A program made the translations under genes and the position numbers. The notes below the pieces were generated by a model, which was given only the letters and a program-made list of their open reading frames with translations, made no database searches and had not been told where the DNA came from. Positions 1-43,654 of a stretch of 43,654 nucleotides of DNA are shown here, in pieces; the stretch's first letter is position 1, and each line of letters begins with the position of its first letter. Source of the stretch: Terriglobia bacterium (GTDB lineage Bacteria > Acidobacteriota > Terriglobia > Bryobacterales > Bryobacteraceae); contig JAIQFS010000049.1 in assembly GCA_020073145.1 (NCBI GenBank), positions 1-43,654 on the forward strand, written 5' to 3'.

Positions 1-33
1 AGTGGTGGGGGTTAGGCAAGTCGGGATCTCCGG

Positions 34-816
34 TCAATGCAAAGGGTACCCGTGGATCAGCCGGAACGACCGCCGCCAGCGAGTTTTGCTCGGAAAGTGC
101 AGCACCAGGTCGACCAGGTAACGGACCTGGAGGGTCGGGCTGGCTAATTCTTCGGTGGGCGCATCGTAGGACCAGTAGATGAGCAGGGGTTTGCCGATGA
201 TGTTGTCGCGCGGCACGAAGCCCCAATAGCGGCTGTCCAGCGACGAATCCCGGTTGTCTCCCATCGCGAAATAAAACCCGGGCGGTACCACCACCTCGCC
301 GCGATTCACATGCTTCTGCAGCATGTCCGCGGCCGGTTCCGGCACCTGGACGTTCGGTTCGCCGGGAAAATTGTCGCGATAGGAATCCAAATAGTCGGTC
401 TTGTGATAGGCGTACGGTTCGTCGACCCGGTGTCCATTCAGGATGAGTTGCTTGTCCACCAGGCGGAGATGATCGCCCGGAATCCCAATGGCGCGCTTGA
501 CGAAGGTTTGGCGAATATCGACCGGATAGCGGAACACGATGATGTCACCGCGCCGGATGTCGTCGTACGGCAGCACCTGTTTCGATACCGTTCCCGAGGG
601 CGCATAGGACAATTTGTCCACCAGCAGATGGTCGCCAATGAGCAGCGAGTCCTCCATCGAGCCGGTGGGAATCACGTACGCCTGCACCAAAGTGGTGGTG
701 CCGAACAGCAGCAGGATGATGGTAACGGTCCATTCGGCGACCACGCTCCGCGGCACTTCAGATTTCGAGGCGAGGGGGGAGGTGACCGGCGGGTTTTCTA
801 CAGGGTCCAAGGCCAC
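34..816 (-). CDS. lepB: Signal peptidase I
   Basis: Membrane-bound serine/lysine protease that removes signal peptides from exported proteins on the outer face of the inner membrane. The 260-residue product has one clear N-terminal membrane segment (about residues 29-49). The catalytic serine is in GSMED (S53), the general-base lysine in FVKRAIG (K107), and the conserved box GDNRDSSLDSR lies at 186-196, the normal family order. An insert of roughly 40 residues between the last two boxes is compatible with Gram-negative members. The start is a GTG at 814-816. The Shine-Dalgarno sequence before it is weak, so the exact start is uncertain, but no better in-frame start precedes the membrane segment. 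It is divergent from the small transporter pair, with only about 43 bp between start codons, so the promoters must lie back to back or overlap. Identity is firm. Confidence 0.95.
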   Translation of the reverse strand: MALDPVENPPVTSPLASKSEVPRSVVAEWTVTIILLLFGTTTLVQAYVIPTGSMEDSLLIGDHLLVDKLSYAPSGTVSKQVLPYDDIRRGDIIVFRYPVDIRQTFVKRAIGIPGDHLRLVDKQLILNGHRVDEPYAYHKTDYLDSYRDNFPGEPNVQVPEPAADMLQKHVNRGEVVVPPGFYFAMGDNRDSSLDSRYWGFVPRDNIIGKPLLIYWSYDAPTEELASPTLQVRYLVDLVLHFPSKTRWRRSFRLIHGYPLH

Positions 817-859
817 GGACTTTCATTGTAAAACGGAAAACCCTGGTATTCTGTGGGAG

Positions 860-1273
860 ATGAGTGAGGCCCAGGGGAGCACCATGACGGCCGGCTTCGA
901 AGCGCGGGACTCGGCTCGGACGCGCCGTCAGGGCGTGGCTCTGGTGTTCGGCTGCACCATCCTGGGTGCGGCCGCCCAGATCCTCATGAAGACCGGCGCC
1001 AACCACCTGGTTCATCCGGGCGTGGCGGGAATGATCGCCAATCTTCCCCTGCTGGGCGGATACGCCTTGTACGGTCTGAGCACCTTGCTTCTGGTGCTGG
1101 CCTTGCGGGATGGCGAGCTTTCCTTGTTGTATCCGGTGATCGCATTAACCTATGTCTGGGTTACGGTGCTATCGTTCGTGATCTTTCACGATCGGGTGAA
1201 CCCGTTCAAGATCGCGGGCATTGTGACCATCGTCATCGGGGTGGCCGTGCTGGGCAGGGGCGGTGAGCGGTGA
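860..1273 (+). CDS. Small EamA/SMR-like transporter, first subunit
   Basis: Product of 137 residues with four predicted hydrophobic segments, the size of a half EamA/DMT or SMR-type transporter. After about 25 polar residues, the first helix carries the typical small-transporter stretch around ILMKTGANHL. The last two helices contain YPVIALTYVWV and end at IVIGVAVLGRG. The ATG at 860 gives this length. An in-frame ATG at 884 has the better ribosome site (AGGGGAG, 4 nt spacing) and may be the real start. The stop overlaps the GTG start of the next gene (GTGA), so the two products are probably made in equal amounts and form a heterodimer. ArnE/ArnF, the lipid-linked aminoarabinose flippase, has the same two-small-gene design, but no other arn gene is present, so the substrate is unknown. 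Confidence 0.85.
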   Translation: MSEAQGSTMTAGFEARDSARTRRQGVALVFGCTILGAAAQILMKTGANHLVHPGVAGMIANLPLLGGYALYGLSTLLLVLALRDGELSLLYPVIALTYVWVTVLSFVIFHDRVNPFKIAGIVTIVIGVAVLGRGGER

Positions 1274-1620
1274 GCGGAACGCCCCTCAGTTCCATGTTGC
1301 TGGTGTTGGTGGCGTCGTTCATCGGTTCGTTCGGCGCCGTATTTCTGAAGATGGGCGCGGCCCATTTAAAGAAAGGGTTCTGGCACATCCTCAACGTGCA
1401 ACTGGCGCTCGGCGCGGGCCTTTTCCTGCTCTCCTCGGTGTTCTTCGTGCTGGGAATCCGGCACGGCGAGCTCTCCGTGCTGTACCCGATGGTCTCGCTG
1501 GGTTACGTCTGGACGCTCGTCTGGTCACGGCTGTTCTTCAACGAACCGCTCACGCGGCAGAAGTTCGTTGGTCTCGGCCTAGTCCTTGTGGGCGTCTGCT
1601 TCGTCGGCCTGGGCAGCTAG
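1270..1620 (+). CDS. Small EamA/SMR-like transporter, second subunit
   Basis: Product of 116 residues with four hydrophobic segments, homologous in layout to the preceding gene. Both share a first helix followed by a GAAHLKKG- or GANHLVHPG-like loop, a middle HGELSVLYP (here) or DGELSLLYP (partner) motif, and a C-terminal helix ending in a glycine-rich tail. The GTG start at 1270 lies inside the stop of the upstream gene (4-base overlap), so translation is coupled. The shared G-E-L-S-x-L-Y-P signature in adjacent genes indicates a duplication that now forms an obligate pair. Known pairs of this sort export drugs, polyamines or flip polyprenyl-linked sugars. The sequence does not decide which applies. 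Confidence 0.85.
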   Translation: MSGTPLSSMLLVLVASFIGSFGAVFLKMGAAHLKKGFWHILNVQLALGAGLFLLSSVFFVLGIRHGELSVLYPMVSLGYVWTLVWSRLFFNEPLTRQKFVGLGLVLVGVCFVGLGS

Positions 1621-1675
1621 AGATCGCGAAGAGAAACCGCCAAACCGCGGCTGCTATCCTCGAACAGGAGGCTGC

Positions 1676-2776
1676 ATGAAGGCACTGGCACTGACTCCCG
1701 GTACGACGAATGTGCAGTTGGTGGATCGGCCCGAGCCGCGCATCTCGGCGCCGGACCAAGTCAAATTGAAGGTACTTCGCGTGGGGATCTGCGGCACGGA
1801 CCGGGAACAGGTATCGGGAGGCCGGGCCGATGCCCCGCCGGGCGCTACGGAACTGGTGATCGGCCATGAGATGTTCGGACAAGTGGTGGAAACCGGCGCG
1901 GCCGTGGCTTCCGTCAAAGCCGGTGATTTCGGCGTGTTCATGGTGCGGCGCGGCTGCGGGCACTGCCTGCCGTGCAATTTGAACCGCAGCGATATGTGCG
2001 AGAGCGGCGACTATTCCGAGCGCGGCATCCGCTTCCGAGACGGCTACGACTGCGAATTCGTGGTGGATCAAGCGTCGTACCTGGTCCGGCTCCCTGCCGA
2101 ACTGGCGGCAATCGGCGTTCTGACCGAGCCGATGTCGGTGGCCGAGAAGGCCATCGATACCGCTCTGCGGATTCAGATCGGGCGCATGCCCGCGCTGCGC
2201 GATCCGGCGAACTGGCTGCGCGGCCGCCAGACGCTGGTTGCCGGGTTGGGACCGGTGGGCCTGCTGGCCTCCTTCGCTTTGCGCTTGCGCGGCGCGGAAG
2301 TGATCGGCATGGATGTGGTGGATGCGGGCACGAGCCGGCCTGCGTTGCTGAATGCCATCGGCGGCGTGTATGTGGATGGCCGGCAGACCGCGGCCGGCGA
2401 CATCCGCAGCCGCTTCCCGCCCATCGACCTGATCTTTGAAGCCACCGGCCGAGCCACCATCGAGTTCGATCTTCTGGAGGCGCTCGGCATCAATGGCGTC
2501 TACGCGCTCACCGGCATTCCCGGCGGTGACGATTCCATGTCCATTCACGGCGGTGAACTGATCCGCAGATTGGTGCTTCGCAACCAGGTGATGGTGGGCA
2601 GCGTCAACGAGAGCCTGGCCCATTTCAATATGGCCGTGGAGGACCTTGGCGCGGCCAAGAAGAAATGGGGGGATGCGATCGACCGGGTCATCACTCACCA
2701 CTTCCCCTACACCGAATTTGGGAACGCCTTGCGGAACCATCGGGCGGACGAGATCAAGGCCGTTCTGGAGTGGTGA
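1676..2776 (+). CDS. Zinc-dependent glucose 1-dehydrogenase-like MDR alcohol dehydrogenase
   Basis: Cytosolic NAD(P)-dependent oxidoreductase of the medium-chain family, most like glucose 1-dehydrogenase, which oxidises glucose to gluconolactone. In the 366-residue product, catalytic zinc ligands are visible as C39 (GICGTD), H64-E65 (GHEM) and E151 (TEPMS). The structural zinc lobe has four cysteines at 94, 97, 100 and 108. The Rossmann glycine motif GLGPVG is at 190-195. The ATG at 1676 follows AGGAGG with 4 nt spacing, a near-ideal ribosome site. The longer reading frame upstream is noise. It ends exactly where the convergent GH63 gene ends (2776/2777). A glucosidase next to a glucose oxidoreductase suggests a shared role in glucoside use, but they are on opposite strands, so this is inference. 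Another sugar or polyol substrate is possible. Confidence 0.88.
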   Translation: MKALALTPGTTNVQLVDRPEPRISAPDQVKLKVLRVGICGTDREQVSGGRADAPPGATELVIGHEMFGQVVETGAAVASVKAGDFGVFMVRRGCGHCLPCNLNRSDMCESGDYSERGIRFRDGYDCEFVVDQASYLVRLPAELAAIGVLTEPMSVAEKAIDTALRIQIGRMPALRDPANWLRGRQTLVAGLGPVGLLASFALRLRGAEVIGMDVVDAGTSRPALLNAIGGVYVDGRQTAAGDIRSRFPPIDLIFEATGRATIEFDLLEALGINGVYALTGIPGGDDSMSIHGGELIRRLVLRNQVMVGSVNESLAHFNMAVEDLGAAKKKWGDAIDRVITHHFPYTEFGNALRNHRADEIKAVLEW

Positions 2777-5404
2777 TCACTCTCCGCTCTGCGAGATGAG
2801 TTTGGCCACCAGGGCCGTCCATCCGGTCTGGTGGCTGGCTCCCAGACCCGCGGCGGTCTCGCCGTGGAAGTACTCGTGAAAGGGAAGGTAGTCGCGGAAG
2901 TTCGGGTCGTTTTGGAACTTCGCCACGGATCCGAACACCGGGCGCGTGCCATCGGGCTGGCGGAGAAAGATCCTCACCAGCCGGCGCGAGAGTTCCGCGG
3001 CCACTCCGGCGAGGTTCAGCTTCTGCCCCGACCCCGTCGGAAAATCCATCTGGAAACTGTCGCCCAGGTAGTATTCGTACCGCTGCAGCGACTCGATGAT
3101 CAGGTAGTTCGCCGGGAACCACACCGGGCCGCGCCAGTTGGAGTTTCCGCCGAACATGCCGGTTTCCGACTCGGCCGGCTCGTAGTTCACCTCATAGTGC
3201 ATCCCATCCAGTTGGAGGCGGTACGGTTCGGCCCAGTGACGCCGGGAAAGCGAGCGGATGCCGTGCGGCGAAAGAAACTCGCTCTCATCGAGCAGGATTC
3301 GCAGGACGCGCTCCAGCCGCTCGCCGTGAAGCAGCGAGAGCAGGATCCTTCCCTCCCGGCCTTTCTCGGTCATCGGCGCCAGGTTTCCGCAGAGATCGGG
3401 ACGGTTGTGAATGAACCACTCCATGCGTTTGCGGAAGCCCGGCAGCTTTTCGAAGTTCTCGGGTTCCAGAATTTCGACCGCGAACAGCGGGATCAGGCCG
3501 ACCAGGGAGCGCACGCCCACCGGCACAAACCGCCCGCCCGGCAGCTTGAGGACGTCGAAGCAGAATCCCTCCTGCTCGTTCCATAACGCCCCGTTGCCCA
3601 TCTGGTTCAGGGCGTGAGCGATGTAGAGGAAATGTTCGAAGAACTTGCTGGCGATATCTTCATAGACCCGGTCCGCCACCGCCAGTTCCAGGGCGATCTT
3701 CAGCATGTTGAGGCAGTACATCGCGACCCAACTGGTGCCGTCGGATTGTTCGATCTGGCCGCCGCCGGGTAGAGGCTTGCTGCGGTCGAACAGGCCGATG
3801 TTGTCGAGCCCCAGGAAGCCGCCGCCGAAAATGTTGTTGCCTTCGGAATCCTCGCGGTTCACCCACCAAGTGAAGTTCATCAGCAGCTTGTGGAACGCGC
3901 TTTCGAGAAACGCCAGGTCGCCCTTTCCGCGGAGCCGGCGTTCGATGGTGTAGACGCGCCAGCACGCCCAGGCATGCACCGGCGGATTCACGTCGTCGAG
4001 CGACCATTCGTACGCCGGCAACTGGCCGCTGGGGTGCATGTACCATTCGCGCAAGAAGAGCAGCAACTGGCGTTTGGCAAAATCGGAATCCACCAGGGCC
4101 AGCGGGATGGCATGAAACGCCAGGTCCCAGGCGGCGTACCACGGATACTCCCACTTGTCCGGCATCGAAATGATGTCGGCATTGTAGAGATGCGGCCACT
4201 TGTGGTTGCGCCCCTGCTTGCGGCTTTCGGGCGGCTGCGGGTAGGCGGGATCGCCGTCGAGCCATTGCTCCACCACGTAGTGATAGAACTGCTTGCTCCA
4301 CAGCAGGCCCGCGAAGGCCTGCCGCTGCACGCTGCGGGCGTCGCCGGAAACGTCGTCCGCGGCGAGAGACGCATAAAACTCGTCGGCTTCGGCCAATCGT
4401 TCGGCGAAGACAGCCTCGAAGTCCGCCGCCGGATCGGCCGGGCCGGGCGCGCGGCTCAAGCGCAGCCGGATGGTCTTCGCTTCCCCCGGTTGCAGGGACA
4501 ACCGGTACCAGGCGCAGGCCTTGGTTCCAGTGGCCTCGGGATTCACGGCGGCGGTGCGGTTGTGAACGATGCGCTCGTGGAACGCATCCTTATAATGGCG
4601 CGAGTTGCTGGGCTCGTGGTCGAACCGTTCGGTGTTGGTGTCGTTCTCGGTGAACAGCGCGTCCGGGGATTCGTCAAACCAGAAGGAGTATTCTCCGAGG
4701 CGCGTGTCGGTGGCGCGGATCCGGCCCTGGCTCTCCAGCCGCAGCTCCGGCCGCGTGTTCCCGATGCCCCAGCTCCAGCGGTTGCGAAACCACAACGTCG
4801 GCAGCAGGTGCAGGGGAGCCGGGTCCGGGCCGCGATTGATCGCAGTAATCCGAATCAGGAGGTCGTCGGCATCGGCCTTGGCGTACTCGGTGAAGATGTC
4901 AAAATAGCGGTCCTGGTCTAAGATGCCGGTGTCCACCAGTTCAAACTCGGGCTGGCTGCGGTCGCGCCGCCGGCTCTCTGCCACCAGACGGTCGTAGGGA
5001 TACTCCGCTTGCGGGTACTTGTACAGGCACTTCATGTAGGAGTGCGTGGGGGTGGAATCGAGGTAGTAGTAATATTCCTTGACGTCTTCGCCGTGGTTGC
5101 CTTCTTCGCCGTTCAGGCCGAACAAGCGCTCCTTGAGAATGGGATCGCGCCCGTTCCAAAGGGCCAACGCGAAACACAGGGTCTGATGGCGATCGCAGAT
5201 GCCGGCGATCCCGTCTTCGGTCCAGCGGTAGGCGCGCGAGCGGGCGTGATCGTGCGGGAAGTACTTCCAGGCTTCGCCGTCGGCGCTATAGTCCTCGCGC
5301 ACATTGCCCCAGGCGCGCTCCGACAGGTAGGGGCCCCAGCGCGCCCAGTATGTTTCGTGCCGCGCGTTCTGCTCCAACCGCTTTTGTTCCGCGCCCGTGG
5401 CCAT
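2777..5404 (-). CDS. GH63-family (MGH1-like) glucosidase
   Basis: Large glycoside hydrolase of 875 residues, close to full length for bacterial GH63 / mannosyl-oligosaccharide glucosidase-like proteins. The N-terminal part carries the family blocks around [21 protein letters not shown] and [21 protein letters not shown]. The C-terminal (alpha/alpha)6 barrel has the blocks [35 protein letters not shown] and [16 protein letters not shown], which hold the acidic catalytic region. No signal peptide is evident (the N-terminus is polar and charged), so it probably acts in the cytoplasm on small glucosides, perhaps glucosylglycerate- or trehalose-like compatible solutes. That substrate guess is inference. 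The start ATG at 5402-5404 opens the first block. It is convergent and gapless with the glucose dehydrogenase. Confidence 0.9.
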
Positions 5405-5605
5405 TCCTCAAGTGTAGCGAGATCGCCCTGCGGGCCCCGGAGGAGGCAGAGTTCGGAAAGCCGGAGCATGGAGGCGCGCCGCAAGGCCAGGGGTCGCCGC
5501 TTCTCGATCCAGTCTCCCGGGAGCGCCCATCGCCAGCCGAGTCGCTGGCCGGAGTGATATGCTGAAGGCAGCCACTGGAAGCAGCAGGAGCCATCACAGT
5601 GCGGG

Positions 5606-5681
<76 letters not shown>

Positions 5682-5860
5682 TTTTTTCAATAACTTGGGG
5701 ACTTTCACAGTCTCAGCATTTAATGCGATTACTGCTTTAAGCTCCCGATCACCTCGCGGAGCCGGTTGGAGGGTGTTAGCGGCACCCTCCGGCCAAACCT
5801 GAAATCTCCTCGCGTAGCCTCAGTTCAAAAAGCCTCAACATTCGAGAGCTCCCTGCGCCG

Positions 5861-6490
5861 TCATTGAATGACGACTGATTCCAATTTGCGAACGCCGGCC
5901 AACTTCTGTTCGGAGCTCGCCACCGCGTACTCGTTTTCATTCACGTCCACCGTATTACCCATCTGTGCCGACCGGGTATGAGCATCCACCCCAGCCGCCT
6001 TTGACAACGTTGCGAACGTCCGCCGCATGACCTGGAAGGTCGCCCACTCCAGTCCAACCGGCTTCAGTTTCGGGTACATCGACTTCCGCCAGATATTGTC
6101 CCGCCTCATTGGCGTTCCTTTCTCTGAGCCGAAGATCCACGTTTCCGGCGGCGAACCGAGCAACCGGAGTTTCCACTGATCGAGCAAGGCCAACGTTCCC
6201 ACCGTGAGCGCCACCCGCCGTGCTGATCGCTTCGTCTTTGGTTCATCGATATCGCCCTTGTAGACCCGGCGCCGGACCCAGACCGAATCATCGTCCAGAT
6301 CTCCAAGTTGGAGCGCCAGAATCTCACCGGGACGCATTCCTTCCCAGGTTCCCAGCCGGACGATCACTTTCTCCCGGAGTTCCAGCGCTCCGATCATCGT
6401 CGCGGCCTCGTCCGGGGTCAGAACCTTCCGACTGCGCCCTTCCTGGTAATGCCGCGGCGTAAAAAGTGTCGCAGCGGGATTCCGGTCTTT
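5861..6490 (-). pseudogene. Tyrosine recombinase/integrase, C-terminal catalytic half only
   Basis: Remnant of a phage- or island-type integrase. From about 6490 down to the stop, the frame reads as the C-terminal catalytic domain, beginning at RNPAATLFTPR (the usual hinge after the core-binding domain). It includes GMRPGEILAL with the first catalytic arginine, an acidic/lysine beta-hairpin region (DEPKTKRSARR), box II FQVMRRTFAT with the second arginine, and a terminal Tyr in NENEYAVA. The first box-II histidine is Q and the later conserved histidine is N. The open frame continues upstream to 6697, but that part has no integrase character and is antisense to the neighbouring fragment, so the N-terminal core-binding domain is lost. 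It lies 180 bp from tRNA-Gly on the opposite strand, the classic position for an element inserted at a tRNA. Probably inactive. Confidence 0.75.
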
Positions 6491-6724
6491 GCGAGCGACC
6501 TCGGCTATCAAGACGAAAGCTACCTCAATGCCCTGGTCCGCATGTTCGAGCAGGCTCTCATTATCGCGAGTACTTTGCCCGCCAGCGTCCGGGACGCCCT
6601 CCTCGCTCGGTTGGATCGAGTTCGCACCACCGGCCACCGGTGCGGCTATGGCGTCGGAGACGACATGGATTCCATCCTTGCCAAGCACGCCCAGCACAAG
6701 GACCGTCAGTCCAAGCGCCGGTAA
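6491..6724 (+). pseudogene. C-terminal fragment of an unrecognised protein
   Basis: The plus-strand frame here encodes about 77 residues with a protein-like pattern that starts abruptly near 6491, exactly where the integrase homology on the other strand ends. Visible features are a hydrophobic/acidic helix (YLNALVRMFEQAL), a second helix (SVRDALLARLDRVR), a glycine-rich GYGVGDDMDSIL stretch and a basic tail (HKDRQSKRR). It looks like the end of a small helical protein of the kind often seen in genomic islands, but I cannot name the family. No start codon with a ribosome site precedes the homologous part, so it is read as a truncated gene left by a recombination event. Confidence 0.45.
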
Positions 6725-6770
6725 TCCTGCTTCCGGTCGGATTTACGCTTCACGCGGCCTTGCCGAAAAC

Positions 6771-7826
6771 TCACCGTAGCGAACGGGCGATCTTCTTCAT
6801 GGGTTCGATGCGGGATCGCATCGTCTGCCGGCACCAGTCGTCGAGGAACTTGCCCGCCCACGCTGGCGAACTATATTCCCAGAGTTGCTGAAAGGCTTCT
6901 TTCAGAAGGTAGGCGCGGACGGTCTTGAGGTTGTAGCGAAGGAGATCGCGCAACCGAAAGTGTTGATCGGCGCCAAGATTCTCGCTGCGACGGAGCAGCA
7001 GCCAGCGGGATTTCCTGAGGATCGGGGCGCGGCCTTCACGTCGCATGCGGCTGGTTTCCTCGGCACGGACGTTGTCCAGTGCCTTGTTCATATTGGCGAC
7101 GATGTGAAAGCGGTCGAGGATATGCAGCGCCTCGGAGCAGTTTTCACGGATCAGCTTCAGATAGGGCTCCCACATGTCGGAACAGACGAATACGATTTTG
7201 GAAATTACGTCTTTGCCCATAGCAGTGAAGAATCCTTTGAAGGATTCGATAGTTCTCTCTTTGCCTATCCAAAGAAGGCGGGTAATGCCCAGATCGATCT
7301 GGTAGACCAGGGTCAGGTACTTGTGGCCCTTGGCGTATTGAATCTCATCGACGCCGATGGCGTCGATCTGGCCGAGCGTGCGGTGCTCCAGACCCCAGGT
7401 GACCACATAGTCGACAGCATCGAAAACCTTGTCCCAAGAAGTGCGAAACGCTTCGGCTGTTTCTTTCCAGGAGAGACGGCGCGCCCAACGGGCTAAGAAA
7501 AGCATATAGGCCTTGGTTAGGGTATGTTTGCCGTCGCCCCAGGGCACTTCCTCGACAACCACAATGCCGCAACGGCGACAATCGACGCGCCGCATTGTGT
7601 ACAGAAGGAAGACGAGAAACCCCCACAGCGGAATGAACTCAAAGCGGCGTTCGGCGAGGTGGTCGTAACCGGGCGCCGGCAAATGGCAGCGCGAGCAGAC
7701 TGCGAACGAACCCTTGCGCGGTCGTACCGCCACTTCGATGCTTTTCCTGTCAGCACTGAAGTAGGCGTGCTGGTAGACGAAGCCCTGGAAGCGATGGCAG
7801 GTGTTCAAGATGGTGATCAGTTCCAT
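6771..7826 (-). pseudogene. ISL3-family transposase, C-terminally truncated
   Basis: Transposase of the ISL3 type (351 residues here, family usually about 400). The N-terminal zinc-binding part has CSRCHLPAPGYDH and VDCRRCG cysteine pairs. It is followed by the helix-turn-helix region (RLSWKETAEAFRTSWDKVF) and the DDE domain with GVDEIQ, CSDMWEPY and LDRFHIVANMNKALD. The reading frame stops at MKKIARSLR, the point where intact members continue for about 50 residues including the final catalytic glutamate (SGVVEGLNNKAK-type motif). That motif is absent, so the enzyme should be dead. The start was taken at the ATG at 7824-7826 (MELITILN). The frame is open to 7997 but the extra residues look random. 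No terminal inverted repeats were found. One end is clearly deleted near 6771. Confidence 0.85.
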
Positions 7827-8048
7827 GGCGCGGAAGCAAGCTGCTGCGAAGGCTCTACCGTGAATCGATTCGAGGTGGGGCTCGTTAGGATTCCAAAGAA
7901 AAGTTTTGAGGGATGTCGTTTTGAACGTGGCGGGGATGCAAGCGTAAGAAGGGCGCGACGAGTAACGGTTGGTCCACGGTGCGCGGCCGCCACACAAAGC
8001 CGCATTTGCGGCACAGCGGTGCTTTTCAACGTGGGTCGGTTGGCCGGT
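7827..8048. other. Spacer between IS fragment and TIGR03435 gene
   Basis: About 220 bp with no convincing gene. It would hold the upstream end of the ISL3 element, but I could not find a matching terminal inverted repeat because the other end is lost. A short GC hairpin GCCGCA-TT-TGCGGC is present near 7992-8007. Confidence 0.4.
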
Positions 8049-9017
8049 TCAATTCTCGGACGGCCGTTCCACGTGATCAATCACTAGGACTCCCACTTGG
8101 CTCTTGGCCGGCTGTAGCCGCAGGCCCAACGCTGCCAGCGCCTCAAAAATCGATTGATCTTCCAGGGGTGAAGTTGGTTCGTCGGGCGCTGATGAGGCCC
8201 CGGGAGGAGGGGGCGGCGGTGATCGCCGCAGGGCCGACGATGGCAGCGCAAGGTCGTAATACCCGGACAGGCCGGTCTTGTCTACCACCGGCCTGTCCAC
8301 GAGGCTCGATAGCATTGTGCTCGCCAGGATCGACATCGACATTGCGAAGTACTGCGTCTGATTTGGGCCTTGCAAAGCCATCGTGACGCTGCCCCGCATG
8401 ATCCCTCCTCCGGGGTGCTTGCGCATCAGTTCGGCCGTGTCGATTGTCTCCGCCGGTTTGAACTTCGGCCCGGTCTTCGCTACCACCAACTCATACACCG
8501 ACGCCTCTTTGCTCCCATAGTGCACTACTACCTTGCACCGTTCCTCTAACATGGCCTGCAGCATCGCCCGCAGCATTGTCTGCCTCATTTCCGGCTTCTG
8601 CCAGTCCGCAACGTCTGCGTGTTCGACCTTCGCCACCACATCATAGGGTTCGTCAAGCCAGGCTGGAGCTCCCTCAATCTGGTCTCCACGGAGCAGCCCG
8701 CGCTGGTTTGGAAGCGGATACGCCCACTGAAAGATCCCGAACCAAGGTACGCCGATCGAACGAAACCCTTCCGGCGTCGGCCCAAGTTGTACCGGCGGGC
8801 CGTCTTTTGTATGTCGCTTAATCGAAACCACCTCAAACTTCGGATGCTTTCCGCCGGCACCGGTGCCTCCCGCGGGAGCAGGCGCCGTGGAGACCTGAGC
8901 CAAGCCGGATTGAGCCATCCAAGCCGCCCCCGCACACAGAGTGGCCGCCGCCAGCGGCAAAACGCCGCGAAAGCGGGACTTCGCCTTGGATCGTGCGCCA
9001 ACTCGACAGTCTGTCAT
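8049..9017 (-). CDS. TIGR03435 family secreted protein
   Basis: Product of 322 residues of the acidobacterial TIGR03435 family, whose function is unknown. A hydrophobic export segment lies at about 18-41. The family core begins at KFEVVSIKRH and has the usual blocks: RLLRGDQIEG-like middle, APAWLDEPYDVVAK, MLQAMLEERCKVVVH, YELVVAKTGPKFKPAE, and the C-terminal RPVVDKTGLSGYYDLAL followed by a proline-rich linker and ALGLRLQPAKSQVGVLVIDHVERPS. The ATG at 9015-9017 follows a run of G (AGGGGGG), a good ribosome site. The start further upstream is less likely. It is the last gene of a compact operon with a membrane protein (11 bp away) and a PadR regulator. Members elsewhere often sit beside BlaR1/M56-like sensor genes, which suggests a signalling or envelope role, but that is inference. 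Confidence 0.88.
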   Translation of the reverse strand: MTDCRVGARSKAKSRFRGVLPLAAATLCAGAAWMAQSGLAQVSTAPAPAGGTGAGGKHPKFEVVSIKRHTKDGPPVQLGPTPEGFRSIGVPWFGIFQWAYPLPNQRGLLRGDQIEGAPAWLDEPYDVVAKVEHADVADWQKPEMRQTMLRAMLQAMLEERCKVVVHYGSKEASVYELVVAKTGPKFKPAETIDTAELMRKHPGGGIMRGSVTMALQGPNQTQYFAMSMSILASTMLSSLVDRPVVDKTGLSGYYDLALPSSALRRSPPPPPPGASSAPDEPTSPLEDQSIFEALAALGLRLQPAKSQVGVLVIDHVERPSEN

Positions 9018-9028
9018 GATGCGCCCCC

Positions 9029-9793
9029 CTATTTTGGCCGGCAATACTCGAAATCGGCGTTGCCGGGCATGAAGGCGCTCTTGGCGGGTCTATCCAGACG
9101 CAAAGTGAACTGGTGATCCCCAGCGAGCACATGCGCACGAACTGCGAGACGCTGTTCGTTCTTGAATACCTTCACGACTTTTCCATCGATCGTTGCGATC
9201 CCGGACGCGCCAGGCCGCACAAAATCAAACGTAAAGAGCGGCTGTACTGAGCTGCTCGGAATGTCCCGTTTCGCCGTCATACAGAAGCTGTATGCACCGA
9301 GGGAGGCGGGAGGCGCGGGTGAGTCGCCGATCGCGAGATTGCTGGCCGGATTTGCAGCTCCTGACTCCTCGTCGAGATCTCGATCGGGAGCAGCATCGCT
9401 ATACGCCTGCGGAAAAAGCGAAAACGGAATCAATGCTGGAAATCCCCCGCTGTGTGCAGCCACAAAGACGCACGCCCAAAACAACACCGCTGATAGCATG
9501 CCGCTCAAACACAGGAGGCTTCGACTCAGCGGCCGTTCGGGCAAGAGCTGAAACGAACGTTCGCCATTGAGATGTTGTGGTACCAGGCTTCGCGTTGTTG
9601 ACGCGCACGTGTACTCACGAGGTAACGATTTTGCGAGATCTAACAATAGATCGAGCCAAAGGCGAAAACTGGCTAGAAATCCGGTCTCACTGTGGGCGCG
9701 ATCTTGGACTAGGCGCAGGGCTTCGTCCCCGTACATCCGCCGGAAGTTATCCGGATAAAGCTTCAGAAGAAGCGCATAGAGCTTTTCAGACAT
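9029..9793 (-). CDS. Single-pass membrane protein in PadR operon
   Basis: Product of 254 residues, not assignable to a named family. The first 30 residues (LLLKLYPDNFRRMYGDEALR) resemble the short cytoplasmic N-terminal motif found in PadR-linked acidobacterial permeases. A single strong membrane helix lies at about 93-113, and the remaining 140 residues should be outside the cytoplasm with a beta-like pattern near the end (VFKNEQRLAVRAHVLAGDHQFTLRLD). The ATG at 9791-9793 is preceded by GGGGAG and overlaps the PadR gene by 8 bp. The next gene starts 11 bp after its stop. Its position between a regulator and a TIGR03435 protein, and its topology, fit a sensor or an anchor for the secreted partner. 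This is inference from context only. Confidence 0.75.
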   Translation of the reverse strand: MSEKLYALLLKLYPDNFRRMYGDEALRLVQDRAHSETGFLASFRLWLDLLLDLAKSLPREYTCASTTRSLVPQHLNGERSFQLLPERPLSRSLLCLSGMLSAVLFWACVFVAAHSGGFPALIPFSLFPQAYSDAAPDRDLDEESGAANPASNLAIGDSPAPPASLGAYSFCMTAKRDIPSSSVQPLFTFDFVRPGASGIATIDGKVVKVFKNEQRLAVRAHVLAGDHQFTLRLDRPAKSAFMPGNADFEYCRPK

Positions 9794-10133
9794 CTGCTCC
9801 CCGCAAAATGCGTTTCGTCCGTGCAACCCGGAGGGTTTGGGCGAGCCCTTCCACTTCCGATCGAACCAGCCTGAGACCCGCGGAGTTCAGGCGGTAATAA
9901 CGGCGGCGTTCAGAACTATCCTCCGGTCCGGAGTTATCGAGTTCTTCGATAAGACTCGCTTCCACCAGCGTACGGAGCGAGCCATACAATGTTCCTGGCC
10001 CCAATCGCACACGTCCACATGTCTGCTGCTCAACTTGCCGCATGATGGCGTAGCCATGAAGATCCTCACCGGCTAAGGCCAAGAGGATGTGAAAGGCCGC
10101 CGTCGGCAGTGGATCAAGTTTCCGTTTTGGCAT
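9786..10133 (-). CDS. PadR family transcriptional regulator
   Basis: Winged-helix repressor of 115 residues, the common short PadR form. The DNA-binding part shows AAFHILLALAGEDLHGYAIMRQVE, then RLGPGTLYGSLRTLVEASLIEEL (recognition helix and wing) and the ERRRYYRLNSAGLRLVRSEV strand-turn typical of the family. The ATG at 10131-10133 lies about 20 bp downstream of the predicted transcription start. The ribosome site is poor. It is first in a three-gene operon, overlapping the membrane protein gene by 8 bp. A palindrome covering the -10 box of its own promoter argues for autorepression. The signal that relieves repression is unknown. Confidence 0.93.
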   Translation of the reverse strand: MPKRKLDPLPTAAFHILLALAGEDLHGYAIMRQVEQQTCGRVRLGPGTLYGSLRTLVEASLIEELDNSGPEDSSERRRYYRLNSAGLRLVRSEVEGLAQTLRVARTKRILRGADV

Positions 10134-10142
10134 AACGAAGAA

Positions 10143-10166
10143 CGATATATCGATAATCGATTATCG
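10143..10166. promoter_or_regulatory. Tandem palindromic operator, probably for PadR
   Basis: Two overlapping perfect palindromes: CGATATATCG (10143-10152) and CGATAATCGATTATCG (10151-10166). The larger covers the -10 box of the padR promoter, and the smaller covers the likely transcription start. This is the expected place for a repressor site. Binding by PadR is inferred from position. Confidence 0.65.
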
Positions 10167-10188
10167 TGCCACTATGCCCTCTTGTCAA
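10160..10188 (-). promoter_or_regulatory. Near-consensus sigma-70-type promoter of the PadR operon
   Basis: On the minus strand, TTGACA (10183-10188, perfect -35) is separated by exactly 17 bp from GATAAT (10160-10165, 5 of 6 matches). The AT-rich -10 stands out in this GC-rich DNA. It predicts a start of transcription near 10152 and a leader of about 20 nt before padR. Confidence 0.8.
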
Positions 10189-10547
10189 GCCTGATTTCTA
10201 AGCCGCACTGGAAGCGCGGAGATCGCGCCGGGGATGGCCAAACTGACACGTGCGTCCTTTACCGGCGAATAAATGCTGTCGGGCTCACCCAGCAAGACAC
10301 CCTGGCCCCAAAAAGTCAACGGGCTACGAAGAAAGAAACCGCGTTCACCCCTTGGCTGGCGTTCGCAGGACCTGCTCATCCCGACTTGCACCCGCCATTA
10401 GTACCGATCCGCAACCCACAGATTCCTCCGACGAGGCTTATTTATATGCCGATTGCCGAGATGGGGGGCTTGGCCAGTTGTCCGAGGTTGGAGTAAGCGG
10501 ATTTTCGGGTTGTGGTAAGCCGTTGATCCTCCGTGCAAAAGAATCGC

Positions 10548-10576
10548 TGAATGCCAGTCTGGCAGGCTGGCATTCA
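10548..10576. repeat. Inverted repeat, REP-like hairpin
   Basis: Perfect 10-bp stem TGAATGCCAG / CTGGCATTCA (10548-10557 and 10567-10576) around a 9-nt loop. There is no T tract, so it is not an obvious terminator. The form resembles a short repetitive extragenic palindrome, but only one copy is present in this window. Confidence 0.5.
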
Positions 10577-10736
10577 TTCAAATCCGATCCCGAGCGGCAG
10601 CGGACAACTAGACACCTAGAACTACGTAAGCGTACGGTGAGGGCCGTCTAGAGGTCGTGCGAACGGCAGAACATTCTGGATGCGGGGGAGCCGCACCCCT
10701 TCTCCATCATTTAGGCTCCCCTTCACGACACCCCAC

Positions 10737-10758
10737 CCCAACGCTTAGCGGCGTTGGG
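10737..10758. repeat. Inverted repeat hairpin
   Basis: Stem CCCAACGC / GCGTTGGG (10737-10744 and 10751-10758), loop TTAGCG. It is stable but not followed by T on either strand. Function unknown. Confidence 0.45.
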
Positions 10759-10971
10759 CCGTCTGGTCTCTAGGCCCCGAAAACTCCTGCGGCGTCGGAT
10801 TATGCTTTGGCGCTGCGGAGGTGTCGATGACTTCTCAGGGATGTCCGGCCTGCCCCCTAAGGATCCGCTCGAAGCGTGCCTTAACCTCCCTGTGCGGCGT
10901 GGAAAGTTCTTCAGCGAAGGGTGTTCCTGCAGAAGCGGCGCTGGGCGCCGAGTTGTTTCAGGATGTCTTAA

Positions 10972-11001
10972 AGGGCGCGGGAGATCTATCTCGCGCGCCC
11001 T
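10972..11001 (-). terminator. Likely terminator of the TonB-dependent receptor gene
   Basis: Lies 16 bp beyond the receptor stop. AGGGCGCG (10972-10979) pairs with CGCGCCCT (10994-11001). After one G/G mismatch the helix continues with GAGAT (10981-10985) and ATCTC (10988-10992). On the minus strand the helix is followed by a short TTTAAG tail. The long GC stem supports termination, but the T tract is short. Confidence 0.55.
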
Positions 11002-11016
11002 GAATGCGAAGACGGA

Positions 11017-14000
11017 CTAGAACGTAAATCGGGCAACCAGCGTGCCGGCGCGCGGATTGACGGCGCCCACCGTCTCTGGAACGATGGTGCCGAAGCCGCC
11101 GCTGTACAAGCCTTTGTTCGGACCGGAAGTGAACGTAGTGGGAGCGGTCGCGAAGTTGCCGAGGTTAATCGCGCTGGTTCCGCCGGCCGGAATCGGGAGT
11201 TGCACCCGGTTGAAGATATTCGTGAACTCCGCGCGAATTTGCAGAACGAAACGTTCTTTGATGCGGAAGTTGCGGCTGAAGTTGGCGTTCTCCGCCGGGT
11301 AGCGGAAGCCCCGGAAGGAGCGAAGCGAGCTTTCATTGGCCGCAAACTGCCCGTCGGGGATGTTCGTGAATGCCGCCGGGTTCAGCACCTGCGTGGTAGT
11401 CGGGTCGAAGCAGTGGCAGTTGACGTTCAGCGGATCCGTGTGGTGCTGGCCGCTGAGATCGGTCCAGTTCACCGACCACGGGCTCTTCCCCGGAATCAAT
11501 TGCGCCGGGCCCGGTCCGTAGCCGAGGAAATTGCTGATGGGCGCGCCGCCGGAACTGGTCGGAAGGCCCACCAAAGCCGCGCTCTGGTAGCTCAGATACC
11601 AGCCCGTACCCCACCCGGACACAATGGAGCCGAGCACTTTGTTGCTCAAGATACCGGAGGTAAAGCGCGGCACCTCGTACTGGGCGCTCACCCGAAGCTG
11701 GTGCGGAGTGTCATAGGGGCTGAGGGTCTTTCCCAAATTCCGGTTAAAGGGATCAGGGCTGCCCATCAAAGCCAGATTCTTCGAGTAGGTGTAATTCGCA
11801 TTGAAGGTCAGACCGTGGCTGAAACGCTTGGTAAATGTGAGCTGGAGCGCATCGTACCAGCTTTTCGCGTCGGGCGCGCCCAAGGGAGCCATGACCCCGC
11901 TGTATTGAGGGAACGGCAGCAGCGCCTGCCGAACCGTCTGGTTCTGCGGGAAATTGCTGTAAGGGAGGAACTGCGTGAGGCCTACGGACGCCAAAGCTGC
12001 CCTCTGCCCCGTAGTCAGGGCCGATATGGGTGTGTTGAACGCGGTGGAGAGCGTCGGATTGCTGAGGTTTGAACCAGAGATTCCAAGGGCGGCAAGCTGC
12101 GACAGACTGAACACGTTGTGCGGAGCGAGGGGAGCGTAGCCGGGGGGGAGGCCGGTGGTGCCGAAGAAGGCGGGGGCGAAGGCGCCGGGAGCTGTCTCCC
12201 AAACCCCGGCATTGCCAATATACCCGGCTTCCACCGCCATGTCTTTGCCAATCGTGCGCTGCACCGTGATATTCCATTGCGTCAGGCGCGCGGGGCGGCC
12301 GGCGTTTTGATCGAGCAGAGCAGGCGCGGCCACCACGGCTCCAGGCGCCTGACCCGCGGCTGGATTATTCAGGGTCGGCCATGCCGCTTGCACGGTGGAC
12401 GGGATCCCGTTCTGAAGCAGTCCGGCGATCTGCCCGAACGCCGGCGTCGTGGCGTTGGCGGAATTGGATGAATAACCGGTGGCGGCGGACCCGTCGAGGG
12501 ACCCGTAAACGATGCCAACACCGCCGCGGAGGACGGTTTTCTCATTCAGTTGGTAGGCTGCGCCTAAACGCGGCCCGATCGCAAACGGATAATTTTTGGC
12601 GAAACTGCAATTGCAGTTGGCTTCGTAAATGATAGCGCCAGGCCGTCCGCTCGCCGAGGGATTGGGTGTGGTGGCGGAGAAGTCTCCATAGCGCCCGAAT
12701 TGTTCTCTCTGGTAGGTGCCGTAGTCCCAACGCAGGCCGTAGTCCAGAGTCAGCTTGCGACTGACCTTCCAGCTATCCTGCAGGAAGATGGCGGACTGGT
12801 AGTTCTGCGTTCGGAGGTTAATGGGCGCGTTGATGGCGATTGCCTGCGCGCCGCCCAGCAGAAACGAAGCCAAACCGAATCCGGCAAAGCCCGAGGACAC
12901 CGTCGTTCCAGCCAGTGACGTCTGTGTGGTGTAGTTCGAAACGTTACCAACGGCGGTGCTGGTACCGAAGGTGTATTGGCCGGCGGTATAGGTGAAATTA
13001 AAGTTGGGATACCTCATCTGCCGGATTTCAAAGCCAGCCTTATAAGTATGCGAGCCGCGCACGTATGTTGCGGAAGTCACGAACGAGGGCCGGCGCTCCC
13101 AGAAATGCTGGTCATATTGGGGCCCCAGATTGCCCATACCGCCCTCTGCGAGACTAGGTAGAACACCGGTGGCAATTAGCGGAAGACCGCGGCCTGGAGA
13201 GATTGCGCCCGATAAGCCGACTGTCTGCTGGATATTCATGAAATCTTCGGGCCCTAATATGAAGTCGGAGTCGTTCCAGCCAAGCGTGTAGTGCATCAGG
13301 AAAGTGGGCGTCACAGTGTGGTCCAGGTTTAGCCGCATTGTCCTGGCGGCATTCCCGGAAGTTCCGGAGACAGTGATGTTATCCGGCAAACTGTCGGCTC
13401 CCGTGCCGGTCCGGGGCGTAGAGGTGGAGGTCCTTTGAAAGTAAAACGCCGCGTGCAGCTTCGCGCCCAGATTTTGATCGACCTTGATGGATGGAATATA
13501 GGATCTGCGGCTGCCGTTGTACGGCGCCAGATAGTTGGATCCAGCCTGGTTGGCATGCGGGCCCAGAGGCTGCGGAACCAGGGAGAGGATTTTAGCCGCA
13601 ACCGGATCGAACCTGTTGTTGGGAATAAAATTGTTCGGGAAAGGATCGCGAACCTGGGCCCCGTTGGGGGCGATGGAGGTGGTGGCGGGGTCGAAGATGG
13701 TACCGCTCGGAATGGTGCGGCCAAGCGGATCTGTGTAGGGCCCGGAAGCGGTTGACACCAGGCGGTTTTCGGTGGTGATGAGGCTGGAAAAATCACCGTT
13801 GCGGTAAGCGGGTATGGGTACCGTGGAATTCGTAGTGGTATTCAGCAGATTCTGGTAGAACTCCTCGAAGCTGAAGAAGAAGAAGGTCTTGTCCTTACCG
13901 TTGTAGACCTTCGGAATCCAGACCGGACCGCCAACCGTGAAGCCGTAGTCATTCTGGTGAATCGCGTTTTTCACTCCCAGGTAGGCCGGAGTAGCGTTCA

Positions 14001-14817
14001 GGGCGGTATTCACCAGGTAGTCATAGGCGGAGCCGTGGAGACCGTTGGTGCCGCTCTTGGTGACTACGTTCACCACAGCTCCCAGGCCGGCCCCGTACTC
14101 CGGGGCGAAACTGCTGGTCAGGATATTGACTTCCTGAACTGCTTCCGACGAGGACTGTGTCTCCATGGTGGCTCCCCCAAGGCGTGAGCTGGTGGGGTTC
14201 ATGGTGGAGCCATCCAGTCGAGTCGCAAGTGAATTGTTCGGCGTGCCGTTGATGACGGTTTGGGTGATGGCGTTGCCGCTCCCGCCTGAGGGGCAGGTCG
14301 CGCTATCGCAATACTGCACGCCAGGCAGCAGGCGCGACGCTGAAAAATAGTCGCGGACACCGTCATTGGTTGCACCCACCGTGAGAAGCGGCAGGTCGTC
14401 CAGTTGCTTCAGTGTGAAGTTGCCCGCCACTTCGGCGCTTTCGGTCCGCAACAGGGAGGCTTCCGCCTGTACGGTTACAGACTCGGTGGCCTCGCCGACT
14501 TGCAGCACGACGTCTTCGCGCATCGTCTGGCCGGCGTCCAGATGGAATTTCGTGTGGGAATATTTTTTAAATCCCGGCACGGTGACGGAGAGTCCGTAGT
14601 CGCCCACTGGTAATTGCGTCACGGTGTAGTTTCCGGTGCTGGAGCTGGCTCCCTGAAAGATCGTTCTCGTATCCGAACTCTGGACTACGACGGGAGCATT
14701 CGCGACAGGAGCTCCGCTTTGGTCGGTTATGGTTCCAGTGATCGTGGCCAGGCCGGTTTGTCCAAAGCCGAAAGACGCGCACGATAAAAGCAGCGATAGC
14801 AGCGAGATTTGCCTCAT
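11017..14817 (-). CDS. TonB-dependent receptor with N-terminal carboxypeptidase-like domain (Oar-like)
   Basis: Outer-membrane receptor of 1266 residues, the large acidobacterial class used for uptake of oligosaccharides or other polymers. A signal peptide occupies about 1-19 (ending SFGFGQ). A carboxypeptidase-regulatory-like beta-sandwich follows (about 22-105; TITGTITDQSGAPVANAPV, GNYTVTQLPVGDYGLSV). The plug domain comes next (about 115-265; LDGSTMNPTSSRLGG, EVNILTSSFAPEYGAGLGAVVNVVTKSG), then a long barrel ending in an aromatic residue (VARFTF), as outer-membrane proteins do. The ATG at 14815-14817 follows AGGGGA. A cysteine pair in the plug (YCDSATC) and another late in the barrel (CHCF) may form disulfides. 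It stands alone, with its own terminator and 430 bp of upstream DNA. The ligand cannot be read from sequence. No SusD-like partner is adjacent. Confidence 0.93.
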   Translation of the reverse strand: MRQISLLSLLLSCASFGFGQTGLATITGTITDQSGAPVANAPVVVQSSDTRTIFQGASSSTGNYTVTQLPVGDYGLSVTVPGFKKYSHTKFHLDAGQTMREDVVLQVGEATESVTVQAEASLLRTESAEVAGNFTLKQLDDLPLLTVGATNDGVRDYFSASRLLPGVQYCDSATCPSGGSGNAITQTVINGTPNNSLATRLDGSTMNPTSSRLGGATMETQSSSEAVQEVNILTSSFAPEYGAGLGAVVNVVTKSGTNGLHGSAYDYLVNTALNATPAYLGVKNAIHQNDYGFTVGGPVWIPKVYNGKDKTFFFFSFEEFYQNLLNTTTNSTVPIPAYRNGDFSSLITTENRLVSTASGPYTDPLGRTIPSGTIFDPATTSIAPNGAQVRDPFPNNFIPNNRFDPVAAKILSLVPQPLGPHANQAGSNYLAPYNGSRRSYIPSIKVDQNLGAKLHAAFYFQRTSTSTPRTGTGADSLPDNITVSGTSGNAARTMRLNLDHTVTPTFLMHYTLGWNDSDFILGPEDFMNIQQTVGLSGAISPGRGLPLIATGVLPSLAEGGMGNLGPQYDQHFWERRPSFVTSATYVRGSHTYKAGFEIRQMRYPNFNFTYTAGQYTFGTSTAVGNVSNYTTQTSLAGTTVSSGFAGFGLASFLLGGAQAIAINAPINLRTQNYQSAIFLQDSWKVSRKLTLDYGLRWDYGTYQREQFGRYGDFSATTPNPSASGRPGAIIYEANCNCSFAKNYPFAIGPRLGAAYQLNEKTVLRGGVGIVYGSLDGSAATGYSSNSANATTPAFGQIAGLLQNGIPSTVQAAWPTLNNPAAGQAPGAVVAAPALLDQNAGRPARLTQWNITVQRTIGKDMAVEAGYIGNAGVWETAPGAFAPAFFGTTGLPPGYAPLAPHNVFSLSQLAALGISGSNLSNPTLSTAFNTPISALTTGQRAALASVGLTQFLPYSNFPQNQTVRQALLPFPQYSGVMAPLGAPDAKSWYDALQLTFTKRFSHGLTFNANYTYSKNLALMGSPDPFNRNLGKTLSPYDTPHQLRVSAQYEVPRFTSGILSNKVLGSIVSGWGTGWYLSYQSAALVGLPTSSGGAPISNFLGYGPGPAQLIPGKSPWSVNWTDLSGQHHTDPLNVNCHCFDPTTTQVLNPAAFTNIPDGQFAANESSLRSFRGFRYPAENANFSRNFRIKERFVLQIRAEFTNIFNRVQLPIPAGGTSAINLGNFATAPTTFTSGPNKGLYSGGFGTIVPETVGAVNPRAGTLVARFTF

Positions 14818-15246
14818 TTAAGTTCCCCTCTAGATGGACCAATGCTGATCGGTCGCCCGGTATGAACTCCCAGACCCGATTGTCAGTCCAGCCACATATT
14901 TAACCACACTTTTAAGGCCAATGCGGTCAAAGAGTCTGCCAAACAGGAGGGCGGTCAACCCGTTCAGCTGTGGCACAGTAGCGCAGTTGATCTGGCATTC
15001 GCATGCCGGCGACACGGCCCATCAATATCAGTTTTCGCGCGTGCCTGCGGGCCGTGAAGCAGTTGGCGCGGCGCATGCGAGCTTCCGTATGTATTCGGAA
15101 CGCTTTCGACGGTGAGCTGCGGGGGCGAATGCCGCGTAGCGCCATTGTGCCATCACCGCGGTGTCATGGTTCAGCATGATGATGACGATGATGTTGGTGC
15201 GGTTGTTGCTGCTGGTGGTGAGCGAACGGTTTCCGGGGCAGGAGGC
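14818..15246. other. Intergenic region upstream of the receptor
   Basis: About 430 bp without a supported gene. It holds the leader of the receptor gene (AGGGGA ribosome site near 14823-14828 on the minus strand) and a low-complexity run of ATGATG/GTTGTTG-like triplets near 15175-15230. No clear promoter hexamers were found. Confidence 0.45.
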
Positions 15247-16476
15247 TCAGCCGCGCAGGGATGTGCTCACGCCGCTTTCCCATTCCTGCAGCATCCGTTG
15301 GCCGGTTGCGGCGCACTCCGGATGACTTTTCGCGTAGGCATGGACTTCTCCTGTGGTCTCCTGAATCGCTTCGGCAATGCGCTCCAGGATCTGCCTCACT
15401 TTCGCGGGCGTGCCGCCCCCCCGGGTTTCACCGAGCTTCCTCAGTTCCTTTGCCGTCGGCCAGCGTGTCGAGCCGTTGAGGGTGAGGGCCAGGCTGTCCT
15501 TGGGAAGGTACACGGACGTTGTCACGAGATCATAGACCGGCGCCAGCCGGGCTTCGCCCAGTACGTCGTCATAAACGATCCCGAAATTCTTCAGATGCGC
15601 GTCTCCATTCCTGAGCGCGCAGTTCAGCGCAATCAGGAGGAAGAGCTTCTCCAGGTCTTCGCTGACATGGGTGGAGTTCGCAAACTGGGAGAACCGCTTC
15701 ATCACCTGGGTCTCGTAGCTGCCGCGATATTTCTCATCGGTCCTGCGGGCGTTGAGCGCACAGAAATCCTCGAATCCCCGGTACGTTCCGTCCATGCGCA
15801 GGTCGAAGCGGTCGATGACCAGCGCCATGCCGTCTTCGGCAAGGCGGAAGGGAGGAACCTCCAGTCCGCACTTGCGCGCGATCGTCAGGCAGAAATACTC
15901 ATTGGCGGCAAGCTGGGGATATTGATTCGGCTCCCACAGCTTCACGATATGGGTCGCGCCGCGGTAGCTTGCCGAGAGCCGGTGGCCGGTGCGTTCCATC
16001 TCAGAGAAGGCGTTTTGGTCGCGCACGAGGATCTTAGGCTGCACGCCGCTGATGCCTGAGTAGGATGCGAACTTCTCGAGCAGGTATCGGAACAGATCTC
16101 CGCCGCGCCTGCGTGCGAGAATCTCGTCTACCGACTGGAACGGCACGTCCTCGTTGAGCTGCTCCTTGTCGCCGGTGTAGCGGATGCGTCCGACCTGCGA
16201 GCGACCGACGATCGACAGCAGGTCGAATTCGTCGAAAGTGCCCGTGGCTTTCGCAAAAGTAAGACGCAGACGCTCGCGCAGAAACCCTTCCGGCAGGTTC
16301 ATCTCGAAGATGGGCGGCAGGCCGAAGTTCACGCTCCAGGAGGGGAGGCGGACGGGCATGGTGACGGATACGGCGCGCGCGGCTTTGGTATCGGGCAGAT
16401 AGGCGAACGTGCTGCCGCGTTCGCCGTGACGGTCAAGGAGCCCCGCCTCAGCTGCGTCGGCCCAGACTTTGATCAT
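15247..16476 (-). CDS. hipA: HipA family toxin kinase
   Basis: Serine/threonine kinase toxin of a type II toxin-antitoxin module. Known HipA enzymes phosphorylate aminoacyl-tRNA synthetases and cause dormancy. Length is 409 residues, near the usual 420-440. An N-terminal subdomain (LPEGFLRERL, LSIVGRSQVGRIRY) precedes the ATP-binding loop SGISGVQPK (about 140-148), the ATP lysine in HIVKLW (K179), the catalytic loop RNGDAHLKN (D292, N297) and the metal-binding Asp in APVYDLV (D316). All key residues are present, so the kinase should be active. The ATG at 16474-16476 overlaps the end of the antitoxin gene by 29 bp, so it is translated from the same message. The gene order (antitoxin first) is canonical. 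Confidence 0.93.
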   Translation of the reverse strand: MIKVWADAAEAGLLDRHGERGSTFAYLPDTKAARAVSVTMPVRLPSWSVNFGLPPIFEMNLPEGFLRERLRLTFAKATGTFDEFDLLSIVGRSQVGRIRYTGDKEQLNEDVPFQSVDEILARRRGGDLFRYLLEKFASYSGISGVQPKILVRDQNAFSEMERTGHRLSASYRGATHIVKLWEPNQYPQLAANEYFCLTIARKCGLEVPPFRLAEDGMALVIDRFDLRMDGTYRGFEDFCALNARRTDEKYRGSYETQVMKRFSQFANSTHVSEDLEKLFLLIALNCALRNGDAHLKNFGIVYDDVLGEARLAPVYDLVTTSVYLPKDSLALTLNGSTRWPTAKELRKLGETRGGGTPAKVRQILERIAEAIQETTGEVHAYAKSHPECAATGQRMLQEWESGVSTSLRG

Positions 16477-16726
16477 CGCGATCTTCCTGCATCAGTTCGT
16501 CGAGGGTGGGGCGCTGCGAGCTTGCCGTCTGGAGCGCCAGTTCTAACCCAAGAGCGTTCAGCAGTCGGGTGACTTTCAAAAGACCCAACTCCCCGGCGCG
16601 TCCGTTTTCGAGCGCGTCGAGCGTGGCCCGGCTTAGCCCTGCCTTGCGCGTGAGTTCCGCCTGGCTGAGCTTGAGCGCTTTTCGGCGCTCGGCGATCCGG
16701 CTGCCAAGGGAGACCAAGTCTAACAC
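16448..16726 (-). CDS. hipB: HipB-like XRE antitoxin
   Basis: Helix-turn-helix antitoxin and autorepressor of the HipA toxin. The domain is complete: LGSRIAERRKALKLSQAELTRKAGLS (helices 1-2), RATLDALENGRAG (recognition helix), LLKVTRLLNALGLELAL, then a flexible acidic/polar tail of the kind that contacts HipA. I place the start at the GTG at 16724-16726 (92 residues). A longer frame from a TTG at 16745-16747 would begin inside operator 1 and upstream of the -10 box, so its codons would not be transcribed from the promoter seen here. The predicted transcription start lies within a few bases of the GTG, so the message may be leaderless. The 29-bp overlap with hipA couples their translation. Confidence 0.88.
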   Translation of the reverse strand: MLDLVSLGSRIAERRKALKLSQAELTRKAGLSRATLDALENGRAGELGLLKVTRLLNALGLELALQTASSQRPTLDELMQEDRDDQSLGRRS

Positions 16727-16728
16727 AC

Positions 16729-16746
16729 TGCCTAGTATATTAGGCA
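16729..16746. promoter_or_regulatory. hipBA operator 1
   Basis: TGCCTA-GTATAT-TAGGCA, an inverted repeat with 6-bp arms and a 6-bp centre, covering the -10 box. Identical to operator 2. Position and duplication argue that HipB (or HipBA) binds here. Confidence 0.8.
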
Positions 16747-16762
16747 ATTGTCAGTTTTGCAA
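16734..16762 (-). promoter_or_regulatory. Promoter of hipBA
   Basis: On the minus strand, TTGCAA (-35, 16757-16762) and TATACT (-10, 16734-16739) are separated by 17 bp. The -10 lies inside operator 1. The start of transcription should be near 16727, almost on the hipB GTG. Confidence 0.7.
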
Positions 16763-16768
16763 GCACTA

Positions 16769-16786
16769 TGCCTAGTATATTAGGCA
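16769..16786. promoter_or_regulatory. hipBA operator 2
   Basis: Exact 18-bp copy of operator 1, centre-to-centre distance 40 bp (about four helical turns), just upstream of the -35 box. The two sites on the same face of the helix would allow cooperative binding by two HipB dimers. Confidence 0.8.
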
Positions 16787-16957
16787 TTCAGGCGCAAGCC
16801 GACTCCCAAATTGGATGGAGACCCGCCGCCCGGCCGCGCGCCGGCAGAGGTTTCTTCGCATCGCCCGTTACCGATACAATAGATTGGCTTGAGAGGGGAA
16901 CCGCCCCCGCCGTGCGAACCGCACTGCGGGCTGAGGCGCTTCCCTGCAGGGGACATC

Positions 16958-18052
16958 ATGAAACACACACGAACCTTCCGGTCGATTGCGTTCCCAGGAC
17001 TGGGCGTTTTCCTGGTCGCCCTGGTCCTGACCCCGGCAACGCCATCGCTCTTCGCGCAATCCGCATCCCAACCGGCCGATCGCCCTTCCGATGTGCTGGG
17101 GCTGGACTTGGTCGGCCACCAGGTTTCCGACCTGGAACGGTCCATCCAATTCTTCGAGGCCATCGATTTCAAAGTGGTGGACGGGCCGGGCGCGTGGACC
17201 GTCGACAAAGAGCTGAACAAACTGGGCAACACCCCGGGGGCGGAATCACGCACCGCCACCATGAGCGTGCAAAGTTCGGTGTCCGATGTCCCCTTCACCC
17301 TGGTGCTGCGGCAATACCGCAAGGTGAAACGCCAGGACTGGAGCAAGCTCCATTCCTGGGATTTGTTGGATAGCCATATCGACATGACGGTGGAGGGCAG
17401 CGTCAGCACGTTACTGGACAAGCTGGAGGCGAAGAGCCTGCTGGTCATGCCGGAAATCCAGGGCCTTCCCAATCCCCGCCAGCAGGAGGGATTCCGCCGC
17501 TATGCCTTCCTCCAGGATCCCGACGGCCTGGTCATCGAGAATTTCGGAAAGCCCGTTGCGAAGCCCGGCGATCTCCCCGCGCGGCCCACGGTCTCCAACT
17601 CCTCCGCCACCGCGGCCAACATCGACCGGCTGGGCAAACAGACCGGCTTCAACCACTACGCCGTCAACGTCATGGATCCCGAGAAAGCCCGGGATTTTTA
17701 TGTGACGGTCCTGGGAGGCGACTATCCGCCGATCGCGGACCCCGGCGCCAAGCAGATCATGCAAAACGGCTGGTATCCGCAGGCGAAGACCCAAAATAAT
17801 CTGCGCATCGAACTGGTCTGGTTTGCCCTGAACAAGGGCAAGACGCCGCCGCCGGTTCAATTCCAGGACATCAACGCCAACTATTCCGGCTTCCAGGTCA
17901 GCAACATTGAGACCGCTTATAAGAGAGCCAAGGAGCACGGCGCCATCACGGTCTCCGAAGGCGGCATTATCAATTTCCACAAAGGGCGGGCCGCGCTGAT
18001 TCGGGACTCCGATGTCGGCAGCTATATCATGCTCTGGCAGCCTGCAAAGTAA
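16958..18052 (+). CDS. Secreted double VOC (glyoxalase-like) domain protein
   Basis: Product of 364 residues with a signal peptide (about 1-35, cleavage near PSLFAQSA) and two vicinal-oxygen-chelate domains. The first starts at LDLVGHQVSDLERSIQFFEAI (about 47-185), and the second at FNHYAVNVMDPEKARDFYVTVLG (about 230-364), ending in IRDSDVGSYIMLWQP. VOC domains build metal sites for isomerases, dioxygenases or lyases. Candidate metal ligands are the histidine in GHQV/NHYA at each domain start and acidic residues later, but a full set cannot be confirmed by eye. The ATG at 16958 follows AGGGGA with good spacing. Export to the periplasm is unusual for a glyoxalase and argues against a methylglyoxal role. 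The substrate is unknown. Confidence 0.85.
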   Translation: MKHTRTFRSIAFPGLGVFLVALVLTPATPSLFAQSASQPADRPSDVLGLDLVGHQVSDLERSIQFFEAIDFKVVDGPGAWTVDKELNKLGNTPGAESRTATMSVQSSVSDVPFTLVLRQYRKVKRQDWSKLHSWDLLDSHIDMTVEGSVSTLLDKLEAKSLLVMPEIQGLPNPRQQEGFRRYAFLQDPDGLVIENFGKPVAKPGDLPARPTVSNSSATAANIDRLGKQTGFNHYAVNVMDPEKARDFYVTVLGGDYPPIADPGAKQIMQNGWYPQAKTQNNLRIELVWFALNKGKTPPPVQFQDINANYSGFQVSNIETAYKRAKEHGAITVSEGGIINFHKGRAALIRDSDVGSYIMLWQPAK

Positions 18053-18237
18053 GCCGAGAGCCAATCGGTCACCGGTCGCTCGCGTTGCCGGTACCCTCCG
18101 TCGGGCAAGACCTTGTGCGGCCGCCCACAGATTCTCGCTGGCCGATTGGAGTCAAGGCGCACATCCAGGAGAGATCCGCCGCCGATTCCGTTCGACCCAT
18201 CACAGCTTCGCGCGCACGGCTATGTTATCGTTCGGCC

Positions 18238-20730
18238 ATGTTGCTCCGAGGGTCCGCTTGGCGAAATACGGTTCTTATCACTTTGGTTGCTCTCAGCGCT
18301 CGACCGCTTCTGGCGGCGTCGCACGATTGCGTTGCGCTGAACGTACCTGGTAATCCTACCGGGATTAACAATGCCGGCATCATCGTCGGCTCCGGCAACG
18401 GCCACGGTTACATCCGCGACGCGGCCGGCAACGTCACCCTCGTCGACTACCCCGGCACAACCAGTGGAACGGTCCTGATCTCGATTAACAACAACGGCAT
18501 CATCACGGGTATGAACGGGACGACCACCTTCACGGTCGACCTGTCGGGTAACTTTCACACGTTTACGATTCCTCCACCCTACAACGCCGACCCGGATCTT
18601 CTCATCTATGGCATCAACGATGACAATGTGATTCTGGGCAGCGCGATCGATCCCAACACGATGCAAGGAGTGATGTTTCTTCTGCATCCGGATGGGACCA
18701 TCACGCCGCTGAACCCACCGGTCGCGCAATTCGCCGGCGGGTTGAACAACTCCTATCAATATTTGTCGGCCGCTGTGCCGAACAGCCGCTTTCGTAACCA
18801 GAGCTATCTGGTGAATCCGGACGGCTCGTCGGTCCAGACCTTCTGGAGTGGCCCGGGAAAGTATTTTCCGAGCTCAGCGTTCGGACTGAATAACGGCGGA
18901 ACCGTAGTGGGCTACACGGGAACGAATCCGACCAATCCCCCCACGGCGGGGCCTCCGTGGGCCAGCTTTGTGCGGGAACCCTCCGGGGTCTTCTCCGGTT
19001 TGCAGTGCGATGGCCTGGACCAAGCGATTCCAAACGCAATCAACGACAAGGGCGTGATCGTGGGGACATCCGGGGATACGCCCTTCGTTGGCACTCCCGT
19101 GCCGGGTACGCCGAAGCTTCAGTTTTCCGTGCGCAATCTTACGCTTCCACCGGAACTCTCGGGGACTCCTCAAAGCGCTCCTGGCAACCTGACCGTGACT
19201 AATGTCGGCGATGCGCGCCTCGATCTGGGAGCACCGCATTTCGTCGGGCCGCTACCGCCATTCTCTCCAACCAGCTTTCAGGCCTCGGCCTGTATGGATA
19301 ACGGGACTGCGGTGGTCAGTCTCAACCCGGGCGAGAGTTGCACGGTTACGGTTACCGCTATTTCTTCCCCGGTCTATCCCATGAGCCCCAGCGACACACT
19401 CTATTTTGACGACAGCAGTGCAGGCTCGCCTCACTCGGTTGGCGTTTCGGTTCCCCTGGTTACGGCTCCGTCTCCGTTGTGTCAGGAGTATGCGATCGCG
19501 GCGGGCCCCCCACGCCAGGCGAATTTCGTCGCGCAGGATAACGTCTCGGGTTTGGCGAGCATCACGGCTCTTACTTCGACCAATGCCACCGTGACCATTT
19601 CGACTTTTCCCGCAGACACGAGGAATCCCGTCGTGACGAGCGCCACCCAAATCGATCCGACGCAACCGGCGCGAGTCCAACTGCAGCTCACCACGAAGGG
19701 TGGAGTGACTGCCACCTGCGGGACGACTTTCGGGGTTTCGCAGTGGAGCGGCCTGGGGGCCTCGTTGACCGGCCGGGTGGCCGTGGCCCGCAACAGCGAC
19801 GGCCGCTTGCAGGCCTTCGTTCGCGCCGGCGATAACAGCCTGCAGACGATCGCGCAGACCGCAGCCAATAGCGATTGGTCGGCCTGGACCAGTCTGGGCG
19901 GCGTGCTCAGCGGCGATCCCGTGGTGGGCGTCAACAGCGACGGCCGACTGCAGGTTTTTGCGCGGGGCGCCGACGGCGCGATCTCCACGATTGCGCAGAG
20001 TGCCCCGGGAGGCAGTTGGTCCGCCTGGCAATCATTGTCCGGCGATCTGATCAGCGACGCCGGCGTCGCGACGGATGGCAACGGCAACCTACAGATTGTC
20101 GCCGTCGGTTCCGATCAGGCTCTCTGGCTCAACGTGCAAACCTCGGCCGGTGTCTGGTCGGGCTGGAACTCACTCGGCGGCGCGATCCTCCACAACCCGG
20201 CGTTCCTTGCCACGCCGACCGGCGGCTTGCAGATATTTGCGGTGGGCGCTTACGACAATGCGGTGTGGACCCGGGGACAAAGCGTTGCGGGCGGAACGTG
20301 GTCGGATTGGACCAGTCTGGGTGGCAGCTTCAGCGGCGACCCGATCGCAGTCCTCAACCAGGATGGACGGCTGCAGGTGCTTGGCGCAGGCACCGACAAC
20401 GCGTTGTGGACCGCCGCGCAGAGCACTCCCGGTGGCAGTTGGTCCACCGCCAGTTCCCTGGGCGGCGTCATTTCCAGCAATCCGGCAGTGGCCCTGAATT
20501 CCGACGGCCGCCTGGAAGTGTTCGCGCGCGGCTGGTACGACAATGCGCTCTGGCATCTCTCGCAAACGGCCCCGGGCGGAAACTGGTCCGGTTGGACGAC
20601 ACTCAATGGGGTACTTCAACCTCCCGTGAGCGCCGCCCAAAACCAGGACGGCCGGCTCGCCGCATTTGTCGAGGGCGGAGATACCATGCTGTGGATCATC
20701 GAGCAAGCGGCTCCTGGCGTTTGGAATTGA
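18238..20730 (+). CDS. Secreted HAF-repeat protein with C-terminal seven-bladed lectin-like propeller
   Basis: Product of 830 residues. After a signal segment (about 1-28, RNTVLITLVALSARPLLAA), residues 30-320 contain at least five HAF-type extracellular repeats built on (G/S/A)(I/L)N(N/D)xGxIVG. About residues 340-480 form an Ig-like, ASH/choice-of-anchor-like segment (LTVTNVGDARLDLG, LNPGESCTVTVT). Residues 502-830 hold seven repeats of about 47 residues, each with a DGRLQVFARG-like strand, a DNALW/ISTIAQ strand and WS-x-W-x-SLGG. 329 residues divided by 47 gives exactly seven, as in PLL/tectonin-type lectin propellers. The ATG at 18238 opens the signal peptide. The frame is open further upstream without a ribosome site. 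A surface sugar-binding or adhesion role is inferred from the fold pattern. No enzymatic motif was seen. Confidence 0.8.
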   Translation: MLLRGSAWRNTVLITLVALSARPLLAASHDCVALNVPGNPTGINNAGIIVGSGNGHGYIRDAAGNVTLVDYPGTTSGTVLISINNNGIITGMNGTTTFTVDLSGNFHTFTIPPPYNADPDLLIYGINDDNVILGSAIDPNTMQGVMFLLHPDGTITPLNPPVAQFAGGLNNSYQYLSAAVPNSRFRNQSYLVNPDGSSVQTFWSGPGKYFPSSAFGLNNGGTVVGYTGTNPTNPPTAGPPWASFVREPSGVFSGLQCDGLDQAIPNAINDKGVIVGTSGDTPFVGTPVPGTPKLQFSVRNLTLPPELSGTPQSAPGNLTVTNVGDARLDLGAPHFVGPLPPFSPTSFQASACMDNGTAVVSLNPGESCTVTVTAISSPVYPMSPSDTLYFDDSSAGSPHSVGVSVPLVTAPSPLCQEYAIAAGPPRQANFVAQDNVSGLASITALTSTNATVTISTFPADTRNPVVTSATQIDPTQPARVQLQLTTKGGVTATCGTTFGVSQWSGLGASLTGRVAVARNSDGRLQAFVRAGDNSLQTIAQTAANSDWSAWTSLGGVLSGDPVVGVNSDGRLQVFARGADGAISTIAQSAPGGSWSAWQSLSGDLISDAGVATDGNGNLQIVAVGSDQALWLNVQTSAGVWSGWNSLGGAILHNPAFLATPTGGLQIFAVGAYDNAVWTRGQSVAGGTWSDWTSLGGSFSGDPIAVLNQDGRLQVLGAGTDNALWTAAQSTPGGSWSTASSLGGVISSNPAVALNSDGRLEVFARGWYDNALWHLSQTAPGGNWSGWTTLNGVLQPPVSAAQNQDGRLAAFVEGGDTMLWIIEQAAPGVWN

Positions 20731-20868
20731 GCCGAGCGGCAACCCGGCGCGCGCCCCAGCGACGCGGTCTCGGTTCCCGCTCTTCCAACGCTCGGGATTG
20801 GAATTGAGCATCCGTGTGGATTCCCCAGGATGGTGACGGACCCTCGCGCGGTACGGTACGATACGGTG

Positions 20869-21720
20869 ATGCGAAGCCGATTTTCCCTGCGCCCTGCCGC
20901 CGCCGTCTGGATGGTGGCCGCGCTGGCCCCAGCCCTGTTCGGACAATGGCTGGGTTATCCGACTCCGGGTGTTCCCAGAACCCCCGACGGCAAACCCAAT
21001 CTCACTGCGCCGCCGCCGCGCACCGCCGACGGCAAGCCCGACCTCTCGGGAATGTGGGGCTGGATCAACATCGGTCCGCCGTGCGGGGCGGAGTGCACCG
21101 ACACGCAGATCTCGCGCGAGTTCATCAACATTGCCTCCACCCTGAAGAATCCCTTGCCGTACCAGCCGTGGGCCGCGGACCTGGTCAAGAAACGCCGGGT
21201 GGAGCAGGGGCTCGATCCCAACGTGCATTGCATGCCGCGCGGCGCTCCGCGAATCTGGACGGATGATTATTACAAGCGCATTTTCATCGTGCCCGGCCGC
21301 GTGCTCATCCTGACCGAGCGCAATATGCAGTACCGGCAGATTTTCACCGACGGCCGGGCGCTTCCGAAGGATCCGAACCCGGTGTGGAACGGGTATTCCA
21401 CGGGCCATTGGGAAGGCGACACGCTGGTCGTGGAAACCACCGGGTTCCGCGACGATCTCTGGTTGGATGCGAGCGGCAATCCACTCACGGAGCAGGGCAA
21501 AACCACCGAACGGATCCGCCGGCCCAACTACGGGACCCTCGAAATCGAGCTCACGGTCAACGATCCGAAGGCGTACACCGCGCCCTGGACTGTGAAAATG
21601 AGCGAGCCTCTGATCCTCGACAGCGAACTCATCGATTATTACTGTCTGGAGAACGAACGGGACTCGTCGCACATGCGCCAGCAGGCGCCGATCGGGACTC
21701 CGCAAGGAACGCCGCAGTAA
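20869..21720 (+). CDS. Secreted protein of unknown function, acidobacterial type
   Basis: Product of 283 residues from the ATG at 20869. An in-frame upstream start at 20830 is less likely because the signal peptide (about 1-28, ending PALFGQ) begins at the later one. The mature part opens with a duplicated motif (TPDGKPNLTAPPPRTADGKPDLSG), then GMWGW, a cysteine pair CGAEC, and conserved-looking blocks HCMPRGAPRIWTDDYYKRIF, FTDGRALPKDPNPVWNGYS, GHWEGDTLVVETTGF and LTEQGKTTERIRRP. Proteins with this P(D/N)GKPDLSGxW start and the GHWEGDTLVVET block are abundant in Solibacter-like genomes, but no function is known to me. It stands alone on the plus strand between the lectin-like gene and the ABC operon. 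Confidence 0.75.
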   Translation: MRSRFSLRPAAAVWMVAALAPALFGQWLGYPTPGVPRTPDGKPNLTAPPPRTADGKPDLSGMWGWINIGPPCGAECTDTQISREFINIASTLKNPLPYQPWAADLVKKRRVEQGLDPNVHCMPRGAPRIWTDDYYKRIFIVPGRVLILTERNMQYRQIFTDGRALPKDPNPVWNGYSTGHWEGDTLVVETTGFRDDLWLDASGNPLTEQGKTTERIRRPNYGTLEIELTVNDPKAYTAPWTVKMSEPLILDSELIDYYCLENERDSSHMRQQAPIGTPQGTPQ

Positions 21721-21789
21721 CGCAGCGCGCCGGCAGCCGCGGCGAACCGGATTTGGATTGGCCCCCGCGCTTTCGCCGGGCTTCGTTGC

Positions 21790-22605
21790 CTACCGCTGAT
21801 CCACCCGGCATGGTTCCCCCACGTGGGTCCGGCCGGGCATGGCGCGGATGAGGGCTTTCGTATAGGGGTGGCGGGCGCCGGCGAAGATCTCCGCGGTGGG
21901 GCCCATTTCCACAATCTGTCCCTCGCGCAAGATCGCAAGCCGGTCGCAAACCGCGCTCACCGCCGCCAGGTCGTGCGAAATGAAAAGTAAGGAACTGCCG
22001 AATTGGTCGCGCAGGCTCCGCATCAACCCCAGGACCTCGGCCTGTGTGACCATATCCAGGGCGCTGGTGGGTTCGTCGGCGATCACCAGGGCCGGCCGGT
22101 GCATCACGGCCATCGCGACCAAGACCCGCTGTGCCTGTCCGATGCTGATTTCGGAGGGATAGCGCCGGAGAAAGGCCTCGTCGTCCGGCAGTTGCATGGT
22201 GCGAAGCAGCGCCATTGCCTGTTCGCGTCCTTCCGTGTTCCAGTCGCTCCTGCTCCGATGGGCTCTCCACACCTCCCACAGTTGCGCGCCGAGCCGCCGC
22301 GCCGGATTCAAGGCGGACGCGGCGCCCTGGAAGACGACGGCGATCTCTTTGCCGCGAATCCGCCGCATCTCGCGCTCGGAGCGCTTCAGCAGGTTCTCTC
22401 CCCGATAGCGGATTTCGCCGCTGACCTGCGCCGTCGTCACCAGCAACCGCGGGATGGCCAGTCCCAGCGTGCTCTTTCCGGAACCGCTTTGCCCCACAAG
22501 CCCCACGATCTCGCCTTCGCCGATCGCGAGTTCGAGTTCCTGGAGCACGTCCGGCTTTCCCGGGTAACCGACACTGAGCCTAGTTCGCAAGAGCGGCTCG
22601 GGCAT
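21790..22605 (-). CDS. Oligopeptide-type ABC transporter ATP-binding protein
   Basis: Cytoplasmic ATPase of the Dpp/Opp/nickel importer class, 271 residues. Walker A is GQSGSGKST (38-46), the Q-loop glutamine is in VVFQGA (Q93), Walker B is LVIADEPTSALD (173-184) and the H-loop is ISHDLA (H211). The ABC signature reads ISIGQAQR instead of the usual FSGGQRQR. One signature glycine is replaced by isoleucine, which may slow hydrolysis. The C-terminal region ends near the typical HPYTKALI(R)AMPG motif, which is the peptide-transporter extension. It is the last gene of a five-gene operon and overlaps the binding-protein gene by 26 bp. Importers of this class normally use two different ATPases. Only one is encoded here, so either it homodimerises or a partner lies elsewhere. 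Confidence 0.92.
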   Translation of the reverse strand: MPEPLLRTRLSVGYPGKPDVLQELELAIGEGEIVGLVGQSGSGKSTLGLAIPRLLVTTAQVSGEIRYRGENLLKRSEREMRRIRGKEIAVVFQGAASALNPARRLGAQLWEVWRAHRSRSDWNTEGREQAMALLRTMQLPDDEAFLRRYPSEISIGQAQRVLVAMAVMHRPALVIADEPTSALDMVTQAEVLGLMRSLRDQFGSSLLFISHDLAAVSAVCDRLAILREGQIVEMGPTAEIFAGARHPYTKALIRAMPGRTHVGEPCRVDQR

Positions 22606-24229
22606 GGGATGCTCCTTCGATGTTGCCCAACCTCAGGCGCTCGATGTTCCAGAACAAGTGCGGCCGGGCGGGCGACGGCACCAGGTCCCGCAAGTCCCTC
22701 GAGTAGGCCGCCAGCGCGTGCGGGTTGACCAGAAAGATCACGGGCGCTTGTTCCTGCACCAGCTCCTGGACCCGGTCGAAGAGCTTCTTGCGCTGGCGCT
22801 GATCGGCCGTGGAAGCCTGAGCCGTCATCAGACGGTCGATCTCCGCTTCCCACCCGGTGGCCGGCGACTTCTGCGAGGGATGCCAGGGATGATTCGCGCT
22901 CGAACTCAGCCAGAGATTCATCTGCCCATTCGGGTCGTCATCCACGTTCACCAGGCCCAACAGACACGCCTCATAGTCGGAAGTCTCCCCGATGCGTTCG
23001 ATCAGCGACCGGAATTCGAGCGACGCAAGGTTGACCTTCACGCCGGCCTTTTGCAGATCCTGCTGGATCAGCGCGGCGATCTGGCCGTGGACTTTGCTGG
23101 AGGCGTTGGTCACGATCGAGAAAACCACCGCGTTGCCCCGGGCGTCCCACCACTGCCCGCCGGCGAGACGGAATCCCGCCCGCTCGAACCATCGGCGCGC
23201 CTGCTCCGGGTCATAGGGCGGCGGCCGCAGTTTGCGGTTGAACCAGAGGCTGGCCGCCGGCAGCGGTCCGGATGCCGGCTCCGCGTAGTTCCGATACGCC
23301 AGGCGCGCGATGTCGCTCCGGCTGATCGCAGACGAGATCCCCTGCCGAAACTCCCGCGAACGGAACCAAGCCTTCTTGGATTCGGCCAGCGGCGCCTGCT
23401 CTGCCTGATTGAACCACAACATCTCCAGATCGGTGGTGGCGCCGGCGTCCACCGCCACCAGGTTCCGCTCGCTCTTCAAACGATCGAAGATCTCCGGATC
23501 GAGCCGATCCGCCATGTGCAGCTCGCCGCGCCGCAGCCGGACGCTCTCCATTTCGCGATTGGACTGAATGCTGAACCGTACCGCGTCCAGATAGGGCAAT
23601 CGCCGGCCCTGCGCGTCCCTTCTCCAGAAATTCGGGTTGCGTTCCAGAAGAACGAAGGTTCCCGCCTTATACTCCTTCACCACAAACGGTCCCGCCACGG
23701 CGCGTTCCTTGAGCGGGGAGCGCGCCGATTGGATGGCCACCTGGTCGAGCAGGCGCTCGAGCGAAGCGACCGTGGCGGGAAACACAACCGTGATCGCAGT
23801 GGGACTCTGGATCGCGGTGGCCACCACTCCCGCGCTGGAGCGAAAGGCATCGCCCGTCGGCGCATGCAGCGCCGGGTCCAGCAAGCGGCGGAACGTGAAC
23901 GCCACATCCTCGGAAGTCAGAGGAGTGCCGTCGGAAAACCGCAGGCCGGTGCGGAGCCTTACCTGGAGCGTCCGCCCGTCCGGGCTCACCTTCCACGATT
24001 CCGCCAGTCCGGCTTCCGGCTTCCCGGTGATCCGGTTGATGCGGACCAACACGCCGCCCGTCAAATAGCGGATGGTTTCCCCGGCGTCTTCCTCCACCAG
24101 CGCCGGGTCGAAGGTTTTCGGATCGTGGCGCAACGACAGGCGCAGCTCGCTGCCGGTCTGGGCGCGAACGGGGGCCGGAATCAGAGCGGCCGGCGCCAGG
24201 AGCAAGAGCGCGACGCTACGTGCAGTCAT
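22580..24229 (-). CDS. ABC transporter substrate-binding protein (SBP_bac_5, DppA/OppA-like)
   Basis: Periplasmic binding protein of 549 residues, full length for family 5. A signal peptide occupies about 1-24 (ending PVRAQ) and there is no lipobox cysteine, so the protein should be soluble. Family blocks include LSLRHDPKTFDPAL, GLAESWKVSPDGRTLQVRLR, FSDGTPLTSEDVAFTFRRLLDP, FVVKEYKAGTFVLLERNPNFWR and ISSAISRSDIARLAYRNYAEPA. The ligand is probably a peptide or another small nutrient. Family members also bind nickel, heme and sugars, so this is open. It overlaps the downstream ATPase gene by 26 bp and the upstream permease gene by 14 bp. Confidence 0.93.
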   Translation of the reverse strand: MTARSVALLLLAPAALIPAPVRAQTGSELRLSLRHDPKTFDPALVEEDAGETIRYLTGGVLVRINRITGKPEAGLAESWKVSPDGRTLQVRLRTGLRFSDGTPLTSEDVAFTFRRLLDPALHAPTGDAFRSSAGVVATAIQSPTAITVVFPATVASLERLLDQVAIQSARSPLKERAVAGPFVVKEYKAGTFVLLERNPNFWRRDAQGRRLPYLDAVRFSIQSNREMESVRLRRGELHMADRLDPEIFDRLKSERNLVAVDAGATTDLEMLWFNQAEQAPLAESKKAWFRSREFRQGISSAISRSDIARLAYRNYAEPASGPLPAASLWFNRKLRPPPYDPEQARRWFERAGFRLAGGQWWDARGNAVVFSIVTNASSKVHGQIAALIQQDLQKAGVKVNLASLEFRSLIERIGETSDYEACLLGLVNVDDDPNGQMNLWLSSSANHPWHPSQKSPATGWEAEIDRLMTAQASTADQRQRKKLFDRVQELVQEQAPVIFLVNPHALAAYSRDLRDLVPSPARPHLFWNIERLRLGNIEGASHARAALAN

Positions 24230-25031
24230 GAGAGGTAGTCCCCTTTTTCGAAATCACCTGCAAGGCGGCAATCATCCCGATCAACAACACGGCGGGAGCT
24301 AACAGCCACGGGCGTTCGGCGATCGCCCGGTGGTCGCGGAATTCGGACATCAGGTTTCCCAGCGAAGGAAGCGGCTCGGCGACGCCCAACCCGAGCAGGC
24401 TGAGATTGGCTTCCGCGAGAATAAAGACCGGCAAGGTGGCCCAGAAGTGGGCCGCCACCACGGGCATCAGGTTGGGGACCATGTGCGCCCGCAACAAGCG
24501 CATCCTGCCGATGCCGGACGCGCGGGCCTGCCGCATGAATTCGGACCGGATCACCGCCGCACTCCGCGCCGCCACCGGACGCACGCCGTGGGGCCAGCCG
24601 AGCAGGCCGAGAATCGCGAAGGTGATGGAGACGGACACGGCCGGGTCGACATTCAGCGGCAGCACGCTCCGCATTAGCAGCAGGGCGAAGAACCACGGCG
24701 TACTCGCGACCACATCCACCAGGTAAAGCGCCGCCCGTTCGAAGCGGCCGCCCGCCAGGGCAGCGGCCGATCCGAGGAACGTCGCGATGGCGGTGGCCAG
24801 CAACGCCGCGGCGGGCGCCAGCACCAGCGAAGTGCGAGCGCCGTAGAGCAGCCGCACCAGGCGGTCCCGTCCCAGATCGTCGGTGCCCAGCCAGTGGACT
24901 GCGCCCGGCCGTTCCCCGGCGTGCGCGCGGTCCTGCAGTTCGTAGGAACCACCGGTCAGCGGGCCTGCTCCGATGGCGCACGCATAGACGCCCAACACCG
25001 CCGCCAGGCAGGTCCCGCGAACCGTCTTCAT
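24216..25031 (-). CDS. ABC transporter permease, DppC-like
   Basis: Inner-membrane permease of 271 residues. It begins with a membrane helix (about 5-22), then the DppC hallmark HWLGTDDLGRDRLVRLLYGARTSL, which places the cytoplasmic/periplasmic loop before the core. The EAA coupling motif follows (EFMRQARASGIGRMRLLRAHMVPNLMPV), with the conserved glycine that docks to the ATPase. The C-terminus has ANLSLLGLGVAEPLPSLGNLM, another DppC signature. The ATG at 25029-25031 overlaps the stop of the upstream permease (ATGA). The frame extends far upstream to 25697, but that part is antisense-like noise over the DppB gene. It pairs with the preceding DppB-like protein as a heterodimeric channel. Confidence 0.92.
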   Translation of the reverse strand: MKTVRGTCLAAVLGVYACAIGAGPLTGGSYELQDRAHAGERPGAVHWLGTDDLGRDRLVRLLYGARTSLVLAPAAALLATAIATFLGSAAALAGGRFERAALYLVDVVASTPWFFALLLMRSVLPLNVDPAVSVSITFAILGLLGWPHGVRPVAARSAAVIRSEFMRQARASGIGRMRLLRAHMVPNLMPVVAAHFWATLPVFILAEANLSLLGLGVAEPLPSLGNLMSEFRDHRAIAERPWLLAPAVLLIGMIAALQVISKKGTTSHDCT

Positions 25032-25912
25032 GACCGGCTCCGCGCGAGCGCTTCGGTCCCTAAATCCGCGACCGCGCTCGCCAGGTTCGCCGCCGCCGTC
25101 ATCGCCAGCGTCACGAAAAGAAGCAGCGGAACGTCGCGCCCGAGCGTCGCCTTCCATGCCAACTGGCCCAAACCCGGGGAGTCGCAGATGACCTCGAGGG
25201 GCACCACGGAGGCGAGAGCCATGCTGACGGAGGCCGCCGCCACGGCGAGCAACTCGGGAAACGCCGGAGGCAGGCACGCGAACCAAAACAGACGCCATCG
25301 TGTGACCCCGGCCGCCTCCGCGGACCGGACATGCGGCGCCGCCGCGGCCTGCGCCAGTACGCGGCTCGTGTACTGATACACACGCGGGAAGATCACGGCT
25401 GCCAGGGCGGCTTCCACCAGGCCATCGAGCAGCATCACGATCACCCCAAGCAGGGCCGACGGAATGCAAATCAGGGCGGTCGTGAGCGCGGCCGCTCCGC
25501 CCGACGCGGCTGGCGACCGCAAGAGCATCACCAGCACGGCCGATCCAGCCGCCAGGATCCAGCCGCCGCCGAGACCCCCGAGTACCGAGCGGCCCGTGGT
25601 GGCCCATCGCTCCCGCACCAGGCCGAGCACCGGCGCGCCGAACGTGGTGGATTCGCCCAGGTCGCCGCGAGCCAGGCCTTTCAGATAGCCGGCGCACATC
25701 ACGAGCGGGTTCCGTGAGGCCTTTTGTGCGTGGTGAAGGGCGGCAACCGATGAGGCGCTGAACCGCAGATCGAGGCGCCGCTCGTCGGAGTCAAACCCCG
25801 GCGCCAGCGAGAGCAGCGTGCAGGCGAATAACGCGATCAGCGGCAACCGCAAGGCGAGGCGGGCCGCGGTGCGGCAGACCACCTTCGCCAGCGTCCACAG
25901 AGTGCGTCTCAT
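25028..25912 (-). CDS. ABC transporter permease, DppB-like
   Basis: Inner-membrane permease of 294 residues, slightly short for DppB (usually 305-340). An N-terminal helix is followed by a periplasmic region with [14 protein letters not shown](T)TFGAPV, which corresponds to the DppB block L-x-G-D-L-G-x-S. The EAA loop is [23 protein letters not shown]. The C-terminal block reads [26 protein letters not shown], matching the usual V-E-x-I-F-x-x-P-G-x-G pattern with cysteine for phenylalanine. The ATG at 25910-25912 overlaps the TGA of the histidine kinase gene (ATGA), so transporter translation depends on the kinase message. The frame is open upstream to 26038 but those codons lie inside the kinase gene. 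Confidence 0.88.
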
Positions 25913-27750
25913 CCCAGCTCCGGCTCCACCGCCTGGTTCCCTCCGCCGGACGCGCGGTCCCAGCGCTTCAGAACCTCGGCTAGTTTGACCAGCTCGATCG
26001 GCTTGGTGACGAACCCGTCCATGCCCGCCTCCAGGCAATTCGCTTCATCGCTATGCAACGCGCCCGCGGTGAGCGCGATGATGGGGGTCCGGCGCCCGCT
26101 TTCGCGCACCCGGATCTGCCGCGTTGCCCCCAGGCCATCCAGCACGGGCATCTGGCAATCCATCAACACCAGCCGGTAGGGCCGGCTGAGCACGCGCTCC
26201 ACGGCCTCCTGCCCGTTGCCCACGGCCTCGGACGGGTAACCCATCTTCGAGAGCAACCGCACGATCAGCCGTTGGTTCACCGGGTTGTCTTCCGCCACCA
26301 GGATGGGCGTGCCCGTCTTCTCCGGCGCATGCAATAACTCGTCGGTATTCACGGGCGGCCCCGGCTCGGCGATGGGACCTAAAGCCTCCTCGATCGGCAA
26401 CGTAAACCAGAACGTCGATCCCTTTCCGGGTTCGCTATCGACCCCGATGTTGCCTCCCATTAACGTGACCAGACGTTTCGAGATCGACAGTCCGAGCCCC
26501 GTGCCGCCATATCGCCGGTTGTTGGACGATTCGAGCTGAGTGAACGGTTGGAATAACCGGTCGCGGCCCTCCGGGCTGACGCCAACGCCGGTATCGATCA
26601 CCGAGAAGCGCATGCGGTTGTCCGCCAGCCGCACGATGTGAAGCGACACTGTACCCTGCGGCGTGAACTTGATGGCATTGCTCAACAGGTTCAGCAGGAC
26701 TTGCCGCAACCGTCCCATATCGGCCGTCACGTACCGCGGCAGGGTCTCATCCACCTGCGATTGCAAAGCAACACTCTTCAATTGCGCATCCGCACGGACG
26801 ATGTCCAGCGTTTCCCTCACCCCGCGCCGCAGATCGAAAGCTGCCGGTGACAAGCTTAACTTGCCGGCCTCGATCTTGGAGAAGTCCAGAATGTCGTTGA
26901 TGATCGTGAGCAAGGCGGTGGCGGAGCTTTGGATGGTGCAGGCGTATTCGCGCTGCTCGTCATTCAGGGGAGTGCTGAGCAGCAAGGCGGCCGTCCCGAT
27001 CACGCCATTCATGGGCGTGCGGATCTCGTGACTCATATTGGCCAGGAACTGGGACTTGACCAGCACGTGCCGCTTCTCCGACTCCAGCCGGCCCAGGTAC
27101 AGCCGGTACGTGCGGTAGAGGGCGAAGATGGTCGGCACGATCGGAATCCACAGCTGCCAGCCGAACTTCTGATCCAGCACGGAAATCATCCATACCGCCG
27201 CGGCGCCGAAAAGGTAATAACAAAAAGACCAGAAGTAACATTCGCGCCAGGTCTGCAAAAGAGCGCGCCCTTCGGTCACGGCGACCACGCCCGACACCAA
27301 GCCCGTGTTCAGCACGAAGTAGATGGTGGAGACCAGCGCGAGGATGAGAGGCGTCAGCATACCAATGTCCCGCAGCAGCTGCCAATGGAACACGAAGTAG
27401 CTGACGGTGATCGAGAGCGCTGCGTTGCCCATATTGAAAAGACACTTAATGAGCTGCGGGTTCTCCTTCGCACGCCACAAATACTGCACGATGAACGATC
27501 CGGTTCCTACCAACAGGGCCTCCGGCCACGTCAGCTCGGCAACCCCCAACAGCACGATGATGAAATTCACGGAAAGGGTGGCTTTGATGCCGGGTAATGA
27601 GATCTTCATACCCGAACAGGCCACCGAGACTCCAAAATACGTTGCGAATCGCAGCAGGTCCGCGGTCTCCCAGCGGATCAGGCCGACCGCCATCCCGCCC
27701 AGGCCAATCGCGATCACCGCGTAGATGTAGACCTTTGCCTTAAGAGACAC
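25909..27750 (-). CDS. Hybrid sensor histidine kinase/response regulator with membrane sensor
   Basis: Product of 613 residues. The N-terminal 215 residues are hydrophobic with six to seven helices and almost no extracytoplasmic loops, a MASE-like sensor module known in acidobacterial signalling proteins. The HisKA domain has [10 protein letters not shown] with phosphoacceptor H241. The HATPase domain shows the N box ([10 protein letters not shown]), the DTGVGVSP box and [14 protein letters not shown] receiver domain (about 482-600) has ED at its start, phosphoacceptor D531 ([12 protein letters not shown]) and the conserved T/K (ALTAGA; TKPIEL). It has no output domain, so it needs a phosphotransfer partner outside this window. 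The start is a GTG at 27748-27750. It is the first gene of the operon and overlaps dppB by 4 bp, which is unusual for a kinase. Confidence 0.92.
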
Positions 27751-28015
27751 AACCGACGCGCAAACGTGTAGCGCCTACTATGCTCATCGGTGAAAGTCCG
27801 CAACGTGTGAGGTGTATGTACTTGAGCGCCAACGGATCCGGTCCAGACCGCGACTGCGGACCGTTCAGAAGCCAACGGCCGTTCTGCCCCGTCGCGGGAT
27901 CAGGCGTTCCTCTTAGAAACGATGCCGCGCGCAACCCGAACTGGGCCGCGGGTCCCATCGAAAAATGGCCGAGCGTACTATGTCAAATCCGCTTCCGCCC
28001 GATCATCATCAGGTC

Positions 28016-28020
28016 AGGAG
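28016..28020 (+). promoter_or_regulatory. Ribosome binding site that sets the TTG start
   Basis: AGGAG, 8 nt before the TTG at 28029. It is the only strong Shine-Dalgarno match near the signal peptide and so decides in favour of a TTG initiation codon for the protease. Confidence 0.75.
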
Positions 28021-28028
28021 AACCCATT

Positions 28029-29675
28029 TTGAAATTATTTGCTGGTCTTACTCTTGCCCTCGGTACTCTCCCGCTCTGCGCCGCGCCGGGCGGGGACGGC
28101 CCCATGAACGTAATCGTCCAATTTCGTGGAGGCGACCTGCCGCGGCAGGTCGCTCAATTCGAACGCTCGGGCGCCAAGCTCCATCGTTCCCTGCCGCTGA
28201 TCCACGCGGCAGCATTCTCGATCCCGCGCAACAGCCTGGACCGCGCGCGGCAATCTCCGGAGGTGACCTTCGTCAGTGAAGAGGCGGCAGTCCAACAGAC
28301 GTTGTACGACGTGACGCCGGCCGTGGGGGCCACCACGGCCTCCTCGTATGGTTGGACCGGCCAGGGAATTGGGGTCGCGATCCTCGACAGCGGCATCAGC
28401 GTCAACCCGGATCTCACGGCGACGAGTAATAAGTCGAGGCTCGTGTACCAGAAGAGCTTCACGCCCGAAACGGTCACGGTGGATGTGTACGGACACGGAA
28501 CCCACATCGCCGGCATCGTCGGCGGCCGGGCCGCCAATTCGAGCGGAGCGAGCTACACCAAGACGTTTCGCGGCATCGCGCCGTCCGTGAATCTGGTATC
28601 GCTGATCGTACTCGATCGCTACGGCAATGGCATCGAGAGCAACGTGATCGCGGCCATCAGCCAGGCCATTCAGCTCAAGTCCACTTACAACATCCGCGTG
28701 ATGAACCTCTCGCTCGGCAAACCAGTGACCGTCAGCTATAAGAACGATCCCTTGTGCCAGGCCGTCGAGGCCGCCTGGAAGGCCGGCATTGTCGTCGTCG
28801 TCGCCGCCGGCAATCAGGGTCGCAACAACGCGATGAGCACCCAGGGATACTCGACCATTACTTCGCCGGGCAACGATCCGTATGTGATAACGGTCGGCGC
28901 GTTGAAGACCATGGGCACTCCCAGCCGCGCCGATGACGTGTTGGCTTCCTACAGTTCGAAGGGGCCGACGCTGCTCGATCGAATCGCCAAGCCCGACCTC
29001 GTCGCGCCCGGCAATCAGGTGATCTCCGTCCTCTCCCAGGATGGCCGGTTCCGCAACACAAACCCCGCCAATTGCGTCTCTGCCACCTTCTATCAGAAAA
29101 ACGGAAACGCCGGCCCGGGAGACAAATATTTCTGGATGAGCGGCACGAGCATGGCATCGCCCGTCGTGGCGGGAGCCGCGGCCTTGCTGCTGCAAAAGGA
29201 TCCGACGCTGACTCCCGATCAGGTGAAGTATCGCCTGATGAAAACGGCGAGCAAGACGTTTCCTCTCTACAGTTCGTCTACCGACCCCGTGACTCACCAG
29301 GTTTATACGATCCGTCATGACCTGTTTTCGGTGGGGGCGGGCTATGTGGATGTGATGGCCGCTCTCAACAATGCCGACAAGCCGGCGGCACGGGCGTTGT
29401 CACCGGTCGCCGTCTATAACGCCACCACCCAGACCGTCCAATTGCAGGACAATGCATTCGGAACCAGTGTGGTGTGGGGTGACTCCACGACGCCCTGGGA
29501 GACGGTGTGGGGCTCGAACGTGATCCCCGGGACGAGCGTCGTCTGGGGCGATTCGGTGGTCTGGGGCGATAGCTTCCTCGCCGGATTCAGCGTGGTTTGG
29601 GGCGACTCGGTGGTGTGGGGCGATTCCGCGCCGGCATCGGAAGTGGACTCTCTCCTGCTCAACGGGGAGCTCTAG
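28029..29675 (+). CDS. Secreted subtilisin-like serine protease (S8) with VVWGDS repeat tail
   Basis: Product of 548 residues. The TTG at 28029 is chosen because AGGAG stands 8 nt before it and it opens a signal peptide (LKLFAGLTLALGTLPLCAA). No ATG is near, and the frame further upstream is not protein-like. An inhibitor-I9-like propeptide (about 25-90) is followed by the S8 catalytic domain with Asp120 (ILDSGIS), His156 (YGHGTHIAG), the oxyanion Asn262 (AAGNQG) and Ser374 (SGTSMASP). All are intact. After 470 the protein ends in five exact copies of VVWGDS (481, 504, 510, 522, 528) plus a degenerate TVWGSN at 492. Such tails occur in other acidobacterial S8 proteases and may mediate surface attachment or assembly. 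That role is not established. It is divergent from the kinase operon. Confidence 0.93.
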   Translation: MKLFAGLTLALGTLPLCAAPGGDGPMNVIVQFRGGDLPRQVAQFERSGAKLHRSLPLIHAAAFSIPRNSLDRARQSPEVTFVSEEAAVQQTLYDVTPAVGATTASSYGWTGQGIGVAILDSGISVNPDLTATSNKSRLVYQKSFTPETVTVDVYGHGTHIAGIVGGRAANSSGASYTKTFRGIAPSVNLVSLIVLDRYGNGIESNVIAAISQAIQLKSTYNIRVMNLSLGKPVTVSYKNDPLCQAVEAAWKAGIVVVVAAGNQGRNNAMSTQGYSTITSPGNDPYVITVGALKTMGTPSRADDVLASYSSKGPTLLDRIAKPDLVAPGNQVISVLSQDGRFRNTNPANCVSATFYQKNGNAGPGDKYFWMSGTSMASPVVAGAAALLLQKDPTLTPDQVKYRLMKTASKTFPLYSSSTDPVTHQVYTIRHDLFSVGAGYVDVMAALNNADKPAARALSPVAVYNATTQTVQLQDNAFGTSVVWGDSTTPWETVWGSNVIPGTSVVWGDSVVWGDSFLAGFSVVWGDSVVWGDSAPASEVDSLLLNGEL

Positions 29676-29704
29676 CCGAAACGCTCCCCATGGAGGAGAA
29701 GCCC

Positions 29705-29968
29705 ATGCGACAGCTCCATCCGATCTCACAACCGCGCAGGTCCTGCGTAATCTTGGCGACCGGAGCTCTCTCCCTGCTACGGGGGGAGCTGCCCGCCACC
29801 GGCGAAACAGACCGCGGAATCCCCTTCGGATTCTCCCCACCCGATCCGGGCGGCCGCTTCCTGTGTGCGGACCGCTGGCGGAAGCAGTCGGCCGTCAGCT
29901 CCGGCTTCTACCGGGCGCCCTTCGACACCGTTCCCGTGATCCAGGCATCGGCCGTGTGGGGTGCCTGA
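29705..29968 (+). CDS. Small ORF downstream of the protease, doubtful
   Basis: An 87-residue frame starting at the ATG at 29705 with a very good ribosome site (GGAGGAG, 6 nt before). The N-terminus has a hydrophobic stretch (SCVILATGALSLLRG) that could be a weak signal or membrane segment. The rest is polar and has no recognised domain. It lies 29 bp after the protease and just before a strong terminator, so it would be co-transcribed. The good ribosome site favours translation, but the residue composition is not convincing and it may be a decayed remnant. I do not recognise it. Confidence 0.3.
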   Translation: MRQLHPISQPRRSCVILATGALSLLRGELPATGETDRGIPFGFSPPDPGGRFLCADRWRKQSAVSSGFYRAPFDTVPVIQASAVWGA

Positions 29969-29995
29969 GGTCGACCCCTTCGTGCAGGGAATCCT

Positions 29996-30033
29996 GGTGG
30001 AGCTGGCGCCGGAACCAGCTCCACCTTTTCTTC
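29996..30033 (+). terminator. Rho-independent terminator after the protease unit
   Basis: Perfect 11-bp stem GGTGGAGCTGG (29996-30006) / CCAGCTCCACC (30015-30025), 8-nt loop, then TTTTCTTC. This is the most convincing intrinsic terminator in the window and separates the protease from the PQQ dehydrogenase operon. Confidence 0.85.
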
Positions 30034-30078
30034 ACTCCCCACGCCCTCTTCACTCCCCACGCCCTCTTCACTCCCCGC
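30031..30078. repeat. 18-bp tandem repeat, about 2.7 copies
   Basis: Unit TTCACTCCCCACGCCCTC at 30031-30048 and 30049-30066, with a third partial copy from 30067 differing by one base in the overlap. It lies in non-coding sequence right after the terminator. It is probably a slippage product and is too short and too few for a CRISPR array. Confidence 0.8.
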
Positions 30079-30297
30079 GCCGCGCCCGCAAGGAACGCCA
30101 CAGGAGCGGTTGTCTCGCGTCGCGTCACCGTGGGGCAGGCGATCCGCCTGCCCAGGCCTTTTTCAATGGGCCGCGCACCAAGGGACGACCCCTCTGCCGT
30201 CCGCGAGCGCTGGCTTGCGCCGTGGGATAATGTGCGGAGGCCGGCCGAGGCCCCTTAGCGGCTCCCATCGGTCATCCTGCATTGAGGGGAATACATC

Positions 30298-32169
30298 GTG
30301 CCTACGCTTACCGTCAAGAAGACGGCCCTTTGGGCCGCGGGCGTCATCGCCGCTCTCACTCTCATTTCCACGACCATCGCCCAGCAGCCGCGCGCGGTGG
30401 ACGCAAAAGTTCTGCAAACCGCCGGCACCGCCAAGGACGCACTGCCGGGCACCTGGCTCACCTACGGCCTGACGCAAACCGAACAGCGCTATAGCCAGCT
30501 GAAGCAAATCGATGAATCGAACGTCGGCAAGCTGGGCCTGGCCTGGTCGGCGCCCCTCGCTCCGGCAGGAAGCCGTGGGGGCACCGAAGGCACGCCTCTG
30601 ATGTGGAACCATACCATCTTCCAGCCGATGGACAACAGCATCGTGTACGCCTTCGACGCGTTCACCGGCGAACAGAAGTGGATGTACGATGCCAAGATCG
30701 ATCCCGCCACCCGGACCCATATGTGTTGCGGCACGCACAACCGCGGGCTCGCCCTCTTCGACGGCAAGATTATCCTGGCGGCCAACGACGCCCGGCTGAT
30801 CGAGCTCGATGCCAACAGCGGCAAGGAGTTGTGGCAGAGCAAGGTCGCGGACATCAATCAGTACTATTCCTTCACCATCGCGCCGCGCATTGCGGGCGAC
30901 AAAGTCATCGTCGGCGTGGGCGGCGGCGAGTTCTTCATTCGCGGCTTCTTTGCGGCGTACAACCTCAAGGACGGGTCGCTCGCCTGGAAGTTCTACACGG
31001 TTCCGCCGAAGCCCGGCGAGCCTTTGGAGGACAAGGCCCAGGAGGCCGCGGCCAAGACCTGGACGGGCGACTGGGCCAAGTACGGCGGCGGCGCCCCGGT
31101 GTGGGACGGCCTGGTGTATGACCCCGAAACCAACCTGGTGATCGCCGGCACCGGCAACGCGGAACCGTGGCCGCAGGAAATGCGCGGCATCCCCAAATCG
31201 GAGTGGGGGAAGTGGGACAACCTCTACACTTGCTCCATCGTCGCCGTGGACGCCAAGACCGGCAAGTTGAAGTGGTATTACCAGACCGTCCCCACCGACA
31301 GTTGGGACTTCGATTCCGTGGGCGGCTTCATCATGGCCGATGTCCAGATCGAAGGCAAAACGCGCAAGGTCATCATGCAGGCGCCCAAGAGCGGTGTGTT
31401 CTACATCCTGGACCGCACCAATGGACAGTTCATCTCGGCCGAGCCCTTCGTCCCGGTGAACTGGGTGACGGGCTTCGATAAGAAGAACAATGGCAAGCCG
31501 ATCATCAATCCGGACGCCTACTACGATCAGACCAATTCGGTGGTGATCTACCCGGGCGGAGGCGGCGCGCACAACTGGGCACCCATGTCTTATAACCCGA
31601 ACGCCGGCTTGGTCTATCTGCCGTACAGCGCCGGCAGCTACACCTTTAACGCGGCCGCGGAACCCGATCCCCGGGCCGGCGGCGGCGCGCATGGGTTGGG
31701 CCGCGGCGGACAGGATAAAAAGACCACCCCGATGCCGATCTGGGGCCCCGACAACGTAGGCCGCGGGGGCCTCCAGGCCCGCGATCCCAAGACCAACCAG
31801 ATCAAGTGGGTGAAGACGGGACGGGGCGGATCGATCGGCGGCGGTACGATGACCACGGCCAGCAACCTCCTGTTCCAGGTGGCCGGCAACACGCTCTACG
31901 CCTACAAGGCGGACACGGGCGATGAACTGTTAGCGCTGCCGTTCAATCTCCCCGGCGCAGCTCCCCCCATCACCTACATGATCGACAACACGCAATTCGT
32001 CGGCTTCGCGACCGGCACCCAGTTCCTGGCGATGAAGGTAGGCGGCACGGCGAAAATGCCGGATCCTCCTCCCGCGCCGGCCTTCGGCCGCGGCCGGGGC
32101 GCGCCGCCGCCTCCCCGCGCGCCTGCGCCGGCTCCGGCGGAAGCACCGCACGGCCAAGAGAAGCAATAG
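30298..32169 (+). CDS. PQQ-dependent quinoprotein alcohol dehydrogenase
   Basis: Secreted periplasmic beta-propeller dehydrogenase of 623 residues using pyrroloquinoline quinone. A signal segment lies at about 8-29 (ending TIAQQP). The vicinal cysteine pair that packs on PQQ is C143-C144 in HMCCGTHNRG. Calcium and PQQ ligand region motifs are GTGNAEPW (about 284-291) and SWDFDS (335-340), the latter containing the catalytic Asp region. Propeller W-motifs such as GKELWQ, GSLAWKFY and GKLKWYY recur. The tail (about 585-623) is rich in Pro, Ala and Gly (PPPAPAFGRGRGAPPPPRAP), unlike typical family members. It lacks a fused cytochrome domain, and the next gene supplies one. The start is GTG at 30298 after AGGGGA. 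The substrate, an alcohol or sugar, cannot be fixed. Confidence 0.92.
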   Translation: MPTLTVKKTALWAAGVIAALTLISTTIAQQPRAVDAKVLQTAGTAKDALPGTWLTYGLTQTEQRYSQLKQIDESNVGKLGLAWSAPLAPAGSRGGTEGTPLMWNHTIFQPMDNSIVYAFDAFTGEQKWMYDAKIDPATRTHMCCGTHNRGLALFDGKIILAANDARLIELDANSGKELWQSKVADINQYYSFTIAPRIAGDKVIVGVGGGEFFIRGFFAAYNLKDGSLAWKFYTVPPKPGEPLEDKAQEAAAKTWTGDWAKYGGGAPVWDGLVYDPETNLVIAGTGNAEPWPQEMRGIPKSEWGKWDNLYTCSIVAVDAKTGKLKWYYQTVPTDSWDFDSVGGFIMADVQIEGKTRKVIMQAPKSGVFYILDRTNGQFISAEPFVPVNWVTGFDKKNNGKPIINPDAYYDQTNSVVIYPGGGGAHNWAPMSYNPNAGLVYLPYSAGSYTFNAAAEPDPRAGGGAHGLGRGGQDKKTTPMPIWGPDNVGRGGLQARDPKTNQIKWVKTGRGGSIGGGTMTTASNLLFQVAGNTLYAYKADTGDELLALPFNLPGAAPPITYMIDNTQFVGFATGTQFLAMKVGGTAKMPDPPPAPAFGRGRGAPPPPRAPAPAPAEAPHGQEKQ

Positions 32170-32355
32170 CGCAGCGGTGGGCAGCCTTTCAGGCCGCAGA
32201 CACTTTCAGCGGGTCCCGCCGGAGGAACGCCCCGGCGCAGCAGGTGTGTCATTCGCAGGGAACTGCCTCGCGCGCCCGGCGCTCCGGATTTTGTCACGGT
32301 GCCCGCGCACGGTGCGCCGGTGGTGGTATTCTCTGAAATGCGCAGGCATAAAACT

Positions 32356-32862
32356 ATGAATCGTAGAGCACTCCGGACCTTCGCCATGCTGGGTTCAGCC
32401 CTGATCGTTGCGTCCGGCCAGCAGTCCCATCGGGGCGGAATCTTTACCTCGGCGCAAGCGGAGGCGGGGCGTGTGGCCTACGAGAAGACCTGCGGAAGAT
32501 GCCACACTCTGACATTGACGGGGCGCCAGGGCAAACCCGAGGAGCGTCCGGCGGTCAGTTCTCTCTCGGAGGCCGATCAGAAATTCATCCAGAACTACAG
32601 CGGCCGCGTCCCGCCGCTCGCGGGCGAGGTGTTCCTCCAGCGCTGGGGATCGAAGACTGCTGCGCAACTGGTGGCGCGCTTTCAAGAGGCCCGCTTCTCG
32701 TTTGAGGAGGCCGGGCTCACCGACGACGAGAGCATCGTGCAGATCACGGCGTATGTCTTGCAGGTCAACGGAGCAAAGTCAGGAAGCCAGCCCCTGACGC
32801 GAACTACCGATACGATCGTGAGTTCGGCGACTTCGAATTTCGAGGCCTCGCCGGTTCGGTAG
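32356..32862 (+). CDS. Cytochrome c, probable electron acceptor of the PQQ dehydrogenase
   Basis: Secreted c-type cytochrome of 168 residues with a signal peptide (about 1-22) and one heme site, CGRCH at 46-50. The axial methionine is not obvious. The region after the heme (RVPPLAGEVFLQRWGSKTAAQLVARF) matches the layout of the short cytochromes that follow quinoprotein dehydrogenases (W-x-x-x-T/V-x-x-L). An alternative start is the in-frame ATG at 32338. The ATG at 32356 gives a clean signal peptide. The gene starts 186 bp after the dehydrogenase, so it may have its own promoter or be read through. It carries electrons from PQQ to the respiratory chain by inference. Confidence 0.85.
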   Translation: MNRRALRTFAMLGSALIVASGQQSHRGGIFTSAQAEAGRVAYEKTCGRCHTLTLTGRQGKPEERPAVSSLSEADQKFIQNYSGRVPPLAGEVFLQRWGSKTAAQLVARFQEARFSFEEAGLTDDESIVQITAYVLQVNGAKSGSQPLTRTTDTIVSSATSNFEASPVR

Positions 32863-32920
32863 GCCAGTCTCCGGCCCCGATCCATCGTCTATTTCCGCGC
32901 TGCCGCCTGTCGCCGGAGGG

Positions 32921-34447
32921 CTACCGTCTGGCGACCTTCTTCGGGGCGGGCTTGTCTGCGGCGCCGGCAGGAACCGGAACCGTGATCGATCCTGCTTTGC
33001 CCGTCTCCACCTTGCCGAACAGCAGTCTCAGATCCGCGGCCTTCGCGGGAATCCGAAACCGATCGTGGAATTGGAAGCCGTCGCGTTGGAACGATGCATA
33101 GGTAGCCGGTTTCAGATTCAGCACCAACGTATGCGAACTCGTCTCCCCGACCGTCTTTCCGTCGGCCGCCGTAAAGCGAGCCACCACTTCGAGATTGCCC
33201 TTCCATCGGCCCTGCTTCTGCTCCAGACCGAAGGAGGCCACATCCAGCGCGGCGACCACGTCCATCATCCCGTGGTCCTCCTTCACCTGGGCCGTGACCG
33301 GGATCGACACCGCGTCAAACGGGTTGCCCAGCGCCATCACGAGCGCCGCCGCTTTCCCCTTGTCGGGATTCGGGGGGGCCGGTGGCGGCGCGTCCACGGA
33401 GTCCTCGGTGCGATAACGCAAGGTCACGCCCGGCCGCGTCACCCGAACCGCCAGCTTGTAGGGGGTGGCTCTCCGCCGGTCGTCGCTCTGCCGGTAATAA
33501 CCCAGCGTGTAACTCACGCGCCCATCGTCCATCGCCTCGCGAATCGCCACGTGCAGGTCATTGCGCCCGTAGAAGGCCAACCCGCCCGACATTTGTGCGA
33601 TGCCGTCCATTTGCCGGCGCCGTTCGTACGGCGACTTCACGCCCGCCGGGTCCAACGGATAGATGGCAACGTTCGCCCGCGCCAGCCGGAACAGCCGGCG
33701 TGGATCGGCGGCGAATCGATTCGCCATCCAGATCAAGTTCTTGCGCCCCGGAATCGCCCCCAAATAGGCAGTGAGTTGATCGATCTCCCGGTTGATGGCG
33801 TCCACCCGCAACTGTCCGTCGACCGAGGAAATCTCGAGAGCCACGTTGCCGGATAGCCCGGGCGGAGGGGCTGGCAGATCCGAGTCGACTGCGGTGACCG
33901 GTGTGTCGGGCGAGGGAGTCCACTTGGTGAGCTGTTCTTCCAGGCGCGCGCGGTCCGTCGCGAATTCGCACACCACCTGAAGCCTCCACCGGATCGCGTA
34001 GATCGCGATTTTTTCGCCGGCTGGGAGGGAGCGCAGCATCTTCAGCGTCTCCGTGCGCGCCCATGCCGTCCCATCCTCGCGGAAGGGGTCTCCGAAGTCG
34101 GTGTTCAGATTGTCGAGTAAGAGGATGGAATACCCGCTATGCGGGTCTGTCGTAGCGTTGCGGGCATCCCGGTTGGTGTAGACGTCGGGTTGCCGCGGCG
34201 CCGCGCTCTCTCCGGCCTTCTCGACGGTGGCCAGGAAGAGCCGGATATTTTGCGGCGCGCCATCCTCCCGCACTTGGAACTCGTCCCGCCGCAGGTCCGC
34301 GACCGGCTTGCCCTGCTGGTCGCGCGCGATCACGCTCAACTGCACTAGTCCCACATCGCTGCGGAAGACAGGCTCGTCCTGCCCAAACGCGAGCAGAGCG
34401 GCAAGAAATGGCATTCCAACGAAGACACGCCGCGCGAGACAACCCAT
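32921..34447 (-). CDS. VWA domain protein, acidobacterial TIGR03436 type
   Basis: Product of 508 residues with a signal peptide (about 1-21, FLAALLAFGQ). The TIGR03436 start motif is present: VGLVQLSVIARDQQGKPVADLRRDEFQVREDGAPQNI. The von Willebrand fold follows with SILLLDNLNTDF, where D-N-L-N-T takes the place of the D-x-S-x-S metal motif, a common variant in this family. The C-terminal half has beta-rich segments (VTRPGVTLRYR; SHTLVLNLKPATYASF) and a basic Lys/Pro tail (KPAPKKVARR). Function is unknown. The family is expanded in Acidobacteria. The start ATG at 34445-34447 has no clear ribosome site. The frame continues to 34852 only as shadow across the next gene. Confidence 0.88.
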   Translation of the reverse strand: MGCLARRVFVGMPFLAALLAFGQDEPVFRSDVGLVQLSVIARDQQGKPVADLRRDEFQVREDGAPQNIRLFLATVEKAGESAAPRQPDVYTNRDARNATTDPHSGYSILLLDNLNTDFGDPFREDGTAWARTETLKMLRSLPAGEKIAIYAIRWRLQVVCEFATDRARLEEQLTKWTPSPDTPVTAVDSDLPAPPPGLSGNVALEISSVDGQLRVDAINREIDQLTAYLGAIPGRKNLIWMANRFAADPRRLFRLARANVAIYPLDPAGVKSPYERRRQMDGIAQMSGGLAFYGRNDLHVAIREAMDDGRVSYTLGYYRQSDDRRRATPYKLAVRVTRPGVTLRYRTEDSVDAPPPAPPNPDKGKAAALVMALGNPFDAVSIPVTAQVKEDHGMMDVVAALDVASFGLEQKQGRWKGNLEVVARFTAADGKTVGETSSHTLVLNLKPATYASFQRDGFQFHDRFRIPAKAADLRLLFGKVETGKAGSITVPVPAGAADKPAPKKVARR

Positions 34448-34679
34448 GGGAGTTTGAGGAATTCCTCGTTTCTCCGATTTTGCAGGCCATCTTACCAGAT
34501 TCGGGGGAATGGAGGCGACGCCATTTCGGGATGCCGTAGGCGGCGACCACGGCTCGCACGGCGGACGCCAGGTATGCAAGGATCGGGCCTCTCGATCAGG
34601 TGGTGGACCCCGTTCGGGCAAGCGAGGCTGTGAACGTCGCCCGAGATGTTTCGGTGAGCTTCCGAGGCATCGGCGGCCA

Positions 34680-35741
34680 TTATTTCTTGTGCCGCCCCGC
34701 AAGCTCCTCGATCGCTGTTGTGAGGTCGTTATCGTCCGGACCCACGATCCGGAAAAGGCGTCCGTCGGCATTGATGAGCGCGACGGCGGGAAAACCCTGA
34801 ATGCCGAATGCGTGGAACGCCTGCCCATCGGTATCCACAGCCATCGGCACACGCGGTTTCATCCGTTTTTGGTAGGAAGCGAGATTTTTGGGCGTGGTCC
34901 AGAGACGCGTCACCACTTCCAGCCATTCGACCGAGCCGTTTTGTGACAGCTCGTCTGCCTGTTCGCGGGCGCGACGGCACGCTTCCACGGTTTTCGGCTC
35001 GATGTCTTTCAGGTAACTCTCACACCATGTTGCCGTGAACAAGACGGCTCTGGGCCGCCCTGTCCGTACGAGTTCGGCCGGCGAATTGTCGGGGCCGCGC
35101 AGTTCCACAGAAGGTACAAGGTCGCCCGGCCGCAGCGCCGCCGCAGATTGAATATTTGTGGTTTCGATGCGCGTCTGACGCTTGCCGGCGAGCACGCGTT
35201 CAAGCGCTGCATCGAGCGGTGGACCGTCCCGGTGTCCGGCATAGGCGATCCGGCCGTCCATGCCAATCAATAGATGAACCGGTGTGGAGTCCAGCTTGAG
35301 CCACCCGACAAGCGATCCGTCGTCAATAGCGACCGGCATATGCATGTTCGCCTCGGCCACAAACTTGCGGACCTTAGCGGGCTCGTCGCCAATACCGGCG
35401 TTGACGGCAACGACCTGCATCTTCGTACCATACCTCTCGTAGATCTTCTCGAAGCCGGGCATCTGAGCCCGGCACGGAATACAATAACTGGCCCAAACCT
35501 TGAGGTACACCGGCTTGTGGCCATAGTTGTTCACGATGTTGATGGTGCCTCCATGGATCGATCGCAGGGTGATATTCGGCCCAGGACTGCCAACCAACCG
35601 GGCCAGCTCAGGATCTTCGGCGACGTATCCGGCATCGCCCGGTTTGGCGGCTGGATAGTCGGTCAGCGAATTGGCGGCATGAGTCAAACTGGCAAGGCCG
35701 CACAAATAGATGGCGACAATCACGGCGTGTCGACTGAACAT
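34680..35741 (-). CDS. Two-domain TlpA-like thioredoxin-fold protein
   Basis: Exported protein of 353 residues with two thioredoxin-fold domains. A signal peptide covers about 1-23 (IYLCGLASLTHAA). Domain 1 (about 50-185) has the active site WASYCIPC (C87, C90) and the cis-Pro region STPVHLLIG. Domain 2 (about 205-353) has ATWCESYL, where the second cysteine is replaced by Y (C240 and Y243), and the cis-Pro block GIQGFPAVALINADGR. Domain 1 should reduce or oxidise disulfides. Domain 2 should be unable to do normal dithiol exchange and may be structural or peroxidase-like. The ATG at 35739-35741 follows AAGGAGAG. It lies 29 bp after the cupin gene, so it shares its operon. Confidence 0.88.
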   Translation of the reverse strand: MFSRHAVIVAIYLCGLASLTHAANSLTDYPAAKPGDAGYVAEDPELARLVGSPGPNITLRSIHGGTINIVNNYGHKPVYLKVWASYCIPCRAQMPGFEKIYERYGTKMQVVAVNAGIGDEPAKVRKFVAEANMHMPVAIDDGSLVGWLKLDSTPVHLLIGMDGRIAYAGHRDGPPLDAALERVLAGKRQTRIETTNIQSAAALRPGDLVPSVELRGPDNSPAELVRTGRPRAVLFTATWCESYLKDIEPKTVEACRRAREQADELSQNGSVEWLEVVTRLWTTPKNLASYQKRMKPRVPMAVDTDGQAFHAFGIQGFPAVALINADGRLFRIVGPDDNDLTTAIEELAGRHKK

Positions 35742-35770
35742 GGGATCTCTCCTTGGACCGTAGGTATCTT

Positions 35771-36250
35771 TCACCGTGCGGGTGCCGTGGTCGCAGCGCC
35801 CTGCGGGCCAATCACAATCGCCAGTAGCTTCACGGTCTCATCCGGTTTCGCGCTGGCATGCGTGGTGTGCGTGGCGCCGGGCGGTTCATAGAAGATCTCA
35901 CCCGCATGCACCACCCGCGGCGCCTCGTTGTTGATCGCGAACAGGTAATCCCCTTCGATGACATAACCGAGCACGAAGCCCGAATGGGTGTGGGGCCGCG
36001 ACGGGGGGGCGCCCGGCCGAATCGTCAGCGCGGCGAAGGCTGCGTCCATGCCCGTGAATGGGGCGGGCAGCGGCTGCCGCAGGGCTCCTCCCCCACTGCG
36101 GGCGGGCGGTCCGGCGTTCGGGGTCTGCTGCGCATTGACGGTTTCCGATGCTCCGATCCCCATCAACGCGGCCGCCATCAGCGCATTCAGGAAATTCCGC
36201 CTGTCATTCCCGCCTGTTTCATCGATATCGTTTTCTGTTCTGAATTTCAT
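35771..36250 (-). CDS. Tat-exported cupin domain protein
   Basis: Product of 159 residues. Twin-arginine signal NDRRNFLNALMAA (R17-R18) followed by a hydrophobic run to about 40, so export is by the Tat route after folding in the cytoplasm. The cupin fold shows metal-binding motif 1, HTHSGFVLGYVIEGD (H87, H89, E99), and motif 2, EPPGATHTTHASA (H128). Single-domain cupins of this sort are oxidoreductase- or isomerase-like or bind metals. The role is not readable here. The ATG at 36248-36250 follows AAGGAG. It sits between the membrane cytochrome gene and the TlpA gene. The 138 bp upstream hold a short hairpin (36320-36337). Confidence 0.88.
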   Translation of the reverse strand: MKFRTENDIDETGGNDRRNFLNALMAAALMGIGASETVNAQQTPNAGPPARSGGGALRQPLPAPFTGMDAAFAALTIRPGAPPSRPHTHSGFVLGYVIEGDYLFAINNEAPRVVHAGEIFYEPPGATHTTHASAKPDETVKLLAIVIGPQGAATTAPAR

Positions 36251-36319
36251 TTGTGTCTCCTTAACAAAATAGGCTTGTGCACACTTCAAGAGATTGATGC
36301 GCGTTTTCGCGACGAAGAG

Positions 36320-36337
36320 GTCGACCCGGGGGTCGGC
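36320..36337 (-). promoter_or_regulatory. Short hairpin between cytochrome and cupin genes
   Basis: Stem GTCGACC (36320-36326) / GGTCGGC (36331-36337) with one G-T pair and a CGGG loop. No T tract follows on either strand. Possible mRNA processing or attenuation site. Weak evidence. Confidence 0.3.
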
Positions 36338-36388
36338 CGCAGACCGGCGGGCTGCCCCATAATTGTCTCCTTGTTGGTCCTATGCAGG

Positions 36389-37279
36389 TCATCGTTTTCC
36401 GTACCTTGTAAAGAGGTACTGGATGAGGGTCGCTTTCTCGGCTTCGCTCAGCGTGGCCCCGTAGGAAACCATGGTGGAGACCAATTCCCGATAGGGCTCC
36501 TCGGAATCATAGGAGTAGTTCTCGATGCCGTTCAGATTGTGGCAGCCCGTGCAGGCCCGCTCCAAAATCGCCCGACCGGCCGTATCCACTTCGGGGGCGG
36601 GTTTGGCTGCAAGGTTTTCGAAGAGATAGTCGGTAAGCGCCGGAGCTTCTTGTTCGGAGACCATGGCGCCCATCGCGATCATGCGCGAAACCACTTCGGC
36701 ATACTGGGCTCGCGTGGCGTAATGGTACAAGCCCACGGACGCGGCGCGATGACAGGCGCCGCACGCGCGGTCCAAAATCACTTTACCTTCGCCGGGAGGC
36801 AACAGGGTAAATCGCACCCGCCGGCGGGAGGCCTGGACCGGTGGCGGAGCGGCCGCTTGTGGATGCGTGGCAGCCCTGGATGGCCGCGGTTTGTTCGGTT
36901 TCGGGACGGCGAATGTTACCGGGGGTGTCGCCTCAATGCCGGACCGCGAGGATGGAACCGACGCTTGGGATTCCGAAGTCCGCGTCGAAGCGGATTTCGG
37001 CACCAAGGTCGAACCGGACCGGCTCTCCAGCCTCCACTGAACAACGGCTCCGCCCACGATCGAGAGGCAAACGAGAGCCATCGCTCCGCCGATGTAAAAC
37101 GGCCGGCGAAGAACAGTCGGGTCGGCTGGGGTGGCGTCGGGCGGAGGCAGTGGCGCCGTTAGCCGAGGGTCAATTGTCAGATTTTCACGAACCCGTTGCC
37201 GGGACAAGTCCAGCACTTCCGGCGGCACGCGCCCCAGCCTGCCTAGCGCGCGGCGCAACATATCCTTTTCAGACGCCAC
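36389..37279 (-). CDS. Membrane-anchored di-heme cytochrome c, putative partner of the ECF sigma factor
   Basis: Product of 296 residues. About 60 cytoplasmic residues, with a helical start (DMLRRALGRLGRVPPEVLDLSRQRV) like that of some anti-sigma proteins, precede one membrane helix at 61-82. A low-complexity periplasmic linker follows, then two tandem copies of a 60-residue c-type heme domain, CGACH at 173-177 and CTGCH at 243-247. Each repeat continues with Y-x-x-(L/V)VSxM and a G-A-(M/T)-(V/L)-S-E pattern. The copies clearly arose by duplication. The GTG start at 37277-37279 follows AAGGAGGG, and the gene overlaps the sigma factor gene by 11 bp. In ECF systems the overlapping second gene is usually the anti-sigma factor, so a heme-based redox sensor controlling sigma is proposed. 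That is inference. Confidence 0.82.
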   Translation of the reverse strand: MASEKDMLRRALGRLGRVPPEVLDLSRQRVRENLTIDPRLTAPLPPPDATPADPTVLRRPFYIGGAMALVCLSIVGGAVVQWRLESRSGSTLVPKSASTRTSESQASVPSSRSGIEATPPVTFAVPKPNKPRPSRAATHPQAAAPPPVQASRRRVRFTLLPPGEGKVILDRACGACHRAASVGLYHYATRAQYAEVVSRMIAMGAMVSEQEAPALTDYLFENLAAKPAPEVDTAGRAILERACTGCHNLNGIENYSYDSEEPYRELVSTMVSYGATLSEAEKATLIQYLFTRYGKR

Positions 37280-37802
37280 GGTTCCCTCCTTTCCGAGTTC
37301 CCGAAAGATACTTCCTTAAGCGGGAACGCGATCGGTACAGACTGACGGCCACGGTGCTCCGCGTCGTGCCCAGCATCCTTGCAATGTCGGCAAGGCTGTA
37401 ATCGTGCACATAGCGCAGGATCACTACCTGGGCGGCCGCCGGATTGAGCATCGCTATCGCCTCACGTAAGGTCTGATCCAGCGCCAGGTCCTCTGCACTG
37501 GCATCACCTGTATCGTAGATGGTGTCGAAGACCTGCATATCGTCGGTCAACACCTCGCGCTTTTTGTCCCGAATGGTGTTGAGCGACAAATTGAAGGCTG
37601 CCCGGTAAAGATACCGCTCTGGTGTGGTGTCGAGGTCCGGCGGAAGTTCCCGATTCAGCAGGCGTACAAAAATCGTCTGGACAATGTCCTCAGCATCGGC
37701 CGCGCTACCGGTGACGCTATAAGCCGTGCGATAGATCAGTTCGTAATGCCGGTCGAAGATCCGTTCAAGCTGCTGAGACAGCTGCTTCGGCGCTTCGCCC
37801 AT
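37269..37802 (-). CDS. ECF-type RNA polymerase sigma factor
   Basis: Sigma-70 family factor of 177 residues with only regions 2 and 4, as in the extracytoplasmic-function group. Region 2 (about 12-80) has FDRHYELIYRTAYSVTGSAADAEDIVQTIFVRLL and the YLYRAAFNLSLNTIR segment. Region 4 (about 105-167) has LNPAAAQVVILRYVHDYSLADIARMLGTTRSTVAVSLYRSRSRLR with the helix-turn-helix. I use the ATG at 37800-37802. A TTG at 37815-37817 has a better purine-rich leader and could add five residues. It is the first gene of the cluster containing the membrane cytochrome, cupin and TlpA-like protein, and overlaps the cytochrome gene. It probably directs transcription of its own operon. Confidence 0.94.
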   Translation of the reverse strand: MGEAPKQLSQQLERIFDRHYELIYRTAYSVTGSAADAEDIVQTIFVRLLNRELPPDLDTTPERYLYRAAFNLSLNTIRDKKREVLTDDMQVFDTIYDTGDASAEDLALDQTLREAIAMLNPAAAQVVILRYVHDYSLADIARMLGTTRSTVAVSLYRSRSRLRKYLSGTRKGGNRGV

Positions 37803-38194
37803 GGCTTTTGGTTTCAAAGTCTCTCTAGATTACAACCCATAAACGAAGCGGCCTATTAGCAGGTCGCCCGAGAAAGACGGGGCAGAGAGAAACAGCGACG
37901 GTAAATAAACAACTTACCGGCTAGCCATCCCGAGGATCCCGACCATGTCCAGCCCCTCTGAGCCCTCGAGCACGCTCGCAACCCGGTCAGGAGAAACCCT
38001 TGAGGTACCAAGTCCGCCGCTAAGGACCGTGATTCGCATGGACGGCCGCGTCGATAGCGACCCCAGCGCGTGCGCCCGTTTCGTCGGAGATTGCTTTGCG
38101 GCCCCGGATGCCTGAAGCAACCAGGCGGTCTTTTCTGTTGACGGTCCACAGGAGACTGTGATAGCCTTCTGTTGGCTGTCTACATAAAGGCCCC
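37803..38194. other. Divergent intergenic region, sigma factor and padR
   Basis: About 390 bp between divergent transcription units, presumably holding both promoters. TTGACG at 38138-38143 with ATAGCC 17 bp later, and TACATA at 38181-38186, are weak candidates before padR. A TGTCTACA motif at 38177-38184 could be a half-site for PadR. No gene is supported. Confidence 0.4.
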
Positions 38195-38533
38195 ATGCGC
38201 ACTCCCGACGCCGACGTTCCCTACGGCACGCTCGATCTGATCGTATTGAAAACCCTGGACGCAATGGGTCCGCTTCATGGATACGGTATTGCCCGAAGGA
38301 TCGAGCAACAGGCGCAGGGCATGCTCGCTCTCAATCAGGGCACGATTTATCCCGCCCTGCTTCGCCTGCAACAAAAAGGCTGGATCCGGAGCCAGTGGGG
38401 CACGAGTGAGAATAATCGCCGCGCACGTTTCTACGAAATCACGCGAGCAGGAAAAAGCCAGCTTGCAGTTGAGACCGAGATCTGGGAGCGCGCTGTTTCG
38501 ATCATGGCGCGAATGCTGGAGGTCAAGTCATGA
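38195..38533 (+). CDS. PadR family transcriptional regulator of the ADOP permease
   Basis: Winged-helix regulator of 112 residues. The N-terminal part has [30 protein letters not shown], then the recognition part [24 protein letters not shown] and the [14 protein letters not shown] wing. The order and length are typical of the acidobacterial PadR form found directly before large permeases. The TGA stop overlaps the ATG of the permease gene by 4 bases (ATGA), so both proteins are made from one message. It presumably represses its own operon. The inducer is unknown and the ribosome site is weak. Confidence 0.94.
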
Positions 38534-41175
38534 CTAGTCTTCGAACGCTGATCGCGCGCACCAGTGCGCTCTTCAGGCGGCGCCGCGACGAAGAAGGGCT
38601 CGCCGATGAAATCGCCGAGCATCTGGAATTGCTCGCCACCGAATACGAGCGCCTCGGTTTGCCGGCTGACGATGCGCGCGCGGCGGCTCGCAGGGAATTC
38701 GGCGGCGTCGATCAAATCAAAGAATGCGTACGGGACCAGCGCGGGTTTCTGTGGTTCGACATGCTGCGGCGAGATATCCGTTATGCCGTGCGTTCCTTAT
38801 CGCGAGCGCCCGCTTTCACATTGGCTGCCGTCAGTACACTCGCGCTCGGGATGGGTGCGACGACGGCCCTATTCAGCGTTGTCAATGCGGCGTTGTTGCG
38901 GCCGTTGCCCTATCCCCGATCGCAAGACCTCTGGTCCGTGCGCACGCAGTTTACCGACGGCCGGGTGACAACAGGGCTGGTCAGCCCCGTCGAATTGAGG
39001 CGCCTGAAGGATGCGACTTCACCGAACGTGAATGTGGCGCTGTCGGCGCGGGAGAACCTGACCCTGTTGGCGCCCGACGGCACGCCGCGGGCGATCGCGG
39101 CCGCGGGTGTCGATGAGGGCTTCTTCCCGCTGTTCGGTCTTCCCCCGATCCTCGGAAGCGGGTTTAAGCAGGAGTATTTCCACAAGAACGGGCCGACCGG
39201 CGCAGTGATTTCGACCCGGCTCTGGCACAGCGCGTTCGGAGGCAATCCCAACATTGTGGGAAAGACGCTCCGCCTCGGGACCGGCGATATGCCGATTCTT
39301 GGCGTCGCGGCGCCGGAAATGGATGTGCCGCGAGGGACAGACGTGTGGGTCAATCTGCAGCTCAATCCACAAGATACCGGTCACTTCCTCGACGGCTACC
39401 TCAGGATGCATCCCGGGACGCCGCCCGGGATGCTGCGGAGCCGGCTGGGCGCCGTCGCGCAGGGCCTTGGACACGACTATCCGGGCCCTGAACGCAATCG
39501 TGCGTTTGTGATCGAACCCTTTGTGGATGCAATGGTGGGCGATCTGCGGCCGGTCTTGATCATCGTGTTTTCGGCGACCGCGTTGCTCTTCATCCTGGCA
39601 TGCGTCAATGTGGCAAACCTGCTGTTGGCGCGGGCGTCGCGCCGCTCCCGCGAAGTCGCAATCCGTACCGCGTTGGGCGCCAGCCGCACACGCATTGCGA
39701 CGCAACTATTGACCGAGTCGGCCGTCCTGGCCACTACCGGTACGGTGGCGGGTTTGGCCGTGGGTTATGCCGCCGTACGGGCGCTGTTGCGCTATGGCGC
39801 TTCCGAGTTGCCGCGCCTCCAGGTGGTGCCCTTCGATACGCCGGTGTTGTTGTTTGCGATTGCAATGCTGGTGGTCTGTGCGCTCGGAGTGGGGCTGGCG
39901 CCAGTACTGCAACTGGCCGGGTCCGGTATCGAAGAGCGGCTGCGAGAGCGCGGACGCACGGCCGGTGGCACGCGATCGACGCACCGCGCCCTGCGGATGA
40001 TGCTAGCGGCTGAAGTGGCGGTGGCCGTTACCATTGTGGCGGGCACGGGACTGCTGGTGCGGAGCTTTCTGAATCTACAGCGGAACGATCCCGGCTTCGT
40101 CAGCCGCGGCCGCCTGACCTTCGACGTGTTGCTGCCCTTCCAGAAATATCGCGGTCCGGGCGTGCAGAGCGCCTGGCAGCAAACGTTGTTCGCCAAGCTT
40201 CGCCAGATTCACGGCGTCACCGCAGTCGCCGGTTCCTCGGACTTTCCACTGCTCCCGGATGGCGCCGGATCCACGGCCACGACGCTGTTTCGGTTGGATG
40301 GCTGGCCGGACGGGCACGAACACGTCGTAGCCTATCTGCACGTGGTGTCGCCGACCTTTTTCGAGACCATGGGCATCCGGACCCTCCGCGGCCGCGCGTT
40401 TGGCGACCATGACCGGCCGTCGACCGCGCCGGTGGCGGTGGTCAATGAGAGTTTTGTGCGAACGTATTTGGAGGGCCGCGACCCGCTCACCGCCCAAATC
40501 TCCCTTGGCCTTGGCCGCGTGGATCCCGCGACGAGCCGCGCGATCGTCGGTGTGGTTCATGATGTGAAGTACGGCTCATTGTGGAGCAGCGCCGACCCGG
40601 CATTTTACTTTGTCGACAACCAGTCGGGGCTTAACCTTCGCCTGCACGTGATTGTCGCCACGAACCTCATCGACCCGCGCAGCGTGATTCCGGAGGTACG
40701 CGCCCAGGTACAGAGGATGGATCCGCAGTTGGCCTTCACGGTAAGGCCAGCGACCGAGGTGGCGGCGGCGACGTTGACGCGTCAGAAATTGGGAACCACC
40801 TTGATGCTGGTATTCGGGATGGTGGCCCTGTTGCTCGCAACGATCGGCATTTACGGCATGATCGCGTACTCTACCGCGGACCGGTACAGTGAAATCGCCA
40901 CGCGAATGGCGCTCGGCGCCACGCGTGCCAACATCGTCGCTCTGCTCGGGGGACAGGGACTCGCGGTGGCTGCGGCCGGTGCGGCGATCGGCGTGGGAAT
41001 GGCCCTTGGGGCGGGCCGGCTGGCCTCGAGTTGGTTGTATGAGGTGCGCCCCTCGGACCCCTGGATTCTCGGTTCCGCGATTGCGGTCGTGGTGGGTGTG
41101 ACGGTCGCCGCGACATTCATTCCGGTGGGACGGGCCGCCCGGATCGACCCGGGACCTTTACTCCGTTTGGAATGA
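38530..41175 (+). CDS. ADOP-family ABC transporter permease (MacB/FtsX type)
   Basis: Acidobacterial duplicated orphan permease, 881 residues. A cytoplasmic N-terminal module (1-80; [29 protein letters not shown]) precedes the first membrane helix. A MacB-type periplasmic core domain follows (about 105-330), then three FtsX helices with [32 protein letters not shown] second periplasmic domain and a second FtsX set complete the duplication, with [27 protein letters not shown] and a final [15 protein letters not shown]. No ATPase is encoded beside it, as in most of this family. Members are thought to export or sense antimicrobial or lipid-linked compounds, but this is not proved. Expression is coupled to PadR. 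Confidence 0.94.
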
Positions 41176-41264
41176 CCGTGGTAATCCGGGAACGATAGTT
41201 TGGCGCGAGTGCTGTTACGTTCTGTCTGTCACCGCTTTCCAGCGTTCTTCAACCGAAGGCTCCT

Positions 41265-41684
41265 ATGAACGAGCAACCAACGAATGAGCAGTATTCCGGA
41301 GTGCGCGATCGAGAGATCCGTGCGGCTCTGGATCAACATTGGGCGGCGTCGGATGCCAACGATTTTGAAACGGAGCACCGCATCTATCGCGAGGACGCGG
41401 TGCTGGAATACCCTCAGTCCGGCGAGCGGACCCGCGGCCGGCACAACATCCAGAACCAGCGCGCCAGTCAGCCGAGCCAAAAGCGGTTTGCTGTCCGCCG
41501 GATCCTTGGAGGCGGTGATCTTTGGATCACGGAATTCGTCCTGACGTATGACGGCAAGCCGTCCTACACGGTGAGTATCATGGAGTTTCAGGGCGACCAA
41601 GTGGCGCGGGAGACCCAGTACTTCGCGGATCCATTCGCGGCCCCCGCAGGGCGCGCTCACTGGGTGGAACGGATGGACTCGTAG
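41265..41684 (+). CDS. NTF2/SnoaL-like small protein
   Basis: Product of 139 residues with the cone-shaped NTF2 fold pattern: an N-terminal helix (DREIRAALDQHWAASDANDFETEHRIYREDAVLEYPQSGE), then strand-rich blocks (RRILGGGDLWITEFVLTYDGKPSYTVSIMEF) and the closing RETQYFADPFAAPAGRAHWVERMD. The motif E-x-R-I-Y-x-x-D-A-V-L-E-Y-P is common in polyketide-cyclase-like and stress-linked SnoaL relatives. No signal peptide, so cytoplasmic. It starts at ATG 41265 with AAGG upstream. It is 90 bp after the permease but could have its own promoter. The substrate is unknown, and many family members have no known reaction. Confidence 0.85.
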   Translation: MNEQPTNEQYSGVRDREIRAALDQHWAASDANDFETEHRIYREDAVLEYPQSGERTRGRHNIQNQRASQPSQKRFAVRRILGGGDLWITEFVLTYDGKPSYTVSIMEFQGDQVARETQYFADPFAAPAGRAHWVERMDS

Positions 41685-42232
41685 CGTCGAGGCGCGAGAA
41701 CGGCCTTCAGGGAAGCGTCGTCGGATTACTTCCGGGAAGTCAAGTGGGAGCGTCCACTCAGAACTGGACGATGGGGACGAGGGTGCCGATATTTTTCCGG
41801 GGGCCGTGACGGATTTTCGCGTCGCGGGGCGGGAAGGCAGGTGCCGGCGCATGTGGGCTGACGGGGCGTGATGCGTGATTCCCGGGAGCCGTGTCGAAGG
41901 GCCAGTTTTGGCGGTGGTCCGGGCTGGAGATTCACGAATGTGGGTTTTCGGGGAATGGGTGCGCCGTGGGAGTGGATAGGAGAAACCTGGGGTGTTTGTG
42001 GGGACGGATCCTGCCGAGCGCCGGTATATAGCCCATTGTCCGAGTGGCGCGTCACTCGCTCCGAGCCTGCAGGTTCTCGGCTGTCCGACGGCGCAGACGT
42101 ACCATCTGAGTTCACTCAAAATCGGCTTGCTGGTCGATAACCTACAGCGGAGGAAACTCCAATCGTACTCGCTATCCCGACTGCGACCAGGCGCAGCCGC
42201 CGATCCTCGTTATCTCGGCCAGCGATGCCGGT
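41685..42232. other. Intergenic region between NTF2-like gene and ImmA fragment
   Basis: About 550 bp. Overlapping short frames on both strands show no family pattern and no good ribosome sites. I see no gene, RNA or repeat here. Confidence 0.45.
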
Positions 42233-42775
42233 TTAACGTGAAATCCTCGGGTCGAGATCGTCGAGCACGACTTCTTCGTCGTGCCGCTTGGGCGTCGTCT
42301 CCACCTTGTAAGCCCAGAGCAGGGTGAGCACAGCATTGTAGTTGGGAAGGCTGATGGAGTGTTCGAGTAGGATATCGACGGTTTCTGCAGCTTGACGGTC
42401 GAGCCAGGCATCCGGGCGCACGGGCGCTAGTTCTGTGGGCGCGGCTTCGCCTCGGAAAATCTGGGCGGCGAAGGAGCCCTCCGCCGGAAGTTCGGCAATC
42501 GGGAGGAAAAAACGGAAAGCATCGCTGCGGACGAACCAACGAGCGCGATTTGCGACGCTCCAAATCATCGCGCAGGGAAGGTCTGTCAACGTGAGAAAAG
42601 AACGGGTCGTGGCGGTCAAGCTGGTCCCGAACTCTGCTGCAACGGCCGAGATCTGAGCAAGAGAGATTTCGGAAAGGTTAAAGCGCCTTCGCAAGGCGCT
42701 GCTCGGCAATAGAAGCTCTGCGGCAAACTCGTTCGCCTCCATCTCCGGTCGGTTCAGATGACGGTCGAAGCTCTC
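42233..42775 (-). pseudogene. ImmA/IrrE-family metallo-endopeptidase, 3' portion only
   Basis: The last ~180 codons match the C-terminal half of ImmA/IrrE proteins: EMEANEFAAELLLPSSALRRRF (the glutamate block after the zinc HExxH), FGTSLTATTRSFLTLTDLPCAMIWS, RWFVRSDAFRFF, and DAWLDRQAAETVDILLEHS. The N-terminal part, including the XRE domain or the HExxH zinc site, is missing. At about 42,765 the sequence changes to a TonB-dependent receptor on the opposite strand. The frame stays open upstream to 43465 only as antisense to that receptor. ImmA proteins cleave repressors that control mobile elements. This copy cannot be active. Whether it was cut by recombination or by misassembly is open. Confidence 0.75.
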
Positions 42776-43654
42776 GATTTTGCGCTCCTCGTCCCCAACG
42801 CTTCTCCCGATGGGGAGCAGGGCCTGGTAAGTTTTGCCGGCGAGCAAGGCGGGCAAGACACGGGCTACGCCAACGCCAACGGGGCGAATTCTTTCAACGT
42901 CGATGGCGCTGGCGCGACCAGCAACTATTTCGGCGCTGCCCGCGGTGGCGAGCGCGTGCCTTACATTTTCGGCGAAAATGCAATCCAGGAGTTTCAGGTC
43001 GCGCAGTCGCCCTACCGCGCGGAATACGGCGGCGCCGCCACCGGCTTTGTAAATGTAGTCACCCGCTCCGGCGTGGACGATTACCACGGCAGCGGCTTTT
43101 ACTACAACCGCAACTCCGGGACCGGCGCGAACGACGCCGTCAACAAGGCCAATGGAATTCCGCGTCCCGTAGACATTTTGCAGCAGTTCGGAGGCTCGCT
43201 GGGTGGTCCGGTGGTGCCTCATTGGGCCTGGTTCTTCGTGGACTACGAGCAGCAACGGCAAAAGAACCCGATTTCCGTCGTCAACCCGGCGTTTGCCGGT
43301 GTCGGGCCGGAAGATTTCGGACTTGAGGATAACGTGCAGCTGCCTCCTCCGAATGCTCCGCTGCCCGTACCCGGTGACACCAACACACCCGATCCGGAAG
43401 ACCCGGCATATCTCCAACAGGTTTCCAATGCATTGCATGCGATGCGCTCCAGTCTTGGCGTTCATCCTCGTTTCCGCAATGACTGGGCTCTCTTTTCAAA
43501 GCTCGACTATCGTGATTCCAAGGACGACAGGTGGTATCTCAGCCTGAACTGGAACCGCTTCGATTCGCCCGGCGGAGCGACCGTCCCCATATGGGCTGCC
43601 GCTCCCGCGGAGGGACCATCGGCATGGGCCTTCGGCGCTGCGCTGGCCGCACCC
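42764..43654 (+). pseudogene. TonB-dependent receptor, plug region, 5'-truncated and open at window end
   Basis: A continuous plus-strand frame without stop runs from about 42764 off the right edge (297 codons). It reads as the plug of an Oar-like receptor: VEALDFALLVPNASPDG, GYANANGANSFNVDGAG, YFGAARGGERVPYIFGENAIQEFQ, AEYGGAATGFVNVVTRSG, LQQFGGSLGGPVV, then barrel strands (WFFVDYEQQRQKN; YRDSKDDRWYLSLNWNRF). The signal peptide and carboxypeptidase-like domain that should precede it are absent. In their place is the opposite-strand ImmA fragment. Without its 5' part it has no start or export signal. The 3' end is outside the window, so the lower half may be intact. It is more similar in its motifs to the LDFALL-type receptors than to the receptor at 11-15 kb. 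Confidence 0.78.

Follow-up and report, generated by a model that had tools for sequence, protein, structure and literature searches.

The periplasmic inputs known for regulators of ECF sigma factors comprise iron carriers, damage to the envelope, and ligands. In the FecI/FecR system of E. coli, an ECF sigma factor is paired with a membrane regulator whose short N-terminal cytoplasmic part acts on the sigma factor (PMC9249621). Zinc class I anti-sigma factors such as RsrA and ChrR are encoded next to ECF sigma genes, and the class includes redox sensing (PMC7406223). Sensors with periplasmic covalent heme c on signalling membrane proteins have been described in print, among them GSU0582, GSU0935 and sCache_heme (DUF3365) proteins; these are PAS or Cache folds with an inserted CXXCH, and they feed kinases, chemoreceptors and c-di-GMP enzymes (PMC3460858, PMC12889525).

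The locus described here lies in a stretch of 43,654 nt (the window) of contig JAIQFS010000049.1, assembly GCA_020073145.1, from a Terriglobia bacterium (Acidobacteriota; Bryobacterales; Bryobacteraceae). Like FecI/FecR, it encodes an ECF sigma factor and a membrane protein proposed to act on it through a short cytoplasmic head, but a FecR domain is missing, and the neighbouring proteins searched include no TonB-dependent receptor. The gene of the membrane protein adjoins the sigma gene, as with the zinc class I anti-sigma factors; unlike those, its product has no Hx3Cx2C motif or zf-HC2 domain, and the cofactor predicted for it is a heme bound covalently in the periplasm. Periplasmic heme c on a putative signalling membrane protein is predicted here too, carried by cytochrome c domains joined to an ECF regulator head and not by a PAS or Cache fold. 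The features of the locus are as follows.

37802-37269, minus strand: ECF sigma factor, 177 aa (ATG start chosen; Sigma70_r2, Sigma70_r4_2, TIGR02937)
37284..37292, minus strand: strong Shine-Dalgarno sequence AAAGGAGGG of the cytochrome gene, 4 bases upstream of its GTG and inside the sigma gene
37279-36389, minus strand: membrane-anchored diheme cytochrome c, 296 aa (GTG start), the proposed sigma regulator
37100..37279, minus strand: cytoplasmic head, residues 1-60, homologous to the heads of FecR-type sigma partners
37037..37099, minus strand: transmembrane helix, about residues 61-81, from hydropathy
36815..37015, minus strand: Pro/Ala/Ser-rich linker, residues 89-155 (12 Pro, 10 Ala and 11 Ser of 67)
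36596..36814, minus strand: c-type heme domain 1, with CGACH (residues 173-177) and an invariant Met200
36392..36595, minus strand: c-type heme domain 2, with CTGCH (residues 243-247) and an invariant Met270
36250-35771, minus strand: Tat-type small cupin, 159 aa, predicted exported (ATG start chosen; Cupin_2, 3e-10)
35774-34680, minus strand: double-thioredoxin protein, 364 aa, probably exported (GTG start; Redoxin, 2.4e-17)

The ORF coordinates agree with the 11-bp overlap of the sigma and cytochrome genes claimed in the preliminary description, and the Pfam matches agree with its cupin followed by a double thioredoxin. The latter two genes overlap by 4 bp; to that description we add a gap of 138 bp between the cytochrome and cupin genes, because of which a single operon is uncertain. 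Family searches of the neighbouring proteins returned VWA, cupin, thioredoxin, PadR, FtsX and a weak M78-peptidase match, and the protein at 41229-42119 had no Pfam or NCBIfam match. No composition island was seen, with GC of 0.59-0.62 over 34-38 kb and 0.57-0.70 across the window.

Sigma factor, cytoplasmic head and partner slot

The sigma factor belongs to the ECF group by its matches to TIGR02937 (91.1 bits, cut-off 42.9), Sigma70_r2 (47.5 bits) and Sigma70_r4_2 (52.3 bits). Its closest relative found, at locus L108, was 53% identical. In a sigma tree, from which a strict text pattern left out L045, L051, L057 and L107 and in which the label "zf" is the default for every non-short locus, the window sigma clustered with those of L108, L112 and L113 (support 100/99), with L108 as its sister (97/84). 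A scan of genome contigs gave 16 further loci with sigma relatives 21-33% identical, and one locus set kept 34 of 43 loci through the same kind of pattern.

Immediately 3′ of the sigma gene and on the same strand, an ORF with a FecR domain was found at 59 of the 61 loci of relatives, these being the best matches fetched. At the two loci without a FecR call (L109 and L148) the contig ends about 240 bases past the sigma stop, and a partner head starts there. The window is the exception, with the cytochrome in this slot instead. At L108, L112 and L113, a sigma/partner type for which we met no name in the sources searched, the pair resembles that of the window in its sigma clade, the overlapping partner gene, a short head without a zinc motif (by eye) and a membrane helix. 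The periplasmic part of these partners consists of FecR (PF04773) and DUF3738 (PF12543), whereas that of the window protein consists of two heme c domains.

About 50 residues of the window head could be aligned with the head from L108, at a local score of 57 that 0 of 5000 shuffles reached. Pairwise comparisons with the L112 and L113 heads were not significant, as 343 and 4049 of 5000 shuffles, respectively, scored as high. A head profile made from 35 zinc-type heads only (kept from 48 listed loci by a strict text pattern, without the window and the three short heads) scored the window head at 11.3 bits, compared with 4.9 for the best of 370 unrelated N-termini and 7.4 for the best of 2707 internal tiles, and gave the genuine L108 head -1.3 bits; in its shuffle control, none of the 12703 reported out of 20000 reached the window score. 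The head is followed by a single membrane segment, whose best 19-residue stretch (62-80) has a mean hydropathy of 2.08; the best value outside residues 50-95 is 0.74. A single-sequence AlphaFold2 model of the cytochrome was poor (mean pLDDT 46, below 50 over residues 1-186), and its helices at 4-13 and 20-33 agree with the head but carry no weight. Matches to the head in its own genome had E values of 0.45 and 0.70 only and were rejected as paralogues; a weak own-genome match to cytochrome residues 8-118 (E 0.07) was also seen.

Neither PF04773 nor zf-HC2 was found in the cytochrome by Pfam search at E 0.1, and residues 1-60 contain no Hx3Cx2C. Because no class I anti-sigma domain is recognisable, no sigma binding is predicted from any domain found. 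Among the flanking proteins searched by family, no other sigma regulator was recognised, 41229-42119 being the protein without a family match. The suggestion that the cytochrome is the anti-sigma partner stands in part: the head match and the slot held by FecR proteins in relatives favour a regulator, and with neither a zinc anti-sigma nor a FecR domain found, the protein is not an ordinary anti-sigma factor. Homology and gene order together support its membership in the regulator's position.

Duplicated heme domains and their relatives

The two heme domains arose by internal duplication, with a local score of 124 between them that 0 of 2000 shuffles reached. This and the hydropathy profile agree with the architecture of head, single membrane helix and two duplicated c-type heme domains (CGACH, CTGCH) given in the preliminary description. 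In an alignment of 19 rows, the window and 18 chosen relatives, residues C173, C176, H177, M200, C243, C246, H247 and M270 were invariant in all 19. Met200 and Met270 are the presumed heme ligands, and their invariance favours redox over a diatomic gas as the signal.

The heme domains resemble those of soluble diheme cytochromes. With SorB-like proteins they share the CXXCH and Met heme domain, which is duplicated in the aligned relatives; the best NCBIfam match was indeed SorB (NF052246), but at 37.7 bits it is far under the cut-off of 93, the aligned relatives have no head, and no SorA-type partner occurs among the nine window proteins, in which a Pfam search found no Oxidored_molyb domain. 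An ORF resembling a molybdoenzyme of the sulfite-oxidase type adjoins the cytochrome at 11 of 31 fetched heme-part loci (Oxidored_molyb and Mo-co_dimer in 3 of 3 checked) and at 0 of 12 heme-part loci from the window's own family. The Pfam search at E 0.1 gave no match to sCache_heme (PF11845, DUF3365), and a PDB sequence search gave two weak matches, to the heme domain of an amine dehydrogenase (E 0.05) and to an engineered protein (E 0.13).

By profile search of about 1.5 kb of flank per locus, the window's sigma family was found near 0 of 67 other heme-part loci (58 + 9), a count in which distant ECF genes could be missed because the profile is narrow, as was an unrelated ECF gene in L070. 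The heme domains thus occur mostly without this sigma gene, a distribution that the preliminary description had named as speaking against its proposal; the regulator reading survives it because the aligned cytochrome relatives have no head. The survey that it proposed, of the sigma-cytochrome pair across Acidobacteria, came out negative for the pair: this was found here only, and the sigma family travels with FecR proteins instead.

No second whole fusion was found in the same genome, in 61 near, 396 phylum and 237 family genomes, or by a pattern scan of contigs. These genome draws overlap, and a diverged fusion could be missed in the larger ones because few candidates (6-14) were scored per genome. 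Among the matches listed, those besides the window lay in the heme part, a few of them extending into the low-complexity linker; the best of them for the whole cytochrome scored 63 bits (396 phylum genomes). Third-position GC is even along the cytochrome ORF, at 0.67 in the head, 0.73 in the membrane helix, 0.69 in the linker and 0.70 in the heme part.

Proposed regulator and alternative explanations

The partner slot, the gene overlap, the head homology, one membrane helix and a pair of heme c motifs that are intact and accompanied by invariant Met residues are established at the level of sequence. We consider it fairly likely that the locus is a FecR-type ECF sigma/regulator pair of acidobacterial descent, with a duplicated diheme cytochrome c in place of the original periplasmic FecR(-DUF3738) part. 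Such a swap is mechanically plausible because, according to PMC9249621, FecR residues 1-59 are enough for FecI-dependent induction of transcription, and FecR is still fragmented after large stretches of its C-terminal region have been replaced. Against the swap reading stand the short head, whose homology rests on one strong pair (L108), the want of a recognisable class I anti-sigma domain, the single instance found, the poor structure model and the lack of a shared promoter word upstream of the sigma and cupin genes.

If the FecR part was exchanged for the diheme cytochrome, sigma activity would probably follow the heme redox state. The head would bind the sigma factor and hold it at the membrane as an anti-sigma factor; alternatively, a cleaved head may be needed for sigma activity, as in a pro-sigma regulator like E. 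coli FecR. The hemes would be loaded in the periplasm and swap electrons with a periplasmic partner, and a change in their redox state could alter conformation or docking, exposing the regulator to periplasmic and next to intramembrane proteolysis, by which the sigma factor would be released. More tentatively, and with somewhat less than even confidence, the signal may be the redox load on the pool of periplasmic cytochromes, or else whether heme c is synthesised and attached at all (apo versus holo form), with the ResA/TlpA-like thioredoxin as a possible repair output.

That the head regulates the sigma factor and the hemes are not the sensor is an unlikely alternative, in which a bifunctional tethered electron carrier responds to another signal such as proteolysis or the binding of a partner enzyme. 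It draws on the widespread electron-carrier type of the heme domains, on the molybdoenzyme-like neighbours at 11 of 31 loci and on His/Met-type motifs that suit electron transfer; the nine window proteins, however, include no molybdoenzyme by Pfam search, and a pure carrier would have no use for a sigma-regulator head. Sigma factors often control genes next to their own. This tendency, together with the heme-part relatives that have no sigma gene of the window's family nearby (0/67), would fit an ordinary membrane-anchored carrier that is a target of the sigma factor, its head a mere leader and the true anti-sigma factor encoded elsewhere. We regard this as improbable, given that the head matches that of a sigma partner (L108), that a FecR-type partner is kept in exactly this slot in 59 of 61 relatives, and that the flanking proteins searched yielded no other recognised sigma regulator (41229-42119 had no family match).

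Least probable is a functionless fusion, recent, decaying or artefactual, from chance recombination or an assembly join. The single instance, with no other in 237 family genomes as far as the searches of them reach, is what such an origin would give, but the frame is open over 296 codons with even third-position GC, the heme motifs and Met residues are intact, the ribosome site is strong, and an assembly join would need to be in frame.

If the swap reading is true, the diheme cytochrome that stands where FecR normally does would wire electron flow directly to RNA polymerase, and exchange of the FecR domain would have given an ECF sigma regulator a cytochrome c as its sensory domain. This suggests that a cell could sense electron flow outside the inner membrane and switch genes on in response. 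It further points to a modular build of FecR-type regulators, with a head of about 60 residues able to bear different periplasmic parts, which would give a simple genetic test of periplasmic signal transfer.

Downstream genes and promoter sequences

The cupin and the thioredoxin protein are possible targets or accessories of the sigma factor. The regions upstream of the sigma and cupin genes share 0 10-mers with one mismatch (shuffle mean 1.2), a loose ECF-type promoter pattern had no match in ten upstream regions, and no sigma-70-type promoter was found on the minus strand of the region. In 100 other genomes, thioredoxin relatives were absent at E 1e-30 and cupin relatives were present in 5 at E 1e-12; visual inspection of the genes listed around those cupin loci showed no relative of the window sigma. 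The twin-arginine stretch of the cupin, read by eye, is DRRNFL. The thioredoxin protein has one CxxC, CIPC (Cys98 and Cys101), in its TlpA/ResA-like first domain, and no CxxC is present in the second domain, which contains Cys251 and Cys266; its best NCBIfam match was a ResA subfamily model, at 80 bits under a cut-off of 170.

Gene group and the usual partner of the sigma factor

The four genes named in the preliminary description were present in the sequence as claimed there:

37802-37269 (-), ECF sigma factor gene, 177 aa (window sigma)
37279-36389 (-), diheme cytochrome c gene, 296 aa (window cytochrome)
36250-35771 (-), cupin gene
35774-34680 (-), double-thioredoxin gene

The end of the sigma gene overlaps the cytochrome gene by 11 bp, and AAAGGAGGG lies ahead of the GTG start of the latter. 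A gap of 138 bp follows before the cupin gene, which overlaps the thioredoxin gene by 4 bp. Third-position GC was even along the cytochrome gene (0.67-0.73), and no unusual base composition was seen around the sigma/cytochrome region. Between the cytochrome and cupin genes there is also a 24-codon ORF (36286-36360, -) with a strong ribosome site, AAGGAGACAATT, and an imperfect inverted repeat inside it, spotted by eye.

Sigma relatives were drawn from 61 near, 237 family, 399 class, and 386 phylum genomes, and from 11 genomes of the order of the best match; the genome sets overlap, and strict E-value limits decided which matches were retained. Of 61 fetched sigma loci, not counting the window, 59 had an ORF with a FecR domain (PF04773) directly downstream on the same strand, and in the other two (L109 and L148) the sequence stops about 240 bases past the sigma stop, with the start of the same partner type visible. 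Thus, the near part of the family pairs with a FecR-type partner. The survey of sigma-cytochrome pairing that the preliminary description had suggested as a check gave FecR-type partners instead, and the window sigma is an exception among its near relatives in partner type. The window's own genome encodes a more distant family member (L066, 37% identical) with a zf-HC2/FecR partner. Since the best match among the 237 family genomes was just 45% identical, and matches in the window's own genus were 35-37% identical, the data fit a possible acquisition of the window sigma from another lineage.

Origin of the head and of the heme part

A tree was built from 47 sigma proteins, leaving out four loci (L045, L051, L057, L107); in it, the window sigma grouped with L108, L112, and L113 (support 100/99), with L108 as its sister (97/84). 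These three loci are all in one genome (G701) of another family in the same class, and their partner genes overlap the sigma genes. Their partners consist, in order, of a short head without the zinc motif, a membrane helix, FecR, and DUF3738, while the zinc motif occurs in partner heads of other sigma relatives (zf-HC2, 25.3 bits in L066; 19.7 bits, under the cut-off, in L043). In the partners of L108, L112, and L113, the zinc anti-sigma part appears to have been lost with the N-terminal stretch kept, which hints that this stretch makes the predicted sigma contact. The zinc motif is reported, in the part of the source seen, to be missing from many class I anti-sigma domains (PMC7406223).

The window cytochrome starts with a head some 60 residues long, followed by a single membrane segment (~61-81), a Pro/Ala/Ser-rich linker, and two heme c domains. 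Its head matched that of L108 with a local score of 57 over about 50 residues, a score that none of 5000 shuffles reached, while the L112 and L113 heads gave no significant match (the score was reached by 343 and 4049 of 5000 shuffles, respectively). Against a profile of 35 zinc-type heads, built with the window head and the short heads excluded, the window head scored 11.3 bits, compared to best scores of 4.9 bits in 370 unrelated N-termini and 7.4 bits in 2707 internal tiles; in an earlier profile control it scored 10.1 bits, and of 20000 shuffled heads none was reported that high (best 8.5). The profile missed the L108 head (-1.3 bits). Chiefly on the strength of the pairwise match to L108, we conclude that the window head is homologous to the heads of FecR-type partners.

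The two heme c domains are internal copies (local score 124, 0 of 2000 shuffles). The 18 relatives picked for alignment are all diheme cytochromes without the head, 22-30% identical; across the 19 rows, including the window cytochrome, the two CXXCH motifs were invariant, as was a Met in each domain. An ORF with a molybdoenzyme-like motif adjoins the cytochrome in 11 of 31 fetched heme-part loci, though in none of 12 from the window's own family, and all three such proteins tested were Oxidored_molyb plus Mo-co_dimer, of the sulfite oxidase kind. SorB was the best curated family for the window cytochrome, yet at 37.7 bits against a cut-off of 93. The window sigma's family was found within about 1.5 kb in 0 of 67 loci retrieved through the cytochrome, not counting the window. 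The heme part thus resembles a kind of electron carrier that is common in the phylum, here apparently joined to the head of a sigma partner. Separately, in a phylum relative (L070:226-3184), an ECF sigma gene and an NrsF-type regulator (PF06532, 58 bits) are convergent to a molybdoenzyme and diheme cytochrome pair, so enzymes of this type may be monitored by another ECF system as well.

Proposed mechanism and neighbouring genes

The sigma/FecR module itself is known; what is new, and seen in one genome, is that a diheme cytochrome has taken the place of its sensory part. Judged by titles and abstract starts among the matches listed, none of the open-licence papers searched was recognised as dealing with an ECF regulator that contains a cytochrome c domain, and none of them combined 'anti-sigma factor', 'cytochrome c domain', and 'ECF sigma factor'. 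This silence is weak evidence of absence, since it concerns open-licence papers, the best listed matches, and partial texts. Published work already describes heme c sensors that belong to other signalling types, according to the parts seen (PMC3460858; PMC12889525); the main text of the latter contains none of 'anti-sigma', 'ECF', and 'sigma factor'.

Most likely, the head would keep the sigma factor at the membrane or activate it there, while the two hemes, placed in the periplasm, would exchange electrons with a periplasmic partner. Heme redox state, or heme attachment itself, would govern how the protein is shaped or how readily proteases cut it, and thereby sigma release. Sigma binding by the head, the kind of signal sensed, and the genes controlled are all putative, as read from sequence. 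In the FecR system, according to the portion of the source consulted, the first 59 residues act on FecI, large C-terminal parts can be exchanged with fragmentation still occurring, and the signal runs via proteolysis by Prc and RseP (PMC9249621). The cupin and thioredoxin genes are only plausible candidate targets, because no promoter words common to the sigma and cupin upstream regions were found and a gap precedes the cupin gene.

The thioredoxin gene is followed, on its own strand, by a gene for a VWA-domain protein that belongs to the acidobacterial family TIGR03436 (32921-34471, -; 158.3 bits). At a distance of about 3.5 kb from the sigma and cytochrome genes, a PQQ-dehydrogenase-like gene is followed by a c-type cytochrome gene (30298-32862); the former scored 478.8 bits with TIGR03075, slightly below the cut-off of 480.05, and also resembles the acido-empty-quinoprotein model.
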